DNA of 64,000 nt, taken from Trichocoleus desertorum ATA4-8-CV12. GTDB lineage: Bacteria > Cyanobacteriota > Cyanobacteriia > FACHB-46. The notes beneath the pieces are model-generated. The model did no database searches. It saw only the letters and a list, made by a program, of their open reading frames with translations, and was not told the DNA's origin. This document shows, piece by piece, positions 1 through 64,000 of this stretch; the stretch's first letter is position 1; the number at the start of each line of letters is the position of its first letter. Both the position numbers and the translations under genes were made by a program. Location of the stretch: the NCBI GenBank assembly GCA_019358975.1, contig JAHHIL010000016.1, positions 1-64,000 on the forward strand. Direction: 5' to 3'.

Positions 1-98
1 GAATCAAATTGCTGGCTGAGGAATTAGAATCCTATCTCCCCTTCTGGCAACGGTCTGAAACTTTACCCAAATGGGATATCACCATTCTTCCTGCTTGA
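1..98 (+). CDS. 3' end of an unidentified gene, cut by the window edge
   Basis: A reading frame is open from base 3 to a TGA at 96-98 (31 codons). The peptide has a protein-like mix (acidic helix, then the tail SETLPKWDITILPA). I do not recognise the family. Its last bases overlap tail-to-tail with the 3' end of the next, opposite-strand gene. Too short to assign; it could be chance. Confidence 0.3.
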   Translation, partial: IKLLAEELESYLPFWQRSETLPKWDITILPA

Positions 99-675
99 CA
101 GGGGTGTTATTTATTTGCAACCCCCTACGCTGGTTAGCATTGCGCTTCGTCTCCTGTGCCTTGAGATGGGCCATGACTACAGTAGCAAAGGGGTTCCGGT
201 TGGCTTCTAACTCACCCCATTTCGCTTGATAGTCCAGCAACTTGACCGTGGCAAATTGAAATGACAATTGGGTGCCTGGGTAGCTGAACTCGTAGCGGTT
301 GGGTCGCCACTCTGCTTTAGCGTCACACAAAATCGCTAAACTGACCGCAGGTTGACGAAAGCGGTCAAAGATTCGCAGGGCATAGACAAACATGCGTTCG
401 GCGAAATTGGCTTCCGGTTTGGCTTGCACCTCCACATGCAGGAGCAAGAACAACGCCTTCCCGCGCTTGCGCCAGACTTTAACCAACAGGTCGGCATAGC
501 GTTTGCCAATTTCTGTATCAGGGGCGATCTGCTGGAATTCCTTATCCAAAAACTCTAGTGGCTGCTTCCAGTCAATCAGGGGATGCAGCTCCGGAAAGAA
601 AAACGCGATCGCCTCTGGAAAGTACTGGCGGAGAATATCTTTCCAGGGAGAGTCTTGGTCGGTACGCACAGCCAT
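79..675 (-). pseudogene. Rpn-type PD-(D/E)XK nuclease/putative transposase, C-terminally truncated
   Basis: The 198-residue product starts best at MAVRTDQDSPWKD (ATG at 675); an upstream in-frame ATG at 777 would add a low-complexity leader. It resembles the N-terminal nuclease part of the Rpn/COG5464 proteins common in cyanobacteria: a fold of PD-(D/E)XK type with an acidic residue in RYADLLVKV and the following LLLHVEVQAK strand as likely active-site elements. Family members usually run to roughly 300 residues, with a helical segment after the AHLKAQET motif; here the frame turns into an unrelated tail (NQRRGLQINNTPVKQEEW) and stops. I therefore read it as a gene cut near base 130. Such proteins are linked to RecA-independent recombination; activity of this remnant is doubtful. 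Confidence 0.65.
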
Positions 676-882
676 AAGTAAACAGGCAGGAGGCAGCCGT
701 GAAATTGTACCATCAAGGCTTAAGTGCAGCATCGAAGATACCCTTCCGGGTGGGAAGCGCGAAGGCTTCACCTTCAAACCCGTGGGCGATCGCTTTCTCA
801 GCTTGGTTTTTGAGGATTCAGGGAATTGATTCTCAAAGTTTTGTAGAGATTAGAGTCGTATTGTTATAGAACCAGAGGCTGC

Positions 883-1050
883 ATGGAGCGTATTGCGGTG
901 GTTGGGACTACGGGTTCTGGCAAAACAACGTTGGCTCGAAACATTTCCCAACGTTTAAGCATTCCTCATACGTCGTGCCACTACGCCAGGAGCTACCTGT
1001 TTCTTTACCGTTGTCACCTATCAAGGGCAGAAAGTGTTCCAGGAACATGA
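883..1050 (+). pseudogene. N-terminal stub of a P-loop kinase-like gene
   Basis: From ATG 883 the first 30 codons read as a clean nucleotide kinase start: strand RIAVVG, Walker A GTTGSGKTT, then a helix ending RLSIPH, as in small adenylate-kinase or FlaR-like P-loop proteins. At about base 971 the sequence becomes a copy of the RAYT transposase found at 3150-3692, in another frame, and the ORF ends at a TGA at 1048. No Walker B, lid or rest of the protein is seen anywhere nearby, so the gene was cut by whatever brought in the RAYT sequence. Confidence 0.75.
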
Positions 1051-1339
1051 AACACTTAAGTCGTTACGGCAGGCTTTTCGCATCGTTAAAGCCACTCACC
1101 CGTTTACCATCGAAGCCATTGTCGTTCTTTTAAACCATCTGCATTGTGTTTGGTCTCTCCCTCCCGGTGATGCTGATTTTTCCACTCGCTGGCGATTGAT
1201 CAAAACCACGTTTACTCGCGCTTGTCCTGAGCGGTACAAACGGCAGCGAAATCACTCTCAGCTCGATAAAAAGAAGCCGTATGGCAGCGTCGCTTCTGGG
1301 AGCATCAAATTTAAAATGAGCCTGATTTGAAGCACCATA
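971..1339 (+). pseudogene. Decayed copy of a REP-associated tyrosine transposase
   Basis: This stretch aligns base for base with the intact RAYT gene at 3150-3692, from its codons RRATTPGATY up to its RHVDY region, with about one difference in ten bases. It lacks the start codon, has a small deletion near 1272 that shifts the frame, and loses the C-terminal part with the catalytic tyrosine region because an IS630 element begins at 1340. The HLH metal-binding motif is still present. No matching 3' remainder is found on the other side of the IS630. Confidence 0.85.
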
Positions 1340-1401
1340 TATAGCAATCCCAAGCCATTTATGAGAACACAGAAGGAACTAAAAAATCCCTGAAATGACT
1401 G

Positions 1402-1869
1402 ATGCTAGACGACCTGACTGACTTCATTCGCTCCAATCCCGATGCGCGTGAACTCAAGCGAGCGATCGCCGTTCAGATGTTTCTTCAAGGGTATAAGCAT
1501 CGGGAGATTGGTGAGAGTTTAGGCGTCAGTTCAGGCTTCATTAGCAAATGGACTCAGAGCTACGAACAGGCGGGGGTCGCTGGGTTGAAACTAAGATACT
1601 CAGGCTCAGTCGGGTCCCTAAAACTAGAGCAGCGACAGGCCGCGATCGCCTGGTTGAAGCACAAGAATTATTGGAATCTGGCCGAACTCCAAGCGCACCT
1701 GGAGCAGGAGTATGAGGTGGTGTTTGACTCCAAGCAAAGTTACTACACCCGGTTTGAGCAAGCAGGGATTAGCTGGAAGAAAACGCAAAAGCGCAATCCG
1801 CAGGCAGACCCAGAGTTGATAGAGAAAAAAACAAGAAATTACTGCCTGGTTGGAGGCACGTCGGCGTGA
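1402..1869 (+). CDS. IS630 transposase, N-terminal frame (HTH DNA-binding part)
   Basis: The 155-residue product has the IS630 N-terminal helix-turn-helix (roughly residues 18-60, around LQGYKHREIGESLGVS) and a second winged-helix-like region to about residue 140. After ELIEKK it leaves the family consensus and ends. The family sequence continues in the next frame: dropping one base of the A7 run at 1825-1831 would join it to the DDE part (EKK then QEITAWLEARRRE). This may be programmed slippage, as in many split IS630 genes, or a disabling indel; the sequence alone does not decide. Confidence 0.85.
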   Translation: MLDDLTDFIRSNPDARELKRAIAVQMFLQGYKHREIGESLGVSSGFISKWTQSYEQAGVAGLKLRYSGSVGSLKLEQRQAAIAWLKHKNYWNLAELQAHLEQEYEVVFDSKQSYYTRFEQAGISWKKTQKRNPQADPELIEKKTRNYCLVGGTSA

Positions 1870-2431
1870 GATCCTCTGCGGGGCGTTAGTGGTCTTCTTT
1901 GCGGATGAATGTCATCTGCTGTGGGGCGACTTGTGTGGGTATGTGTGGGGCAAAACGGACGAACGCATCGAGCTTCCCCTGCTCAACGAACGACTCAAGC
2001 AAACCTACTATGGGGCAGTGGATATTCACACTCGACGCTGCCTGATTCAAAGGGCAGTGGCAGGCAATTCCGAGGGCACGATTGCGTTTCTCCAGTATCT
2101 GCTGAGTCAATGTCCTCACAGTCGGATTGCCTTGATTTGGGATGGAGCCAGCTATCATCGCTCCCAAGAGGTGAAAGAGGATCTCGAATCAGTTAACCAA
2201 GGACTTGATGAGTCCCAGTGGAAAATCACTTGTCTCTGGTTTGCTCCGAATGACCCCAAGCAGCACCCGATTGAAGATATTTGGTTGCACGCCAAGCGAT
2301 TCATTCGAGAGTACTACCACTTATGTCAATCATTTAAGGCCGTTAAGTTCCTATTTGAGTTCGTGACCCATCAGCAAACCTTTGATTTCCCAAAACTTTC
2401 CACTTATGGCTGCTTCTCACAAGTCACTTAG
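1850..2431 (+). CDS. IS630 transposase, C-terminal frame (DDE catalytic part)
   Basis: The product carries the DDE triad of IS630: first Asp in VFFADECH, second in LIWDGASYHR, and Glu in HPIEDIW. The frame is open upstream to the A7 run, so the natural start is probably by frameshift from the HTH frame and not the ATG at 1850. The last codons run up to the right terminal repeat. Length of the two parts together (about 340 residues) matches a full IS630 transposase, so the only visible defect is the frame change. Confidence 0.85.
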   Translation: MEARRREILCGALVVFFADECHLLWGDLCGYVWGKTDERIELPLLNERLKQTYYGAVDIHTRRCLIQRAVAGNSEGTIAFLQYLLSQCPHSRIALIWDGASYHRSQEVKEDLESVNQGLDESQWKITCLWFAPNDPKQHPIEDIWLHAKRFIREYYHLCQSFKAVKFLFEFVTHQQTFDFPKLSTYGCFSQVT

Positions 2432-2440
2432 GATTGCTAT

Positions 2441-3031
2441 ATGACTATACGATTTCTGCAACCTTTAACTACCTCTGGCAATCTCGATGTTGCCCGCAAA
2501 CAAATTGAGAAGGTAGTGATTGCATTGCCTGGTTCAGATGATGTTTCAATGATTAAACAGCCAGGATGGGTAGCCATACCTTGCGAAAGTAGTGATCATT
2601 TTGATCATGACGATTGCGTTCGATTATGGCAAACAGTTTCGGAATACGGTTATCAAAACATGATTGGTGTTGCCTTGGAGTCGATGGCAGGTAATGAAGG
2701 TTTTGAGGGAGTGTTGCTTCCAACAACATTAGAGGCTATTGAGGAATTTGATAGTCTATATAGCTTCTACTGGTGTGCTCTTTACGCAGGAAAGCCTGAC
2801 TGGATGATTCTCTTTACAAAACTTGACTACTTTGTCATAGCTGGATCAGAAAGTTTTGTTCGTAAATTGGTTGGGTGTGAATTTGATGAGGCATTTAACA
2901 CTTTTCATGACTACTTGTTAGACGAATCCTACCAGCCTCTTAAAGAACACTTGACGGATGTTTATCAACACTTGTTACATGATTATCCGAGAGCAGCTCC
3001 TGGAGAGGTTGTAATTTTACGTGAGCATTGA
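2441..3031 (+). CDS. Unrecognised acidic protein next to IS630
   Basis: A 196-residue soluble protein that I do not recognise. It is acidic and rich in aromatics, with no signal peptide or membrane segment; a well-ordered C-terminal half includes YFVIAGSESFVRKLVGCEFDEAF. The start codon begins in the last base of the IS630 end, and the IS tip supplies an AGGA 7 bases upstream. The true N-terminus may have been lost or replaced when the IS landed. The size and composition recall immunity-type or other accessory proteins, but this is only an impression. Confidence 0.6.
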   Translation: MTIRFLQPLTTSGNLDVARKQIEKVVIALPGSDDVSMIKQPGWVAIPCESSDHFDHDDCVRLWQTVSEYGYQNMIGVALESMAGNEGFEGVLLPTTLEAIEEFDSLYSFYWCALYAGKPDWMILFTKLDYFVIAGSESFVRKLVGCEFDEAFNTFHDYLLDESYQPLKEHLTDVYQHLLHDYPRAAPGEVVILREH

Positions 3032-3042
3032 TCTGTAAAGTA

Positions 3043-3104
3043 CGATCGCCTTCAGTAGGTTGGGTTGAGGTCACAAAACCCAACAGCTCAAACGGTTAGC
3101 TGAC
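3043..3104 (+). repeat. REP-like palindromic repeat, upstream copy
   Basis: Contains TAGGTTGGGTTGAGGT followed by AAACCCAAC, able to fold as a hairpin, and then AAACGGTTAGCTG. The same pattern recurs at 4566-4622, and its core recurs inverted at 3714-3752. These bracket the RAYT gene, the usual arrangement for REP elements and their cognate transposase. Confidence 0.65.
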
Positions 3105-3149
3105 TCATCTACAATGCCCATACTAGTGATAGCTGAATTGGGCAATCAG

Positions 3150-3692
3150 ATGCACTATCGTCGTGCCACCACACCAGGAGCCACCTACTTCTTTACCGTT
3201 GTCACCTATCAACGGCAGAGAGTGTTTCATGTGCCTGAAACAATTGATTCATTACGGCAGGCTTTTCGCACCGTTAAAGCCACTCACCCGTTTACCATTG
3301 AGGCCATTGTCGTTCTTCCAGACCATCTGCATTGTGTTTGGTCTCTCCCGCCCGGTGATGCTGATTTTTCCACTCGCTGGCGATTGATCAAAACCACGTT
3401 TACTCGCGCTTGTCCTGAGCGGTACAAACGGCAGCGAAATGACTCTCGGCTCAATAAAAAGGAACAAGCGGTATGGCAGCGCCGCTTCTGGGAGCATCAA
3501 ATTCGAGATGAGCCGGATTTGATGCGCCATGTAGATTACATTCATTACAATCCGGTGCATCATCAGCTTGTCAAACACCCCAAGGATTGGCAGTATTCAA
3601 GTTTTCATGGGTATGTAAACAGAGGAATCTATGAGGTTGATTGGGGAGCGGAAGATACCCTGCTGCCCAAAGATACCATGAGATATGAATGA
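3150..3692 (+). CDS. REP-associated tyrosine transposase (RAYT, Y1 family), intact
   Basis: The start chosen is ATG 3150 (MHYRRATTPGATYFFTVVTY), the conserved beginning of RAYT proteins; a further in-frame ATG at 3114 lies in the repeat region. The HUH metal site is in VLPDHLHCVW, and the catalytic tyrosine region is YIHYNPVHH near residue 140. The 180-residue length is normal. RAYTs are single-copy domesticated IS200/IS605 relatives that recognise REP hairpins, and REP-like palindromes lie on both sides here. A damaged second copy is at 971-1339. Confidence 0.9.
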   Translation: MHYRRATTPGATYFFTVVTYQRQRVFHVPETIDSLRQAFRTVKATHPFTIEAIVVLPDHLHCVWSLPPGDADFSTRWRLIKTTFTRACPERYKRQRNDSRLNKKEQAVWQRRFWEHQIRDEPDLMRHVDYIHYNPVHHQLVKHPKDWQYSSFHGYVNRGIYEVDWGAEDTLLPKDTMRYE

Positions 3693-3713
3693 TGAATCGT
3701 GGATAGAGGGATG

Positions 3714-3752
3714 TTGGGTTGACGGAGGAAACCCAACCTACTGAGGGCGATC
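3714..3752 (-). repeat. REP-like palindromic repeat, inverted copy
   Basis: Contains TTGGGTTGACGGAGGAAACCCAACCTACTGAG, whose arms GTTGGGTT and AACCCAAC can pair. Read on the minus strand it gives CTCAGTAGGTTGGGTTT, matching the core of the copies at 3043 and 4566. With the upstream copy it frames the RAYT gene as an inverted pair. Confidence 0.65.
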
Positions 3753-3759
3753 GCACTTC

Positions 3760-3876
3760 ATGGTAGTGGGAATATTGAACAAGTTACTCGAAGTGATTGA
3801 CTTACATTGTAATGAGAAGCTTGTTGTAACCTTCAATCAGCCGCGAATCAATGTCTGGAAAAAGTTAGATAAGTGA
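3760..3876 (+). pseudogene. Short coding remnant, 38 codons
   Basis: From ATG 3760 to TGA 3874 the frame reads VGILNKLLEVIDLHCNEK and continues with TFNQPRINVWKKLDK. The pattern of a hydrophobic helix followed by a beta-like strand and a basic tail looks like the C-terminus of a real protein, not random sequence. It starts right at the REP repeat, so it may be the 3' end of a gene cut by repeat movement. Family unknown. Confidence 0.35.
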
Positions 3877-3935
3877 TTATGATATGTGGGCAGATTTATT
3901 CCCGCTTATCACAAAACTATAAGAGAACGGTTGAA

Positions 3936-4460
3936 ATGAAGAAAATACCAATTGAAAGAGTTAGACGTATAGCTCAAGAACTTTCAAAGCAAGCTCTAAG
4001 TGAATATAGCTTACCAGATGGCATTAAAAACAATTTGCATTTAACTACAGGCTTTGAAGATGATTGCCATGTATTTCACCTTTACGTTCCCGAAGAAAAG
4101 CCTGAAGACGGAATTATAGCTACAATTAGAGTTCATGCGGTTACTGGTGATTCTGCTATTGAAGTTTTCCTTCCCCGGATTGGTGAGGAGAAGGGAGTAG
4201 ATAAGGCTAAGAAACTTTCAACTGTTCGATTGGAAGGCATAGCTCGGACGTTCGCCAGAGAAGTATTACGCCGCTATATTATCCCTGAAACTGTCAAAGA
4301 GAAGGTAGTATCAAGGGCTAGCTATCAGGACAATTTTTATGTAATTGAAGATTATGTTCCTGGAGAACAAGCAGAGGACGACAAAACCATCGCTATAATT
4401 AGAGTAAATATTGATACCACAGAGGTGGAAATGGAGGTTTTCTTAGAGGAAGCTCCATAA
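3936..4460 (+). CDS. Unknown protein with two tandem homologous repeats
   Basis: I choose ATG 3936 (MKKIPIERVRRIAQEL), because the 21 residues before it do not belong to the repeat pattern. The 174-residue product is an internal duplication. Each half has a basic helix (VRRIAQELSKQAL / LEGIARTFAREVL), a segment with LPDGIKNN / IPETVKEK, and strands ending in VPEEKPEDG..ATIRV / VPGEQAEDD..AIIRV and an acidic end with EVFL. No signal peptide. The repeat unit is about 75 residues; function unknown. AT-richer than neighbouring housekeeping genes. Confidence 0.75.
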   Translation: MKKIPIERVRRIAQELSKQALSEYSLPDGIKNNLHLTTGFEDDCHVFHLYVPEEKPEDGIIATIRVHAVTGDSAIEVFLPRIGEEKGVDKAKKLSTVRLEGIARTFAREVLRRYIIPETVKEKVVSRASYQDNFYVIEDYVPGEQAEDDKTIAIIRVNIDTTEVEMEVFLEEAP

Positions 4461-4838
4461 AGATATCCTTCAAGAAATATTTTCGACACTAGAAGACTGG
4501 GGCACAACTTCAAAACCGAGAGACTGAGCTGTTTTCTTCAAGTGTTTAACTAAGCGTTCTCAGTGTGATCGCCCTCAGTAAGCTGGGTTGAGGTCACGAA
4601 ACACCTCAAACCGTTAGCTGCTCTGGCCTTGACTTTCAGAAACGGAATCGTCTCCCAAACCCTTAGTCCGTTCAGATCGCTCCCTAACTCTTCAACAGTG
4701 GTTGTACTGAACTGATTCTGACTCGTTCTCAAAATACCAGTGAAATTCTATAGACTTCTCTCTGTCGGTAAAGAAATCTGAATCGGAGCTTGAAATAGCT
4801 TCATCTGTTCTTTCCTCACCCCCGTAAGAATTAGCACT
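4461..4838. other. Intergenic stretch with a REP-like copy
   Basis: 378 bases without a convincing gene. The REP-like repeat at 4566-4622 lies inside it. The rest shows no promoter, RNA or coding pattern I can support; opposite-strand frames here look like shadows of the gene that follows. Confidence 0.5.
4566..4622 (+). repeat. REP-like repeat, third copy
   Basis: GATCGCCCTCAGTAAGCTGG, then GTTGAGGTCACGAAACACC and CAAACCGTTAGCTGCTC, matches the copy at 3043-3104 almost throughout. The AAACCCAAC arm is altered to AAACACCTC, so the hairpin is weaker here. Same orientation as the first copy. Confidence 0.6.
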
Positions 4839-5093
4839 ATGAGTGGATTGGTGCAAATCGGCGATCGCCTTGTGACAACGGCAGAGATGCTTCCCCTGCT
4901 GATTGGGTATGAACTGTTTCCGCAGTTTTGTCGGCAACTCATCATCGACCAAGCGATCGCAGCAGTTGAATGTAGCGAGGAAGAGCGAGATTGCGCCCTG
5001 CAAGAGTACTGCGAAGCCCACCAAATCACCGACGCAGGCGATCGCCCCAGGCCGCCCAAACTTGGCTCGAAGGACTGGGCTAGTGATCTCTAA
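4839..5093 (+). pseudogene. N-terminal fragment of a cyanobacterial peptidylprolyl isomerase
   Basis: Residues 1-62 (MSGLVQIGDRLVTTAEMLPL through ECSEEERDCALQEYCEAHQI) match the start of the SurA/PpiC-like peptidylprolyl isomerases that cyanobacteria encode beside peptide-export ABC transporters; the usual start has an IG/SDRxxTAxEIxPLLxGYxxLPQ pattern. Family members are around 250 residues. Here the frame runs into a HIP1-containing 28-bp repeat (5038-5065) and stops after 84 codons, so the parvulin domain is missing. The break at the repeat suggests deletion or rearrangement there. Confidence 0.65.
5038..5065 (+). repeat. 28-bp direct repeat, left copy (with HIP1)
   Basis: GCGATCGCCCCA..GCCCAAACTTGG, 26 of 28 bases identical to 6029-6056. 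The two copies bracket the C39-like peptidase gene. Confidence 0.7.
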
Positions 5094-5961
5094 TCAGCGA
5101 ACCAGAGACGAAAACAGCCTCTTTTAGCCAATAGTCTTGCATCTCAGTAAAGGTTTTTACTTGTCTGCCATAGATGGGATTGCCCAGCAATAGGGTTTGT
5201 TTTGCAGGATCAATTGCCAACAGAGCGATCGCATGGGAGATTTTGGCTGCTCCTACAGGCTCCATCACATGCAAAACAGCGAGTTGCTGACGGTTCACCA
5301 AATCTTGAATGCTTAAATTACGCTCGTATTGGGGAGATAATCCTAGAGCCTGCATGGCATGGATTTCAGCGATCGTACTTGTACCCCTACGGCTAGTTCC
5401 AGCTAGTTGCACCACATCTAATTCAGTAATGGGTGTATTGGGATTCACTAGTTGAGCGACTGTGGCGATAGATGCCGCAGCACAACTGTAAGGAGTAGTT
5501 TGCAGCACAACTTCCTCTGAAACTCTAGCGGCTTGTACCAAGTTGGTAATTGGCAACTGGTAGTACACCAAGAAGCAAGTTGCCGACAAGCTCACCAGTA
5601 GAAACAAAATCAGTTGTTGTAGGCGTTGTACATCTTTCCATGCTGGTAACTCTAGCGATAGGATTAGCCCAGTACAGAAGCAGCAAACCGCTAAAATAAC
5701 ATCCCAAATGTAAGTTCCCACATATAGCAAAAGGAAGTTGGGTACCAAAGGACTGCTGCGCCCTGCTACTAGAACAATACTTAGCAGAGTCCCAATGCCT
5801 AGTGCCAGTAGACTAATGACATAGACCTGCTTTTGATGGTGCTGTAGGGCGTTGGCAGCGGTGAAACCCCGCCGAGCTAAGACTCGACCTGTAAAGAGAC
5901 CTGCCAAAAAAGAGATTAGGGTAATGGTTAATAGAAACACAAGCTCAACTACTGGTTGCAA
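5080..5961 (-). CDS. Membrane-anchored C39-like cysteine peptidase
   Basis: The 293-residue product has four predicted membrane segments (about residues 6-25, 45-66, 72-100 and 115-135) and a C-terminal papain-like C39 domain. The catalytic cysteine is C160 in TTPYSCAAASIATVAQ; the histidine is H243 in ISHAIALLAID; the third residue is probably D251 or N261 in LLLGNP. C39 peptidases cut double-glycine leaders during peptide export, usually as the N-terminal domain of an ABC transporter; here the domain is C-terminal, without ATPase. Its neighbour is a broken isomerase of the type found in such export loci, so it may be a relic or a stand-alone protease. No leader-peptide gene is visible nearby. 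Confidence 0.75.
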   Translation of the reverse strand: MQPVVELVFLLTITLISFLAGLFTGRVLARRGFTAANALQHHQKQVYVISLLALGIGTLLSIVLVAGRSSPLVPNFLLLYVGTYIWDVILAVCCFCTGLILSLELPAWKDVQRLQQLILFLLVSLSATCFLVYYQLPITNLVQAARVSEEVVLQTTPYSCAAASIATVAQLVNPNTPITELDVVQLAGTSRRGTSTIAEIHAMQALGLSPQYERNLSIQDLVNRQQLAVLHVMEPVGAAKISHAIALLAIDPAKQTLLLGNPIYGRQVKTFTEMQDYWLKEAVFVSGSLIRDH

Positions 5962-6028
5962 TACGCGATAGACGGGCTGAGCCTAGAATTCCCACTAATA
6001 GGCCGAATGATGACTAGTGAGTGCAAGA

Positions 6029-6056
6029 GCGATCGCCCCAAGCAGCCCAAACTTGG
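6029..6056 (+). repeat. 28-bp direct repeat, right copy (with HIP1)
   Basis: Second copy of the element at 5038-5065 (two mismatches). It lies just before the ribosome binding site of the following lipoprotein gene. Confidence 0.7.
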
Positions 6057-6073
6057 TTAGGAGGATTAGAGGT

Positions 6074-6868
6074 ATGAAGTTGAACATTAGGTTCAAAAAG
6101 TCAATCAATATTATTCTGTTTTGTGTAATCTCATTTTGCTGTCTAAGTATTGTCATTGCTTGCCAAGAAACCAAACCTGCCAATGTTAGGGCTGATCAAC
6201 ACTTTAAGACTGAAGCGATCGAGGTTTATGAATTTAATCAGTATGGAATGACGATTGCGCAACTGTCAGGTGGTTTCGATTTGATTTATATCCCTGAAAA
6301 GGCCGATGTTGTAAAAACACTAGCCGAGAAGCAGAACTATCAATATGTGATCAATGGCTCCTTTTTTGATGGCACTTATGCTAAAGCAAAACACGCGGGC
6401 TGGTTGTGGATTTTGGGCCAGAACTATGCCTCTATTAAACAAGACCCTCAGCTCACTCATGTGGCGGTGTACAACACAAAAACTCAGCAACTTCAATTTG
6501 TGGACTACCAAAACTTTACTCCTAGCCGCAGCAATGGGGTGACTGAGTTCCAATCAGGCCCAATCGTTGTAGAGAATAATCAGGTAGCTAAAAATTACAT
6601 TGCTAACAGTCTTAACGGATCTGCTCCCTATACGCGATCGCTCCTAGCTACAACGGACGATAAAACGAAGTATTTCATCACTGTGAGAAAACCTGTCCGA
6701 TTAGATGACCTAGCCAATTATTTGTTATCACTACAAATTTTTGTAGGAAAGCGCTTGAATGTGCTGAATTTGGATGGAGGCCCATCAGTAGCGCTCTATT
6801 CTAAAGAGCTGAGCAATTTACGCTATAACGACACAGCCCAATTGCCAATTTTGTTGGGAATTCGTTAG
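6074..6868 (+). CDS. NAGPA-domain (phosphodiester glycosidase-like) lipoprotein
   Basis: ATG 6074 has a strong AGGAGG at 6059-6064, which decides the start. The first 30 residues are a lipoprotein signal with lipobox IVIAC, so C30 is lipidated and the protein sits in a membrane facing the periplasm. The rest is a NAGPA/DUF2233 domain: INGSFFDG near residue 95 and the hallmark LNLDGGPSVALY near residue 240. The human NAGPA enzyme removes GlcNAc from mannose-6-phosphate; bacterial members act on, or bind, phosphodiester-linked sugars in envelopes, with substrates mostly unknown. Length is normal for the single-domain type. Monocistronic by appearance. Confidence 0.85.
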   Translation: MKLNIRFKKSINIILFCVISFCCLSIVIACQETKPANVRADQHFKTEAIEVYEFNQYGMTIAQLSGGFDLIYIPEKADVVKTLAEKQNYQYVINGSFFDGTYAKAKHAGWLWILGQNYASIKQDPQLTHVAVYNTKTQQLQFVDYQNFTPSRSNGVTEFQSGPIVVENNQVAKNYIANSLNGSAPYTRSLLATTDDKTKYFITVRKPVRLDDLANYLLSLQIFVGKRLNVLNLDGGPSVALYSKELSNLRYNDTAQLPILLGIR

Positions 6869-7199
6869 GTAGGGCTATACAACACTCCAATCAAGCTTGT
6901 CAAACTCAGCCGTTTTTGTGGCTAGGTTGACATCAATTCTTATGTCTATCAAACGAGTGATCAACGGGTAAGAGATTACATCTATGGATGAATGCTCAAT
7001 GGACTTTAGTGTAACAAGATTAGAGAGTTGTCAGCTTATAACCGTTTTACAAAAACATAGTGACAAAATAAAATCTTTGAGTTTGTGCGATCGCCTAAAA
7101 TTTCTGTCGTAAATTCTTTTTTTTAGTCCCCTATCATGTGGACTGAAGATACTTTTGAAAAATAGTTCTTTAAAAAATACTCTGAACCGGGAGGGAGAA
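6869..7199. other. Intergenic stretch before the stress-protein gene
   Basis: 331 AT-rich bases. A TTGACA at 6927-6932 has no convincing -10 box at the right distance. GGAGG at 7190-7194 is the ribosome binding site of the next gene. Nothing else is supported. Confidence 0.45.
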
Positions 7200-8297
7200 A
7201 TGGCTTTAGGACAACATAGAAGAGCGATCGGTATATTTTCGAGCCGCGAGCAGGCAGAACCGGCATTAAGGGAGCTACGAGATAGTGGGTTCCCAATGGA
7301 TAAAGTTTCTGTGGTCGCTAAAGATTCAAGCCACAGCCATGAGCGGCTAGCTAATACTGAAGTTACGCATCACGTTGGGAATAAAGCCGATGAAGGCGCA
7401 AAGACAGGTGCTATTACGGGCGGTACTTTGGGCGGCATCACAGGTCTACTGGTTGGCCTCGGTTTCCTGGCAATTCCAGGCCTTGGGCCAGTCATGCTAG
7501 CAGGAGCAGGCGCAACTGTTTTAGCCACTACCCTCTCAGGCACAGCGATTGGGGCTGCCACAGGAGGCTTGTTGGGGGCTTTAGTTGGGCTAGGTATCCC
7601 TGAAGAACGAGCTAAAGTCTATAGCGATCGCGTGGCTCAAGGTGATTACTTGGTAATGGTCGAAGGCACAGACGTAGAACTGCGGCGTGCTGAACAAATT
7701 CTTCACCGTCGCGGTATTCAAGAATGGGGCGTTTATGATGCCTCCCATCATGACACACCTAGCACCGCTGCTCTAGGGGATACAAGGCTAGCGGATCGTC
7801 CTGCAACCACCCCTCGCGATCGCGTTCTAGATCAAACCAGTGCGACCCCCTCAACCCCTCAACCTGATTTGGATGTGCGGGATACCCAATCCATTGATTT
7901 GTACGAAGAACGACTGGTCGCCGACAAAACCCGTCAAAAAGCAGGAGAAGTCACAATTGGTAAGCACGTTGAAACTGAAACGGTGCGGATTGAAACTCCA
8001 ATTGAACGAGAACGGGTGATTGTCGAACGTGTCATTCCAGAGGGTGCCGACAGATCCGTAGCTGTTGATGAGACGAGCTTTCAATCCGGGGAAATCCTTC
8101 GGGTTGAAGTGTACGAAGAAACGCCAGAAATCCACAAACAGGTAGTTGTCCGTGAGGAAGTCAACCTACGGAAAGAAGTTACCCAGGATGTGGTTAAGGC
8201 TGAAGATACAGTACGTCGTGAAGAAATCCACGTTGAAACGGAAGGGCATCCTGCGGTGGATGTAGACCGCGATCGCCTTCCTAAAGATCGAATTTAG
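7200..8297 (+). CDS. General-stress protein: GsiB/YflT-like domain plus YsnF/AvaK (DUF2382) domain
   Basis: ATG 7200 follows GGAGG by five bases; the upstream TTG at 7155 is less likely. Residues about 7-50 (GIFSSREQAEPALRELRDSGF) are a heat-induced-stress/YflT-type domain. Residues 60-140 are Gly/Ala-rich with two hydrophobic stretches (GGTLGGITGLLVGLGF and GTAIGAATGGLLGALVGLGI), like a glycine-zipper membrane-inserting segment. After a Pro/Thr-rich linker comes DUF2382 (about 230-350), with paired motifs LYEERLVADK, VRIETPIERERVIVER and VYEETPEIHKQVVVREEV. AvaK of Anabaena akinetes has DUF2382. A role in desiccation, salt or dormancy stress is inferred. The repeated two-strand motifs are typical of the family. 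Confidence 0.85.
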   Translation: MALGQHRRAIGIFSSREQAEPALRELRDSGFPMDKVSVVAKDSSHSHERLANTEVTHHVGNKADEGAKTGAITGGTLGGITGLLVGLGFLAIPGLGPVMLAGAGATVLATTLSGTAIGAATGGLLGALVGLGIPEERAKVYSDRVAQGDYLVMVEGTDVELRRAEQILHRRGIQEWGVYDASHHDTPSTAALGDTRLADRPATTPRDRVLDQTSATPSTPQPDLDVRDTQSIDLYEERLVADKTRQKAGEVTIGKHVETETVRIETPIERERVIVERVIPEGADRSVAVDETSFQSGEILRVEVYEETPEIHKQVVVREEVNLRKEVTQDVVKAEDTVRREEIHVETEGHPAVDVDRDRLPKDRI

Positions 8298-8405
8298 TTC
8301 TATGCCTAAGGACCGCGATCGCCTCTCAGAGATTGAGTCTTGATGCTTGAGCAGCGATCGCCCTCCAATAAGGTCTGATGAATCATAGTTTTAGTAGACA
8401 AAATC

Positions 8406-8921
8406 ATGAAAAAGTTAATTCCCTTGTTTCTAAGCGGTGTTTTAGTCCTAGGCTTAGCAGCTTGTGACACCGCTAGAACCAGTACCAGTTCGCCCGACAC
8501 GGCAACTCAGCCAGAGAGCAACCTAAAAGAACCCGTTGCCCAGAATAATCAAGATGATGCCACCTCCGAACTGCGAAGAAGGCAACTAAATTCTGATATT
8601 CGTGCCGCTGAACAACGCAACAACGCCACCGGAGGCGATGCCAACAAAACCGATAATGATCTGCAAAGCGAAGTGCGCTCGAAGTTGGAAGCCAATTTAC
8701 CCCAAAGCGAGCTAACCATCACTGCGGAAGAAGGAGCTGTTACTATTGCTGGCACAGTAGTAGACGAGGAACAACTCAACAAAATCGAACCTTTAGCGAA
8801 AGAGATTAAGGGTGTTCGCACTGTCGCTGTCCAGGCCAACGTAGCTTCCCACGCCCAGCCAGATGAACCACCTGCGCCAGGTTCTAAAGAAACGACAGGA
8901 ATTCATACAGATTCGAATTGA
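8406..8921 (+). CDS. BON-domain lipoprotein
   Basis: The first 22 residues form a lipoprotein signal (MKKLIPLFLSGVLVLGLAAC). A Ser/Thr/Asn-rich linker follows, then a BON domain at about residues 80-145 (LQSEVRSKLEANLPQSELTI with EGAVTIAGTVVDEEQLNKIE and a closing GVRTVAVQANV). BON domains bind phospholipid or support outer-membrane integrity, as in OsmY. The C-terminal tail is short and disordered. It follows the DUF2382 stress gene on the same strand, separated by 108 bases with two HIP1-like sites, and may share a stress role. Confidence 0.85.
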   Translation: MKKLIPLFLSGVLVLGLAACDTARTSTSSPDTATQPESNLKEPVAQNNQDDATSELRRRQLNSDIRAAEQRNNATGGDANKTDNDLQSEVRSKLEANLPQSELTITAEEGAVTIAGTVVDEEQLNKIEPLAKEIKGVRTVAVQANVASHAQPDEPPAPGSKETTGIHTDSN

Positions 8922-8952
8922 TCATTACAGCTTGCACCGTTTAGCTCAGGTA

Positions 8953-9759
8953 ATGGAACTGACAACACTTGCAGGAAAATCCATTAGTTGCCTGGGCTTA
9001 GCTAGCCGACGGGTGCAGGAATCAGCTTGTGTGTCTCAAGCATTCGCGGCTGGAGTCAACTACTTTTTCTTCTATAACTTAGGTGCCGAGCATTTCTTGA
9101 AGGCGTTGAAATCACTCGCGATCGCCCAACGAGCAGCCTTATGTATTGCAACAGGAAGTGAGCAGCGCAGTCTCACCGCTCTCAGAGAGTATCTCGATCA
9201 AGTGAGACAGACATTAGCGACCGATGTAGTAGATGTATTTTTCGCGCAATATATATCTCCCAGCGATGATCCTAAGGAGATGGGCGCAGCTCTAGAGGAG
9301 CTATATAGATGGAGAGCGCAGGGATATATTCGTTATGTGGGAGTTAGCACGCACAATCGCGCGATCGCCTTGGAGATGATCCAAAATCAGCGCTGTGATG
9401 TCCTAATGCATCGCTACAACATGGCCCATCGCAAAGCAGAGGTTGATGTTTTGCCAGCCGCAGCTCAAGCGGATATCCCTGTCGTGGCATTTACCGCCAC
9501 TCGTTGGGGTACTCTGTTGCGATCGCCAGCTACTTGGCCTCATGATCCTCCTAGCGCCACTGACTGCTATCGCTTTTCGCTACAGCCTTCTGCAATCCCA
9601 GTGGTTTTAACTTCACCTGCCAACTTAACAGAATTGACGGCCAATCTTAGCGTTGTACAAACTCCTGCTTTGACTCCAGAAGAAATCGCTTATTGGCAGC
9701 GTTACGGAACTTTGGTCTATGGGAATGGTCAGGATAAATTTGAGATCCAATGGCTTTAG
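8953..9759 (+). CDS. Aldo-keto reductase-like protein with no recognisable catalytic tetrad
   Basis: I choose ATG 8953 (MELTTLAGKSISCLGLASRR), where the family pattern starts; an earlier in-frame ATG lies inside the BON gene. The fold markers of an aldo-keto reductase are present: CLGLAS at the start, a beta-strand before GVNYFFFYNLG, DVVDVFFAQY, RYVGVSTHNR and DVLMHRYNMAHR. The usual Asp-Tyr-Lys-His tetrad is not: the DTAxxYG region reads FFFYNLG, the expected Thr-Lys reads TGS, and the expected LH reads AQY. The length (268) is a little short of typical (about 300). It is probably a non-enzymatic or altered-chemistry relative. Confidence 0.7.
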   Translation: MELTTLAGKSISCLGLASRRVQESACVSQAFAAGVNYFFFYNLGAEHFLKALKSLAIAQRAALCIATGSEQRSLTALREYLDQVRQTLATDVVDVFFAQYISPSDDPKEMGAALEELYRWRAQGYIRYVGVSTHNRAIALEMIQNQRCDVLMHRYNMAHRKAEVDVLPAAAQADIPVVAFTATRWGTLLRSPATWPHDPPSATDCYRFSLQPSAIPVVLTSPANLTELTANLSVVQTPALTPEEIAYWQRYGTLVYGNGQDKFEIQWL

Positions 9760-9866
9760 TGTTTCATCGTCCACAATTATTTATTGGGTAAGTCCGGTTA
9801 AACGGGCGATTTTGTTGTAATTACAAATACCTATACAATAGTTGACTTGGATTTCACTACGAAAGC

Positions 9867-11177
9867 ATGCGATCGCAAAACTGGGTAGCCCATTCATTCA
9901 AGCCAATGAAACGACCACTACGCTTCTTTTCCAAAGGCTGGCAGCAATCGCTTAAGTCTTGCTTCTTGTTCTGCTTGGCAGCGTCCCTGACTGTTTTGCT
10001 AGCGGGGCAGCCTACCAAAGCGATCGCCCAAACTCCAACCCCAGAATTAGCGCCCTTTCCAGAGGTGCTCCTCCCAGAGGTTAGCGTCCCACAACCTGTA
10101 CCAAAAACTCATCAGGAAATCCGTGGGGTTTGGATGACTGAGAATGACAATGACATTCTCAGAGATCACGTCAAGCTACAGGATGCTGTGGGTCAACTGG
10201 CTCAACTGAACTTCAATACGCTTTATCCTGTAATTTGGAATTCGGGGTATGTGCTGTATCCCAGCGCCGTCGCTCAACGCCATGAGATCCAGCCTTTTGT
10301 CCGCAAAGGTTTACAAGGGCAGGATATCCTAGCAGATCTGATCACTCAGGCCCATCAAAAAGGATTACTCGTTATTCCTTGGTTTGAGTTCGGTTTCATG
10401 GCACCTGCGGTTTCGGAGTTGGCAGCTAATCGTCCTGAGTGGTTCACCCACCGCCGCGACGGTAGCCTAACCACAGAAATTGATGCTGGTGAGGTGATGT
10501 GGTTGAATCCTTTCTTGCCAGAGGTGCAGCAGTTTATTGCCGATCTGGTGCTAGAAGCCGTGACTCAATACGATGTCGATGGCATTCAGTTTGATGACCA
10601 CATGAGCTTACCTGTTGAGTTCGGTTACGATCGCCATACCTTAGCTTTGTACAAACAGGAAACTAAGAAAGACGCTCCAGCCAATGCTCGTGATCCAGAG
10701 TGGATGCGCTGGCGGGCTGATAAAATTACGACCTTCATGGCTCAGCTCAATAAAGCAGTTAAGGAAAGAAAGCCAAATGCTATCTTCTCTGTGTCTCCTA
10801 ACCCCTATGACTCCGCCTATAGCGGCTATCTGCAAGACTGGCTAAGTTGGGTGCGAAAGGATATCGTGGATGAGCTGATCGTGCAGGTGTATCGTCCTGA
10901 TATGCAGAGTTTTCTAGGACAAATTACCCGCTCGGAACTTCAAGAGGCCAGCCAAAAAATTCCTACAGGAGTTGGGGTGCTGACAGGCTTGAGAAACAAA
11001 CCCATGCCGATGTCCTTGATTCAGTCAAAAGTCACGGCTGCTCGCGATCGCGGTTTAGGCGTCTCCTTCTTCTACTACGAAAGTCTTTGGGAGCAAACCC
11101 CTGAACCCGCAGCAGAAAGGCAGGCCAACTTTCAGGCGCTTTTCCAATCTCGCGTGGCGCGTGCGGTGACAGAGTAA
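9867..11177 (+). CDS. GHL10-family (DUF187) glycoside hydrolase-like secreted protein
   Basis: The 436-residue product has a signal peptide (hydrophobic core CFLFCLAASLTVLLAG, about residues 32-47, likely cleavage after KAIAQ); MKRPLRFF at 9906 is an alternative start. The body is a TIM-barrel GHL10 domain: EIRGVWMT near residue 84, LNFNTLYPVIWNSGY, LLVIPWFEFGF, the acidic strand DVDGIQFDDHMSLP, and SVSPNPYDSAY. GHL10 proteins are thought to hydrolyse envelope or extracellular polysaccharides; substrate is unproven. A second member with SLH repeats is at 42148-44145. Confidence 0.85.
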   Translation: MRSQNWVAHSFKPMKRPLRFFSKGWQQSLKSCFLFCLAASLTVLLAGQPTKAIAQTPTPELAPFPEVLLPEVSVPQPVPKTHQEIRGVWMTENDNDILRDHVKLQDAVGQLAQLNFNTLYPVIWNSGYVLYPSAVAQRHEIQPFVRKGLQGQDILADLITQAHQKGLLVIPWFEFGFMAPAVSELAANRPEWFTHRRDGSLTTEIDAGEVMWLNPFLPEVQQFIADLVLEAVTQYDVDGIQFDDHMSLPVEFGYDRHTLALYKQETKKDAPANARDPEWMRWRADKITTFMAQLNKAVKERKPNAIFSVSPNPYDSAYSGYLQDWLSWVRKDIVDELIVQVYRPDMQSFLGQITRSELQEASQKIPTGVGVLTGLRNKPMPMSLIQSKVTAARDRGLGVSFFYYESLWEQTPEPAAERQANFQALFQSRVARAVTE

Positions 11178-11251
11178 GTTAGGGTTGCGACTACCCATGA
11201 ATTGGATATGCTAGAAACGCTCCACCTCTCAACCTAGATTAGTTCAAGCGC

Positions 11252-11854
11252 TTGAAATACTACTCTCAAGATCGGGATGTTTTTCCCACTCAATACCTCA
11301 ACGACCTACGAAGCCAAATTCTCGCCTGTTCTTACTTAGCGGTGAATAATCTCAACCGTGACTTTGTAGGAACCAAAGGGTTTTCAGTCGTGTTTCAACG
11401 CTCAGAACTAGGAGAGGTGGAGCGGCAATTCCCTTTCTTTAAACCTTATCTAGACCGAGCCTTACTACCCCATTGCAACGCCTTTTACCTCAATCCCCTA
11501 TTACTAAAGGAAGGCTCACGTGTCGATCCACATATCGATCGCTCGTTGCGGTCTTATTGCAAAACGGTAGAACCGCCCATGATGGTGAGCGTGCTCTATG
11601 TACAGGTACCAACCAATCTAGAGGGTGGAGAATTGGTCTTACGTCGCCAAAAGCAGCAGGTGGGGCAGGTAAAGCCTCAAGCGAATACGCTAGTGTGTTT
11701 TCAAGGGGATTTGACCCATTCTGTCAATGCCGTAAAGACTTCTGGAATGCGGCTGAGCTTGGTTTGTGAGCAATACAGCCTCAGCGACAGGGAGTTGCAT
11801 GATATCCCCACCTTAACCATAGAATCTAGGGCCATGAAGGCAAAACGTAGATAG
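11252..11854 (+). CDS. 2-oxoglutarate/Fe(II) dioxygenase, prolyl-4-hydroxylase-like
   Basis: A TTG start at 11252 gives 200 residues. The iron triad is visible: H94 and D96 in VDPHIDRS, and H156 in GDLTHSVNAV; R167 in GMRLSLVCEQ would bind 2-oxoglutarate. Strand MVSVLYVQVP followed by GGELVLRR is the typical double-stranded beta-helix core. The N-terminal FVGTKGFSVVFQR is as in cyanobacterial 2OG-Fe(II) proteins. Target is unknown (protein prolines or a small molecule). It ends eight bases from the convergent phytol kinase gene. Confidence 0.8.
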   Translation: MKYYSQDRDVFPTQYLNDLRSQILACSYLAVNNLNRDFVGTKGFSVVFQRSELGEVERQFPFFKPYLDRALLPHCNAFYLNPLLLKEGSRVDPHIDRSLRSYCKTVEPPMMVSVLYVQVPTNLEGGELVLRRQKQQVGQVKPQANTLVCFQGDLTHSVNAVKTSGMRLSLVCEQYSLSDRELHDIPTLTIESRAMKAKRR

Positions 11855-11861
11855 AAACGGG

Positions 11862-12602
11862 CTATAACAGCCACAACCCCATCGCGATCGCCACCACTCC
11901 TAACGTAATGTTGTCAATATCTGGAAATGGTAGAGCTTCTACAAGAGTTGCTACAAATGCGATCGCAGCAACGGCTCCTGTAGTGTTCATAAGATTGATA
12001 GGCGGCTGAAAGTGCCCCAGGTGATTAAAGAGAATTAGAAAGCCTAAGCCAAACCCAAAACTGCCCAAAAACATAGCCGTTGAGCCTGCCCAGCTTTTAT
12101 CGGGGCTAAAGGGTAGCTTGTGTTTGCCCAGCCGTCGTCCCACAATATCTGCTAAGCCATCACCGCCACACATCAGCATCAAAGCCAAAATGCCTATAGG
12201 AGAGTTGCGCCAGAACAACACTGTGCAGAGAATAAAGGCAATGCCGTAATACAACGGCCCGCGCAGAATTTCGGCTGGCTTGCCCTCACGGGTCATAGCT
12301 TGGACGGCGGCAGGGTCAGCAATCAGTTGGGTGCCAATGGCCAAAAACTGGAGGGTAATTGCAAGAGGTACCAGAGCTGCAAAATACCGCGCGATCGCCT
12401 GCTCGCTGTAGAGATGCCAGCAGAGGACAAACAACGGCCCCGTGCCAATATGAATAATTTTACGACTGAGTTTTTGTTCTAGCCAGCCTCGTTGCGCCAG
12501 CGTGTTTATTAGCTTGAGCCAACTGAGAGCGATCGCAAAGGTAACTGCCGTGGCCGCAATATCTTGAACGAGGGAATTAGCTAATAAATTACTCAATTCC
12601 AT
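11862..12602 (-). CDS. Phytol/dolichol kinase-like CTP-dependent membrane kinase
   Basis: 246 residues with about seven membrane segments. The conserved CTP-kinase region runs from GDGLADIVGRRLGKHKLPF to DKSWAGSTAMFLGSFG (about residues 145-180). The N-terminal RKIIHIGTGP is the usual second signature. The length matches VTE5-type phytol kinases of cyanobacteria, which recycle phytol released from chlorophyll into phytyl phosphate for tocopherol or chlorophyll. A dolichol or farnesol substrate is possible. Confidence 0.85.
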   Translation of the reverse strand: MELSNLLANSLVQDIAATAVTFAIALSWLKLINTLAQRGWLEQKLSRKIIHIGTGPLFVLCWHLYSEQAIARYFAALVPLAITLQFLAIGTQLIADPAAVQAMTREGKPAEILRGPLYYGIAFILCTVLFWRNSPIGILALMLMCGGDGLADIVGRRLGKHKLPFSPDKSWAGSTAMFLGSFGFGLGFLILFNHLGHFQPPINLMNTTGAVAAIAFVATLVEALPFPDIDNITLGVVAIAMGLWLL

Positions 12603-12660
12603 GCTTTAAATCAACAAACAACAGCATCCAGAATCGTTCCTTACAATAATCTCCTCCAAT

Positions 12661-12796
12661 AAGGTGAGCTTGCCTAGAGTTGTGCTGAAAAAAGATTTGA
12701 ACTAAATCTTTTTAGGGAAAGTATCAGCAACGAGGCTCTCTTTTAATCCAGAAGGGAGATATGAGAAACAGAATTGGATGCTGTTGTAAGTTTGGT
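12661..12796. repeat. Duplicated intergenic element, copy A
   Basis: Aligns with 12892-13030 over about 135 bases. Shared landmarks in order: AGGTGAGCTT/AGGTTGAGTTT, GAGTTGTGCTGA/GAGTTGGGCTGA, the near-identical TATCAGCAAC block, a short hairpin (here CTCTCTT/AAGGGAG), then AGAAACAG/AGAACCAG, GGATGC/AAATGC and GTAAGTTTGG/GTAATTTGGC. This copy also has a perfect hairpin AAAAAGATTT/AAATCTTTTT at 12689-12713. Strand of any transcript is not known. Confidence 0.6.
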
Positions 12797-12891
12797 TGAT
12801 AAATTCGCAAAGAACTTATTTGCAATCTGCATCGATTCGGAGACTGGACTACTTACGACCCAGAACGATTCTTGTGATTGGCTTTCCCACA

Positions 12892-13030
12892 TAGGTTGAG
12901 TTTACTTGGAGTTGGGCTGATGTAAGACTTCATTGAAGCGTAAATTTCAGTGAAACTATCAGCAACAGAGCTCCCATTTAAAGTGGAGAGAAAATACTAA
13001 GAACCAGTTTAAATGCAGCGGTAATTTGGC
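12892..13030. repeat. Duplicated intergenic element, copy B
   Basis: Partner of copy A, about 230 bases downstream in the same orientation. The hairpin after the TATCAGCAAC block is kept with different bases (CTCC, bulge, A paired with TGGAG), which is what a conserved RNA structure would show. The A/T hairpin of copy A is replaced by CTTCATTGAAG. Confidence 0.6.
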
Positions 13031-13196
13031 CCAGTAGATAAGATGAGGAATTAATTTTTGACCTCCTCTTGACGTGCAACGTAACGATTTACTCGTCTCA
13101 GAAGCTAATTAGCTTCTATTAACAGAATACTCCGATTTTGTAGCTTGGATGACAATGAAACCAAAGTTTACGATCGCGTGATTAAGCGCTCTAAAT

Positions 13197-13241
13197 TATG
13201 CCTAACTTGGGTTTGCCTAAGCTGAGTTTGCCTAACTTGGG
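13197..13241. repeat. 15-bp tandem repeat, three units
   Basis: Three near-identical units of TTTGCCTAACTTGGG (the middle one reads TTTGCCTAAGCTGAG). The third unit contains the stop codon of the glutamine amidotransferase gene and runs into a HIP1 site. Confidence 0.8.
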
Positions 13242-14038
13242 CGATCGCGAGTGGGTGTTGCAGCCGTCTCTGGTTTCAGGGGTAAGCCATCTCGAAAGAC
13301 CAGCAGTTCTCCTGGCTGAAAGGAAGTCCAAACTTCGTTATCGGTCAGCGGCACAGTGGCAATAATCGCAACGCGATCGCGAGGGGTGGTCAGCTCCTGA
13401 AAATCTACGGTGAGGTCAGCATCAATGAGATGGGCTGCTGCAAAGGGAGCTTGCCGCACGATGTAGCAAAGTTTGGTAGAGCAGTGGGCAAAGAAATGTT
13501 CGCCATCAGAGAGCAAGTAGTTGAAGGTGCCTTGCTGGGCGATCGTGCCAGTGACTTCTTGCAGGACTGGATAAAGTTGCTCTAAAGGTGGTTTGCCCTC
13601 TGGAAAAGCTTGCCGCAAAGTATTCATAATCAAGCAAAAAGCCCGCTCACTGTCGGTTTGGCCTACGGGGCGATAAAAGCCACTGTTTTCGGGATAAAAG
13701 TCGGGTAAGTCGCCGTTGTGAGCCATGATCCAATACCGCCCCCACAGTTCCCGGCGGAAGGGATGACAGTTTTCTAGTGCCACAACCCCAAACGTCGCTT
13801 TGCGGATATGGGCGATCACATGGGTGGATTTGATTGGATACTGCCGCACCAGCTCAGCTACTGGGGAGGTAGAGGAAGGTTTTTCATCTAGAAATAAACG
13901 ACACCCTAACCCCTCAAAGAAGGCAATTCCCCAACCATCTTGGTGTTCATCGGTTTTGCCACCGCGCGCTGAAAAACCTTCAAATGAAAAGCAGATATCG
14001 GTGGGTACGTTGCAATTCATTCCCAACAGTTGGCACAT
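13232..14038 (-). CDS. Class II glutamine amidotransferase (YafJ-like)
   Basis: 268 residues. The N-terminal nucleophile is C2 (MCQLLGMNCN). Other Ntn-hydrolase landmarks follow: DGWGIAFFEG near residue 34, HVIAHIRKAT near 73, the NCHPF motif with the MAHNGDL strand near 108. No synthase domain is fused, so it is a stand-alone YafJ-type glutaminase/amidohydrolase. Substrate is unknown; members release ammonia or act on gamma-glutamyl groups. The stop codon lies in a tandem repeat. Confidence 0.85.
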   Translation of the reverse strand: MCQLLGMNCNVPTDICFSFEGFSARGGKTDEHQDGWGIAFFEGLGCRLFLDEKPSSTSPVAELVRQYPIKSTHVIAHIRKATFGVVALENCHPFRRELWGRYWIMAHNGDLPDFYPENSGFYRPVGQTDSERAFCLIMNTLRQAFPEGKPPLEQLYPVLQEVTGTIAQQGTFNYLLSDGEHFFAHCSTKLCYIVRQAPFAAAHLIDADLTVDFQELTTPRDRVAIIATVPLTDNEVWTSFQPGELLVFRDGLPLKPETAATPTRDRPS

Positions 14039-14428
14039 GGAGACAATATCTCAATCATCTTTTAGCCCTTTGATTGTACGCGGATTGTACGCGCGATCGC
14101 CTGCAAATAATCCTCCCAAGAGATAGCCACTTAAGGTATCGGTCGGCAGCTTAGGCCGTAGATGACTCATTAACCGTCTTTACGCCTCGCGATCAGTACT
14201 ATTTTGTATATTCACTCAGTCGGGTGGTGTGCTATCGTACTCTTCCTGATTCATGTTTCATCCTTCTTTTTTGGAAGTGCGTTCAAAAAATTGTCTACTC
14301 TTTTTCGGAATTAAAGTTCCGGATTGGGTAGTAGTCAATATCGAAGCTTGGTTCGCAAGCCGGAAGGTGACTTGACTTTGCACTTTCCGTTACCGAGTCA
14401 TCTATATTGCTAAGCGTAGGAAACTTTC
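14039..14428. other. Divergent intergenic region
   Basis: 390 bases between divergent genes, so it should hold promoters for both. TTGACT (14372) and TATATT (14403) are 25 bases apart, too far for a sigma-70 pair, so I do not call one. No RNA gene or repeat is seen. Confidence 0.4.
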
Positions 14429-15754
14429 ATGAAAATTGCCATCATTGGTGCTGGTTTGTCTGGGCTCGCTGTCGCATATTACTTGAGCAAAGCTGGGAAA
14501 CAAGTCACAGTTTTTGAAAAGAGCGATCGCATTGGGGGCAACGCTCATACAGTTCCGGTACAGGTTGGCGATCGCGTGCGCTGGGTAGATTTGGGCGTGA
14601 ATGATTTTAATGCAGCGACCTACACCAACATCGTTAAGATGCTGGACCAACTGAATATCCCTTATAGTCCCTTAGAAGACAGCGCCTCCTTCAGCACTCA
14701 TGATGGCTCCTACACCTACACCCTAGATGGCAAGGGAGGTACGCAAATGCCAGAATCTCTCCGTCTAGAGTACGAGCGCTTCAAAAGCACAGCTCATATT
14801 GATGTAAATAACCCAGCATACTATTACCACTCAATCGCTCAATACCTGCAAGAAAAAGGATATTCACCAGAGTTTGGTCGTTACAATTTATATCCCCGTA
14901 TCAATGGCATGTATTTTGTCAATGACATGACCCCCGAAATTATGCCGTTTCGTGGAGTCATGAACTACTACGGTTTGCAGGAAGGATTTGGTAGCCAATC
15001 ACCCAAACGTTGTTATTTTACTCAAGGTTCTAGCAGCTGGATTGAAGCATTGGGAGACGCGGTTACAGGCTTAGGAACTCGATTTCGGTTCAATGCTCAA
15101 GTATCCATTCGGAGCAAGGGCGATGCAGTTGTAGTTGACACTCCTGATGGTTCTGAAATTTATGACGCTGTGGTAATGGCGTGTCATGCTAACACCGCTC
15201 TCAAGCTGCTCCAGCAGGGCATTACTCAAGACATGGTCAATGTCTTAAGCGCTTTCGAGTACACCAGTAGCGTCGCCGTTGCCCACACCTTCTCCCCGGT
15301 GATGCCATTAAATAAAAACGCTTGGCGCACCTACAATATTCGCATTCACGACAATGCAGCCGCTCAATTGAGACCTTACAGTATCTCCTATGTTTGCAAT
15401 CGCCATCAAAATGATACTGTCAATCCATTGCATAATGGTTACGAAAACCCTGAGTTCTTTGTCAGCCTGAACCCATCCACTCCAATCCCCGACCAATATA
15501 TCCTGCGAACTCCAGAAGGCAAACAAGCGATCGCTTACTTTTACCACAACGTCTTAAACCAGACTGCATTAATCGCCCAGGAAAACCTGCAAAACATAGT
15601 CCAAGGACAAAACAACATCTTTTTCACGGGGGGATGGACTAAAGGGGCTGGCTTACATGAAGAGTGTTGGCTCTCAGCAATGTCTGTATCCGAAAGGATT
15701 CTGAATTCTACTGCGCTTGATAGCAGAAAAGTTTACGCCACAACATCTGTATAG
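14429..15754 (+). CDS. FAD-dependent amine oxidase-like protein
   Basis: 441 residues. A dinucleotide-binding Rossmann motif opens the protein (IAIIGAGLSGLAVAYYLSKAG) with the usual VFEKSDRIGGNAHT that follows in flavin-containing amine oxidases and desaturase-like proteins. The C-terminal FFTGGWTKGAGLHEECWLSA is the second FAD contact. Such proteins in cyanobacteria include putative carotenoid or fatty-acid related oxidoreductases; substrate cannot be told. It is followed 66 bases later by cysE on the same strand. Confidence 0.8.
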   Translation: MKIAIIGAGLSGLAVAYYLSKAGKQVTVFEKSDRIGGNAHTVPVQVGDRVRWVDLGVNDFNAATYTNIVKMLDQLNIPYSPLEDSASFSTHDGSYTYTLDGKGGTQMPESLRLEYERFKSTAHIDVNNPAYYYHSIAQYLQEKGYSPEFGRYNLYPRINGMYFVNDMTPEIMPFRGVMNYYGLQEGFGSQSPKRCYFTQGSSSWIEALGDAVTGLGTRFRFNAQVSIRSKGDAVVVDTPDGSEIYDAVVMACHANTALKLLQQGITQDMVNVLSAFEYTSSVAVAHTFSPVMPLNKNAWRTYNIRIHDNAAAQLRPYSISYVCNRHQNDTVNPLHNGYENPEFFVSLNPSTPIPDQYILRTPEGKQAIAYFYHNVLNQTALIAQENLQNIVQGQNNIFFTGGWTKGAGLHEECWLSAMSVSERILNSTALDSRKVYATTSV

Positions 15755-15820
15755 TCCCAATCACTTGCGAGCTTTCGAGCAGAAACAATCAAGCCCCAAT
15801 TCAAGAAATAATTAGTACCA

Positions 15821-16516
15821 ATGTTGAAAACTTTGAGCGCTGATTTCCGGATCATTTCTGAGCGTGATCCTGCTGCACGCAATTGGTTAGAGGTTGTCTT
15901 TTGTTATCCGAGCCTGCATGCACTATTTTGCTATCGCATCGCGCACACACTTCATCGCTTGAAGACGCCACTGCTCCCTCGATTAATTTCTCAACTCGCT
16001 CGCCTTTTGACAGGGATTGAAATTCACCCTGGAGCGACAATTGGTAAAGGTGTCTTTATCGATCACGGGATGGGAGTTGTGATTGGAGAAACTGCCATTG
16101 TTGGAGATTACGCTTTGATTTATCAGGGTGTGACGCTTGGTGGTACAGGGAAACAAGTGGGGAAACGACATCCAACCATTGGGGAAAATGTTGTGGTCGG
16201 GGCAGGAGCTAAGGTTCTGGGTAATATCCAAATTGGTGATAATGTCCGCATTGGTGCTGGTTCTGTAGTTTTGCAAGACATTCCCTCTGATTCCACCGTC
16301 GTTGGTATTCCCGGTCGTATTGTTCGCCGTCAAGGCCAATCAGTCGGTGTGCTCGACCATCAAAAGCTCCCTGACACAACTGCGGAGATGGTTCGCTCCT
16401 TATTCTCCCGGATTGAATTTTTAGAACAACAAGTTGAGCATCTAAAAGTACAACAAAGTTTGTCTGCCACCTCAACAGCGATCGCAAGTATTGAGAAGAT
16501 TCGCGTGACAGTATAA
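15821..16516 (+). CDS. cysE: Serine O-acetyltransferase
   Basis: 231 residues. The short N-terminal helical domain begins [20 protein letters not shown], the form seen in cyanobacterial CysE. A left-handed beta-helix follows (about 65-170), with the active-site stretch [13 protein letters not shown] and VTLGGTGK. It makes O-acetylserine from serine and acetyl-CoA, the first step of cysteine synthesis. The C-terminal tail after residue 180 carries a coiled-coil-like segment ([18 protein letters not shown]) instead of the classical Ile tail; partners such as cysteine synthase may be affected. Start supported by family alignment. Confidence 0.92.
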
Positions 16517-16764
16517 TGCGCGATCGCCCTCAAAAGCCGCACCACAAAACCCCGGTTTGACAGAATGCGCCACTAGCTGCTCTAATTCCTGAACGACAAG
16601 CGGTTCTAAACAACATAGAGCCGATGTAGCTTTGCTAAAGCCTCACATAACACAGCACCTATTTAGATATACTAAAGAAGGGCCGCTCTGCCTAGGGGTA
16701 TTATAACTAGGGACATTATAAGCCTTGGATAAGTTCTGCTCAGCTCCCTTCACAAGATATTGCT

Positions 16765-17325
16765 ATGAATAGCTCTCTTAAGCCGGAAATCCCTGTAAAA
16801 GATCTCAAAATTCCTTTGGAGCGCGATGTATTTTTGCGTACCTTAATTCGCGAATTGGCGGGTACATTGCAGGATGTTGTGGGTTTAGAGGAAGCCTCTG
16901 GGTTTATTAGTGTCGTGGGTCAAAACATGGGGAGACAGATTGACCAGAGCTATAAAGCAGCTTTAGAAGTGTCCCATTTAACGCGCGAGCAAGTGGCTGA
17001 TGTCTTGGTGGATTTGAAGCAGCGAATCCAGGGTGACTTTTATATCATTGAACAAACAGACGAAAAGATTGTCTTAGGGAACCGAGTTTGCCCCTTTGCT
17101 GAAAAAGTCATCGATCGCCCCGCTATGTGTATGATGACCTCCAATGTCTTTGGCTCCATTGCGGCGGACAATTTAGGATACGCCAAAGTAGAACTACAAG
17201 AAACGATCGCTATGGGTGCGCCTGGATGCCGCGTTGTCGTCTATTTGCAACCCACCCCAGAGGCGGAAGAAAGTCACGGCAGAGAATATTTCAAGGGAGG
17301 ACATGAGGGAGAGAACCAGGGTTGA
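16765..17325 (+). CDS. Methanogen-output-domain (MetOD1)-type sensory protein
   Basis: 186 residues without membrane segments. The core resembles the MetOD1/V4R-like domain: [20 protein letters not shown] near residue 40, and the Cys-containing pair RVCPFAEK (near 110) and [11 protein letters not shown] (near 125), then [13 protein letters not shown] at the end. The three cysteines may bind metal or sense redox. The stop TGA overlaps the TTG start of the PAS-kinase gene (TTGA at 17322-17325), so the two are translationally coupled and this is likely the input partner of the kinase. Confidence 0.75.
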
Positions 17326-17684
17326 CTCCCGAACAGTTTCTTGAATTTGCTCGGCCCCTACCAGAACCGATGCTCCTAATAACGGGGAACGGTCAAATCT
17401 TAGCTACCAATCCGCCATTTTCCAAGATGCTGGGTTTACCCCGCCAACTTTGGCAAGGGAAGATGATCTTTGAGATGGCGACCGATCCTGTTGATAAGGT
17501 TAAACAGTATCTGCGCGCTTGCTCCAGCAGTCGAGAAATGGTGATTGGCTCTTTAACCTTGAGTGGCAACGATGGAAAGACTTGCTTATGCCGCTGCGAA
17601 GGAGCTGTCATCCGACCGTGGGCACCCGAGTCCCCTGCACTCATTTTATTGCGCTTGAAAAACCAGGAATCTGCCAGTAGCTGA
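17322..17684 (+). CDS. PAS-domain N-terminal part of a split hybrid histidine kinase
   Basis: The TTG start overlaps the upstream stop codon. The product has a PAS fold (about 12-115): [25 protein letters not shown], then a strand with [20 protein letters not shown]. It is in the same frame as the kinase that follows; only the TGA at 17682-17684 separates them. After the stop the frame reads on without a break (FTLLNKKIDELAKEIRQRQR) into the kinase coiled coil. One base (CGA or similar to TGA) would account for it. Confidence 0.85.
17682..17684 (+). other. In-frame TGA within the hybrid kinase gene
   Basis: Upstream QESASS and downstream FTLLNKKIDELAKEI are continuous in one frame. A linker of this style, with N-L-K/N-L-I-heptads after PAS, normally continues directly into HisKA. 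Nonsense mutation or sequence error are the two likely causes. Confidence 0.85.
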
Positions 17685-17744
17685 TTTACCCTGCTAAATA
17701 AGAAGATCGATGAATTAGCCAAAGAGATTCGGCAGCGTCAACGG

Positions 17745-18968
17745 GTGGAAGAAGAGCGGACGCAACTTCTAGTGCAGGAACAAAAAGCCCGGGCGGAAGC
17801 TGAAAAACTGAATCGCTTGAAGGATGAATTTCTATCCACCGTTTCCCATGAACTGCGAACTCCCCTTAATGCCATCCTGGGTTGGTCTCAAATCCTCCGT
17901 GCTAGTCAGGTGGACGAAGCTAGGATGAGTCGAGCCTTGGAGACGATCGAGCGCAATGCCAGATCCCAGGCCCAGTTGATTGATGATCTTCTGGATATCT
18001 CACGCATTATTACAGGCAAGATTCGCCTCAATGTGCAAACGGTTGAGCTATTGCACGTAGTTGAGGCAGCCATTGATACGGTACGACCTGCCGCTGATGC
18101 CAAGAGCATTCATTTGCGATCGGTACTTGATCCCGCAGCAGGCCCTGTTTTAGGAGACTCCGAACGGTTACAGCAGATTGTCTGGAATTTGCTCAGCAAT
18201 GCGATCAAGTTCACCCCAAAACAGGGGCGGATTCAGGTTTGTCTGCAACGCATTAATTCTCATGTTGAGATTGTGGTAGTAGATACAGGTCAAGGCATTA
18301 GTGCAGAATTTCTTCCCCATGTCTTTGAACGCTTTCGGCAAGCAGATGGTTCCATCACCCGATCTTTTGGGGGGCTGGGGCTAGGTTTAGCGATCGTGCG
18401 CCAACTGGTAGAGTTGCATGGCGGAACAGTACATGCAGAAAGTCCGGGCGAAGGGCAAGGCGCAACGTTTACCGTAAAACTGCCCTTGATAGCCGTGGTG
18501 CCAAAAGCGATTGAACTAGAACGAGTGCATCCAGCCGTGGGAGGTACTGTCCCGTTTGACTACTCTCCGCGGCTAAAGGGATTGAGGGTACTAATCGTGG
18601 ATGACGAGCCGGATATGCGAGATTTATTGGCTTACACGCTAAAAGCTTGTGGGGTAGAAGTCATCGCCGCCGACTCAGCAAATGCAGCAATCTCAGTCTT
18701 GACCGAATCTTCACAGCCAATGGATATATTAATCAGTGATATTGGCATGCCTGAGGAAGACGGTTATTCTCTGTTGCGTCGAGTCAGAGCCCTAAAGCCA
18801 GAGAACGGAGGCAGAATTCCCGCGATCGCCCTGACCGCCTATGCCAGAACTCAAGATCGTACCGCTGCGCTCTTGGCAGGTTTCCAGTCCCATATTGCTA
18901 AACCCGTTGAACCTGCTGAATTGGTTGCCGTAATCGCCAATTTGGCTGGACGCATCAATGGTATCTAG
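17745..18968 (+). CDS. Histidine kinase with receiver domain, C-terminal part of a split gene
   Basis: If translated separately, GTG 17745 is a possible start but has no clear ribosome binding site. Domains: coiled coil (1-25), HisKA with the phosphorylated H35 in STVSHELRTPLN, HATPase with NAIKFTP, DTGQGIS and GGLGLGLAI (about 110-245), then a receiver domain (about 280-400) with VDDEPDM, phospho-acceptor in LISDIGMPEEDG and the lysine in IAKPVEP. This is the chemotaxis-type hybrid arrangement for phosphorelay. It lacks membrane segments, so the sensor works in the cytosol. The full gene, 17322-18968, is interrupted by one stop codon. Confidence 0.88.
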   Translation: MEEERTQLLVQEQKARAEAEKLNRLKDEFLSTVSHELRTPLNAILGWSQILRASQVDEARMSRALETIERNARSQAQLIDDLLDISRIITGKIRLNVQTVELLHVVEAAIDTVRPAADAKSIHLRSVLDPAAGPVLGDSERLQQIVWNLLSNAIKFTPKQGRIQVCLQRINSHVEIVVVDTGQGISAEFLPHVFERFRQADGSITRSFGGLGLGLAIVRQLVELHGGTVHAESPGEGQGATFTVKLPLIAVVPKAIELERVHPAVGGTVPFDYSPRLKGLRVLIVDDEPDMRDLLAYTLKACGVEVIAADSANAAISVLTESSQPMDILISDIGMPEEDGYSLLRRVRALKPENGGRIPAIALTAYARTQDRTAALLAGFQSHIAKPVEPAELVAVIANLAGRINGI

Positions 18969-18977
18969 GGTACAACT

Positions 18978-19337
18978 CTACCTGTTTACACCTTGGTTTA
19001 TACCCTGATTGATCTCACCTGATCTTAAAGGCGTGCCAACGGGGCTAATTGTCGTTTTGTCCACCGTAATTCGAGTTCCATCCCGATAATAGAAGCTGGT
19101 AGAACCATCCCCGTGTTTGATCGTTGCGGCAGGAGAAGCCACTTGTCCCCGCGTAGAGCGGATGGCACCGTTGGAATAAATCCGAGAGCTATTGGGGTAG
19201 TTGAGTTGGTTGTTTCTAGTATTAGGAAAGTTAAAGGTTCCCAGTCTATCGATCGCGGCTTGGGCATTGACCGCAGCGCCACTCAATAGCTCTAGGACTA
19301 CAACTACTAATGCACCTGTTACTAGGCGTTTCATCAC
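18978..19337 (-). CDS. Small secreted protein of unknown function
   Basis: 119 residues with a clear signal peptide (MMKRLVTGALVVVVLELLSG, probable cleavage after VNAQA). The mature part is Asn/Ser/Thr rich and contains a beta-like stretch STSFYYRDGTRITVDKTT. The C-terminus is repetitive (INQGINQGVNR). It lies tail-to-tail with the kinase gene, ten bases apart. No family recognised. Confidence 0.65.
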   Translation of the reverse strand: MMKRLVTGALVVVVLELLSGAAVNAQAAIDRLGTFNFPNTRNNQLNYPNSSRIYSNGAIRSTRGQVASPAATIKHGDGSTSFYYRDGTRITVDKTTISPVGTPLRSGEINQGINQGVNR

Positions 19338-19454
19338 ACGGCCTCAGCAAAAATCAAATTTATTGTGATAGGCACCGTGAATAAATCCTAGTGCCTACCT
19401 CTATTATCCCAATTACTTTTCGACCTGAGCGTTCTTTTGAGCACGCAAGCTGGA

Positions 19455-20861
19455 TTACATTTGTTCTAACTCCATCCCTTTCGTTTCCTTCACTAAGAAG
19501 ATCACAAAGAAGAGAGACATAGCTGCTGCTGTGGCATAGAGAGCATAAGCAGTGCCTAGACCAAACGAGTCTAGCAATGGTGGAAAGGTAGTGGAGACAA
19601 TGAAGTTAGCCACCCATTGAATCGCCGCACAAGCAGCCAACGCCACTGCTCGAATTCTGTTGTTAAACATTTCGCCTAACAACACCCACACCACAGGCCC
19701 CCAGGAGAAGCCAAAGCAGAACACATACAGGTTAGCGGCTATCAGCGCAATAATGCCTTGAGAACCTGCTAAAACAGGGTTGCCCGCCGGATCAAGAGAA
19801 GCATTGCTAAACACAGTTGCCATAGTGCCCAAGGTGAGCATCATCCCCAGCGACCCCAGAACCAAAAGTGGTTTGCGACCAAATTTATCTACAAAGGCGA
19901 TCGCGACTAAAGTGGTGACAATGTTAGTGACTGAAGTAATCACTGTAATCCAGAGGGAACTGGCCTCGGTAAACCCAACCGATCGCCATAGGACACTGCT
20001 GTAGTAAAAGATAACGTTGATGCCGACAAACTGCTGGAAGATAGATAGCCCCATTCCTAGCCAAACGATCGGAATCAGACCACCTTTACGACTAAACAGG
20101 TCCGAGAACTTCGCAGTGCGATCGCGGAATACAGTCTCGCGAATTTCTTGAATCTTGGTTTTTACATCAATAGTTCTATCTACCTTGGCAAAGACAGCTG
20201 CTGCTTCAGATTCTCGTCCTTGTGCCACTAAGTACCGGGGAGACTCTGGAATTCTCAATGCCGCTACACCATACAGAATAGCGGGAGGAATTTCTGTCCA
20301 AAACATCCATCGCCAAGCAGCAATGCCAAACCAAAAGGGTGAAGCAGCAGAACCCGCAGAAACAGCAATAAAGTAGTCAGAGAGCAAAGCTAGAAAAATC
20401 CCGACCACAATAGCTAATTGTTGCAAAGATCCCATTCTCCCCCGCAGATGTGCTGGAGAAACCTCAGCAATGTAAGCGGGAGCAATGACACTAGCCGCCC
20501 CAACCGCAATCCCTCCTAAAAGTCGCCAACAAATAAAGTCCCAAATGCCAAATGGCAACCCAGATCCGATCGCGCTAATGGTAAACAATGCCGAGGCAAG
20601 GAGCATGACTTGGACCCGACCGAAGCGATCCGAGATTTGACCTGCAAAAAAAGCTCCGATCGCGGAACCTAAGAGTGCTAAGGAAACTGCCAAGCCGATC
20701 AGCACGCTATTTGCTTGAAAGTGGGCTTGCAAAGCTGCAACCGCACCATTAATAACCGCTGTATCAAACCCAAACAAAAAGCCACCAAGGGCCGCCGCTC
20801 CACAGATCAGCAGAATAAAGGAGCGATTGTCATGAGCAGTAGGTTGATTTGTTGAAAGCAT
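19455..20861 (-). CDS. Sugar porter (MFS), glucose/xylose-type
   Basis: 468 residues with 12 membrane helices. Sugar-porter signatures are all present: GGFLFGFDTAVINGA in helix 1, DRFGRVQ in the first loop, IAEVSPAHLRGRMGSLQQ, PESPRYLVAQGRE before the central loop, QQFVGINVIFYYSS in helix 7, DKFGRKP in the second-half loop and a PETKG-like tail (VKETKGMELEQ). Close in style to the cyanobacterial GlcP glucose/fructose transporter, which permits photomixotrophic growth. The substrate is not proved by sequence. Confidence 0.9.
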   Translation of the reverse strand: MLSTNQPTAHDNRSFILLICGAAALGGFLFGFDTAVINGAVAALQAHFQANSVLIGLAVSLALLGSAIGAFFAGQISDRFGRVQVMLLASALFTISAIGSGLPFGIWDFICWRLLGGIAVGAASVIAPAYIAEVSPAHLRGRMGSLQQLAIVVGIFLALLSDYFIAVSAGSAASPFWFGIAAWRWMFWTEIPPAILYGVAALRIPESPRYLVAQGRESEAAAVFAKVDRTIDVKTKIQEIRETVFRDRTAKFSDLFSRKGGLIPIVWLGMGLSIFQQFVGINVIFYYSSVLWRSVGFTEASSLWITVITSVTNIVTTLVAIAFVDKFGRKPLLVLGSLGMMLTLGTMATVFSNASLDPAGNPVLAGSQGIIALIAANLYVFCFGFSWGPVVWVLLGEMFNNRIRAVALAACAAIQWVANFIVSTTFPPLLDSFGLGTAYALYATAAAMSLFFVIFLVKETKGMELEQM

Positions 20862-21407
20862 GACTATACTTTTTAAATAAGTTTCGTTAAGTCAGTCGAT
20901 TGCAAAACTAGCCAACAAAAAATAGGAGCCAGCCTTTTACAAGGATGTTGCGCTCTTAGCTCTCATATTCTTGGTTGGGACTTAACTTTACTGTGATTTC
21001 TAGCTGCTGCTCATCTGCCCTAGCGGACATGTTGTTTTTCGAACATTCTCTCTCAGAGAGAAATCCCTCTTCCTACAGATATAGTATAGATATGGTAGCG
21101 GTTGATACAAATATGCTTTATCGAATCGACTCGAACTGCAAAGTCATAGAAATGATTGGTGGGGCCGCCGTACCCAAAGATATAGTAGTTACCTGTTTTT
21201 GGTAGTTCATACTCAAATGGCTGCGATCGCTCGAATCGTAGGCTTAGCCTTCTAGACAGCAGAATTGTAGAATCTTGTCTGATTGTAGGGTACAGTTCTC
21301 TCGGAGATATCTCATCAACTTTAAATTAAAGGCCTGCTTTCCGGACTCTAAGCGGATAAACGGGTAATACTCTGCCATAAGATTTTAGATTTTTAAGGAA
21401 AACTGCT
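20862..21407. other. Divergent intergenic region
   Basis: 546 bases between the sugar porter and the patatin gene. No coding pattern, RNA or repeat is supported. A short 76-codon frame at 20975 looks like chance (Cys/Ser-rich, no ribosome binding site). Confidence 0.4.
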
Positions 21408-22622
21408 ATGACATTTCGGATTCTCAGCTTGGATGGAGGTGGCATTCGGGGAATTATCGCAGCGCGAATTCTGCAAGCGGTGGAGCACCAGTTAGATGGA
21501 CCACTGAATCAACATTTTGATCTGATCGCCGGGACTTCTACAGGCTCATTGCTTGCTGCTGGGGTCGCTTTAGGCTTTAGCAGTGAGAGATTAGTCAATC
21601 TTTACCAAAATCGTGGCAAGACAATTTTTCCCTATTGGAATTGGTGGGGATATTTTGTGCCGCAGCGCTTGGGATTGCTTGCACGATATGGTCTGACCAG
21701 TTTTCCTCCTTCTATTTCTGTGCCTAAATTCTCTGATGAGGGCCTGCTCAAAGTGCTGCAAACAGAGTTAGGCGATCGCCCGTTCTCCGAAATCAGCCCT
21801 AATTCTGAATCTAATAAATTATTGATCACAACTTACGACACCATCCGGCGCACTCCTATCGTGTTCAAGAGTTGGCGGCCAAGGAAGTGGTATGCTGATG
21901 TGCCTTTGTGGGAACTCTGTGCTTGCTCAGCTTCCGCTCCTACCTATTTTCCTGCCCATCGTCTCCTGATCCAAGCAGGTGGGACTGCTAAAGGTGGCAC
22001 TAGTCAGACAATGACCTTGGCTGCTAGCCCTTGGGAAGACGCGGATGATTACTACAAGATGCAAATCGAAATTGTGGCAGGGCATGGCAAAGGGCAAAAA
22101 GGCTCAATTGAGCGCTACGATCTGGCAACGCGGACTGCAACATTGGCAAAACCCTGGTCTGTGGTGCCAGACACGACTTCTGTTTACCAGTTGATGGGTG
22201 AGTTTTCTGCGATTGATGGTGGAGTGGGAGCTAACAATCCGACTGCTTGTGCGATCGCCGAAGCCTTGCGGCTAGGTTACTCTCCTCAAGAGATTCAAGT
22301 CCTCTCCATCGGCACGGGACAACCGGACTCCACCATTCCTTGGGAGGAAGCGAGACAGTGGGGTCTGCTACGTTGGGCCTGGAATGCTCGTATTCTTAGC
22401 GTCACAATGGATGCTCCTTCTGACATTCATGCCTATATTTCTCAACAGATTGCCGATAACGAGCGTTATTTAAGAATTCAGCCTCGATTGGTGTATTCCA
22501 AGGAAGGGCTAGATAATGCCAGTGATGAAAACCTGAAAAATTTACTGCGTGATGCTGAAAGGTGTCTGAGCGAAGTACAAGGACGTTTGACCACTTTTCT
22601 CAAGCACAATTGGTTGAGCTGA
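21408..22622 (+). CDS. Patatin-like phospholipase with an inserted beta-rich module
   Basis: 404 residues. The catalytic dyad is visible: nucleophile S44 in GTSTGS after the oxyanion-hole DGGGIRG (residues 9-15), and D270 in AIDGGVGANNP. These are the hallmarks of the patatin family, lipid acyl hydrolases. Between SASAPTYFPAHRLL (about 174-187) and D270 an extra segment of about 75 residues (190-263) interrupts the fold; it has the look of a repeat module known from phage-tail-like and collagen-like proteins. The enzyme has no signal peptide. RBS AAGGAAAA is weak. Confidence 0.88.
   Translation: MTFRILSLDGGGIRGIIAARILQAVEHQLDGPLNQHFDLIAGTSTGSLLAAGVALGFSSERLVNLYQNRGKTIFPYWNWWGYFVPQRLGLLARYGLTSFPPSISVPKFSDEGLLKVLQTELGDRPFSEISPNSESNKLLITTYDTIRRTPIVFKSWRPRKWYADVPLWELCACSASAPTYFPAHRLLIQAGGTAKGGTSQTMTLAASPWEDADDYYKMQIEIVAGHGKGQKGSIERYDLATRTATLAKPWSVVPDTTSVYQLMGEFSAIDGGVGANNPTACAIAEALRLGYSPQEIQVLSIGTGQPDSTIPWEEARQWGLLRWAWNARILSVTMDAPSDIHAYISQQIADNERYLRIQPRLVYSKEGLDNASDENLKNLLRDAERCLSEVQGRLTTFLKHNWLS
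21975..22196 (+). other. Inserted module inside the patatin domain
   Basis: Codons 190-263 read GGTAKGGTSQTMTLAAS, then DADDYYKMQIEIVAGHGKGQ, IERYDLATRTATLAKPW and VPDTTSVYQL. In form this matches modules of the pattern GTAxxGTxxTITLAxxAxxxDDxYNGMxIxITxGxGAGQxRxIxxYxGxTxxAxVxxxWxxxPDxTSxYxI, which occur in tail-fibre-like proteins. The reading frame is uninterrupted on both sides. Confidence 0.7.
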
Positions 22623-22691
22623 GCGCCGATAATGGTGCAATGGTGCGGTCACTAAAACTGAAACACTGAGACTGTTAGCCTAGGGGGATTT

Positions 22692-23399
22692 ATGGTTGCG
22701 ATCGCTTTTGCTCCTTGGGATGCGCTCCTGCGGCAATATGTGGATGACCAAGGTCGAGTAGACTATCGAGCTTGGCAGCAAGAACAGCCCCATCAGCTCA
22801 ATCAATGGCTTTCAACATTCCAATCTCCTGACTTGACTTTGCAGCTCACTCCAGATGAGAAATTGGCGTTGTGGATTAACCTCTACAATGCTTTCACGAT
22901 CGCTCAAATTTTAGAGCGCTATCCGATTGCGTCGATCCAACCCAAGATTTTAGGTGTGCCGAACTGGTTAGCGTTTCTGTGGTTTTTCTCTCGGCCCGCT
23001 CACGGGGTGGCAGGTAAGCGCTACAGTTTGGCGCATATTGAACATAAAATTCTGCGATCGCAATTCCAAGAGCCTCGAATTCATTTTGCCTTGGTTTGTG
23101 CCTCCATTGGTTGCCCTCTACTGCGCCATGAAGCTTACTGGCCCGATCGGGTGCAGCAGCAGTTAGAAGCAGATGCCAGTCGCTTTATCCACAATAGAGA
23201 TAAAGTTCGTTATGACGGAGAAACACAGACGTTATATTGCAGCCAGATCTTCAAGTGGTATCGTCAGGATTTTCTGCAAGTGGCAGATTCTATTCCAGAC
23301 TACATTCGTCTCTATGCCACAGATCTACCTGTTAATGCTAAAACCCCGATCAAATATCTAGATTACGATTGGCAATTAAATCAGCGGATATCTGCATAG
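22692..23399 (+). CDS. DUF547 protein
   Basis: 235 residues, no signal peptide. DUF547 signatures: DEKLALWINLYNAFTI (about 56-72), HIEHKILR, and RIHFALVCASIGCPLLRHEAY (about 128-150). The C-terminal LPDYIRLYATDLP and YLDYDWQLN close the domain. DUF547 has a papain-like core with Cys and His; enzymatic role unknown. It overlaps the 3' end of the convergent glycosyltransferase by 19 bases and lies 69 bases after the patatin gene. DUF547 genes are often beside TIGR04283 glycosyltransferases. Confidence 0.88.
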   Translation: MVAIAFAPWDALLRQYVDDQGRVDYRAWQQEQPHQLNQWLSTFQSPDLTLQLTPDEKLALWINLYNAFTIAQILERYPIASIQPKILGVPNWLAFLWFFSRPAHGVAGKRYSLAHIEHKILRSQFQEPRIHFALVCASIGCPLLRHEAYWPDRVQQQLEADASRFIHNRDKVRYDGETQTLYCSQIFKWYRQDFLQVADSIPDYIRLYATDLPVNAKTPIKYLDYDWQLNQRISA

Positions 23400-24148
23400 A
23401 ACTTCTTGAGATAGGTCGCCGAAACTCCTAACCCCCACAGGAAGCCGATATAGGAATAAATAGCAGTCGCTTTGAGCGAACCCCAGCGTGTTACTCGGCG
23501 ATCGGAGGTTTGCACAATTCGGTTAACCATGCGGATGTGTCCTTTCTGCACCAACTTTAGGCATAAGTCTCCATCTTCCATAATTGGCAAGTTGGGATCG
23601 AAGCCACCACAATCCCAGAAGTCACTCCGGCGGCAAAACATGACTTGATCGCCAAACAGCAGGCGTAACCCCTTAAAGAAGAAGAGATGAGGGCGGAACA
23701 ACAGCGGTGCGTAGTAGGTTTTAAGATAGTGATGCAGGGAGATGCCCCAACGGGTGGTTTGCGGGCCTGCGAGTAAACAGATAAAGCCCCCGCAGGCAAC
23801 TTGCACATCTGCCAAGGTCTGGCTCATGATGCTCGTTAAGTCATCTGGCACCCAAGTATCGGCATGCAGAAAACAAAGGATATCCCCGCAGGCAACTTCG
23901 GCCCCCAAATTCATTTGCAGCGATCGCCCCCGTTGCTCGGTCTCCAGAATGCGAAGTTGTGTGGTTGAAGGCATGCAATCAGAGGTTGCCACGGCTTTGG
24001 CGATCGCGACTGTCTCATCTTCACTGCCGCCATCTACGATGATGATCTCGGCAGCAGGAGGATATAACAAGGCCAAGTGGCGCAAGGTGCGCTCTAAGCT
24101 ACCTGCCTCGTTCAAAGTTGGAATTACAATCGAAACACGAGCTTGCAT
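23381..24148 (-). CDS. TIGR04283-type family 2 glycosyltransferase
   Basis: 255 residues. GT2 features: VSIVIPTLNEAGSLERTL at the start, IIIVDGGSEDETVAIA, the DxD-like LHADTWVPDD near residue 95, and a C-terminal aspartate in MEDGDLCLKL. The style (short, PAAEIIIVDGGS, QMNLGAEVACGDILCFLHADT) is that of the TIGR04283 group, linked to arsenosugar synthesis or uncharacterised sugar transfer. One C-terminal hydrophobic stretch (TAIYSYIGFLWGLGVSATYL) may anchor it. The AI-2E permease gene is 11 bases away on the same strand. Confidence 0.85.
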   Translation of the reverse strand: MQARVSIVIPTLNEAGSLERTLRHLALLYPPAAEIIIVDGGSEDETVAIAKAVATSDCMPSTTQLRILETEQRGRSLQMNLGAEVACGDILCFLHADTWVPDDLTSIMSQTLADVQVACGGFICLLAGPQTTRWGISLHHYLKTYYAPLLFRPHLFFFKGLRLLFGDQVMFCRRSDFWDCGGFDPNLPIMEDGDLCLKLVQKGHIRMVNRIVQTSDRRVTRWGSLKATAIYSYIGFLWGLGVSATYLKKFYADIR

Positions 24149-24159
24149 GAAACGAGAGC

Positions 24160-25263
24160 TTAAGATTCAACAGTGTTATCAATGACCTCTATCGGGCTGT
24201 CAGGAACCTCGACAGTGGCTGGAGCCATACTGAGCTTTGGTTCTGCACCCCACCGATCGAGTACGTCTTTAACTAAAACTTCCTGCACCCAAATCTGGCC
24301 CACAATGACCAGAGGGATCGCTAAAAACAAGCCCAGGAAGCCAAAGAAGATGGCAAAAATTACCTGAGATAGCAGTGTAACGACTGGCAAGATGGCGACC
24401 TGCTTGGACATAACAAACGGCACCAGCAAAAATTGCTCTAGCTGCTGAATGCCTACATAGAAAGCTAATACAGCTCCTGCTTTCCAAGGAGCATCTAGGA
24501 GTGCGATCGCCATTGGCGGAATCAAGCTCAGGGTTGGTCCTACGGTCGGGATGGCTTCCAAGAGACCCGCGATCGCTGCGTTGGCTAGCACCAAAGGCAC
24601 TCGGAGCAGCCACAGACCAACAGCACTGACCAAGCCGATGACAAGCATATTAATTAGAATACCGCCCATCCAATTAACCAAAGCGATTTCGCATTTCGCC
24701 AAAATCTCATCAGCGCGTCTCCGGTAAAACGAAGGGAACAGCAGCACAAACCCATTCCGGTAGGGAGTAGGATTGACCAATAGCATAACGGTCAAAACCA
24801 CAACTAGCAGCAAGTTCAGCAAGATCGCCAGGAAATTTGAGAACAGCGAGAAGAAATTGTTAAAGGCCCAGGTCGCAAACGGCTGAATTTGGCGAGTCAG
24901 ATCATTGACGCTGGGTAAATATCGGAGGGGCTGACCTGGTAACTGGGTGCGTAAAGCCTCCACCCAAATTCGCAACCGTTCTAACCCTCGTGGTACCAGT
25001 TCTGTCAATAGTTGAAACTGCTCGATAAAGGGTGGAATGGTTATCCCGATAAAGACGAGGAAGAAAACTAGGAAGCAAGAGATAGCTAGGAGGGCGGCAA
25101 TCCCTCGCTTTGCCCCCGATCGCCGCAACCGTCTGACTAAACGGTTCAAAGCAGTCGCAAACACTACAGCCATAAAGACCAGCAACAGCACCTGCCGGAT
25201 CTGCCATAGAATGTACATCGAAACCAGCAGGGCAATTAAGCCAATCCATTGTCCTATTTTCAT
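24160..25263 (-). CDS. AI-2E-family permease (PerM/TqsA type)
   Basis: 367 residues with about eight membrane helices. Family motifs: GIAALLAISCFLVFF near residue 57, a long soluble loop with PSVNDLTRQI, and the C-terminal GLLEAIPTVGPTLSLIPP (about 235-255). In this family proteins export or take up small molecules such as AI-2 or act as sodium-coupled antiporters; the substrate is not clear here. The C-terminus after residue 330 is a soluble acidic tail. It is likely cotranscribed with the glycosyltransferase downstream. Confidence 0.88.
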   Translation of the reverse strand: MKIGQWIGLIALLVSMYILWQIRQVLLLVFMAVVFATALNRLVRRLRRSGAKRGIAALLAISCFLVFFLVFIGITIPPFIEQFQLLTELVPRGLERLRIWVEALRTQLPGQPLRYLPSVNDLTRQIQPFATWAFNNFFSLFSNFLAILLNLLLVVVLTVMLLVNPTPYRNGFVLLFPSFYRRRADEILAKCEIALVNWMGGILINMLVIGLVSAVGLWLLRVPLVLANAAIAGLLEAIPTVGPTLSLIPPMAIALLDAPWKAGAVLAFYVGIQQLEQFLLVPFVMSKQVAILPVVTLLSQVIFAIFFGFLGLFLAIPLVIVGQIWVQEVLVKDVLDRWGAEPKLSMAPATVEVPDSPIEVIDNTVES

Positions 25264-25467
25264 AGCTCTAGATGAGTCCTTTCGCTTAGCGCGGCAGACG
25301 AGGGTTGCAAGACAGAATAACCAAGGCTTTCCTGTGATTCATTGTCAGGCTTCCTGGTCAGTCCTCATATCACTCTAAGGTTGAAATTCACCTTTGAAAA
25401 TAAAAACAACGGACAGAAGCCCTAGCCGCATCAACAATTAATCGTTTGAACATAACAGAACTATAGA

Positions 25468-26024
25468 TTACTTCATATAACCTTTTGCTCTCCTGCCCTC
25501 ACCTCGATTTTGATAGGTGTGCTTCAGCGCATGGCAATTAGGGCATAAAACCTCTAAATTTGTTGGGACATTATTCAAGAAATTTCCATCAATATGATTG
25601 ATTTCTAGAGGTATTTTGTTGGTAAAAGGGTTTATTTTTGACCAACTACATTCGCTGCACTGGTAATTAGCTTTCTCTAGTAAGTAGTTTCTAATATGAG
25701 AAGAAATTAGAGTTCCGCCAGATATCTGACCGCTGACTTTACCATTCAACCAACTCTCGATATAGAGCTTCTGCCGAAATTGAGCGCTACATAATGAACT
25801 GCAATACTTCGCTCTACAGTCGCTGCTCTGCAAAACTTCACTGCAATTCAAACATGCCTTCTCTATCAGCAGTTTTTGCCTTCCTCCTTTAGTGGGGAAA
25901 GAGCTAGCTGGTACTTTGCAATCCAATATCGAATGGTTGTCTGACTTTTTCCAACCCTCTCAGCGATCTGTCTGCTAGACAAACCTAAATTTACTAACTC
26001 TTGAAGCTTCTGCTTTTCAACCAT
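25468..26024 (-). pseudogene. HTH-HNH endonuclease gene with a frameshift
   Basis: From ATG 26024 the first frame gives an HTH part (MVEKQKLQELVNLGLSSRQI then AERVGKSQTTIRYWIAKYQ) and stops soon after SPLKEEGKNC. The HNH part is in the next frame, from about SFPTKGGRQKLLIEKACLNC to the end: a zinc ribbon (CLNC..CRAKYCSSLCS), SHIRNYLLEKANYQC, and the nuclease core EINHIDGNFLNNVPTNLEVLCPNCHAL. Adding one C to the C4 run (G4 on the plus strand, 25894-25897) joins the two as SPTKGGRQK, the normal family layout. Phage and cyanobacterial HTH-HNH proteins are small homing-type nucleases. The break is a single-base change. Confidence 0.85.
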
Positions 26025-26094
26025 GAGAGCTGTAAAAAACCTACAGTTCTCATGATAAATTCAGCAATCTGTTAGTACAAACAGACTGAAAAAA

Positions 26095-26168
<74 letters not shown>

Positions 26169-26336
26169 CAGCGATTTATAAAATTAGCATACTCTTCTAG
26201 AAAAGCGCAATCCCTCTGGAAGAATTAGCAAAAACTTTCTTCAGGTAGTTTTTTCGTCCCTATATCCTGAGCAGCCATCTCACCCAAAAAGTCCCTGCTA
26301 CCTTGGGAACCGGAAGGGTCTACTAGGAGAGAGGCT

Positions 26337-28784
26337 GTGGAATACCAGGTTGTAGGCGATCGCGTGGTTTGTGGCTCAGCCCGCTTCAGTGCCTTGAGCC
26401 AGGGTCTAATTCGTTTGGAGTGGTCAGCGACAGGACAATTTGAAGATCGGCCCACTGTCCAGGCAATCACGCGACCTCAGGCTGTGCCGTTCCAGGCGAT
26501 CGCTTGGGCAGAAACCGGAGCCTTACAGCTACAAACCGAACTGATCGAAATTCACTATCAACCTAGTTCCCAGCCTTTCAACGACGACAACCTACAGATA
26601 GAGTGGCGCTGTAGTGACCAGAGTGGGCGCTGGACTCCCTCAACCGTCGATCACCAGAATTTGGGTGGTACGTTCTCCAGCCTAGACCTGATTCACCGGA
26701 ATTTTCGGCCCACGGGAGTCCATCCTGCTGCGGTGGAGCGCACTTACCCCCACACCGAAGAATGGCTTTATGGCCCGATGAAAAAGGCTCATCTCACCTT
26801 GCGCGATCGCGGAGAAACCACCCGCTTTGAAGAACCACCACTTTGGCATCTAGCTCGCGATCGCCAAACAGAGCTACCAGAGGAGGTGCAGCAGTTCTTA
26901 CAAGAGTGGCAACATTTTCCCCCAGGCATATTGAGTCGTAGTGGTTATAGTGTCTTGAATGACTCGGTGAGTGCACCACTAGAAAATAACTGGTTGGGAC
27001 AACGCCTAGATCCAGAAGGGCAAGATTGGTACTTTTTTGCGTACGGTTCTGACTATGCCGCAGCCCTCCAAAACTTTGTGCGACTTTGTGGCCCGATGCC
27101 CATGCTGCCGCGCTGGGCTTTTGGAGTTTGGTTTTCGTTGTTTGGTCAACTCTACGACACCGATTACCACAAGTTGGTGCAGCAGTTTGAAGAGCTGAAC
27201 CTACCGCTAGACGTTTTGATTCTAGATGTAGATTGGCACTTGTCCGGTTGGTGTGGGTGGGATTGGAATCCTGAGTTTTTCCCAGATGCCCCCATGTTTC
27301 TCAAGCAAATCCATCAGCAAGAATTGCATGTAGGAGCCAATGTTCACCCCGAAGGCTTAGCTCCGGGTGACAGCCAATTCCAAGCTTTGTGCGAAGCGCG
27401 GAGGTTAGACCCAGCCGATGTCAAGGCAGGAAAGGTATTTGCCGTCAAAAATCCTATGTCTAGTTGGATCTTTGAGTCCTGGCATCCCGAGGGTATGGCG
27501 GAATATAAGCCTACAGACACCGAACTAGAAACAGGATGGCTGTTATTCAACTTGGCAGAGCCAGAGGAAGCTCGGTTATTTATGCAGGTGCTACATGGGC
27601 CAAGAGAAGCTGATGGCATTGACTTTTGGTGGATTGACGGCTCAAGTGCCATTCATCCTGGTGTTAATTCCCAGCTTTGGACCAATCATGTCTATTTCAC
27701 CCATCTGGCCAATCGTGACCAGCGACCCATGATTTTGTCTCGCACAGGTGGTATTGGCTCCCATCGCTATCCCGCGCAGTTCTCAGCGGATACTTACTCG
27801 CAGTGGGAAGTGTTGCAGTTACTCGTAGACTTTACGGCACGGGCTGGTAATGTGGGCATGGCTTACTGGTCGCACGATTTAGGCGGCTTCTACAACCATG
27901 TGCCTGGAGTGCCATTTATTGATCCAGAATTGTATGTACGTTGGGTGCAATTTGGCTGCTGGAGCCCTGTGGTGCGCTTGCACTCAGATCATGGCAAACG
28001 GGAGCCTTGGGCCTACGGTCAGTGGGTGCTGGATGCAGTTCGCCAAGCCTTCCACACGCGCATTCAGTTTCTCCCTTACTTCTATCATCTGGGCCGCGTG
28101 GCCTATGATACAGGACTACCCCTGTGTCGGCCTTTGTATTTACATTATCCTCAAGACCCTGCTGCCTATGAGCAACCGACCCAATACCTCCTGGGCGATC
28201 GCGTCTTGGTAGCCCCTGTAGTAGAAGCAGGCGGATATCGCTCGGTCTATTTGCCTGACGGAAGTTGGTGGCATCGAGAAACCAGCAAATATTATTTAGG
28301 AGCACAGCAACTAAGTTTGTATGCGCCCCTAGCAGAAGTCCCTGTGTTTGTGAAAGCGGGAGCGATTTTGCCTTTACAGCCTGTCGCTTTGCACGCAGGG
28401 ACTCAACCACCGGATACGTTGCGGCTCGAAGTGTATGCAGGACAGGTAGGAGAGGTAGGAGAGGCAGGAGAACTCGATTTGTATGAAGATGATGGCACTA
28501 GTCAGGCGTATCTAACGGAAGCGGGCAGTCGCCGTCGGTTTACACAGCAGCAAGCGTTGGGCCAGCACATGCTTACTTGTGAAGCCATCCAAGGCACCTA
28601 TGCGGGGATGCCTGCGGTACGCAACTTTCAAGTTCATTGGGTGGGGTTAGAATCTCACAGCCAAGTCACTGTTCTAGGAGCAGAAATGAGTGATTTGCGT
28701 TGGGTGGGCGATCGCTTAGAAGTAACGCTGCCACAAGTTCCTCAAGCAGCTAATTGGCAGTTGGTAGTGACTGCTGAGCAGTAA
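26337..28784 (+). CDS. GH31 family alpha-glucosidase-like enzyme
   Basis: 815 residues, GTG start. The layout is that of GH31: N-terminal beta domain, TIM barrel (about 250-620) and C-terminal beta domains. Key parts: PRWAFGVWFS, LPLDVLILDVDWH, the nucleophile aspartate in GIDFWWIDGSS, MILSRTGGIGSHRYPAQFSADT with the proton-donor region, and SPVVRLHSDHGKREPW. No signal peptide, so it works in the cytosol. Substrate may be maltooligosaccharides, alpha-xylosides or related glucosides. Next to it there is no transport operon; the sugar porter is 6 kb away. Confidence 0.9.
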   Translation: MEYQVVGDRVVCGSARFSALSQGLIRLEWSATGQFEDRPTVQAITRPQAVPFQAIAWAETGALQLQTELIEIHYQPSSQPFNDDNLQIEWRCSDQSGRWTPSTVDHQNLGGTFSSLDLIHRNFRPTGVHPAAVERTYPHTEEWLYGPMKKAHLTLRDRGETTRFEEPPLWHLARDRQTELPEEVQQFLQEWQHFPPGILSRSGYSVLNDSVSAPLENNWLGQRLDPEGQDWYFFAYGSDYAAALQNFVRLCGPMPMLPRWAFGVWFSLFGQLYDTDYHKLVQQFEELNLPLDVLILDVDWHLSGWCGWDWNPEFFPDAPMFLKQIHQQELHVGANVHPEGLAPGDSQFQALCEARRLDPADVKAGKVFAVKNPMSSWIFESWHPEGMAEYKPTDTELETGWLLFNLAEPEEARLFMQVLHGPREADGIDFWWIDGSSAIHPGVNSQLWTNHVYFTHLANRDQRPMILSRTGGIGSHRYPAQFSADTYSQWEVLQLLVDFTARAGNVGMAYWSHDLGGFYNHVPGVPFIDPELYVRWVQFGCWSPVVRLHSDHGKREPWAYGQWVLDAVRQAFHTRIQFLPYFYHLGRVAYDTGLPLCRPLYLHYPQDPAAYEQPTQYLLGDRVLVAPVVEAGGYRSVYLPDGSWWHRETSKYYLGAQQLSLYAPLAEVPVFVKAGAILPLQPVALHAGTQPPDTLRLEVYAGQVGEVGEAGELDLYEDDGTSQAYLTEAGSRRRFTQQQALGQHMLTCEAIQGTYAGMPAVRNFQVHWVGLESHSQVTVLGAEMSDLRWVGDRLEVTLPQVPQAANWQLVVTAEQ

Positions 28785-28858
28785 GGCAAGTTAGCTTTAA
28801 TTTCGCGATCGCCCCCCGCCAAGGCCACAACATTCAGAGACAATAGAAAATAGCAATC

Positions 28859-29104
28859 ATGACTTCTCGCGAGACGACTCTCTCTGAATCTGGTATGACT
28901 AAGACGAGCAATACGATTAAACTAGACCAATTTTTGAAGGTAATGGGAATTGTAGATACGGGTGGCCAAGCCAAGATGATCATTCAAGACGAGGTGGTGA
29001 GTGTGAATGGCGTTTTAGAAACTCGTCGAGGCCGCAAACTAGTCTCCGGCGATCGCGTCACCCTGGATGGCCAAACCTTTGAAGTGGATTTGGAGAACCT
29101 TTAG
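28859..29104 (+). CDS. Small S4-domain RNA-binding protein
   Basis: The second ATG, at 28895, starts the conserved part (MTKTSNTIKLDQFLKVMGIV). The S4 fold reads IKLDQFLKVMGIVDTGGQAK then DEVVSVNGVLETRRGRKLVS. This matches the 70-residue YbcJ/RqcP-like proteins that bind structured RNA or the ribosome. The 12 residues before MTKTSN carry no domain. It is on its own transcription unit after GH31, 74 bases later. Confidence 0.85.
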   Translation: MTSRETTLSESGMTKTSNTIKLDQFLKVMGIVDTGGQAKMIIQDEVVSVNGVLETRRGRKLVSGDRVTLDGQTFEVDLENL

Positions 29105-29179
29105 CTTTCTCTAGAGCTACCGTGTATTGCAAGTAAATTGCTGCGGGTAAGCTGCCTTGAGACCTAACCTAACCCCCAG

Positions 29180-29202
29180 CCCCTTCCCTACAAGGGAAGG
29201 GG
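29180..29202. terminator. Palindrome between convergent genes (dispersed cyanobacterial repeat)
   Basis: CCCCTTCCCT at 29180-29189 and AGGGAAGGGG at 29193-29202 form a perfect 10-bp stem with a 3-base loop. The motif AACCCCCAGCCCCTTCCCTA occurs again in degenerate form near 61155. It stands between the S4 gene and the convergent hemJ and may stop transcription from both sides. No U-run follows. Confidence 0.6.
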
Positions 29203-29250
29203 AGTAAAACTCTAGTTAAGAGCTTTGACTAACTCTTTACCGCTTTCTCG

Positions 29251-29844
29251 TTAAGAATTAGCAGGTAAAGAGTTGTCCGTTGTTTGCGCAGCGGCAGCCA
29301 TTTTCTCTTCGTTTTTGCGGCGGATTTTGGCGTAAAGCTGGATGGTTGCGGCCATTGTAATCACTAATCCGACAACCACCCAAGCCGTAGCATCGGTAGG
29401 TAAGTTGTTTTTGAAGACCGCCAACATCACGATCACGACTAGGAGGAGTGTTGGTGCTTCATTTAAGGCTCGCAACTGCCGACTGTTCCACTTACACTCG
29501 CCCCTGTCTAGTTGCTTGAGCAGACGACCGCAGTAGTGGTGATAGACCAACAAGATGGCGACGAATGCCAATTTGATGTGCAACCAGCGATCGCGCAAAA
29601 GGTCAGGTTGGGTATAGAGCATCCCGATCGCCATTGCCACCGTTACTGCCATTCCGGGCGTGGTGATGATGTTGTACAGGCGCTTTTCCATCAAGGCGTA
29701 CTGCTGCTGCAAAATGGAACGAGCAGGTTCTGGCTTCTCTTCTGCCTCTACGTGATAGATGAATAAACGTACTAAATAGAAAAGTCCGGCGAACCAAACT
29801 ACAACGCCAATGATATGAAATGCTTTAAACCAGAAATAAGCCAT
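29251..29844 (-). CDS. hemJ: Protoporphyrinogen IX oxidase HemJ
   Basis: I choose MAYFWFKAFHIIGVVVWFAG (ATG 29844); an upstream in-frame ATG at 29871 adds ten residues. The 197-residue membrane protein has four to five helices with conserved His (FHIIGVVVWFAG), then the RLYNIITTPGM motif, WLHIKLAFVAILLVYHHYC with the other histidines, and LRALNEAPTLLLV. HemJ is the usual protoporphyrinogen oxidase of cyanobacteria, acting before heme and chlorophyll branch. The C-terminal tail is polar and variable. Confidence 0.92.
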   Translation of the reverse strand: MAYFWFKAFHIIGVVVWFAGLFYLVRLFIYHVEAEEKPEPARSILQQQYALMEKRLYNIITTPGMAVTVAMAIGMLYTQPDLLRDRWLHIKLAFVAILLVYHHYCGRLLKQLDRGECKWNSRQLRALNEAPTLLLVVIVMLAVFKNNLPTDATAWVVVGLVITMAATIQLYAKIRRKNEEKMAAAAQTTDNSLPANS

Positions 29845-30119
29845 GAATGCAAATCTCCCAAACAGCCTCATAACCAGAGTATCCGTTCCAGTATGCCACT
29901 GGTCGAGCTGCTTAAAAGTTGTTTAGCAAGTAAATTTACGGGTTCGTATGAATTCAGTTGTAGAAGCAAAGTCCTCATAGCTCCAAGCCACTCACAATTT
30001 AATGAGTCCTGAAGCTCAAAAGAGATGTAGATAGAAGCCAGCAATATCTTCAAGGTTTATACGGTGATCACCAACCCAATGCATAACTAAACTTGGGGGA
30101 GTCTGCACGAAAAAATCCA

Positions 30120-30572
30120 ATGAAGTTCTTGAAACTAGCTGCTATTTTTAGCCTCACGTCTGTGTTATTTGGCTGTGCCCCATCAGGCAAGAAAACTGCT
30201 GAAGAATTCCTCCAAAAACTCTCCAACGGAAACTCCACATCAGCGCAAAATTTTTGCGTTCTATCTGACGCTAAGTCGAACCCACTGAATGCGGTGCGGA
30301 GTTGGAAGATCCTAAGTGAGCAATCGGAGGATGAACACAAGCTAGTTACCGCCAGAATAGATTCATCCGATGCTCAGGGTCAGACCATCACAAAGGATTG
30401 GAAGTTTGAGGTTTGGAAGACTGAGGATGCGATCGCCAATAACCGTAAGGTATTTGATAGCCTACGACAAAAAGGTATTCAAGTTACAGATACCAGCCCC
30501 AACCGCAGTGACTGGAGCCCAAACTCAAACTGTGTTGTTATTCAGGAGCTAAGTACAGGACAAAAATTGTAG
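30120..30572 (+). CDS. Small lipoprotein, last residues altered by IS insertion
   Basis: The ATG at 30120 gives a lipoprotein signal (MKFLKLAAIFSLTSVLFGC, lipobox LFGC). The mature region has NFCVLSDAKSN, VRSWKILSEQ, a KDWKFEVWKTEDAI strand-helix and SNCVVIQE near the end; two cysteines could pair. Function unknown. The final eight codons come from the left tip of the IS4 element. Removing the element and one target copy restores the ending CVVIQETQ, so the insertion replaced only two residues and lengthened the tail. Confidence 0.75.
   Translation: MKFLKLAAIFSLTSVLFGCAPSGKKTAEEFLQKLSNGNSTSAQNFCVLSDAKSNPLNAVRSWKILSEQSEDEHKLVTARIDSSDAQGQTITKDWKFEVWKTEDAIANNRKVFDSLRQKGIQVTDTSPNRSDWSPNSNCVVIQELSTGQKL
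30540..30548. repeat. 9-bp target-site duplication, left
   Basis: ATTCAGGAG, identical to 31691-31699 on the other side of the IS4 element. Confidence 0.95.
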
Positions 30573-31610
30573 AACATTCTGAAACTCATTCATTTTCTGC
30601 TCCAAGTTAAGAACAATATGACGGAGATGGTCAAAACCATAGCGGAAAATACTCTTGGCTCTACGTCCATGCTTTTTGATCGCCAATGGTCTGATTTCAT
30701 GGAGCCATTCTCCGGTGAGGATCACCCAGCACAGCGCTAAGGAGAGCAGCGCCAGCAGCTTATTGAGTCGCTCCCCATCGCTGAGGTGGGTGGATTCCAA
30801 GCAGAACCCTCGGCTCTTGAAAATGCCAAACAAAGTTTCAATTCCCCAGCGCTTGGCATAATCTGTAATTGCGGACTGAGGAGCAGCCTGAGTTGCAACC
30901 ACCAGCAGGGTACCATCGTCCAACCGCAATGCTGCGATGTAGAGCCAATGTCCCCACAATTGTCGTTTATGCCGCAGCACCTGATGCTGTCCAGGCTGAA
31001 GGGCTTGAAAGACGGCACTGACCTTGAAACGTTGACGGCCTTTGCCCATGATGTGATTGTGACGGATGCGGATGCGAAAGGGGGTTCGTGGCTCTTGCAA
31101 CAAGTAGCTAAACCAGTCTTTGCCGATGAACTCTCGGTCTGCGGTTAGGCAGGCAAGCTCCCGCTCTCCGAAGCGTTCCAGAAACTGGTTGAACCACTCG
31201 ATGCGTTCATCGGTGTTGGAATTGCCGGGCTTATCGAGGAGGCACCAGACGACAGGAAAGGCGATGCCTTCATGAACTACACCCAGCATCAGAATGTTGA
31301 AGGTGTGCTCCCCAAATTGCCACTGCGTCCGGTCCAGGGAGAGCACCCACGGTTCAGGAATGCCCATGAGAGCTACCACTGCCTGGGCGATCTCAGCATA
31401 ATCGATGGCATAGTGGCGGAAAAACCGCTGGAGTCGTTTGTAATGCGAGTCGGTTTGGGCCTTGCCACTGAAGGCCGTGGCGAGTTCAGCAAAGTTGATG
31501 GTTTTAACTCGCAGCAGAGCGATTAGGAAAGCGGCTAGAAAACTTAGTCTGGCTCCATGCCAAGCGAGGTGGGGACGCAAGGCATCGCGAAGTAGAGTAA
31601 CCTGATGCAT
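30549..31610 (-). CDS. IS4-family transposase
   Basis: 353 residues. The DDE RNase-H fold is readable: first aspartate in WVLSLDRTQWQ, second in ELACLTADREFIG, and the glutamate in the YAKRWGIETLFGIFKSRG region (Y-(2)-R-(3)-E signature). The N-terminal helices with LSFLAAFLIALLRVKTINFAEL bind DNA. No frameshift or stop. Its ATG (31608-31610) is one base from a strong hairpin (31612-31650). Confidence 0.92.
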   Translation of the reverse strand: MHQVTLLRDALRPHLAWHGARLSFLAAFLIALLRVKTINFAELATAFSGKAQTDSHYKRLQRFFRHYAIDYAEIAQAVVALMGIPEPWVLSLDRTQWQFGEHTFNILMLGVVHEGIAFPVVWCLLDKPGNSNTDERIEWFNQFLERFGERELACLTADREFIGKDWFSYLLQEPRTPFRIRIRHNHIMGKGRQRFKVSAVFQALQPGQHQVLRHKRQLWGHWLYIAALRLDDGTLLVVATQAAPQSAITDYAKRWGIETLFGIFKSRGFCLESTHLSDGERLNKLLALLSLALCWVILTGEWLHEIRPLAIKKHGRRAKSIFRYGFDHLRHIVLNLEQKMNEFQNVLQFLSCT

Positions 31611-31611
31611 A

Positions 31612-31650
31612 GGGTTTCATGCTCGGAATGTGGTAATTCTCATGAAACCC
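31612..31650 (-). promoter_or_regulatory. Hairpin abutting the IS4 transposase start codon
   Basis: GGGTTTCATG at 31612-31621 pairs perfectly with CATGAAACCC at 31641-31650, with a 19-base loop. On the minus strand it ends one base before ATG, so in long read-through transcripts it would hide the initiation region. On the plus strand it is followed by TTTT and could act as a terminator. Confidence 0.65.
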
Positions 31651-31690
31651 TTTTCTTCGGAGTATTTGCAAGCTTTTGTCCTGTACTTAG

Positions 31691-31699
31691 ATTCAGGAG
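31691..31699. repeat. 9-bp target-site duplication, right
   Basis: ATTCAGGAG, matching 30540-30548. It contains the stop codon (TGA, minus strand) of the Nif3-like gene. Confidence 0.95.
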
Positions 31700-32508
31700 A
31701 CACAATGATGGTAGAACTGACGAAAATCCTCATCCTCGCTGCTGAGTTGCACCCATTCCAGCCCCAGTACCCGCAATTTTTCGACTAGGCGAGCACAGGC
31801 TGGACGTTCGGTGGCGTAATGTCCCGCATCGATCAGAATTAGGCCGCGATCGCGACTCTCTTGAAACTGGTGAAACTTACAATCTGAGGTGAGGTAAGCT
31901 TGCGCTCCAGTCTTGACCACAGCGGAGATATAGCTAGCTCCTGAGCCACCCAAAACGGCTACCTTATGAATTGGTTGGTGCAGATTAGCAGTGGGCGAGA
32001 AAATCAAGTTAGGTGGGGCTAACTGCGCTTGAATGCGGGCTAGCAGATCTTGTAAAGAAAGAGCTGGATCGAGCAACCCGACTCGCCCGTAACCAAAGCC
32101 GTTTTGAGTCGGCACAATGGGAGCAACCTGGTTCAGATCCAGAACTTCGGCTAAGACATCTGCTGTACCATGATTCACCTGGTCAAAGTTGGTGTGAGCC
32201 GTGTAAATGCTGATTTGGTGGGTAAACGATAGGCGAACCATATCACTGATGGGATCGCCTTTTTGCAAGGACTTGAGAGGGCCAAAAATCAAGGGATGGT
32301 GGGCAAAGATCAAATTGACTGGAATCCCTGCCTGACGGAGCGCGATCGCCTCTTGCATCACGCTTAGCGTTGGGGTGAGGCAGACTAAAACGTAGGCGGC
32401 TTGATCGAGAACCCCTGGTTCTACTTGCCAACCACAGTTATCCCAACTTTCCTGCCAACTTGGATTGGCCCAAGCTTCAAACCAGGTCACTAAATCTGCA
32501 ACTTTCAT
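31693..32508 (-). CDS. Nif3-like dinuclear metal-centre protein (DUF34)
   Basis: 271 residues. Metal-binding histidines are in FAHHPLIF (near residue 69) and TAHTNFDQV (near 104), and the C-terminal half has VLGGSGASYISAVVKTGAQAYLTSDCK and DAGHYATE. These are hallmarks of the Nif3/YbgI family, hexameric proteins of unclear function (GTP cyclohydrolase-like or metal chaperone). Length is normal. The 3' end used to overlap the lipoprotein gene before the IS4 insertion. Confidence 0.9.
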   Translation of the reverse strand: MKVADLVTWFEAWANPSWQESWDNCGWQVEPGVLDQAAYVLVCLTPTLSVMQEAIALRQAGIPVNLIFAHHPLIFGPLKSLQKGDPISDMVRLSFTHQISIYTAHTNFDQVNHGTADVLAEVLDLNQVAPIVPTQNGFGYGRVGLLDPALSLQDLLARIQAQLAPPNLIFSPTANLHQPIHKVAVLGGSGASYISAVVKTGAQAYLTSDCKFHQFQESRDRGLILIDAGHYATERPACARLVEKLRVLGLEWVQLSSEDEDFRQFYHHCVS

Positions 32509-32619
32509 CCCACTTCAGCCACCGACATTCTGCACCCAACCTAGCACGAGACCGCTTGGATCATAGTTCACGTGAGGCAAAGCTCTACCCAAGCTAATTC
32601 AGCCCATCGTTCTAGATGC

Positions 32620-34050
32620 CTAGATGCCTTTTTGCAGCCAATCTTCCCCGATGCGAATGGTGAGGTCGGATTCTAAATCTCCGGTAGAAGTCGCTTCAAT
32701 GTTGCCCAAGCCGATCGCCTTTTTGAGGACTGCTGCCCCCTCTAAGTCACCTTGCTGCACAATAATTTGGGTTTGGCGCTGATGGTCGGGCCAGTCTTGC
32801 ACAATGTAGACATTGGGGAAGCCTTGGTTTTCTAGAATTTCAGCCACGCGGCTACCCAGTTCAGGTTGCCCAGAGGCATTTTGAATGGCGATCCGCAAGC
32901 CTTGGGGAGCGGTATCAGACGCTAGGTGGTATTGGCTATCTAGGGCTAATCCGGCAGCATCGATTTTGAAAAATTCCCGCATGACGCGATCGCGCCCCTG
33001 ATCGTCCATGATCCAGTAGCTAGAAATATATTCATCGGCTTGGCTAAAGCGACCTGGCAACATCACCATCTTGAATTGATCGCGCTCTAGCCCAAGACCA
33101 AAGCCGATTAGCGACAACATTTCTTCCAAAGTGAGGTTGGTGTCAATGTACTTCCGCATAATTCGGATCGCTTTAGGCAGACGGGGTAGCACACTGGGGC
33201 TGGTTAGGCGATCGCGTAGTGCCTTGATCAAAGCTTGCTGGCGCTGGACTCGGCCAATGTCACCATACGCATCGTTACGAAACCGAGCAAACCCTTCGGC
33301 TTGTTCTCCATCTAGAGTTTGCCAGCCCTGAGCCAAGTCAATTCTGAGCTTCTGGGTCTGATCTTCATAGAACATTGGCGTGGGTACAAAGACATCCACA
33401 CCGCCCAGCAAGTCTACAATCTCACGGAAAGCATCAGTGCTGACGCGCACGTAGCGGTCAATCGGCACATTATTTAAGTGACGGCTGACCACTCGCGCAG
33501 TTAAAGCAGGGCCACCACTGGCATTCGCTTGGTTGATTTTGGTGATCCCGATTTCAGGAATCTCTACCTGAGTGTCTCTAGGGATCGACAGCATACTAAC
33601 TGACTTGGTTTTTGGATCAACCCGCAATAGTAACATCGTGTCACTGCGACCCTCGAAAACCTCTGGTGAGTTTCCCGTCATCCCCGGAACGCGATCGATC
33701 CCCATCACTAAAATGTTGACCGGGCGAGAGATTTTGTACTGTAGCCCTTTTTGCCACAGGTTGTTTAGCGACACATTTTGCGCATCAGAAGTCGAGGGGG
33801 GTGCCACAGGAGCTAGCAAGGCCACCGTGGCCCCAATAGACGCTGATACGGTGGTTGTTAAGACGAAAGCAAAACTCCAAAAGAGGCGTTTGGCAAGGGT
33901 TGTGCGTTTGGGAAAAGGGGCAGAGGCGACCGGGTTGGGCATGGGCGATTCAAATGGAGTGACTGGCGGAGGAAAAACTACCGATGCTTCCGTACCGCTC
34001 GGTTGTTGCAACTTGGAATTGCGGGTAGATTGTTCCACTCCTTCTATCAC
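32620..34050 (-). CDS. LytR-CpsA-Psr (LCP) family envelope glycopolymer ligase with LytR_C domain
   Basis: 476 residues. A short cytosolic N-terminus and one membrane helix (about 55-80, FWSFAFVLTTTVSASIGAT). The LCP domain (about 105-290) has NILVMGIDRVPG, the GRSDTMLLLRVDP strand, the SIPRDTQVEIP motif and the FARFRNDAYGDIGRVQRQQ region with arginines that bind polyprenyl phosphate. A LytR_C domain follows (about 390-470, LRIAIQNASGQPELG). LCP proteins attach polymers to peptidoglycan or in cyanobacteria probably to envelope polysaccharides. Acts on the periplasmic face. Confidence 0.92.
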   Translation of the reverse strand: MIEGVEQSTRNSKLQQPSGTEASVVFPPPVTPFESPMPNPVASAPFPKRTTLAKRLFWSFAFVLTTTVSASIGATVALLAPVAPPSTSDAQNVSLNNLWQKGLQYKISRPVNILVMGIDRVPGMTGNSPEVFEGRSDTMLLLRVDPKTKSVSMLSIPRDTQVEIPEIGITKINQANASGGPALTARVVSRHLNNVPIDRYVRVSTDAFREIVDLLGGVDVFVPTPMFYEDQTQKLRIDLAQGWQTLDGEQAEGFARFRNDAYGDIGRVQRQQALIKALRDRLTSPSVLPRLPKAIRIMRKYIDTNLTLEEMLSLIGFGLGLERDQFKMVMLPGRFSQADEYISSYWIMDDQGRDRVMREFFKIDAAGLALDSQYHLASDTAPQGLRIAIQNASGQPELGSRVAEILENQGFPNVYIVQDWPDHQRQTQIIVQQGDLEGAAVLKKAIGLGNIEATSTGDLESDLTIRIGEDWLQKGI

Positions 34051-34460
34051 CTTTACCTCACCTGAACAACCGGATTTTACGTGTGTAGTTTTGTTAATTT
34101 AACGCGATTATACCCCTGTGATTGTTATTTCCCAGTAAAAAAATAGGTATTTATCACAATTCTCAACTGGGTGAATTTGGGTGAATTTTAAGAAAAGCCC
34201 AGGAAGCATAGTATGGAATGCGCACTAAGCATCTGACTCGAAGCTTTCACCTGACCCCAGCGCAGAGCACCTTATTTTTGGCGACATTAAGGTGGTTTGT
34301 GGCTAGGCGATCGCCTTAAAGCAGATTCATCAATTTTGATTAACTAATTTTATTTAATTGTAGGAAATTTGGCGCGGCCTCTCCTAGCCTTTAAGAAGTC
34401 AAGCTAATGGAGAGGGTTTGTTTCAGCAGCGACCTTGCTGAATTGGCAGGGACTAGAGGC
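34051..34460. other. Intergenic region upstream of the LCP gene
   Basis: 410 AT-rich bases between the LCP gene and a small leftward gene. A GGGTGAATTT unit is repeated twice in tandem near 34169-34188. No coding or RNA feature is supported. Confidence 0.4.
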
Positions 34461-34622
34461 CTAAATAACCTTCGGGTCTTCTTCCTCTTCAACTTGAGCG
34501 ATCGGCCAAGGGGTGGGCAAGGTGTCGAATGAGTCTGTTTCGGACAAGCTCGCTCGACCTAAAGGCTGGGCTTTGGTCATACCGAGCTGTTTCTTCAGAA
34601 TGCTGATTAAACGTGTGAGCAT
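34461..34622 (-). CDS. Small unknown protein, 53 residues
   Basis: ATG 34622 is preceded by GAGGAG on the minus strand, which makes this start much better than the one at 34676. The product is MLTRLISILKKQLGMTKAQP, then a Ser/Thr/Pro stretch and the acidic end EEEEDPKVI. It looks like an amphipathic basic helix with an acidic tail; no family known to me. Confidence 0.55.
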   Translation of the reverse strand: MLTRLISILKKQLGMTKAQPLGRASLSETDSFDTLPTPWPIAQVEEEEDPKVI

Positions 34623-34876
34623 AATTAGCTCCTCTGATTTGGGTATCTGCCATCCTAATGAACTCTGCCATCCCAACTCGTCTACTTAGCGACAGAGGCT
34701 AATCTTGAATCCCCAGAGATAGATTTGTAGAACCTAAGTTTAGGGGTGGAATCCCTACATGGGTGGTCGTGTTCCCTGGCTGATGAAAGGTGAGGCGATC
34801 GCCACAATGTTAGATCAGATGGCAAGCAGATTTTACTAACTTTTTTATTTGCGTTCAGCAACGCTGACATAGAAGC

Positions 34877-36559
34877 ATGCAAATTACAGATGATCTCCAG
34901 AAACTGTTAAAGATTTTGCCTTCGGAGATTCAACAGATTTTAGAACAACATCCAGAGCGCGATCGCCTCGTTGAAGTGGTTTTAGACTTGGGGCGGCGTC
35001 CTGAAGCACGATTCCCTCATGGAGCCGAGTACCTTTCTGAGCAGATGGTAACTCGAACTCAAATTCAGGACTGTATCGATCGCTTGGGTGACTTTGGCGG
35101 AGACAACCGGGCAGGCATTGAGCAAACCTTGCATCGCATTAGTGCCATCAGAAACCGCTCTGGTGAGATTGTCGGCTTAACCTGTCGGGTGGGCCGCGCG
35201 ATTTTTGGCACGATCGCCATGATTCGAGATCTGGTAGAAACAGGCCAGTCAATTCTAATGTTGGGTCGTCCAGGGGTCGGCAAAACCACAGCCTTGCGCG
35301 AAATTGCGCGGGTTCTGGCAGATGATTTGAATAAGCGAGTCGTGATCATTGACAGCTCCAATGAAATTGCGGGCGATGGCGATATCCCTCACCCCGCGAT
35401 CGGTCGGGCTAGACGGATGCAAGTCGCTCGTCCTGAACTGCAACATCAAGTGATGATTGAGGCGGTGGAGAACCACATGCCAGAAGTAATCGTGATTGAT
35501 GAGATCGGTACAGAGCTAGAGGCCCTTGCAGCTCGCACGATCGCAGAGCGGGGAGTCCAGCTAGTCGGGACAGCTCACGGTAATCAAATCGAGAACTTGA
35601 TCAAAAACCCCACACTCTCTGATCTGGTAGGTGGGATTCAATCTGTGACGCTGGGAGATGAGGAAGCCAAACGCCGAGGCAGCCAAAAGAGTGTCTTAGA
35701 GCGCAAAGCTCCCCCAACTTTCGACATTGCGGTAGAGATGCTAGAGCGTCAGCGGTGGGTCGTGCATGAAACAGTGGCAGACAGCGTGGATGCCTTGCTC
35801 CGAGGCCGTCAACCTAACCCTGAAATCAGAACCATCAATGACGAAGGACAGGTGATCATTACGCGAGAAGTGCCCAGCCTTTCGCCTCTGAGACGGCCTA
35901 ATGCGCCCACTGGGAATGCTTCATTTAGTAAGACCAGTAGCCAAAATACAGGACAACTCCTGTCTTTTCCCCAGAAGCTATCTAGGAGTAAAAATTTGGC
36001 AGAACTTGATAGTGGGCTAATCCCTGAAGAGGCTTTAGAGCTATCGAGTCATCAACCGCTACGGCTTTACCTCTACGGCACAGGTCGTCAGCAGTTGGAG
36101 CAAGTCATAGGGATGCTGAATTTGCCAGTGGTACTAGTCGATGCACTGGGAGATGCCGAAGCGATCTTGGCGTTGCGATCGCACTTGAGAAAGCATGCCA
36201 ACTTACAACACCTAGCCCAAGCGCACGACATCCCAATCTACGCCATTAAATCCAACAGTACTCCTCAAATTATCCGTACTTTACGCCAAGTGCTGGGGAT
36301 GCCAGGGTTAGAGGCGATCGCTGAACCTGATTTTGATCTAGAGGCGGAGCAAAATGATGAAGGTGACGAAATGGATGCTATGGAAGAAGCCAGATTGGCA
36401 GTAGAACAAATTGTGCTGCCTAAAGGTCAACCTGTAGAGTTGTTGCCTCGCGCCTCCCATATCCGCAAGATGCAACATGAGTTAGTAGAGCACTACCAAC
36501 TCCAGTCCAGCAGCTTCGGCTCTGAACCGCATCGTCGTTTACGGATCTATCCAGCGTAG
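34877..36559 (+). CDS. R3H-domain AAA ATPase (Ycf45-like)
   Basis: 560 residues. Residues 1-95 form a helical domain. The ATPase has Walker A at GRPGVGKTTALRE (about 129-141), Walker B at EVIVIDEIGTELEA and a sensor region GTAHGNQIENLIKNP. This central part is like the SpoIIIAA/Ycf45 group. Residues 385-460 form a Rossmann-like extra domain (ALELSSHQPLRLYLYG). An R3H single-strand nucleic-acid-binding motif ends the protein (RASHIRKMQHELVEHYQLQS). Ycf45 is conserved in cyanobacteria and some plastids, role unknown. A hairpin with a T-run follows. Confidence 0.9.
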   Translation: MQITDDLQKLLKILPSEIQQILEQHPERDRLVEVVLDLGRRPEARFPHGAEYLSEQMVTRTQIQDCIDRLGDFGGDNRAGIEQTLHRISAIRNRSGEIVGLTCRVGRAIFGTIAMIRDLVETGQSILMLGRPGVGKTTALREIARVLADDLNKRVVIIDSSNEIAGDGDIPHPAIGRARRMQVARPELQHQVMIEAVENHMPEVIVIDEIGTELEALAARTIAERGVQLVGTAHGNQIENLIKNPTLSDLVGGIQSVTLGDEEAKRRGSQKSVLERKAPPTFDIAVEMLERQRWVVHETVADSVDALLRGRQPNPEIRTINDEGQVIITREVPSLSPLRRPNAPTGNASFSKTSSQNTGQLLSFPQKLSRSKNLAELDSGLIPEEALELSSHQPLRLYLYGTGRQQLEQVIGMLNLPVVLVDALGDAEAILALRSHLRKHANLQHLAQAHDIPIYAIKSNSTPQIIRTLRQVLGMPGLEAIAEPDFDLEAEQNDEGDEMDAMEEARLAVEQIVLPKGQPVELLPRASHIRKMQHELVEHYQLQSSSFGSEPHRRLRIYPA

Positions 36560-36581
36560 TCCTAACGCAATAATGATATGA

Positions 36582-36613
36582 AATGGGTGGTCCTTAGCGA
36601 TCGCCCATTTTTT
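36582..36613 (+). terminator. Rho-independent terminator of the AAA/R3H gene
   Basis: AATGGGTG (36582-36589) pairs with CGCCCATT (36602-36609) over eight bases with one G-U, followed by TTTT. The right arm uses a HIP1 core (GCGATCGCCC). Confidence 0.75.
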
Positions 36614-36752
36614 GTAAATTGAACCTGTACAACTCGCTGATTAGGTATGTTATACAAGATCGATTGAGTCTAATCATCATTAGGTTTCTCTATGTGCCGA
36701 TATGCGTACCACACCTACAAGTCGCACTTTGCATGTTTTACATCAAGCTGAT

Positions 36753-37166
36753 TTATGGTGGTGGATGACGACCTAGCAACTCCTCTTCTCCCCGAATCGC
36801 CAACATTGTGGCTCGATTTAGGTCAAGGGCCTGCACTGTCGCTCGACCTATAGCTGTTAACCCAACAACTTGTACACCACTCCAAGCAAAGTGGTCTTCC
36901 CATACCTGTTGACGAGGATTAAAAACGGAGACAATTTTACCCGTCTCTACATCCTTAAGAGCTTGCCGTGCGCCTTTACGAAGAGAACAGGAAACACAGG
37001 CAAGAGCCAAATTTTCTGAAGTGGTTTCGCCACCTGCTACTTCAGGGATAATGTGGTCAATATGGAAAGTTGCAACTTGCCCAAGTTGAGATATTCCACA
37101 GTACTCGCAACGGTGATTAGCCCGTTGAATTACTAATCGACGAAGAGAAGCTGGAATCGTTGCCAT
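36753..37166 (-). CDS. HNH endonuclease
   Basis: 137 residues. HNH core: HRCEYCGISQ with zinc cysteines, FHIDHIIPEVAGGETTSENLALACVSCSLRK (residues about 33-63), with the catalytic histidine in IDHI. The C-terminal HFAWSGVQVVGLTAIGRATVQAL is a typical cyanobacterial HNH tail. It starts exactly after the stop of a 74-residue gene on the same strand (TAAATG), so the two are one unit. Confidence 0.9.
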   Translation of the reverse strand: MATIPASLRRLVIQRANHRCEYCGISQLGQVATFHIDHIIPEVAGGETTSENLALACVSCSLRKGARQALKDVETGKIVSVFNPRQQVWEDHFAWSGVQVVGLTAIGRATVQALDLNRATMLAIRGEEELLGRHPPP

Positions 37167-37391
37167 TTATGATTGCTTCATTACACGGGTTGAGCGCAAA
37201 CGCAGCAAAGATAAAAATTCTGCCAGCTCTACAAGTCCTTCTGCCTCCTGTCGTTCTGACTGAGACAACATACAGCCCTCATCCTGTTGATCCAATAGAA
37301 ATTGTAAACGTGCTTGAACTGCTTGAGGTAGTTGAAATTGGGTTAGTTCGATGGGGATCTCGACGACTTCAGGCATAAAGTAGTTACTCAA
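37167..37391 (-). CDS. Small partner protein of the HNH gene
   Basis: 74 residues, helical, with LQFLLDQQDEGCMLSQSERQ then EAEGLVELAEFLSLLRLRS. The style is that of small cyanobacterial proteins that precede HNH genes in two-gene units and look like antitoxin or regulatory partners. The stop and the HNH ATG abut. No DNA-binding motif can be assigned safely. Confidence 0.75.
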   Translation of the reverse strand: MSNYFMPEVVEIPIELTQFQLPQAVQARLQFLLDQQDEGCMLSQSERQEAEGLVELAEFLSLLRLRSTRVMKQS

Positions 37392-37641
37392 TTTGTCAGT
37401 TAGCTACAGACTTATTCTAAGCGAAAGACTGGGAGGCTTATCCATCTTTCCTTCTTGGGATACAGATATATTTCTTCCCTTAGGAGTAGCTGTAAGTTAG
37501 TAACAATAATAATTAGGGGAGGAAGAGTCAGAATAGCTGCAAGCAAGCCCCTATTAATTCCTTGACTTTCAGTCTGTAGGTCATTGGCAATGAGGGAATA
37601 GACTCTATACCTTGTTACAGTGGCGACTAGGGAATTGAACT

Positions 37642-40600
37642 GTGGAAAAGGTGCAACGTTCAGTGATCAAAGATGAACCTCTGTGGTTTAAGAACGCGAT
37701 CATCTATGAGGTGCCAGTTCGGGCCTTTGCTGATAGTAACGGAGATGGTATTGGTGACTTTCGGGGTCTGACAGAGAAACTAGACTATTTACAAGACTTA
37801 GGCGTCACTGCCCTTTGGGTGCTGCCGTTCTTTCCTTCGCCACTCAAAGACGATGGCTACGATATTGCTGACTACACCAACGTCAACCCGATCTATGGCA
37901 CCCTAGAAGACTTTCAGGAGTTTTTGGCAGCGGCGCATCAGCGGGGAATTCGGGTCATTATTGAGCTGATTGTTAACCATACTTCTGACCAGCATCCCTG
38001 GTTTCAGCGGGCTCGGCGGGCTCCTAAAGGTAGTGTAGAGCGGGACTTTTACGTTTGGAGTGATACGCCAGAGAAATACCAGGAAGCTCGGATTATTTTT
38101 CAGGATTTTGAGACTTCTAACTGGGCTTGGGACCCGATCGCCAAGGCTTACTACTGGCACCGTTTCTACTCCCACCAGCCTGACTTGAACTACGACAACC
38201 CAGCTGTTCGGCAAGCTGTATTTGAGGTATTGGATTTCTGGCTCAGCATGGGTGTCGATGGCCTGCGAATGGACGCCGTACCTTATCTCTACGAGCGCGA
38301 AGGTACTAACTGTGAGAATTTGCCAGAAACCCATGACTTTCTGAAGCAAATGCGGCAATATGTGGACGAAAGACATCCGAACCGGATGCTGCTAGCAGAG
38401 GCTAACCAGTGGCCAGAAGATGCAGCGGCTTACTATGGCGATGGGGATGAGTGCCATATGAACTTCCACTTCCCCCTGATGCCCCGCTTGTTTATGTCGT
38501 TGCGGATGGAAGACAGCTTCCCGATTATCGACATTTTGCATCAGACGCCCTCCATTCCAGATAACTGCCAGTGGGGATTGTTCCTCCGCAACCATGATGA
38601 ATTAACGCTAGAAATGGTGACGGACGAAGACCGCGACTATATGTATCGCGTCTATGCCCAAGACCGTGACATGCGGGTGAATTTAGGAATTCGGCGGCGC
38701 TTAGCTCCCTTGCTAGGCAACGATCGCCGTCAAATTGAATTGCTCAATAGCTTGCTGCTTGCCCTCCCAGGAACTCCGGTGCTCTATTACGGAGATGAGA
38801 TCGGTATGGGGGATAACGTCTATGTGGGCGATCGCAATGGTGTGCGCACTCCGATGCAATGGAGCGCCGATCGCAATGCTGGATTTAGCCGCGCCAATCC
38901 CCAGCGGTTGTATTTACCCATTATTGTCGATTCAGAATATCATTACGAAGCGATTAATGTGGAAGCGCAACGAGCTAACCCTAACTCGCTTTGGCATTGG
39001 ATGAAGCGGTTAATGGCGACTCGCAAGCGCTTTCAAGCCTTAGGACGGGGTAGTTTTGAGCTGCTGCATCCGGATAACCGGAAGGTCTTGGCCTTTATCC
39101 GTACTTATGAAGACGAATCGATCGTAGTCATTGTCAATCTATCCCGCTTTGTGCAAACTGTAGAAATTGATCTCTCGGCCTTTGATGGCATGATGCCTGT
39201 GGAGATCTTTGGTCGCACTCAGTTTCCCCCAATCACCGACTCTCCTTACTTCCTGAGTGTCGGGCCTTACGCCTTCTATTGGTTCACGCTTCAACCTCAA
39301 CCCAGCGCCTTACCAGCACCCAAATCTCAAGCTGAGCTACCAACCCTGATGGTTCAGGGAGAATGGCAGATGGTGTTGTCCCAACGCGATTCACGGGATA
39401 ACTTAGAATCGGTGCTAGCGAGTTATCTATATACCTGTCGTTGGTTTGTCAGCAACGCGCAAACGGTGCAATCGGTTCAGATTAAGGAGGCGATCGCGAT
39501 TCCGTTTCAGGATCGAGAGGCGCGTCTCCTTTGTGTGCAAGTGCAGTACATCCAAGGAGAGTCAGATACCTATTTGCTGCCTCTGGGTTATGCGGAAGGA
39601 GACCAAGCGATCCATTTGTTGGCGGATAGCCCCCAGCTAGTAGTGGCTCGGCTGCACATTGCTGGCAAAGATGATATTGGCGTTTTATTTGATGCCACAG
39701 CTGACAAAAATTTCCTCACGGCTCTTCTGGATGCAGTTGCGAAAAATCAACGCTATCCAGGGATGGCAGGAGAATTGGCGGCTACAGCAACCGACATCTT
39801 CGCTCCTCTAACGGCTGACGTTTCTCCGCTAGAACCAACGTTGATGAAAGGAGAGCACAATAACACCTCGATTATTTATGGCGATCGCTTGATTTTGAAG
39901 CTGTTCCGTAAAATCGAAGAAGGCATTAACCCTGATCTGGAAATTGGGATCTTTTTGGAGGAGAAAAAGTGCTTAGAGCATTTCGCTTCGGTGGCGGGAG
40001 CCTTGGAGTATCGCCAACGCAATAAAGAACCCATGACGTTCGGGAGATTGCAAGAATTTGTCTTAGATACCCGGAGTGGCTGGGATTACACCCTCGACAG
40101 CCTCCGTGATTACTTCGATCACGCGCTGATCCAGCCAGAGGCGATCAAAGAAATCTCCTTCCCATCTGACTCATTATCCGATTGGCAAAAAACTGAAGTG
40201 CCTGACTCTCACCTCAGCACGATTGGTTCTTATCTTGCTAATGTCAAGCTCCTAGCTCAGCGAACCGCAGAACTACATAGTGCTTTAGCTTCTGATCCAG
40301 AGAATGCCAGTTTTGCGCCAGAACCGTTCTCTACGTTCTATCAGCGCTCCATCTATCAATATGCGCGGAATTTGACAGGGAAAGTATTCCGTTTGTTAAA
40401 ACAGAACTTAGGTACTTTATCTGCTGATACGCAACCGTTGGCCCAGTCTGTTTGCGATTTGCAGGATAAGGCGCTGGATTGCTTCCAGTTAATCCTCAAT
40501 CAAAAGATTACCGCTATGCGGACTCGCTGCCACGGAGATTATCATCTGGGACAAGTGCTGTATACCGGAAAGGATTTCATTATTATCGATTTTGAGGGAG

Positions 40601-40986
40601 AACCGAATCGAACTCTCAGCGAACGCCGCATGAAGCGATCGCCTTTGCGAGATGTAGCAGGCATGTTGCAATCCTTCTATTACGCCGCTAACCAGGCCCT
40701 CCGCAATGAAATCGAAGGTGGCTTGATCCATGCAGATAACCTAGCGCTCATGGAGCAATGGACAGAATTTTGGCATACCTCTGTCAGTGCTACGTTCCTT
40801 AATACCTACCTGGCAACTGCGGCCCAGCATCCTTTTGTGCCTCAAACCGAACAGGAGCTACAGGTACTATTGAATGCCTATCTTTTAGAGAAAGCGGTCT
40901 ATAGCCTCGGCCACGACCTCAACCACTATCCCGATCAAGTAGAAATTTCTCTACAGCGACTGTTCCAGTTGATTAATGCAGGTTAG
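37642..40986 (+). CDS. treS: Trehalose synthase (maltose glucosylmutase) fused to maltokinase
   Basis: 1114 residues, GTG start. Residues 1-555 are a GH13 TreS: DGIGDFRGLTEKLDYLQDLG, DGYDIADYTNVNP, the nucleophile aspartate in GVDGLRMDAVPYL, acid/base in LLAEANQWPED and FLRNHDELTLEM. Residues about 570-1110 are a maltokinase: MKGEHNNTSIIYGDRLILKL, and the phosphotransfer loop TRCHGDYHLGQVLYTGKDFIIIDFEGEP. The enzyme interconverts maltose and trehalose and makes maltose-1-phosphate, feeding glycogen via GlgE. GlgE is not in this window. Such fusions are frequent in bacteria. Cytosolic. Confidence 0.93.
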   Translation: MEKVQRSVIKDEPLWFKNAIIYEVPVRAFADSNGDGIGDFRGLTEKLDYLQDLGVTALWVLPFFPSPLKDDGYDIADYTNVNPIYGTLEDFQEFLAAAHQRGIRVIIELIVNHTSDQHPWFQRARRAPKGSVERDFYVWSDTPEKYQEARIIFQDFETSNWAWDPIAKAYYWHRFYSHQPDLNYDNPAVRQAVFEVLDFWLSMGVDGLRMDAVPYLYEREGTNCENLPETHDFLKQMRQYVDERHPNRMLLAEANQWPEDAAAYYGDGDECHMNFHFPLMPRLFMSLRMEDSFPIIDILHQTPSIPDNCQWGLFLRNHDELTLEMVTDEDRDYMYRVYAQDRDMRVNLGIRRRLAPLLGNDRRQIELLNSLLLALPGTPVLYYGDEIGMGDNVYVGDRNGVRTPMQWSADRNAGFSRANPQRLYLPIIVDSEYHYEAINVEAQRANPNSLWHWMKRLMATRKRFQALGRGSFELLHPDNRKVLAFIRTYEDESIVVIVNLSRFVQTVEIDLSAFDGMMPVEIFGRTQFPPITDSPYFLSVGPYAFYWFTLQPQPSALPAPKSQAELPTLMVQGEWQMVLSQRDSRDNLESVLASYLYTCRWFVSNAQTVQSVQIKEAIAIPFQDREARLLCVQVQYIQGESDTYLLPLGYAEGDQAIHLLADSPQLVVARLHIAGKDDIGVLFDATADKNFLTALLDAVAKNQRYPGMAGELAATATDIFAPLTADVSPLEPTLMKGEHNNTSIIYGDRLILKLFRKIEEGINPDLEIGIFLEEKKCLEHFASVAGALEYRQRNKEPMTFGRLQEFVLDTRSGWDYTLDSLRDYFDHALIQPEAIKEISFPSDSLSDWQKTEVPDSHLSTIGSYLANVKLLAQRTAELHSALASDPENASFAPEPFSTFYQRSIYQYARNLTGKVFRLLKQNLGTLSADTQPLAQSVCDLQDKALDCFQLILNQKITAMRTRCHGDYHLGQVLYTGKDFIIIDFEGEPNRTLSERRMKRSPLRDVAGMLQSFYYAANQALRNEIEGGLIHADNLALMEQWTEFWHTSVSATFLNTYLATAAQHPFVPQTEQELQVLLNAYLLEKAVYSLGHDLNHYPDQVEISLQRLFQLINAG

Positions 40987-41087
40987 TGGCTCGTAGAGGC
41001 GAATGGCCGCTCGTCTCTACATATTTGCTCTTAACAATTTGCTCTCACAAAGAGTTTGTCCTGCAAAAAATAGTTCCTGCAAAAAGT

Positions 41088-41130
41088 AGAGGGCGATCGC
41101 ATTACTGGTAAACAGAAGCGATCGCCCTCT
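41088..41130. terminator. HIP1-based bidirectional terminator
   Basis: AGAGGGCGATCGC at 41088-41100 and GCGATCGCCCTCT at 41118-41130 are a perfect 13-bp inverted repeat with a 17-base loop. A T-rich CTTTTG follows and AAAAAG precedes, so it can stop transcription from TreS-maltokinase and from the opposite gene. Confidence 0.75.
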
Positions 41131-41176
41131 CTTTTGATCTAATCTCTACCTAATGCACCAACTAATACACCGAAAA

Positions 41177-41962
41177 TTAGCGCTTGTTAGAGCGTTCTTT
41201 TTCACGTAAAGCATCTCCCGCAGAGTGAAGCAGCTCACTGAGAATTTGCCGAATTTGCCGCTCTTTTTTCGCTACGGCTGTACCTGCATCTCCCAAACGC
41301 TCTTCTAGCTGCGATCGCTTCTGCTCTACTTGTTCAGCTAACGCTTCAGCTTGGGGACGAGAGCGGTCATACCAGTTTTTGGCTTCGTCTAAATATCCCT
41401 GGATATCCTCGGTGCGTCCACCATAACGGGCTGCTAAGTTAGCTCGGAGAATCGCCAATTGGGCTTGGAGTTGAGCATAGCGTTTTTGCATCAACGAGAC
41501 TTCTTCGCTATCCCGCAAGCTGTCTACTGCTGATGTGATAGCTGTCTTGACTGTAGGAGAGGTCTCACCGTGGTCTGCTTCACCCACATCGACTAGCAGG
41601 CGATCGATCTCTTGTTGCAGTTCTGCTTCTTCGTTGTCTAGTTTTGTTTCTAGTTGCTTCATCTCAGATTGAGTTTGAGAGATCGATCGCCGTCTGAGTT
41701 CGCTCACACCCTCAATTGCTCCTTCTAGGGAGGCAGTGACTTCCTCTTTTAGTTCACCACCTTTCTCTTGAAAGGTTTCAACAACCGCAGAAATAGCATC
41801 TCTGACGATATCCCGCAGTTCGCCTGAACCCTGCTTCATTTCAGAGGTGACTTGCGAAACTGCTGACTTCACAATGTCTCGAATGCGCTCCGATCGCACC
41901 TGTCCAGTAGATTTGGCTTGCTGCAAATCTTGGGTAATTTTCTCTTTGATATTGCTAGGCAT
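41177..41962 (-). CDS. Coiled-coil protein of unknown function
   Basis: MPSNIKEKITQDLQQAKSTG (ATG 41962) is preferred over the ATG nine bases upstream. 261 residues, almost entirely helical: an amphipathic N-terminal half with repeats like VKSAVSQVTSEMKQGSGELRD and VRDAISAVVETFQEKGGELK, then long coiled coils (QSEMKQLETKLDNEEAELQQ, QVEQKRSQLEERLGD). The repeated pattern resembles LEA or apolipoprotein-like sequences. No membrane segment. It is conserved in cyanobacteria, function unknown; a stress or structural role is a guess. Confidence 0.75.
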   Translation of the reverse strand: MPSNIKEKITQDLQQAKSTGQVRSERIRDIVKSAVSQVTSEMKQGSGELRDIVRDAISAVVETFQEKGGELKEEVTASLEGAIEGVSELRRRSISQTQSEMKQLETKLDNEEAELQQEIDRLLVDVGEADHGETSPTVKTAITSAVDSLRDSEEVSLMQKRYAQLQAQLAILRANLAARYGGRTEDIQGYLDEAKNWYDRSRPQAEALAEQVEQKRSQLEERLGDAGTAVAKKERQIRQILSELLHSAGDALREKERSNKR

Positions 41963-42147
41963 ATTAAGCACTCATGTTGTAGTCGTAGGCAGGGGCTATT
42001 TCAAGTTCGCACTTGAAGCCAATAAAGCTCGCACTGTAACAATCAAATAGGCTGGAGTATGCTCTGATCTTGTCGCAGCCAAGCTTAGATTGTTCACCCT
42101 CCTTAGACAGAACCTGAGTTACTTGAGAAGCATTCCCCTGATTCCAA

Positions 42148-44145
42148 TCACTTCACTGTAATCAACACTCCAGCACTTTCATTCATGACTCTATCCACGG
42201 CACACAGAGCATAAGTGCCAGGTGCAAGGATAATAGCGTTGGTATCAGCCGTTAGAATGCGTTGTAAGGGCCAGGTGTTGCCTGCTTGTTGATAGAGCGT
42301 CCAGGAGCGAACTGTGCTATTGGCAGCGTTAGTCCAAGTTAGGGTGCGATTCTGTAATTTTAGGTTGATTGGGAGAGAAGGGCGATCGCTACTGAGCCAA
42401 GGTGTGGCAGGGGCGAGAGCGGGCTTCGTATAGATGGCATTCTTGAATGTGTCGGTAATACCCAAACGGTTATCCAGTAAAGGCCTGGTGCTAAAGAAGA
42501 TGTTTCCCAAAGCCAACTGAGCAACCATACCACGGGTAATCGTGACTTGCTGCTCTACCTCAGAAACAGGCCATTTTATACTGTCTAATTTGCTTAAGTT
42601 GTTTCCTACATAAATGTGCCGACGCTGCGGGTTCTGCTCTGTCCACCATTGCAACAACATCGGGTAACTTTGGGCAGGCGCATCAATTCGCCAATATAGT
42701 TGTGGCGTGAAATAATCTACCCAACCTAACTGTATCCACTTCTTAGCATCGGCATAGAGACGCTCGTAAGCATCTAGACCTTGGGCTTTAGGAGGCTGTC
42801 CAGGGCGATAAATCCCAAAAGGACTAATACCAAATTTGACATGGCGTTTTGTGGCTCGAATCCCGGTAGCAAGGCGCTGGATCAGTTGGTTGACATTCTC
42901 CCGTCGCCAATCTCCCAAGGAGAGGGTGCCACCTTTAGCTTGATAGGCTTGGTAAGTTGTTTGGTCGGGAAAGGGTTGATCTGCGATCGGGTAGGGATAA
43001 AAATAATCATCTAGATGCACCCCATCTACGTCATAGCGGCGCACCACATCTAAAATCACGTTGTAGGACAAGTCTTGGACAACTTTTGCTCCTGGGTCCA
43101 TCCAGAGTTCGTCGCCGTATGGCAACACCGCTTCGGGATTAGTGAGCGCTAGGTGTGGAGCGGCCAAAGACTTATCTTGTCGGGAAGTTCTGGCTCGGTA
43201 AGGGTTGAACCAGGCATGCAACTCCATATTACGCTGGTGACACTGAGCGATCGCAAACTCTAAAGGATCGTAGAAGGGTTCTGGGGCTTTTCCTTGTGTT
43301 CCTGTGAGCCAGTTGCTCCAAGGCTCTAGCTGGGACGCATACAGGGCATCTCCTTCCGGTCGCACTTGCAGAATTACCGCGTTGATATTCAGTGCTTGCA
43401 ACTGATCCAACAAACTGACAAACTCTGCCTTTTGTTGGTCTACAGATAGCTTTTGGGAAGAGGGCCAATCTCGGTTCCAGACAGATGTTACCCAGACTCC
43501 ACGAAACTCTCTTGTATGAGATACGGTGGCGGTGCGCTGATAAGTAACGGTGTAGTTGGATGGAATGACAGGTGCTTGCCCCAAGTACACTAAAGTCTGA
43601 TAAATCAGGGCTGCGACTTCAGCGCGGGTGGCTGCCTGGAGCGGGTTCAGTCGTTTCAAGTCGGGGTAGTTGATGATCATTCCTGCACTGGTAGCAGCAG
43701 CGATCGCCTCAGTCGCATAGGCAGGAATTTGGGCTGTGTCTTGATATACCTCAGCTAAAACAGGCTTGAGATCAGCCACGACCATTTTGGTGATGCCCAA
43801 ACCATTGACTAGGGAAACCAAAACCTGTGCCCGGATAATCTTCTCGTTCGGTTGAAACAGATTATTCGGATAGCCCGACAGAAATCCAACTTCGTAAGCT
43901 TTTTGAATCGCAGCTCGCGCCCAATGAGTTGCAGGCACATCTACAAATGGCACGTAGGGACGAATGGCAAGTTTGGGAAAGGTCGCTTGCATCAGCGCTG
44001 CAAATTCAGCTCGCGTAATCGATTGGTTGGGCCGAAAGGTACCATCCTCAAACCCTTTAATGATGTTGCGCTGCGCCAAATTCTCAATGAAAGCGCGAGC
44101 CCAATGAGTTTGAATATCGGGGAAGCGAGCAGTCGTGTAAACCAT
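42148..44145 (-). CDS. SLH-repeat GHL10 (DUF187) glycoside hydrolase-like protein
   Basis: 665 residues from MVYTTARFPDIQ. Three SLH units: FPDIQTHWARAFIENLAQRN, FVDVPATHWARAAIQKAYEV, and a weaker VYQDTAQIPAYATEAIAAAT (about 1-180). The GHL10 TIM barrel (about 205-570) has EFRGVWVTSVWNRDWP, INAVILQVRPEGDALY, MELHAWFNPYRART, the acidic DVDGVHLDDYFYP and FGISPFGIYRPG; a fibronectin-like end (TLTWTNAANSTVRSWTLYQQ) follows. SLH binds the cell wall in the periplasm, yet I see no signal peptide before the first SLH unit; the start could lie upstream or export may be unusual. Confidence 0.88.
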   Translation of the reverse strand: MVYTTARFPDIQTHWARAFIENLAQRNIIKGFEDGTFRPNQSITRAEFAALMQATFPKLAIRPYVPFVDVPATHWARAAIQKAYEVGFLSGYPNNLFQPNEKIIRAQVLVSLVNGLGITKMVVADLKPVLAEVYQDTAQIPAYATEAIAAATSAGMIINYPDLKRLNPLQAATRAEVAALIYQTLVYLGQAPVIPSNYTVTYQRTATVSHTREFRGVWVTSVWNRDWPSSQKLSVDQQKAEFVSLLDQLQALNINAVILQVRPEGDALYASQLEPWSNWLTGTQGKAPEPFYDPLEFAIAQCHQRNMELHAWFNPYRARTSRQDKSLAAPHLALTNPEAVLPYGDELWMDPGAKVVQDLSYNVILDVVRRYDVDGVHLDDYFYPYPIADQPFPDQTTYQAYQAKGGTLSLGDWRRENVNQLIQRLATGIRATKRHVKFGISPFGIYRPGQPPKAQGLDAYERLYADAKKWIQLGWVDYFTPQLYWRIDAPAQSYPMLLQWWTEQNPQRRHIYVGNNLSKLDSIKWPVSEVEQQVTITRGMVAQLALGNIFFSTRPLLDNRLGITDTFKNAIYTKPALAPATPWLSSDRPSLPINLKLQNRTLTWTNAANSTVRSWTLYQQAGNTWPLQRILTADTNAIILAPGTYALCAVDRVMNESAGVLITVK

Positions 44146-44757
44146 CAGTAACCTCAATGTAGATGCAGCGACTGGTTTATATTTTTCCCAAGCTAAGCAC
44201 GCTCATTTGCACTCGACCTAGAGCCAAATCAGTACTTCCCCAAGCTGCCAGGATGGTAGCGATTGCTAGTTTATCCGTGGGCCGTAGGCTGGTACGAGTT
44301 TAGCGCTGGAATATACATCTTCTGCACTACATCTAGAATCACTTAAACTTTCCCCTGTTCCTGAGACGCCTGTTCCTAAAAGCACCTAACAAAGTCCGCT
44401 CCTCACTGGCCCTGTGTTGCCTGATGTGCTCATTAAAACTTTAGAGAGATTTACCCAAGCTTTTTAGAGCTAGCTCTACAACCATTAGACAATCGTGGAT
44501 TTGTTTAAAATCTACGTATTTATCGGTACTTAAAAATCAAACTGTTAGTATATTTTTTTGATAAAGCGTACGTAAGCTCTCTACCGTCTCAGTACATGTT
44601 ATGTCAATTTATGTACTGAGACTCCCTTGATATACCCAGAAAAATAAAGTCAAGACAAAAGGTTTGGGCCAAACAGTACTTGGATGCAAGGTACTTTAAT
44701 ACCTTAATTGTCTATCTCACTAGGGGTCTCAATTATCACATTTACCCAGTGAGAGCA
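44146..44757. other. Divergent intergenic region with a perfect inverted repeat
   Basis: 612 AT-rich bases. It contains GTCTCAGTACAT (44586-44597) and its exact complement (44611-44622), plus a weaker hairpin CGTGGATTT/AAATCTACG near 44494-44516. No coding signal; likely holds the promoters for the SLH-GHL10 and PEP-CTERM genes. Confidence 0.5.
44586..44622. promoter_or_regulatory. 12-bp perfect inverted repeat upstream of the PEP-CTERM gene
   Basis: Two 12-base arms with a 13-base spacer, about 135 bases before the start codon. No T-run follows, so it is not a classical terminator. It could be an operator or a structured 5' leader. Confidence 0.5.
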
Positions 44758-45483
44758 ATGAACTTCGTATCTAAACTTTGGAAAACCGGAACGGTTGCAA
44801 CGCTTGGTGCGCTTTTTTCAGTCAGCCTACCACTAGTAGGACGACCTGCGATCGCCGCTTATGGCTTGGAACAAGAACCTAACAATGACTTCCCTACAGA
44901 AGCCCAAAGCCTAGATTCTTTGTTCTCGCTTGATTGGGACGAAGACATCTTGGACTCTTTTGAAGTTCCTCACGCCTCTATTTGGGGTAGTGGTTTTTCA
45001 GAATGCATTACCCAAGATGAGTGCCTGGACGAATTTGACTTCTACTCATTCACAGTTCCCCAAGGCAAGCGGGCTTTTAGTTTCTTTGATATCGACCACA
45101 CCACTGGAGACTTAGACACTCAGCTCTTTTTGTTCGATCGCCGGCCAGATCTAACTTTACTAGCGTCCAATGACGATGCTTTAGCAAGCTTAGGAGCAAA
45201 AGGGAGTCAAGCAAGTTGTTCACCGACCTTTTCTTGTGATTCCTTCCTCACGTTTAACCTAAGTAATCCAGGTACTTACTACTTAGGTGTTACCTTTATT
45301 CCTCCTATCACAACAGGCAAAATTGAGGGCAAGTACACATTGCATGTTTCATTAAGTACTGAAACTATCCCCGAAGCTGTGCCTGAACCTGCTTCCATTT
45401 TAGCGCTGCTCGGCTTCGGCACTCTCAGTGCAAGAGCAATCCGCAAGGGCAAAAAACACAGTGCCACAGGTCAAACTGCTTAA
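44758..45483 (+). CDS. PEP-CTERM exported protein with a DVUA0089/PPC-like beta domain
   Basis: MNFVSKLWKTGTVATLGALF at ATG 44758 is the signal peptide, cleaved around AIAAYG. The mature part has EQEPNNDFPTEAQSLDSLFS, a PPC-type start, then FDFYSFTVPQGKRAFSFFDID and a pair of cysteines in SCSPTFSCD. The C-terminal VPEPASILALLGFGTLSARA followed by RKGKK is the PEP-CTERM sorting tag, handled by exosortase. It is likely an extracellular or sheath protein. 241 residues. Confidence 0.85.
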   Translation: MNFVSKLWKTGTVATLGALFSVSLPLVGRPAIAAYGLEQEPNNDFPTEAQSLDSLFSLDWDEDILDSFEVPHASIWGSGFSECITQDECLDEFDFYSFTVPQGKRAFSFFDIDHTTGDLDTQLFLFDRRPDLTLLASNDDALASLGAKGSQASCSPTFSCDSFLTFNLSNPGTYYLGVTFIPPITTGKIEGKYTLHVSLSTETIPEAVPEPASILALLGFGTLSARAIRKGKKHSATGQTA

Positions 45484-45784
45484 ACTCCCTAATTTCTCGG
45501 ATTAAGCTCACGTTGCGATCGCCTGATGATAAACAGAGCCTGGGGTAATTAACAATTAGGAACTATGGGTATTAATAGTAACTTTATATACCCTAGAAAC
45601 CCCTAGGCTCAGTCATATCCGGAAAGACAGGCGAATTACCTAAGTAACGCGGTATCGTAAACTGCAAAGTTTTTGTAAAAGTTACGTAGCTAACCTCGCA
45701 AATAAATCTAAGTATCGCTTCAATTAGAAGTAGTTCATACTACCGAAATTACCTAAGTATCTACTCTTTGCTACATCCAACAAT
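45484..45784. other. Intergenic region before the diheme peroxidase gene
   Basis: 301 AT-rich bases. The motif ATTACCTAAGTA occurs twice in the same orientation (about 45635 and 45750), which could be a binding site. GTAACTTTATATAC (45578-45591) fits the NtcA consensus GTAN8TAC by letter, but such matches occur by chance, so I give it little weight. Confidence 0.4.
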
Positions 45785-47965
45785 ATGACTAGACTAAGGA
45801 ATATCTCTAACTTCCTTCTAGCCGTCTGGCGAAGTTGTCTTTGGTTAACTTCCAAGATGCCTAGATTTCGGGGGAAACCATTTAAGCACTTACGAATTGC
45901 TGTTCTATTTGCCCTAGCAATTTTTGCAGGTCAGGCGGTTTCATCTACTTTATCGGCTCAAACGGTTTCTGACTCGCTGCCACCATTGGTTTCGCTGAGC
46001 ACGGTTCCAGTTCCTAAGCCGCCTAACATCAGTGAGTACATCAAGAACGAAAAAGCTGCGATCGCTCTAGGCAAGTCCTTGTTTTGGGATATGCAGGTGG
46101 GGAGCGATGGCGTGTTAGCCTGTGCTTCGTGTCACTTCAGCGCTGGCGCAGACAACCGTTCCAAAAACCAAATCAATCCTGCGTTAATTGCTGGGGACAA
46201 AACCTATCAAATTGGTGGCGCACCTAATTACCAATTGCAAGTTGGTGACTTTCCCTTTCACAAACTCGCAAACCCCGACGACCGCAACTCAACGGTACTA
46301 GCCGATGCCAATGATGTTGCCTCTTCTCAGGGAGCGTTCAATGGGTTCCTATCCGAGGTGGTGCCTCGTAAATCAGCCGATGCAGGTGTCGTTGAGACAG
46401 ACAACGATTCCTTTGAAGTGCAGGGCATTAATGTACGTCGGGTAGAACCTCGTAACAGCCCCACTGTCATCAATGCTGTTTTTAATTTCCGTAACTTCTG
46501 GGATGGTCGAGCGCAGCATGAATTCAATGGACAAAACCCATTTGGCGATCGCGATCCCAATGCCCGCGTCCTCAAGACCACGGCCTCTGGTGCAGATTGG
46601 GTGAGAATCAGCATCAAGAATTCCAGCTTGGCTTCTCAAGCCGTTGGCCCACCGCTGAGCGGATTTGAGATGTCCTTCCAAAAGCGCGGATTCGCTCAAT
46701 TGGCCCGGAAAATGATCTCCCTGCGCCCACTCTCTAAGCAGCAAGTCAGTTCTACAGACAGCGCTCTAGGGTCTTCTAGCCGCTATCCTTTACCTGGCCT
46801 CAAGACCTCTACCTACGCCACCTTGATTCGCAATGTCTTTCAAGATGTGTGGTGGAACAACACCAATACGATCGTAGAGTTTGATGCCAACAATAATCCA
46901 GTCTTAAAACCTCACCCTGGAACTCCTTTGGCAAGTAATCAATTTACCCAAATGGAGTACAACTTCCCCCTCTTCTTTGGCTTGGCAGTCCAAGCTTATG
47001 AAGCGACTTTAGTCTCTGACCAAACTCCTTTTGACAAATATGCTGTCGGAACCACTAGCGCTCTGACTGCCCAACAGAAACACGGCTTAGAACTCTTTCA
47101 GGGTAAGGCAAAGTGCATTAACTGTCATAGTGGCCCAGAGTTTACCAATGCCTCTGTCGCTAACGTCAAAAACCAGAAAATCGAACGCATGCGGATGGGT
47201 GACAACAATGTTGCTGTCTATGACAATGGCTTTTACAACATTGCTGTACGGCCTACTGGAGAAGATGTTGGTGTAGGTGGTACCGATCCGTTTGGCAAGC
47301 CCTTATCGTTTAGCAAGCTCACTCAGCAAGAAGTAGCTCAAGGTGCGCCTGCTCCTGTTTTAGAAGGTGTCCCTGAAGAAAACATTGAAGCGGCACCGCT
47401 AAACCCGAATGAGCGAGTTGCCGTGAATGGAGCCTTCAAAACTCCAACGCTGCGTAACGTAGAACTCACTGGGCCTTACTTCCATAACGGAGGTCAGCTC
47501 ACTCTACGTCAAGTCGTAGAATTCTATAACCGAGGCGGAGACTTCCACGAAGCTAATATCAATGACTTAGATCCCGATATCGTGAATCTGGGTCTAACAG
47601 AAACAGAAAAGGATGATTTGGTCGCTTTCATGAAAGCGCTGACGGATGAGCGAGTTCGCACCCGCAAGGCACCGTTTGATCATCCTCAACTGTTCGTTCC
47701 TAACGGTCATCCTGGTGGTACTCAGTCTGTCACAAATGATGGCACTGGCAATGCTACAGATAGCTTGCTCAATATCCCTGCGGTAGGAGCGAGCGGTGGT
47801 AAACCCTTACCATACTTCTTGAATGTTTCACCAATGGCTAATTTGACTCCTACCACGACAACATCGACTACCAGTACTAATTCACTGGAGGGCAGCATCA
47901 CTCAACAAGATTGCCCAGCAGGCACCACGTTAAAGTTCATCTCTGGCGGCTATGTCTGTCTGTAA
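45785..47965 (+). CDS. Diheme cytochrome-c peroxidase/MauG-like protein
   Basis: 726 residues. An N-terminal hydrophobic segment (LRIAVLFALAIFAGQAVSST, about 36-55) is the export signal. Two c-type heme motifs: C113-A-S-C-H117 and C444-I-N-C-H448, with the usual CCP order of long spacing. Other family parts: FWDGRAQHEFNGQNPFGDRD and TPTLRNVELTGPYFHNGG. Large for a CCP (about 340), so it belongs to the longer MauG-like group. A Ser/Thr-rich linker and C-terminal QQDCPAGTTLKF add a small cysteine tail. Role: peroxide reduction or protein oxidation in the periplasm. Confidence 0.88.
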   Translation: MTRLRNISNFLLAVWRSCLWLTSKMPRFRGKPFKHLRIAVLFALAIFAGQAVSSTLSAQTVSDSLPPLVSLSTVPVPKPPNISEYIKNEKAAIALGKSLFWDMQVGSDGVLACASCHFSAGADNRSKNQINPALIAGDKTYQIGGAPNYQLQVGDFPFHKLANPDDRNSTVLADANDVASSQGAFNGFLSEVVPRKSADAGVVETDNDSFEVQGINVRRVEPRNSPTVINAVFNFRNFWDGRAQHEFNGQNPFGDRDPNARVLKTTASGADWVRISIKNSSLASQAVGPPLSGFEMSFQKRGFAQLARKMISLRPLSKQQVSSTDSALGSSSRYPLPGLKTSTYATLIRNVFQDVWWNNTNTIVEFDANNNPVLKPHPGTPLASNQFTQMEYNFPLFFGLAVQAYEATLVSDQTPFDKYAVGTTSALTAQQKHGLELFQGKAKCINCHSGPEFTNASVANVKNQKIERMRMGDNNVAVYDNGFYNIAVRPTGEDVGVGGTDPFGKPLSFSKLTQQEVAQGAPAPVLEGVPEENIEAAPLNPNERVAVNGAFKTPTLRNVELTGPYFHNGGQLTLRQVVEFYNRGGDFHEANINDLDPDIVNLGLTETEKDDLVAFMKALTDERVRTRKAPFDHPQLFVPNGHPGGTQSVTNDGTGNATDSLLNIPAVGASGGKPLPYFLNVSPMANLTPTTTTSTTSTNSLEGSITQQDCPAGTTLKFISGGYVCL

Positions 47966-48009
47966 GCGATCGCTAAATTAGTCCAGGTCAATCAGTTCTC
48001 CTTGCTGTG

Positions 48010-48039
48010 CCTAGCTTCTTATTGGAAGCTAGGTTTTTT
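48010..48039. terminator. Rho-independent terminator of the peroxidase gene
   Basis: CCTAGCTTC (48010-48018) pairs with GAAGCTAGG (48025-48033), nine perfect base pairs, six-base loop, then six T. The stop of the opposite small membrane gene lies at its edge. Confidence 0.9.
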
Positions 48040-48370
48040 ATTGGCCCCTGAGGGTATACAGCATCACTGCTAAAGCCCCTATGCCCAAAACAATCATTAG
48101 ACCTGCGGGCATAAACTTGCGAGTTTTAGTCCAGCGCCCGACAAAAACCACGATGAGGAGGGCGGTGAGAGCAGCGGCTAGAGGCAAGCCCCAAGTGTAT
48201 CCTTGTAGTTGTAGGAGCGCCGCACTAATGAGAAGTAAGCCACTGATGCTGCCAGAGATGAGGGATGCCTTACTTTGGACTTGGAGATAGCCCACAATTC
48301 CCCCGATAATAGCTAAAGTTCCGTAGGCGATCGCAGCCAAAATACCTGGGTTGATCACAGCTGATTCCAT
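48038..48370 (-). CDS. TMEM14-like small membrane protein
   Basis: 110 residues in four hydrophobic helices: GILAAIAYGTLAIIGGIVGYL, LISGSISGLLLISAALLQL, LPLAAALTALLIVVFVGRW and MPAGLMIVLGIGALAVMLY. The Gly-rich first and second helices and the RWTKTRKFMPAG link fit the TMEM14/UPF0136 family. Eukaryotic relatives support lipid or heme precursor movement; plastid FAX proteins export fatty acids. A lipid role is inferred. Confidence 0.85.
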   Translation of the reverse strand: MESAVINPGILAAIAYGTLAIIGGIVGYLQVQSKASLISGSISGLLLISAALLQLQGYTWGLPLAAALTALLIVVFVGRWTKTRKFMPAGLMIVLGIGALAVMLYTLRGQ

Positions 48371-48469
48371 AAGGTCAATTCACTTGCTATTAGGGCTGAA
48401 GTTTGTACACTTAGTTCCAGAGATTAGCGGACGATCGCGCATTCCTCAAGTAAACTACCTGATTCATTC

Positions 48470-49804
48470 ATGGATGCCCAAACTGTTGCTTCAGTTCAAT
48501 TTATTCAACGTCAAGCTGCGTCCCTCCTGCTGTACCAGTTTTTATTTGAGGAGGAAGTAGGGCGGTGCTTTGTCGAACTATTGCAAGCTCTACGTCACAC
48601 AGATGTAGATGGGCTGGCTTGTGTGCAAGCTTATGGGCGCTGGTTTCAAGCTTTGGCGGCGAGCAATCAAGGCTGGCAAGAATATCTGCTGATGCAACTC
48701 CTCAAGGCCGATAATCCCTTCTCGCGGCGCGTACAACAAACAAACTTAAGCGAATTACCCCCCGCTCTCGTTACAGCGGCTCGGCATGACCTGCGGGTCT
48801 TGCAAACGCTCTATGGCTGCACAAGCTATCGTTTGAGCCAATGGGTGCAACTAATTGCCCAGTTGTCTGCGGCTCCAGTTTCTTGGGTAGATGACTTGAC
48901 CTGCTTCAGTCCCGCGATCGCGCTGCATACCGACGAAACCATGCAGGAGCAACTGTTGATCACTAAGCTCCAAACGATGGATGACTGGTCAGAGGCTCTA
49001 GAAGATTTGGTGGCCTATTACCAACGTTTTGGCACTGGCTTCTTTGCAGAATATTGCGCTTGTCGATGGCAATCTGGAAAACTAGTGGGAATTGCCCATC
49101 CTGATCCAATTCAGCTCAAAGACTTGGTGGGCTATGAGTCGGCACGAGAGGCTCTAATGAAAAATACAGCCTTTCTGCTATCTGGTTACCCAGCCCTACA
49201 TGTGTTGCTCTACGGTAGCCGTGGTTCTGGCAAGTCGTCGCTGGTGAAAGCATTACTCAATGAGTACCGCGACTTAGGGTTGCGCTTGATTGAAGTCGCC
49301 AAGTCTGACCTAAAAGATTTGTCTGTGATTGTGGAGCAACTCCGGGAGTTACCCCAAAAATTTATTATCTTTGTGGACGATTTATCGTTTGAGGAAGATG
49401 ATGATGCTTTCAAATCGTTAAAGGTAGTGCTGGAAGGCAATTTAACGGCTAGACCTCAGAATGTAGTTGTCTATGCCACGTCCAACCGACGACATCTAGT
49501 TCGCGAGTTCTTTGCCGATCGCCCCCGACCCAAGGATAGTGACGAAATCCATAATTGGGATACAGTACAGGAGAAGTTATCTTTTAGCGATCGCTTCGGC
49601 CTGACTTTAACGTTTGAGCCTGCTAACCAGGATATGTATTTGCAGATGGTGCGACATCTAGCCACTCAAGCAGGAATCGCTATCAGCCGGGAAGAGCTGG
49701 AATTTCAGGCGTTGCAATGGGCTACGCGCCACAATGGTCGCTCTGGTCGTACCGCTCGGCAGTTTATCGACTTTTTGCAAGCAGATTTAGCACTTTCTAG
49801 CTAA
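48470..49804 (+). CDS. DUF815 AAA-like ATPase
   Basis: 444 residues. DUF815 spans about 195-440: LKDLVGYESAREALMKNTAFLL, Walker A in YGSRGSGKSSLVKALL, Walker B in KFIIFVDDLSFEEDD, LEGNLTARPQNVVVYATSNRRHLV and a final winged-helix-like end. The N-terminal half is helical and variable. Family proteins are stand-alone ATPases of unknown role, often beside housekeeping genes. Start ATG 48470 is the only one with a good spacing to an upstream A/T-rich stretch. Confidence 0.85.
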   Translation: MDAQTVASVQFIQRQAASLLLYQFLFEEEVGRCFVELLQALRHTDVDGLACVQAYGRWFQALAASNQGWQEYLLMQLLKADNPFSRRVQQTNLSELPPALVTAARHDLRVLQTLYGCTSYRLSQWVQLIAQLSAAPVSWVDDLTCFSPAIALHTDETMQEQLLITKLQTMDDWSEALEDLVAYYQRFGTGFFAEYCACRWQSGKLVGIAHPDPIQLKDLVGYESAREALMKNTAFLLSGYPALHVLLYGSRGSGKSSLVKALLNEYRDLGLRLIEVAKSDLKDLSVIVEQLRELPQKFIIFVDDLSFEEDDDAFKSLKVVLEGNLTARPQNVVVYATSNRRHLVREFFADRPRPKDSDEIHNWDTVQEKLSFSDRFGLTLTFEPANQDMYLQMVRHLATQAGIAISREELEFQALQWATRHNGRSGRTARQFIDFLQADLALSS

Positions 49805-49824
49805 CTGGCAAACCTCTCCCCAAA

Positions 49825-49847
49825 CCCCTCTCCTGCAAGGCGAGGGG
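49825..49847 (+). terminator. Hairpin after the DUF815 gene
   Basis: CCCCTC (49825-49830) pairs with GAGGGG (49842-49847), followed by CTTTGAT. It is part of a CCTCTCCCCAAACCCCTC repeat common in cyanobacteria and seen again around 61200-61222. Confidence 0.5.
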
Positions 49848-49871
49848 CTTTGATCGTGCTCCCCTTCCCTG

Positions 49872-50480
49872 CTAAAAGCGATAACCTGCGCCAACTTGAA
49901 CTCTGACTGGAGGATTGGTGTCAGCGCGATCGCGATTGAGCCTCAGTTTGGCATCTCCGTAGATCACAACGCCCTCACTCACTGCTGCTTCTACCCCTGT
50001 GGTTAGTACTACCCCATCGCGATCGCCTAGAGGTGTGGATTGTTCTGGCGTTTTGACAAAAGTATATCCTGCTCCTGCATAAATGTTGGTGTTGCCGCTT
50101 ACAGCAAGGTCATAAGAGAGCATTGGCATGACGGCCTTGACTTCTTTATCAACCAAAAAGACAGCCCCTCGCGCTGAAATTTTGCTATTGGGCAAATCTA
50201 AACGGCCTTGAAATTGATTTTCTACCGTGACGCTGGAGTTATTGGTAGGTTCTTGCCACAATTCCGCTGGTGACCAAGTGGGGCTACCATCCCAAGTTCC
50301 TGGTTCCATAAAGGATTGCAGCATTTCGTTGGTTTTGCTGCTATCGACTGTAACGCCAACGTAGCTACCCTGCATCCCCTGAGGCTGAGCGGTGGCAGCT
50401 TGGGCCAGAAAAATTGCGGGGGCGATCGCTAAACCAAAACCAATTAGGGCGAGGTGGGACAAACCTAAAACCAATCTCAT
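49872..50480 (-). CDS. Exported outer-membrane beta-barrel-like protein
   Basis: 202 residues. Signal peptide with core LALIGFGLAIAPAIFLAQAA, cleaved near ATAQ. The mature part alternates short strands, with SVTVENQFQGRLDLP, AVMPMLSYDLAV, NTNIYAGAGYTFV, VVLTTGVEAAVSEGVVIYGDAKLRL and the terminal RVQVGAGYRF, whose final aromatic is the outer-membrane insertion signal. Probably an OmpA/opacity-like small barrel. Function unknown. Confidence 0.78.
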   Translation of the reverse strand: MRLVLGLSHLALIGFGLAIAPAIFLAQAATAQPQGMQGSYVGVTVDSSKTNEMLQSFMEPGTWDGSPTWSPAELWQEPTNNSSVTVENQFQGRLDLPNSKISARGAVFLVDKEVKAVMPMLSYDLAVSGNTNIYAGAGYTFVKTPEQSTPLGDRDGVVLTTGVEAAVSEGVVIYGDAKLRLNRDRADTNPPVRVQVGAGYRF

Positions 50481-50603
50481 AAGGGTTTGATTGAAAGCTA
50501 CGTCATGTTATGCCATCCCTTACAGGGTAGCGCTAATTGCTTCAGGAAAGTTATTGAGGGGGCGATCGCATCATGTCAATAAAGGCGAAAATTATCCAAC
50601 TTA

Positions 50604-50798
50604 TTGCTAATTTTGGCAACAAACCTGGCACGGGGTGAAGGAAAGCTTACTGAAAGAGCCTTAGAAATTATTGGAGATACTAATCGAGAGTTTGCTTCTA
50701 GCATCTTCCTAAAATTAGAAGTGCTACCCAAAGCCATTTATAGCCCCCAAGCCAGTGAAATTAAATTTTATGAAGCTTTTTTTGATTCGGTCATTTAA
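50604..50798 (+). pseudogene. Truncated PIN-domain (VapC-like) gene
   Basis: The readable part has LTERALEIIGDTNREFASSI then FLKLEVLPKAIY and FYEAFFDSVI, typical of the middle of VapC-type ribonuclease toxins of cyanobacteria. The initial aspartate strand (YLDTN) is reduced to LATNLARG and the second half with the remaining acidic residues is missing. No antitoxin gene is visible. The reading frame begins at an ATA-rich spot with no ribosome binding site, so I call it a remnant. Confidence 0.65.
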
Positions 50799-50828
50799 TT
50801 CATACTGCTTAGCACTAAATGTATAACT

Positions 50829-50853
50829 TTATCTTCCTTCCTTAGGAGGATAA
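50829..50853. terminator. Hairpin after the PIN remnant
   Basis: TTATCTTCCT (50829-50838) pairs with AGGAGGATAA (50844-50853), one G-U pair, 5-base loop, followed by GCATTTTCTTT. Confidence 0.5.
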
Positions 50854-50918
50854 GCATTTTCTTTAAGGAACTTAGCGTAAGTAAGTAATTATTTTGACAA
50901 CAAAGGAATATTTTACAA

Positions 50919-51176
50919 ATGAAAAAGTCTTTATCAATCTCAATTGCTATACTGGGTTTGTTGTTAAGTTATTCAAGTAATGCTTCTGCTAATACTTGGA
51001 GTTCTTCTTTATCTTGGGGTGCCCAATCAGCAAGTTTTGCTCCTGATTACGGCAATACTTCCATGTATGAATATGTAGCGACTGATGGTTCTCTTAATGT
51101 TTCTCCTAAAGCTAGGTTCCGATTCACATCGGATGCCATTACAGCTATACGAAACTATAAAACTAACAATATCTAA
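50919..51176 (+). CDS. Small secreted protein, probably C-terminally broken
   Basis: 85 residues. AAGGA at 50903-50907 precedes ATG. The signal peptide (MKKSLSISIAILGLLLSYSS, cleavage near NASA) is clear. The mature peptide begins NTWSSSLSWGAQSASFAPDY and has a beta-like TDGSLNVSPKARFRFTSDAI. Just after the stop, a second frame reads SNPRMDYVPGAFWQLEDN to a stop at 51238-51249, which looks like a lost C-terminus after a 4-5 base indel around 51174-51180. I do not recognise the family; a secreted peptide of bacteriocin-like size is possible but not shown. Confidence 0.65.
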   Translation: MKKSLSISIAILGLLLSYSSNASANTWSSSLSWGAQSASFAPDYGNTSMYEYVATDGSLNVSPKARFRFTSDAITAIRNYKTNNI

Positions 51177-51264
51177 TTTCAAATCCCCGTATGGATTATG
51201 TACCAGGTGCCTTTTGGCAGTTAGAAGACAACAACATGGTTGCTAAATAATATTGAGATTTAAC

Positions 51265-51320
51265 CTTTAAAAAGGCACTTTTCTTTGACACATTTTTGTA
51301 GAAAAAGTGCCTTTTTAAAG
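51265..51320. terminator. Long AT-rich hairpin
   Basis: CTTTAAAAAGGCACTTTTCT (51265-51284) faces its complement AGAAAAAGTGCCTTTTTAAAG (51300-51320), about 20 base pairs with one bulge and a 15-base loop. It follows the small secreted gene, and either arm provides an A- or T-run, so it may stop transcription both ways. Confidence 0.75.
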
Positions 51321-51347
51321 TTGGCTAATTACCTAAATCATAAAAAC

Positions 51348-51752
51348 ATGAATCAGAATTTTAAGCTGAAGAAGGTTGCCGTTGTTGTTTTACTTTTTAT
51401 ATCTGCTGCTACTGCATTAGGGATAGCAATTCCTAAAGTCTTTCTCTCTGATGCGAAGAACATTTCCAAAGAAGATATTAACTGTGGTCAAGACGCTGCC
51501 TATCAAATAATTTCAGAAAATTCTATTGAAAGCTTATTGACTACAAAAGTTATAGTTCGTGACAAAATACAGGAAATTGCTTATGGTAAACAACAGCCAG
51601 TAGTATACACAGATTCTTATACTTGGTTTGGAATCAAGTATGCAACTGTAGCAGCTATTTGTAACTCAAAAACAGGAACATTAGTTTGTGCTGGAAGAGC
51701 CTATAAAATTTGGCAAAATATTAAGTCCAATCCTACAATGCCTTGTGGCTAG
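51348..51752 (+). CDS. Small membrane-anchored or secreted protein, unknown
   Basis: ATG 51348 (MNQNFKLKKVAVVVLLFISA) gives 134 residues. One N-terminal hydrophobic helix (about 9-30) acts as anchor or signal. The outer part has NCGQDAAYQIISEN, YTDSYTWFGIKYATVAAICN and a run of cysteines (C42, C110, C117, C133 approximately). AT-rich codons like its neighbour upstream. No family recognised. Confidence 0.6.
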   Translation: MNQNFKLKKVAVVVLLFISAATALGIAIPKVFLSDAKNISKEDINCGQDAAYQIISENSIESLLTTKVIVRDKIQEIAYGKQQPVVYTDSYTWFGIKYATVAAICNSKTGTLVCAGRAYKIWQNIKSNPTMPCG

Positions 51753-51880
51753 AAATCTAAATACGCGCTGCCAATCTTAGGGCTTGTTTTGAAAGCTTGG
51801 GAGCTATAGTTAGTATAAATGATTTGTGAACTTCCTCTCTCCGTGTTCTTTCCTCTGCGTCTCAGCGGTTCGCTCACAGT

Positions 51881-51985
51881 CCCATTTTTGTCGCAATTCT
51901 TCAGAAGAATAGGCGAAGATCGAGACTTTATACCGTCCTAATATTTCCATAAAGGCTCGTTTGGAAAACTCAGCTAGGTACTGAA
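51881..51985 (-). pseudogene. Coding-like remnant on the minus strand
   Basis: One frame reads QYLAEFSKRAFMEILGRYKV then SIFAYSSEELRQKWDC without stops. The amphipathic and aromatic pattern looks like the end of a real protein, but no start and no family can be given. Confidence 0.3.
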
Positions 51986-52156
51986 GCTAGCCTCTTGACT
52001 AATTCAATACTCTTGAGGTGATGGCTGCTAGAAAATAAGTGTCGTCAGGTAAGGTTGGGTTGGGATAAAGTTGTCTTTGTTTTGTTAGCCAATCTTTGAA
52101 ATTCATTAGAGGTTATTAATGATTTCTGAGACGCGATCGCGCGGACTAGTAAGCGC

Positions 52157-52268
52157 GTAGCTCCTGGCCTTCGGGCTGGGAGAGGATTGGAACTGTACAA
52201 GCAATGGAGGAAGTTTTGCTTCTGCCGTAAGGTAGCTCCTGGCCTTCGGGCTGGGAGAGGATTGGAAC
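52157..52268. CRISPR. Two CRISPR-like repeats with one 38-bp spacer
   Basis: Two identical 37-bp repeats begin at 52157 and 52232 (each starts GTAGCTCCTGGCC and ends GGATTGGAAC), spaced 75 bases apart. The spacer is 38 bases. The repeat forms a hairpin (CTCC..GGCC / GGCTGGGAG) closed by a TTCG tetraloop. Repeat and spacer lengths fit a CRISPR unit, but there is no third repeat, leader or cas gene in the window. It may be an orphan remnant or another small duplication. Confidence 0.55.
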
Positions 52269-52380
52269 TCAAATCCCTTGACCTGTAGTATTACTCAATC
52301 TGAAATATTGGTCATGATATGAAGATGTTACTTTCCCATTGCGGGGGGGCGATACATTTTAGACGCGGGCTAAGCGAGTT

Positions 52381-53505
52381 ATGAATCAGTATTTTGCGAC
52401 GGTGGCGAACGGTTTAGAACCGCTTGTCGTTCAGGAATTAGAGCAGCTAGGGGCACATTCTGTTAAACCGGGGTTTTGTGGGGCGGCTTTCGAGGGCGAT
52501 CGCACCCTGCTTTATCGCGTTAACCTGTGGGCAAGGTTGCCGTTCCGCATTCTCATGAAGCTGCACCAATTTCCTTGCCAGAGTGCCGAAGATCTTTATC
52601 GCGGAATTCAGACCATTGATTGGTCCGAGTATCTGACACCAGATTTAACCTTGGCAGTGAACGCGACGGGCAAAACCGAGCAGCTCAACCACACCCACTT
52701 CACGGCGCTTCAGGTTAAAAAGGCCATTGTAGACCAGCAGCAAGAGCAGTTTGGCGATCGCTCCAATGTCGAGCTGCAAGAACCCGATTTGCAAATTAAT
52801 ATTCATCTCGATCGCGAGGGTTGCACAGTCAGCCTGGACAGTTCTGGAAACAGCTTGCACCGCCGAGGCTATCGTCCTGCGGTTGGAGCCGCCCCCCTGA
52901 AAGAATCTCTAGCAGCAGCCTTGATTCAGCTTTCTGGTTGGCAACCGGAGCAAATGTTTTATGACCCGCTCTGTGGCTCTGGCACCTTACCCCTAGAAGC
53001 CTGCCTGAAATCGCTCAATATTGCCCCAGGACTGTTTCGGGAACGATTTGGGTTTGAAACTTGGTTGGACTTTGATCTCAATCTTTTAGAAGGCTTGATT
53101 CAAGAGGCGGAATCTAGTCAGCGGGATACACTGCCCGCACCAATTTGGGGTAGCGATCGCGATGCTAAGGTAATTGAGCAGGCGATCGCCAATGCCCAAA
53201 CTTGTGGCGTATTGGACCAGATCTGGTTTTCGGAGATGGATCTTTCCGAGGTGGTCGCACCGACCGACAGCGGGGTTGTATTCTGCAATCCTCCCTATGG
53301 CGAACGATTGGGCCGAGACACCGATCTAGGCGCATTTTACAAACAGCTCGGTGATGTTTTGAAACAACGCTTTAAAGGCTGGACTGCTTTTATCTTGAGT
53401 GGTAATAAGGAGCTGGCTCAGTCAATTGGGTTGAAATCAAGCCAGCGAATCGCGGTGTACAATGGAACGCTGCCCTGCCAATTAATGAAATATGAGCTGT
53501 ACTAG
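52381..53505 (+). CDS. THUMP-domain rRNA/tRNA methyltransferase (RlmL-N / Trm11-like)
   Basis: 374 residues. N-terminal ferredoxin-like and THUMP region (about 1-165) with ANGLEPLVVQELEQLGA and TLAVNATG. The SAM-dependent domain has YDPLCGSGTLPLEA (about 200-215), a GSDRDAKVIEQA acidic strand, and the N-P-P-Y motif in VFCNPPYGERLG. It should methylate guanine N2 in 23S rRNA (RlmL N-terminal part) or in tRNA. Cytosolic. Confidence 0.9.
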   Translation: MNQYFATVANGLEPLVVQELEQLGAHSVKPGFCGAAFEGDRTLLYRVNLWARLPFRILMKLHQFPCQSAEDLYRGIQTIDWSEYLTPDLTLAVNATGKTEQLNHTHFTALQVKKAIVDQQQEQFGDRSNVELQEPDLQINIHLDREGCTVSLDSSGNSLHRRGYRPAVGAAPLKESLAAALIQLSGWQPEQMFYDPLCGSGTLPLEACLKSLNIAPGLFRERFGFETWLDFDLNLLEGLIQEAESSQRDTLPAPIWGSDRDAKVIEQAIANAQTCGVLDQIWFSEMDLSEVVAPTDSGVVFCNPPYGERLGRDTDLGAFYKQLGDVLKQRFKGWTAFILSGNKELAQSIGLKSSQRIAVYNGTLPCQLMKYELY

Positions 53506-53584
53506 AGATCTGGACTAGAAAAGCTCTGGACTAAACATCACATCCAGGCTGGAAGAACGCTCGTAGCTACACCCAACATCGATC

Positions 53585-55240
53585 ATGCTCCGACTCACCG
53601 AAGTAAAACTACCGCTTGATCATCCTGAAGAGGCACTTCAGGCCGCTATTCTCAAAAAGCTGCAAATTACACCTGCCGAGCTAATTAGCTATTCCATCTT
53701 CAAGCGCAGCTATGATGCTCGTAAAAAAGCAGAGGTTATTTTTGTCTATATTTTGGACGTAGAAACTACTCAGGAGAAACGGCTGCTCCAGCGATTCAGA
53801 AAAGATCCGCATGTTGTGCCCACGCCTGATACGAGCTATCGGTATGTGGCTCAGGCTCTTGACACAGCAGTCTCATCGGCAAATCGACCGATCGTGATTG
53901 GTGCAGGCCCCTGTGGCATCTTTGCGGGGTTGTTGTTGGCGCAGATGGGGTTCCGCCCACTAATTCTAGAACGAGGGAAGCCAGTCCACGATCGCTCTGT
54001 AGATACCTTTGGCTTCTGGAGCAAGCGCAAATTCAACCCTGAATCGAACGCGCAATTTGGCGAAGGGGGTGCGGGCACTTTTTCCGATGGCAAGCTCTAC
54101 AGCCGAGTTAAAGACGCCAATCATCATGGGCGCAAAGTTCTCGAAGAACTCGTGAATGCGGGTGCTGCTCCAGAAATTCTCTATGTCAACAAACCTCATA
54201 TTGGCACCTACCGACTGGTGAAGATTGTCGAGAATATGCGCCGCACGATCGAATCACTGGGCGGTGAATTTCGCTTTGAAAGTCGGGTACAAACGATTGA
54301 GATCGAAGAGCATGGTGAGAATCGGCAAGTGCGGGGTGTGGTTCTAGCGACCGGAGAGTATATCCCCAGCGAACATATCATCTTGGCTGTTGGGCATAGC
54401 GCCCGCGACACCTTTGAGATGCTGCATCAGCAAGGCGTCTACATCGAACCCAAGCCTTTTTCGATCGGATTCCGGGTTGAGCATCCCCAATCTGTGATCG
54501 ATCAGTGCCGACTGGGATCGCAGGCGGGTCATCCGGTTTTGGGTGCAGCCGATTATCAGCTAGTGCATCATTGCTCGAATGGGCGATCGGTCTATAGTTT
54601 CTGTATGTGTCCAGGCGGGCAAGTGGTGGCAGCAACCTCAGAGGTGGGGCGGGTCGTCACGAATGGCATGAGCCAGTATGAGCGCAGCGGCAAAAATGCG
54701 AACAGCGGTATTGTGGTGGGCATTACACCAGAAGATTATCCGGGCAGTCCTTTAGCAGGAATGGAGCTTCAGCGTCAATTAGAGGAGCGGGCTTTTGAGT
54801 TGGGCGGTCGCACCTATGAAGCTCCGGGGCAGTTAGTGGGCGATTTCTTGGCTCAGCAGCCTTCTACTACCCTCGGTAGCGTCAAGCCTTCTTATCGACC
54901 AGGGGTGCATCTCTGCGATCTCAGCTCTAGCTTGCCCGACTATGCGATCGCTGCTATCCGCGAGGCTTTGCCTGCCTTTGACAACCAGATCAAAGGGTTC
55001 GCCATGCACGACGCTGTATTGACCGGGGTAGAAACCCGTACATCTTCCCCAATTCGAATTAAACGCAACACAGACTATCAGAGCCTTAATACAGCAGGAC
55101 TTTATCCGGCGGGTGAAGGAGCGGGATACGCCGGAGGGATTCTTTCGGCAGGTATTGACGGCATCAAAGTGGCAGAGGCCGTTGCCCTTAACATTCTGCA
55201 CCGCACTACTCAGGGGGCAGCATTATCTCCAAACCTATAG
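53585..55240 (+). CDS. COG2509-type FAD-dependent oxidoreductase
   Basis: 551 residues. A short N-terminal alpha/beta domain (1-95; KLQITPAELISYSIFKRSYD) precedes a Rossmann FAD motif in PIVIGAGPCGIFAGLLLAQ (about 98-117). Family signatures: NAQFGEGGAGTFSDGKLYSR, GVYIEPKPFSIGFRVEHPQ, SVYSFCMCPGGQVVAA, and the C-terminal YPAGEGAGYAGGILSAGIDG. These large dehydrogenases have no assigned reaction. Its 3' end overlaps the convergent gene by 31 bases. Confidence 0.9.
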   Translation: MLRLTEVKLPLDHPEEALQAAILKKLQITPAELISYSIFKRSYDARKKAEVIFVYILDVETTQEKRLLQRFRKDPHVVPTPDTSYRYVAQALDTAVSSANRPIVIGAGPCGIFAGLLLAQMGFRPLILERGKPVHDRSVDTFGFWSKRKFNPESNAQFGEGGAGTFSDGKLYSRVKDANHHGRKVLEELVNAGAAPEILYVNKPHIGTYRLVKIVENMRRTIESLGGEFRFESRVQTIEIEEHGENRQVRGVVLATGEYIPSEHIILAVGHSARDTFEMLHQQGVYIEPKPFSIGFRVEHPQSVIDQCRLGSQAGHPVLGAADYQLVHHCSNGRSVYSFCMCPGGQVVAATSEVGRVVTNGMSQYERSGKNANSGIVVGITPEDYPGSPLAGMELQRQLEERAFELGGRTYEAPGQLVGDFLAQQPSTTLGSVKPSYRPGVHLCDLSSSLPDYAIAAIREALPAFDNQIKGFAMHDAVLTGVETRTSSPIRIKRNTDYQSLNTAGLYPAGEGAGYAGGILSAGIDGIKVAEAVALNILHRTTQGAALSPNL

Positions 55241-55587
55241 TCGTACTCGATTGTTTTAGGCGGTGTTCTCTGAAAGCACCCTAGCGAACCGCGATCGCAT
55301 CGGGCAGGAGGGTCAGATAAGCCAAAGCGATCGAGCAGAATCGCTACTCCAACTGCTAAAACGGCTCCAATGGATAGACCAATGGCTAGCAAGATCAGGT
55401 AGAAGCGCTTAAAGCTTTGTTGGGTAGCTTGCAGCCTTTCTTGCTTGGCCTGTTCCACTTCTGGTTCTACTTCTACTTCTGGTGATGGAGGAATAGGTGG
55501 AATAGGTGTTGGCGGAGGCATTTTCTGGCCTGAGCCATTATTGTCATTGAGATGAGAATTGGACGGGTCGGAGGGATGCTGATTCAT
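55210..55587 (-). CDS. Pro/Glu-rich single-span membrane protein
   Basis: 125 residues. A Pro-rich and acidic N-terminus (PPPTPIPPIPPSPEVEVEPE), one membrane helix (FYLILLAIGLSIGAVLAVGV), then a short outer tail with two cysteines (RCDRGSLGCFQRTPP). Topology N-in is likely. No family known to me. Confidence 0.65.
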   Translation of the reverse strand: MNQHPSDPSNSHLNDNNGSGQKMPPPTPIPPIPPSPEVEVEPEVEQAKQERLQATQQSFKRFYLILLAIGLSIGAVLAVGVAILLDRFGLSDPPARCDRGSLGCFQRTPPKTIEYDYRFGDNAAP

Positions 55588-55692
55588 ACCCCTGTCTTAT
55601 GGCTCCCTGATGTGGCATGTCGATCAATAGCCTCAGTCTAAACCTTTTCAGCGATCGCCCTGCTTTAGCATTGCCCTCCAGTTGCGATCGCC

Positions 55693-56280
55693 CTACCATT
55701 TGGCTGGATTGTCGGGATGCAATTGGTCTTGCTGCCAAGACAGCGGATTGTTGTCGATATACTGCCGAATGTACTGTAAGGATGTCTCATTGCGAATGAT
55801 GTGGTCATGGTAATTGCGCTGCCACACCGTTTTACCTGTTGCACCTTGTAGCTGATTTAGCCTGCGAGTTGAGACAGATTTAAAGGTTTGAATCATTGCC
55901 CCAATCGAGCCCGACTGTGTGCCGCAAGGTTGTAGGGGCGAAGCATTCGGAGATAAGTTTGAACGATTATCCGGGATACTTTGTCCGAATGCTTCGCCCC
56001 TACCCGTGTTGTTACCCAACCAAAGGATGCCATGTAAATGGTTGGGCATGATGACAAACCTATCCAGCGTTAATTGTTGAAAATAGCGAGGCAAAGCCAA
56101 CCAACAGGCATGAATAGTTGAACCCGTTGAATTCAATTGCGTGGAACCGTTGATAATTTCTCCAAACAAGCATTCTCGCTGATGGGTGCAAATGGTGATG
56201 AAATAAGCGCCTAGTGCAGTGTAGTCGTATGCTTTTAAGCGAGTAGAACGACGGTGATGTTTATTCGGATCGTATTTCAC
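55693..56280 (-). CDS. Y1/HUH transposase (RAYT-like) with an inserted palindromic element
   Basis: 195 residues. The start MKYDPNKHHRRSTRLKAYDY, then GAYFITICTHQRECLFGEI, the HUH motif in IMPNHLHGILWL (residues about 78-88), the helix GAMIQTFKSVSTRRLNQ, and the tyrosine region in SLQYIRQYIDNNPLSW. It belongs to a different RAYT group from the gene at 3150. Codons for GRGEAFGQSIPDNRSN and following SPNASPL come from a 72-bp palindrome inserted in frame (55932-56003). If the loop in which it sits is tolerant, the protein may still work. Confidence 0.88.
   Translation of the reverse strand: MKYDPNKHHRRSTRLKAYDYTALGAYFITICTHQRECLFGEIINGSTQLNSTGSTIHACWLALPRYFQQLTLDRFVIMPNHLHGILWLGNNTGRGEAFGQSIPDNRSNLSPNASPLQPCGTQSGSIGAMIQTFKSVSTRRLNQLQGATGKTVWQRNYHDHIIRNETSLQYIRQYIDNNPLSWQQDQLHPDNPAKW
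55932..56003. repeat. 72-bp palindromic element inside the transposase gene
   Basis: Arms GTAGGGGCGAAGCATTCGG (55932-55950) and its exact complement (55985-56003), 19 perfect base pairs with a 34-base loop. The length is 24 codons, so the gene frame is kept. The GTAGGGGCGAAGCATTCGG palindrome is a known dispersed sequence in cyanobacterial genomes. Confidence 0.85.
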
Positions 56281-56389
56281 AAGGGGATTTCTGAGGTGAA
56301 TTGCTAAACCTACACCTGCTAGAGTTCCCCTTGAAAGCAGTGAATGAGTGATTCAGAGAGCGATCATCGGTTTAAGTACTGAGTAACTA

Positions 56390-56623
56390 TTAACTCACAA
56401 GCCGCAAATCAGCGATGATAGGCAACTCAAACAAACTATTGCTTAATAGACGTTTTGAGAAAAATAGAATTTCCAAATTTTCAATTTCATTAGAGCTTGG
56501 ATTGAGCCGAGCAATGATTTCGTCACCAATCTCTTCAGATTCTTGCTCGGCGTATGGCTGACATTTGTCGATATATAGAATGTCTCCCATGCGATCGTAT
56601 CGAAAGGTTAGCTTTTCTTCCAT
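56390..56623 (-). CDS. DUF2283 protein
   Basis: 77 residues. The DUF2283 signature is FRYDRMGDILYIDKCQPY near the start and EEIGDEIIARLNPSSNEIEN later. DUF2283 proteins are small beta proteins often found next to toxin-like genes. It overlaps the upstream gene on the same strand by 16 bases, so the two are coupled. Confidence 0.88.
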   Translation of the reverse strand: MEEKLTFRYDRMGDILYIDKCQPYAEQESEEIGDEIIARLNPSSNEIENLEILFFSKRLLSNSLFELPIIADLRLVS

Positions 56624-56934
56624 ATCACCTGGCCTCCAGTCAGCTTACGAGCAGTATAGGCTGTCACAATCCAATGTCTTGCGGAACTTGCATCTGTAAC
56701 AGTAACCACAACGAAGTGTCTTCCTGTCTGGATCGTATCAAACCATTTAGAGAACAGTAGAGCATTTTCATCTCGCTCACTTTGCCGAATCTGATCCGGA
56801 TCTGCGATCGCGAGGCTCAACTGCTCCAGATACTCAGGTAATGTACCTGGGTGTACCTGAATGATGTGCTGCCCCCTCTTGTCTGTTAATTCAATATCAT
56901 TCTCTAAATAGGGGCAGTAGAAGAATTGAGTCAT
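56608..56934 (-). CDS. PBECR/RelE-like toxin-type protein
   Basis: 108 residues. ELTDKRGQHIIQVHPGTLPEYLEQ, FSKWFDTIQTGRHFVVVTVT and HWIVTAYTARKLTGGQVIWKK follow the compact pattern of phage/barnase-EndoU-ColE5-RelE-like nucleases (cytotoxic RNase type). The final strand with Y-T-A-R-K is the putative active part. It precedes and overlaps DUF2283, as in candidate toxin-antitoxin pairs. The assignment to the exact group is uncertain. Confidence 0.7.
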   Translation of the reverse strand: MTQFFYCPYLENDIELTDKRGQHIIQVHPGTLPEYLEQLSLAIADPDQIRQSERDENALLFSKWFDTIQTGRHFVVVTVTDASSARHWIVTAYTARKLTGGQVIWKKS

Positions 56935-57056
56935 GACTGACTGTTAGCTTTTAGAGAGCTTAAAAGCTTATTTTACCGGGGATGACAACACCTGCCCTAC
57001 AAGCAACCTCCTTCCTGACTGTGAATATTTGAGAACAGCCTCGTGTTTCTTTCAGG

Positions 57057-58424
57057 TCAAATAACGCCAGGAAAAAGCCCCTCTAATAACAATGAGACCT
57101 GAGAGCTTAACTCTTCAAATTTATTGTGTTGTACTAGCTTCTCAATCTCATCAGCTTTATGATTAACTTGCTCTCTAACTTCAATTTCTGAAAATTCCAC
57201 GCTAGAAACCTCACTCAATTCATACAATAGTTTATATATTCCTGGCAGAAGCGTTCTTAAGCCTGCTGAACCCAAAGATTTATACTCGACTTCTTCTATA
57301 TATATTCCTCCTCCAAAAATTGACATTAGCCACTCGAAGAGATCTTTAGGATTACGCCGAGATTTAAAGCGTCGGGTTCCAGCATCTTTAGCTTCTTCTC
57401 CAATCTTTAATGCATTACCATTACACTTCAGCCAAATCTCTTCATCTACTGAATAGTGGTTGCAAACCAGTGCGAATATTCCTAAATATCCTGCTTTGAT
57501 CTCTTCAGTTCTATTACCTTTTAAGAGGATAATATCAGCAAGAATATTGCTAACTTCGGCAATTACAAAAGATAATCTGCTTAACTTTCTTGCTGTTACC
57601 AAAGATTCCTGTAATTTTGCAGGAGAGACCTTCTCAGGTATGGTGCGAAATAGAGTAAGCACTAATTCCGAAAGTCCCTCTCCAGACAGGGAGGAAACAG
57701 GTATAACTTGTTCGTCGAAAATATTGTTGTAGCTACTGATTTGTCCATTAATCTCTTCTTTGGGAAGTTGTCTTAATTCATCTAAATGAGTGCCAGCAAC
57801 AACAACCCGATTGGCAAATTTATTTTGAAGCTCTAGATATAAAGCCTTGAAAGCCTTTCTTTCAAATCTGTTTAAGGTTCTTGAAATATCTACCACGAAA
57901 ATAATGGCATCTGGTGTAGGAAACTGACTGATTTGTTCGATACTCAACTCAAGAATCTCAGCAGGTTTGGCTTGATACCTCACATGACCATGTATTTTAA
58001 CATCCTCTTCTTGTGGCAGTCGTAAAAACAAGCGTGTGATGTTTTCATATCCCAACTCCTCGTTGCCTCCAAGACCAGGTGTATCATAGATAACCAAGCT
58101 GCTTGGGAATTTTGCTTCGATTATGCAATCTGTTGTATCTGCCGTTCTTTTTACTTCTGCAATCGATTCACCAAAAAGGGCATTAATCAAGCTAGATTTG
58201 CCAGCAGAGGTCATGCCGACCAACACAATTCTAGGTGAGGAGCCAGTATGCATCCTATGTAATGTCTTAGATAGGGTAGTAGAATTCTCGTCATGGTAAT
58301 CTGACGTATAGCTTTTGTCGAATTGCTCCCAGATACGCCTGCCTACCTCTACAACCTCTCCTCCTACCTCCACAATTTCCTTTACCATAAGCAGAAGAGT
58401 TTTTAAGGAACTTATGGAGTTCAT
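57057..58424 (-). CDS. Dynamin-/Era-like GTPase of unknown role
   Basis: 455 residues. G1 GMTSAGKS at 70-77, G3 DTPG at 114-117, G4 THLD at 212-215 (instead of N/TKxD) and G5 VSSL after that. The N-terminal 60 residues form an amphipathic helix, and the 270-400 part contains helices plus a possible membrane-touching stretch (DLFEWLMSIFGGGIYI). C-terminal coiled regions (EVREQVNHKADEIEKLVQHN). AT-rich relative to neighbours, so acquired by transfer is likely. No family beyond P-loop GTPase can be named. Confidence 0.75.
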   Translation of the reverse strand: MNSISSLKTLLLMVKEIVEVGGEVVEVGRRIWEQFDKSYTSDYHDENSTTLSKTLHRMHTGSSPRIVLVGMTSAGKSSLINALFGESIAEVKRTADTTDCIIEAKFPSSLVIYDTPGLGGNEELGYENITRLFLRLPQEEDVKIHGHVRYQAKPAEILELSIEQISQFPTPDAIIFVVDISRTLNRFERKAFKALYLELQNKFANRVVVAGTHLDELRQLPKEEINGQISSYNNIFDEQVIPVSSLSGEGLSELVLTLFRTIPEKVSPAKLQESLVTARKLSRLSFVIAEVSNILADIILLKGNRTEEIKAGYLGIFALVCNHYSVDEEIWLKCNGNALKIGEEAKDAGTRRFKSRRNPKDLFEWLMSIFGGGIYIEEVEYKSLGSAGLRTLLPGIYKLLYELSEVSSVEFSEIEVREQVNHKADEIEKLVQHNKFEELSSQVSLLLEGLFPGVI

Positions 58425-58520
58425 ATATCTCCGGAGCTAAGTGTTTGTGCCGCTAACTTTCCTAAGGTGCCCTTATCGAGCTCTTGAGGTAACAAAGCGA
58501 TCGCCCTCTTGTAGCCCGAG

Positions 58521-59345
58521 TTAAACCAATTTCACCGGATCAAGTTGATAGTAGCGTTGTAGCTGCTCATAAAGGGTAGGATGCTTCCTCGATAATTGCT
58601 GCGGCTTTTCAAAAAACGTTTCGGTTGCCACGGCAAAAAACTCAGCGGGGTTCAGGGTGCCGTAGCTATCCATCACCGTTTTGGCTCCTCGTTGCACATC
58701 TTGGCAGAGTTGTTGATACTCCTGCGTCATTACCTGTGCCCAAACTGCATAATCTAGCTCTTTGGGCAAAAATGGCACTCCCTCCGCGTTACCATCCTCT
58801 TGATCTAACTGGTGAGCAAACTCATGCAGCACCACATTATGTCCATCTCGCCAACTACCCGCATCCCGCTGCACCTGCTCCCAGGACAGCACCACCTGGT
58901 CACGGCTCCATGACTCTCCCAATCGTGCTACCCGTCTTTCCTCCACTACATAGTTACCCGCGATCGCCGTCTCCTCTACAAAGTAAGTGCCAGGATATAC
59001 CAAAATCGATCGCAACTTGAGAAAGTAGGTGCCTCGCTCATTCAACAACAGCAAACAAGCCACTGCCGCGATCGCCAGTCTCATTTCCTCTGTGACTTGC
59101 AATCCTGCACAGCCAATAAATTGCTTCTCTTTCAGAAAGACTTGGATATGTCCCTGTAACCGTCTCCTTTCACTCGCAGAGAGACGGGGATAAATAGGTA
59201 GATAATTCTCTACTACCGCATCCCAAAGGGGTGGAAATGGGCGTTGCTTAAGGCGATCGCGACGTTGCTTCACTAAGAGCGGACTAGCAAAAATCCCAGC
59301 TACAATTAGGCCGATCACGAGAAAAACAATGACTGCTGCAACCAT
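58521..59345 (-). CDS. mtfA: MtfA-like zinc peptidase
   Basis: 274 residues. One N-terminal membrane helix (VIVFLVIGLIVAGIFASPLL). The M90 zinc motif is H174-E-F-A-H178 (NVVLHEFAHQLDQEDG), with the distal glutamate in NPAEFFAVATETFF. PLWDAVVENYLPIYPRLSASE is the typical entry. MtfA regulates glucose uptake in Escherichia coli via Mlc; cyanobacteria lack that system, so the substrate is unknown. Confidence 0.9.
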   Translation of the reverse strand: MVAAVIVFLVIGLIVAGIFASPLLVKQRRDRLKQRPFPPLWDAVVENYLPIYPRLSASERRRLQGHIQVFLKEKQFIGCAGLQVTEEMRLAIAAVACLLLLNERGTYFLKLRSILVYPGTYFVEETAIAGNYVVEERRVARLGESWSRDQVVLSWEQVQRDAGSWRDGHNVVLHEFAHQLDQEDGNAEGVPFLPKELDYAVWAQVMTQEYQQLCQDVQRGAKTVMDSYGTLNPAEFFAVATETFFEKPQQLSRKHPTLYEQLQRYYQLDPVKLV

Positions 59346-59387
59346 GTTCTATCGCGATCGCGACTCCTGCTGTCAAGACTCCCTGAA

Positions 59388-59996
59388 TTAAGACAAATTT
59401 TCTGGGATGCGTTGTGGCAAGCGAAAACGGGAGAAGAAGCGCCACAATTTGGCGATCGCCAGTCCCAAAAACGTGATAACCACGATAATGGCAACCACTG
59501 GCAAGGTGATCGCTAAAATCGAGAGCGCGATCGCCACCACTAATTCCACCGTCGCCACGATGGGATTTGCTAAACCGCCAGAAGTTGCCGTTGAGGTGGC
59601 TCGTAATAGATTCGTCAAGCTTTTGGTGATGCCAGCCGCTCCCCCTCCCGCTACTAAAGCCAGCGTCCATTGCGCCACGGGGTTGAGATCAGGAGCCAAC
59701 GAAGCTGTGACAACGGTGCCCGCTAAAATCGCTGCTGGGGTTGCCACCACATCCAGAGCATGATCGAACCAGGGGATGTAGTAGCCACCTACTTCTAGGA
59801 CTGAAGCGATCGCAAACACGGCTAAAGCTTGTGGGCTTTCAATCCAGTCAAAATCAGTGGGTAAGTTAGTATGACCCAGCACAGCGGCAGCACTGAGCGT
59901 CAAGAGCGGCACAAAGACTCGAAAGCCTGAAGCCGCACTCAAACTTACGCCTAATAAAAGTTCGATTAAAGTGTTGAAATTCAAGAGCTGATCCAC
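59388..59996 (-). CDS. DUF4126 membrane protein
   Basis: 202 residues with five to six hydrophobic segments. SLSAASGFRVFVPLLTLSAA, VLEVGGYYIPWFDHALDVVATPAAILAG and GGGAAGITKSLTNLLRATSTATSGGLANP are the DUF4126 marks. Basic Arg/Lys tail at the C-terminus (FSRFRLPQRIP). Function unknown; it lies upstream of mtfA-like in the same direction, 42 bases apart, and may be cotranscribed. Confidence 0.88.
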   Translation of the reverse strand: MDQLLNFNTLIELLLGVSLSAASGFRVFVPLLTLSAAAVLGHTNLPTDFDWIESPQALAVFAIASVLEVGGYYIPWFDHALDVVATPAAILAGTVVTASLAPDLNPVAQWTLALVAGGGAAGITKSLTNLLRATSTATSGGLANPIVATVELVVAIALSILAITLPVVAIIVVITFLGLAIAKLWRFFSRFRLPQRIPENLS

Positions 59997-60334
59997 ACGC
60001 TCCTCCCTTGTTGCTGCCGCTAGCCCCTCAACCCTAGCTCTAGGATAGCGTTTGCCGCTCGTCTCTTTAGGCTGAGTTTAAGCGGATATTTGAACAGCCG
60101 TGCTCAAGGTGATCAAAGAGTGGTTGCAACTGCGCTAACCCAGCCTAATTCTTCACAAATCATAATCATCTCTAAGTACCATTTTGCTGTTATCCTACCT
60201 CTTCCTCAGGGCAGAATAGAAGTGTAAAGCTCGACACATTTTACTCTCGATAAAAACATCACGCGATCGCCTGTCCAGTTTACTGTCGAGAGCCCCCCTC
60301 AACTCCCACATTCTGCCGAAGGAAGGACAGCAAA
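59997..60334. other. Divergent intergenic region
   Basis: 338 bases. A CTCTCGA/TCGAGAG inverted pair (about 60245 and 60283) flanks a HIP1-containing stretch. GAAGGAAGGA serves as ribosome binding site of the next gene. Nothing else to support. Confidence 0.4.
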
Positions 60335-61150
60335 ATGGTTCAAAGTATCAATGCCACTGGTATTAGCAAATTCACAGCGGCGGATTTAGATCGATTTGCC
60401 GAGGTGCTAAATCGAGATGGAATTTGTGTCATTCCTGAACTCTTCGATCGCGAGTTGATCCAAGAGTGGGCAGCAGGGTTTGATGCCCTCTTTCGGGAGC
60501 GTCAACAGCGCCCCGGTGGACTGGCCCCCCGCGAGAAAAATCGTTACTATTTGACTTTGCCTTGGGTGCAGCCTTTCGCCAATACGGAAGTGTTTGCCAA
60601 TCCCACAATTTTAGGTGTGCTGGATCGGGTCTTCTTCCAGGAATACCGCCTAGTGCAATTAGGGGCAGACACACCTTTTCAAGGCTCGGAATACCAAGAA
60701 CTGCATCGGGATTTCCGTCCTCTCTTCGCTGATCAGATTGTCACTCCCCTGTACGCTCTAGCGGTTAACTTTCCCCTAGTCGAAGTGACGGAAGACAACG
60801 GTCCCTTCCAAATGGCACGCGGTACCCATGTCATGCCTCGCGAAGAAGCGCTGGTGAAGATTACAGCAGGTGAGATTCCCGTCGAATCTTTCCCCATGCA
60901 ACTGGGTGATGTGATCATCCGATCGCCTTTGGCAATCCACCGAGGTTCGCCCAACATCACTGCTCAACCCAGGCCAATGGTCGTGATGGGCTATGCGATG
61001 CACTGGTTACACACTCCGGTGATGGATTTGACGGTTCAGCAAGACTACTACCAGAGTCTGCCGCAGCACCTCCAGGAGATGTTGCGCTGCAATGTGGTAG
61101 AGCAGCTACCAGAAAACAAGACCGAAACCTACATCAATTTCAAGTACTAA
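60335..61150 (+). CDS. Phytanoyl-CoA dioxygenase (PhyH)-like 2OG-Fe(II) enzyme
   Basis: 271 residues. ATG 60335 follows GAAGGAAGGA. Iron ligands: H124 and D126 in QELHRDFRPL, H202 in LAIHRGSPN; R217 in QPRPMVVMGY for 2-oxoglutarate. The helix LDRFAEVLNRDGICVIPELF opens as in PhyH proteins. Substrate unknown; family acts on phytanoyl-CoA, ectoine or halogenated or alkylated natural products. Length normal. Confidence 0.85.
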   Translation: MVQSINATGISKFTAADLDRFAEVLNRDGICVIPELFDRELIQEWAAGFDALFRERQQRPGGLAPREKNRYYLTLPWVQPFANTEVFANPTILGVLDRVFFQEYRLVQLGADTPFQGSEYQELHRDFRPLFADQIVTPLYALAVNFPLVEVTEDNGPFQMARGTHVMPREEALVKITAGEIPVESFPMQLGDVIIRSPLAIHRGSPNITAQPRPMVVMGYAMHWLHTPVMDLTVQQDYYQSLPQHLQEMLRCNVVEQLPENKTETYINFKY

Positions 61151-61199
61151 AACCTAACCCCCCAGCCCCTTCCCTACAATGGAAGGAGGAGTAGAAAAG

Positions 61200-61222
61200 C
61201 CCCTCTCCGCGTCGGGGAGGGG
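61200..61222. repeat. Dispersed cyanobacterial GC-hairpin
   Basis: CCCCTCTCC (61200-61208) pairs with GGGGAGGGG (61214-61222). The preceding AACCCCCCAGCCCCTTCCCT (61153-61175 region) matches the palindrome near 29180. Both belong to a repeat common in cyanobacterial intergenic DNA. Confidence 0.6.
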
Positions 61223-61271
61223 TTGAGGAGGGGTCAGCAAGCGAAAAAAATCAACGAGAAGCTTACTCCAG

Positions 61272-61328
61272 ATAGAGGATGATTGAACGGCGATCGCTAA
61301 CGATCAAAGTTCCATCCTCTATTTTTTT
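61272..61328 (+). terminator. Rho-independent terminator after the PhyH-like gene
   Basis: ATAGAGGATG (61272-61281) pairs with CATCCTCTAT (61313-61322), ten base pairs, 31-base loop with a HIP1 site, then TTTTTT. It ends transcription just before the GH43 gene. Confidence 0.8.
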
Positions 61329-61375
61329 GCTGCCTGATTTCTTGGTGCTGAGGATGGATTGCAGAGTAAGGAGCG

Positions 61376-62425
61376 ATGATGACTCAATCTGAAGCAAAGT
61401 CTGGGTTAGGCTCCCAAGAAAATGGAGAGACCTTAACCTATACCAATCCCGTTTATCCTCATTATTTTGCTGATCCATATGTGTGGCAGCATCAAGGGAT
61501 TTACTACGCGATCGGGACTGGGCCAGCAGAAGCAGCCGGAGAGGTAGAGGAAACTGGGCAGAGACGAGTTTTTCCGCTGTTGCGCTCCCACAACTTGATC
61601 GATTGGGAATTTGTCCAGAACGCTTTGGTACGGCCTGACCCTAGTTTAGGAGATAACTTCTGGGCACCAGAGATCGCTTATTCCGATGGCACCTTCTATC
61701 TCTATTACTCAGTGGGGCATGAAGATAAAAACCACCAGTTACGGGTTGCCACCAGTTCAGATCCCGTAGGACCATACCAGGACGTAGGCGAACCTTTGTT
61801 AGATCCGCAGTCCTGCCCATTTGCGATCGACCCCCACGCCTTCTGTGATGATGATGGGCAGTGGTACTTATTCTATGCTCAAGATTTTTTAGACACTAGC
61901 GAGAACGTTCGGGCGGGCACAGCCTTGATGGTCGATCGCTTGGAGAGCATGACCAAACTGGCAGGTGAGGGCAAAGTTGTCCTGCGAGCCCGATCCGATT
62001 GGCAAAGATTTCTCGCCGATCGCCCGATGTATGGTGGTGTCTATGATTGGCATACTTTAGAAGGCCCTTCTGTGCGTAAGTATGGCGATCGCTACTACTG
62101 CTTTTATAGTGGTGGACGGTGGGAAACGGATAGCTACGGGGTGGATTATGGAGTCGCAGAGCATGTGATGGGGCCGTACTTAGATGCAGGAAACGAAGCA
62201 GGCCCAAGGGTTTTGCGATCGCATCCGGGTTACGTCCTCGGCCCTGGTCATAATTCGATCACGGTAGGCCCAGACGGAAAAACTGAGTACATCGTTTATC
62301 ACGCTTGGGATACAGGCATGGAAGCTCGACGGATGTGCATTGACCCCCTCCACTGCACCCCAGAGGGGCCACGCTGTCCTGGTCCTACTTGGACACCTCA
62401 AAACATTGCCATCAACTCGAAGTAG
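61376..62425 (+). CDS. GH43-type glycoside hydrolase
   Basis: 349 residues. AAGGAG (61368-61373) lies two bases before the first ATG and five before the second (61379), so the second is the better start. The five-bladed propeller of GH43 shows the catalytic acidic residues in FADPYVWQHQGIYYAIG (Asp), FAIDPHAFCDDDGQWYLFYAQD (Asp), and TLEGPSVRKYGDRYYCFYSG (Glu). FWAPEIAYSDGTFYLYYSVG is the usual fingerprint. No signal peptide, so cytosolic. Substrate may be arabinoside, xyloside or galactoside. Confidence 0.9.
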   Translation: MMTQSEAKSGLGSQENGETLTYTNPVYPHYFADPYVWQHQGIYYAIGTGPAEAAGEVEETGQRRVFPLLRSHNLIDWEFVQNALVRPDPSLGDNFWAPEIAYSDGTFYLYYSVGHEDKNHQLRVATSSDPVGPYQDVGEPLLDPQSCPFAIDPHAFCDDDGQWYLFYAQDFLDTSENVRAGTALMVDRLESMTKLAGEGKVVLRARSDWQRFLADRPMYGGVYDWHTLEGPSVRKYGDRYYCFYSGGRWETDSYGVDYGVAEHVMGPYLDAGNEAGPRVLRSHPGYVLGPGHNSITVGPDGKTEYIVYHAWDTGMEARRMCIDPLHCTPEGPRCPGPTWTPQNIAINSK

Positions 62426-62861
62426 TTTCAGTCCAAGTTGTGGGTTGGGGATTGCGTTCTGCATACAAGTAGTCGCAATAGAGTGCCCAAGCTGCACCAG
62501 ATAAAGCGGCTAGAGATCCAGCGATCGCGGCAGTGGCTCCCCAACCAAGCGGGCCGAGCCAATTGGCAAATTCCTTCAAAATTGCGGTACTGCCTTTGGC
62601 TACGATGTAAGCAACTCCAGTCGCAGCCACGGTTACCAGTCCCACCTGGGTTAGCATTTCCATCAAGTTGCTCTGGGACAAATCCTCTTCAAAATAAATC
62701 TTCCAGATTCGGGTGTACATCAGCACGTCGGAAGCGCTGAGCACCACTTGTTTGGGCAGTTCGCCACCGAAAGTGGGCATCGCCACGGCTGCACCGCTAC
62801 CCACGGCATAACCTGCGATCGCCAGGGCTACATCCAGTCGCTTTTTGTCTAGGTTGCTCAT
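62412..62861 (-). CDS. Small membrane protein of unknown function
   Basis: The ATG at 62861 is preceded by AGGAGAG, so I start there (149 residues) and not at the upstream in-frame ATG 63074, which would overlap the rarA start region. Hydrophobic segments: ALAIAGYAVGSGAAVAMP, VGLVTVAATGVAYIVAKG and GWGATAAIAGSLAALSGAAW. It overlaps the 3' end of the GH43 gene by 14 bases. No family known. Confidence 0.7.
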   Translation of the reverse strand: MSNLDKKRLDVALAIAGYAVGSGAAVAMPTFGGELPKQVVLSASDVLMYTRIWKIYFEEDLSQSNLMEMLTQVGLVTVAATGVAYIVAKGSTAILKEFANWLGPLGWGATAAIAGSLAALSGAAWALYCDYLYAERNPQPTTWTETTSS

Positions 62862-62964
62862 GCTGTTCTCTCCTGAGGATTGTCTGACGGAACCACCAGC
62901 AATTTTGGGGGTTCTGCGAGCTATCCTAGCTTGAGACCCTAATTCCTTCCCACTCAGACCTACT

Positions 62965-64000
62965 TTGAACCCGATAGCTGCTCCTCTCGCCGATCGCTTG
63001 CGTCCCCGCACTTTAGATGAATTTGTTGGGCAGGAGCATATTGTTGGCCCTGGACGATTGCTGCGACGAGCCATCCAAGCCGATCAGCTCGCCTCTGTGA
63101 TTTTTGCTGGGCCACCAGGCACAGGTAAAACTACACTAGCGCGAGTCATTGCCAACACCACTCAAGGCCACTTCATTTCGATTAATGCGGTGTTGGCAGG
63201 GGTGAAAGAAATTCGGGCGGCGGTAGAAACCGCTCAGGAACGACGCGATCGCCACGGACAACGCACAATTTTGTTTGTGGATGAAGTGCACCGCTTCAAC
63301 AAGTCCCAACAAGATGCACTGCTACCGTGGGTAGAGAATGGTACCGTGATTCTCATTGGAGCCACGACCGAGAATCCTTACTTTGAAGTCAACAAAGCTC
63401 TGGTCAGCCGTTCTCGCATCTTTCAGCTCAAATCCTTGACTGCGGCTGATTTAGTTAAGGTGGTGCAGCAGGCGCTGAGTGATCCAGAGCGAGGTTATGG
63501 CGATCGCGCGGTTCAAATCGCTCCAGACGCACTAGACCACCTTGTCAATGTAGCGAACGGAGATGCTCGTAGCCTCCTCAACGCTTTGGAGCTAGCCGTT
63601 GAAACCACCGCACCCGATCGCACAGGCACCATTCACATTAGTCTTGCCGTTGCCGAAGAGTCGATTCAGCAGCGAGCGGTCTTGTATGACAAAGAGGGAG
63701 ACGCCCACTTTGATATCATCAGCGCCTTCATCAAAAGTCTGCGGGGTAGTGATCCGGACGCGGCATTGTATTGGTTAGCTCGGATGGTTTACGCCGGAGA
63801 AGACCCCCGATTTATCTTTCGCCGGATGTTGATTTTAGCCAGCGAAGACGTAGGACTCGCAGATCCAGAAGCTGTCGCCAGAGTCAATGCTTGCGCTGCC
63901 ACATTCGATCGCGTGGGCATGCCCGAAGGTCGTTACCCCCTAGCTCAAGCCGCTCTGTATTTAGCTACTGCACCGAAATCTAACAGTGTGATGGGCTTTT
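62965..64000 (+). CDS. rarA: Replication-associated recombination protein RarA/MgsA, 5' part
   Basis: An open frame runs from TTG 62965 (MNPIAAPLADRLRPRTLDEF) to the window end without a stop, so the gene is cut by the edge. AAA+ features: RPRTLDEFVGQEHIVGPG, Walker A GPPGTGKTTLA (near residue 51), Walker B in ILFVDEVHRFN, sensor 1 in LIGATTENPYFEVN, and the C-terminal clamp-loader-like region with YAGEDPRFIFRRMLILASEDVGL. RarA acts at stalled replication forks. In cyanobacteria it can be fused to a further domain, which would lie beyond 64000. Confidence 0.92.
   Translation, partial: MNPIAAPLADRLRPRTLDEFVGQEHIVGPGRLLRRAIQADQLASVIFAGPPGTGKTTLARVIANTTQGHFISINAVLAGVKEIRAAVETAQERRDRHGQRTILFVDEVHRFNKSQQDALLPWVENGTVILIGATTENPYFEVNKALVSRSRIFQLKSLTAADLVKVVQQALSDPERGYGDRAVQIAPDALDHLVNVANGDARSLLNALELAVETTAPDRTGTIHISLAVAEESIQQRAVLYDKEGDAHFDIISAFIKSLRGSDPDAALYWLARMVYAGEDPRFIFRRMLILASEDVGLADPEAVARVNACAATFDRVGMPEGRYPLAQAALYLATAPKSNSVMGF

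Follow-up and report, generated by a model that had tools for sequence, protein, structure and literature searches.

A large structured RNA of Cyanobacteriia encoded on the minus strand of a 629-bp intergenic region in Trichocoleus desertorum

What occupies the long gap between two protein genes of Trichocoleus desertorum ATA4-8-CV12, in which two related segments lie one after the other? In the window (the whole stretch of DNA analysed here, 64,000 nucleotides), positions 12603 to 13231 form a 629-bp intergenic region flanked by two minus-strand genes, from the start of one to the stop of the other, with no ORF of at least 60 aa inside. An earlier note on this DNA had delimited the gap correctly and had read it as two aligned segments of about 135 bases, by implication on the plus strand, possibly tandem small RNA genes or a duplicated regulatory element of no known family. 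We found that the gap holds one full and one partial copy of a structured minus-strand RNA family that is real and ancient. The features of the locus are collected in Table 1.

Table 1. Features of the RNA array and its flanking genes, in window coordinates
Feature	Position	Strand	Evidence or remark
CTP_transf_1 gene, phytol/dolichol-kinase-like, 246 aa	11862..12602	minus	Pfam PF01148 (marginally over the cut-off); follows the RNA array directly
Class-II glutamine amidotransferase gene, 268 aa	13232..14038	minus	Pfam PF13230; directly before the RNA array
Full-length RNA copy (copy B plus 5' domain)	12850..13172	minus	R2 match 1-331, 211.5 bits, E 2e-59 (R2 training sequence)
Second 3' domain alone (copy A, to ~12830)	12607..12820	minus	R2 match 119-331, 100.9 bits, E 2.5e-27 (left out of the R2 training set)
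5' arm of closing helix P1, copy A, CAACAGCATCCA on RNA strand	12775..12786	minus	Inverted repeat I1
3' arm of P1, copy A, TGGATGCTGTTG on RNA strand	12619..12630	minus	Inverted repeat I1; helix 1 covariation
Inner-helix arm, copy A, TATCAGCAAC plus strand, GTTGCTGATA on RNA	12722..12731	minus	Pairs with TCAGCACAAC (RNA strand)
Inner-helix arm, copy B, TATCAGCAAC plus strand, GTTGCTGATA on RNA	12957..12966	minus	Helices 6-7 covary
AT-rich apical hairpin of copy A with perfect pairing; variable rod tip	12688..12713	minus	
GGAGGU (RNA strand) of 5' domain, Shine-Dalgarno-like, in or beside hairpin loop	13061..13066	minus	GAGG invariant, 19 sequences
5'-domain hairpin AGAAGCTAATTAGCTTCT	13100..13117	minus	GAAGC/GCUUC hairpin kept with compensatory changes
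Conserved AAACUUU, RNA 5' terminus	13163..13169	minus	Cross-species sequence conservation begins here

The similarity of the two segments is well above chance: positions 12616-12830 and 12851-13066 gave a local alignment score of 92, against 41-44 for the best of 2000 dinucleotide shuffles. The alignment seen before thus stands, with segments of ~190-215 nt rather than ~135. The shared block is exact in both copies, the perfect AT hairpin of copy A is present, and a hairpin built from different bases sits at the equivalent position of each copy. A candidate third copy at 13060-13200 was rejected, its similarity being no better than chance; that region is the 5' domain described below.

The consensus fold of six copies (A and B from three genomes) contained seven base pairs changed on both sides. 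From these six copies only, that is from the window genus alone, we built a covariance model (R1), so that the search proposed for the two copies was carried out and homologues were found across Cyanobacteriia, among them full-length R1 matches, down to E 4e-15, in further cyanobacterial families. Past the R1 matches, conservation runs on for ~110 nt, beyond ACCTCC (plus strand) to AAAGTTTA. Because of this extension, the unit is ~330 nt and not 135. In the window, the complete element has its RNA 5' end at ~13172 and its 3' end at ~12850, an extent that came from the R1 matches and the cross-species comparison. The proposal of tandem small RNA genes holds for a duplicated structured RNA with strong covariation; it fails for the equality of the copies, since one is complete and the other is a second 3' domain. 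As a side observation, copy A also matches R1, a plus-strand model, weakly on the opposite strand (12573-12793, minus), because the rod is nearly palindromic.

With a second, full-length covariance model of 331 positions (R2), matches were found in 179 of 390 Cyanobacteriia genomes (46% of the sample) and in 93 of 160 genera. The best E values were 1e-79 among training members and about 1e-40 in families outside the training. R2 gave zero matches on control DNA (519 kb, 68 loci, nearly all from other bacteria and archaea), a single weak partial match (22.6 bits) in 38 genomes from other classes of the phylum, and blastn of plasmids and phages for the RNA returned none. An exact-pattern scan of 85,000 genomes was discarded: its 68 matches were all due to chance and none carried an R2 match; the four cyanobacterial ones had no R1 match, and the pattern was too strict.

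The RNA is ~325-335 nt long and consists of a 5' and a 3' domain. The 3' domain is a single long interrupted rod (P1, P2, P3, an inner helix and a tip variable in sequence and length), closed by the 12-13-bp helix P1 and followed by a short U-run. P1 reads CAACAGCAyCCA/UGGrUGCUGUUG, and inward of it come a UUGA/UCAA helix, P2 (UUUCCU/AGGAAA) and P3 (GGAG/CUCC); the shared block forms one side of the inner helix. The 5' domain starts with AAACUUU and contains a conserved GAAGC/GCUUC hairpin and an exposed GGAGGU, in which GAGG(U) is nearly invariant. The fold of this domain is less certain because R2 holds no pairs there. The window array may be partly degenerate, given the weak P1 of copy B and the missing 5' domain of copy A.

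Across 101 sequences, 34 of 37 base pairs were changed on both sides, including 12 of the 13 pairs of P1 (helix 1), and helices 6-7 covary too. Cells with double changes numbered 456; shuffles averaged 120, and slid controls never exceeded 101. Of all cells, 93% were paired (no more than 52% when slid). Folding z-scores were -5.1 and -2.2 for two members and -2.9 for the window tandem.

On which strand does this RNA lie? When 25 members were aligned by sequence only, both strands yielded the same helices, and the C-A mismatches of the plus strand are G-U pairs on the minus strand. The alifold consensus energy of this alignment was -63 kcal/mol on the minus strand and -49 kcal/mol on the plus. 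Among the 101 sequences we counted 320 GU and 61 AC cells; that alignment was fitted to the minus-strand R2, which favours GU there, and the 25-member alignment is free of such bias. Given this asymmetry, we assign the RNA to the minus strand. The first reading, which implied tandem small RNAs on the plus strand, is hardly tenable: single sequences do fold plausibly in that direction, but the AC mismatches turn into GU pairs on the other strand, where the consensus energy is also better.

The earlier note counted a lack of conservation in close relatives among the refuting observations; such conservation was found. The entire arrangement is retained in two congeners, with identities of 94.6 and 91.4% that exceed those of the flanking coding genes (92.3-92.6 and 87.9-88.1%, respectively). 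Three 15-bp direct repeats (TGCCTAACTTGGGTT) lie at 13199-13243, ending at the amidotransferase stop codon; the congeners have shorter versions or none.

Beyond the genus, a full copy accompanied by an extra 3' domain recurs in three genomes of other families at unrelated loci (G130, L024; G042, L031; G137, L216). In the 3'-domain tree, the window copies group with those of G130 and G134 (support 0.81), adjoin G017 and G304 without strong support, and stand apart from the copy of their own genome that is linked to the gene called X here. This third copy of the window genome is on contig C9, where gene X also lies (L166, 5377-6141). At another locus (L038, 1393-3173), three near-identical full-length RNAs occur within 1.8 kb, duplicated along with their flanks. 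Near an RNA copy at L148, two IsrR (RF01419) antisense RNAs were seen ~1 kb apart (2487-2664 and 3524-3701), which suggests two isiA-like genes there.

Copy number ranges from 1 to at least 4 per genome (the best four candidates per genome were scored) at varied loci. Together with the sharp ends and the lineage-specific duplications, this could recall a MITE-like mobile element with hairpins that function as DNA. We consider that very improbable, since target-site duplications are absent (direct repeats in the flanks of 94 copies were as expected, 4.28 vs. 4.30), and the tolerance of GU but not AC pairs is a mark of RNA. Moreover, the deep conservation and the constant place beside X in many families argue against such an element.

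Gene order was compared around 101 matches taken from the best-scoring ones, close relatives included, so its counts do not represent independent events: 40 of ~97 copies lie directly upstream of gene X, all 40 co-directional, at most X loci 15-57 nt from its start codon. In the window, the 3' end of copy A lies 4 nt ahead of the CTP_transf_1 start codon. These positions favor a purely cis-regulatory leader, riboswitch- or attenuator-like, acting on X ancestrally and on the CTP_transf gene in the window. We regard this as possible but rather unlikely: among the 57 non-X copies, the downstream gene is co-directional in 28 and opposite in 29, with unrelated families, convergent genes come as near as 27 nt, and 33 genomes carry the RNA but not X. 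A cis-element of one gene only was rejected as unsupported for the non-X copies.

The surroundings of the non-X copies fit a transcribed unit with its own or a read-through promoter, stopping at its 3' end. Where the upstream gene diverges, the gap to it measures 166 nt or more in 19 of 20 cases; where it is co-directional, the gap is often below 110 nt. After P1, a T-run of at least 4 occurs within 16 nt in 38 of 101 sequences (consensus GUUUUAAA), compared with 6 of 101 in a control stretch. No promoter box at a fixed distance is conserved among the copies, and a consensus scan for a promoter found none. Nor does the RNA strand point to a small protein gene: the longest ATG ORF has a median of 14 aa and reaches at least 40 aa in 6 of 101. 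From the sequence, we infer that the RNA is transcribed.

The X protein (255 aa) is present in 226 of the 390 Cyanobacteriia genomes, with 79% mean column identity, and matched no family in Pfam or NCBIfam. Its N-terminal ~95 residues are highly conserved. The structure model is mediocre (pLDDT 64), with low confidence over the first ~96 residues, and in this model the C-terminal half looks like TIR/DNPH1-type N-glycosidase folds. When plasmids were searched with X by tblastn, partial TIR-like matches alone were retrieved, at 24-30% identity.

Could X be the protein partner of the RNA, binding the rod in a ribonucleoprotein such as Ro60-Y RNA? The tight linkage at the 40 loci would fit, as would the co-occurrence in the 390 genomes (both in 146, RNA only in 33, X only in 80, neither in 131; Fisher p 1e-18, with genomes counted regardless of kinship). 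We find such a complex unlikely, because those 80 and 33 genomes have one without the other detected and because the predicted C-terminal half of X resembles a nucleotide-binding fold of TIR/N-glycosidase type, unlike an RNA-binding protein. At the X-only loci examined, the RNA was absent. From these loci and the two one-sided counts, neither X nor the RNA requires the other.

Our preferred reading, to which we give a probability of roughly 60%, is an ancient large minus-strand RNA that is a leader of X terminating before it, with paralogues that stand alone and act in trans. Where a co-directional gene lies ahead, the RNA would follow in the 3' region of that gene; where a divergent gene lies ahead, there would be room for its own promoter. 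The transcript would end at P1 and the U-run. At the commonest locus, the RNA would form the 5' leader of X, and P1 with its U-run could stop transcription before X. Paralogous copies elsewhere, those of the window included, would be stand-alone RNAs acting in trans, most likely with a protein bound at the GGAGGU loop and at the rod's conserved internal loops.

Our confidence in any single molecular function is much lower than that in the reading as a whole. One speculative and unlikely extension is a ~330-nt class, at least as old as the ancestor of many lineages, that might serve as a trans regulator or scaffold: its GGAGGU, mimicking a Shine-Dalgarno sequence, might titrate a ribosome- or RNA-binding protein, and the founding copy might attenuate the TIR-like X.

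As to known families, the earlier note knew of none for this element, and Rfam 15 likewise gave no match over it that reached a family's gathering score, in the window, at 19 member loci or at 13 further loci; the matches at those loci, away from the element, were one tRNA and IsrR. Even at E of at most 5, the window region returned two weak chance matches to animal families. A likeness in shape is seen in 6S RNA (RF00013), a stand-alone bacterial ncRNA that also forms a long rod-like hairpin with internal loops. However, the present RNA is ~330 nt long, has an extra 5' domain and does not match the 6S model; genuine 6S RNAs occur at separate loci in four member genomes (G000, G128, G014 and G148).

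T-box attenuator leaders and SreA-type trans-acting SAM riboswitch leaders are also useful comparison systems. The present RNA would share with them a structured leader near a start codon, an end made of stem and U-run, and copies free of a downstream gene. The differences are that no known aptamer or antiterminator was identified here and that the closing helix spans ~190 nt. OLE, HEARO, raiA and Y RNA resemble it as large, strongly covarying, lineage-restricted bacterial RNAs, but the RNA described here has no Rfam match to them and no fixed protein partner.

Another cyanobacterial ncRNA in tandem copies is NsiR1, which has ~60 nt and forms many short repeats near hetF. The window, with one full and one partial copy of a ~330-nt unit, is set apart from it by description. 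NsiR1 is presented in PMC4734099, citing Ionescu et al. 2010, as a tandem sRNA array of heterocystous cyanobacteria. In the open literature we found no description of the present RNA; subscription papers, outside this scope, may hold one.

The RNA appears to belong to no known family and to be new at the RNA-family level; a large structured ncRNA as such is no new principle. A common RNA of photosynthetic bacteria, present in nearly half of the sampled genomes and absent from Rfam 15, thus appears to have been overlooked. Its size, its covariation, its presence in 46% of the sampled Cyanobacteriia genomes and its often conserved position indicate that it is probably important to the cell. With one recurrent neighbor gene, and several copies per genome in some lineages, it offers cyanobacterial RNA biology a new object that is directly testable.
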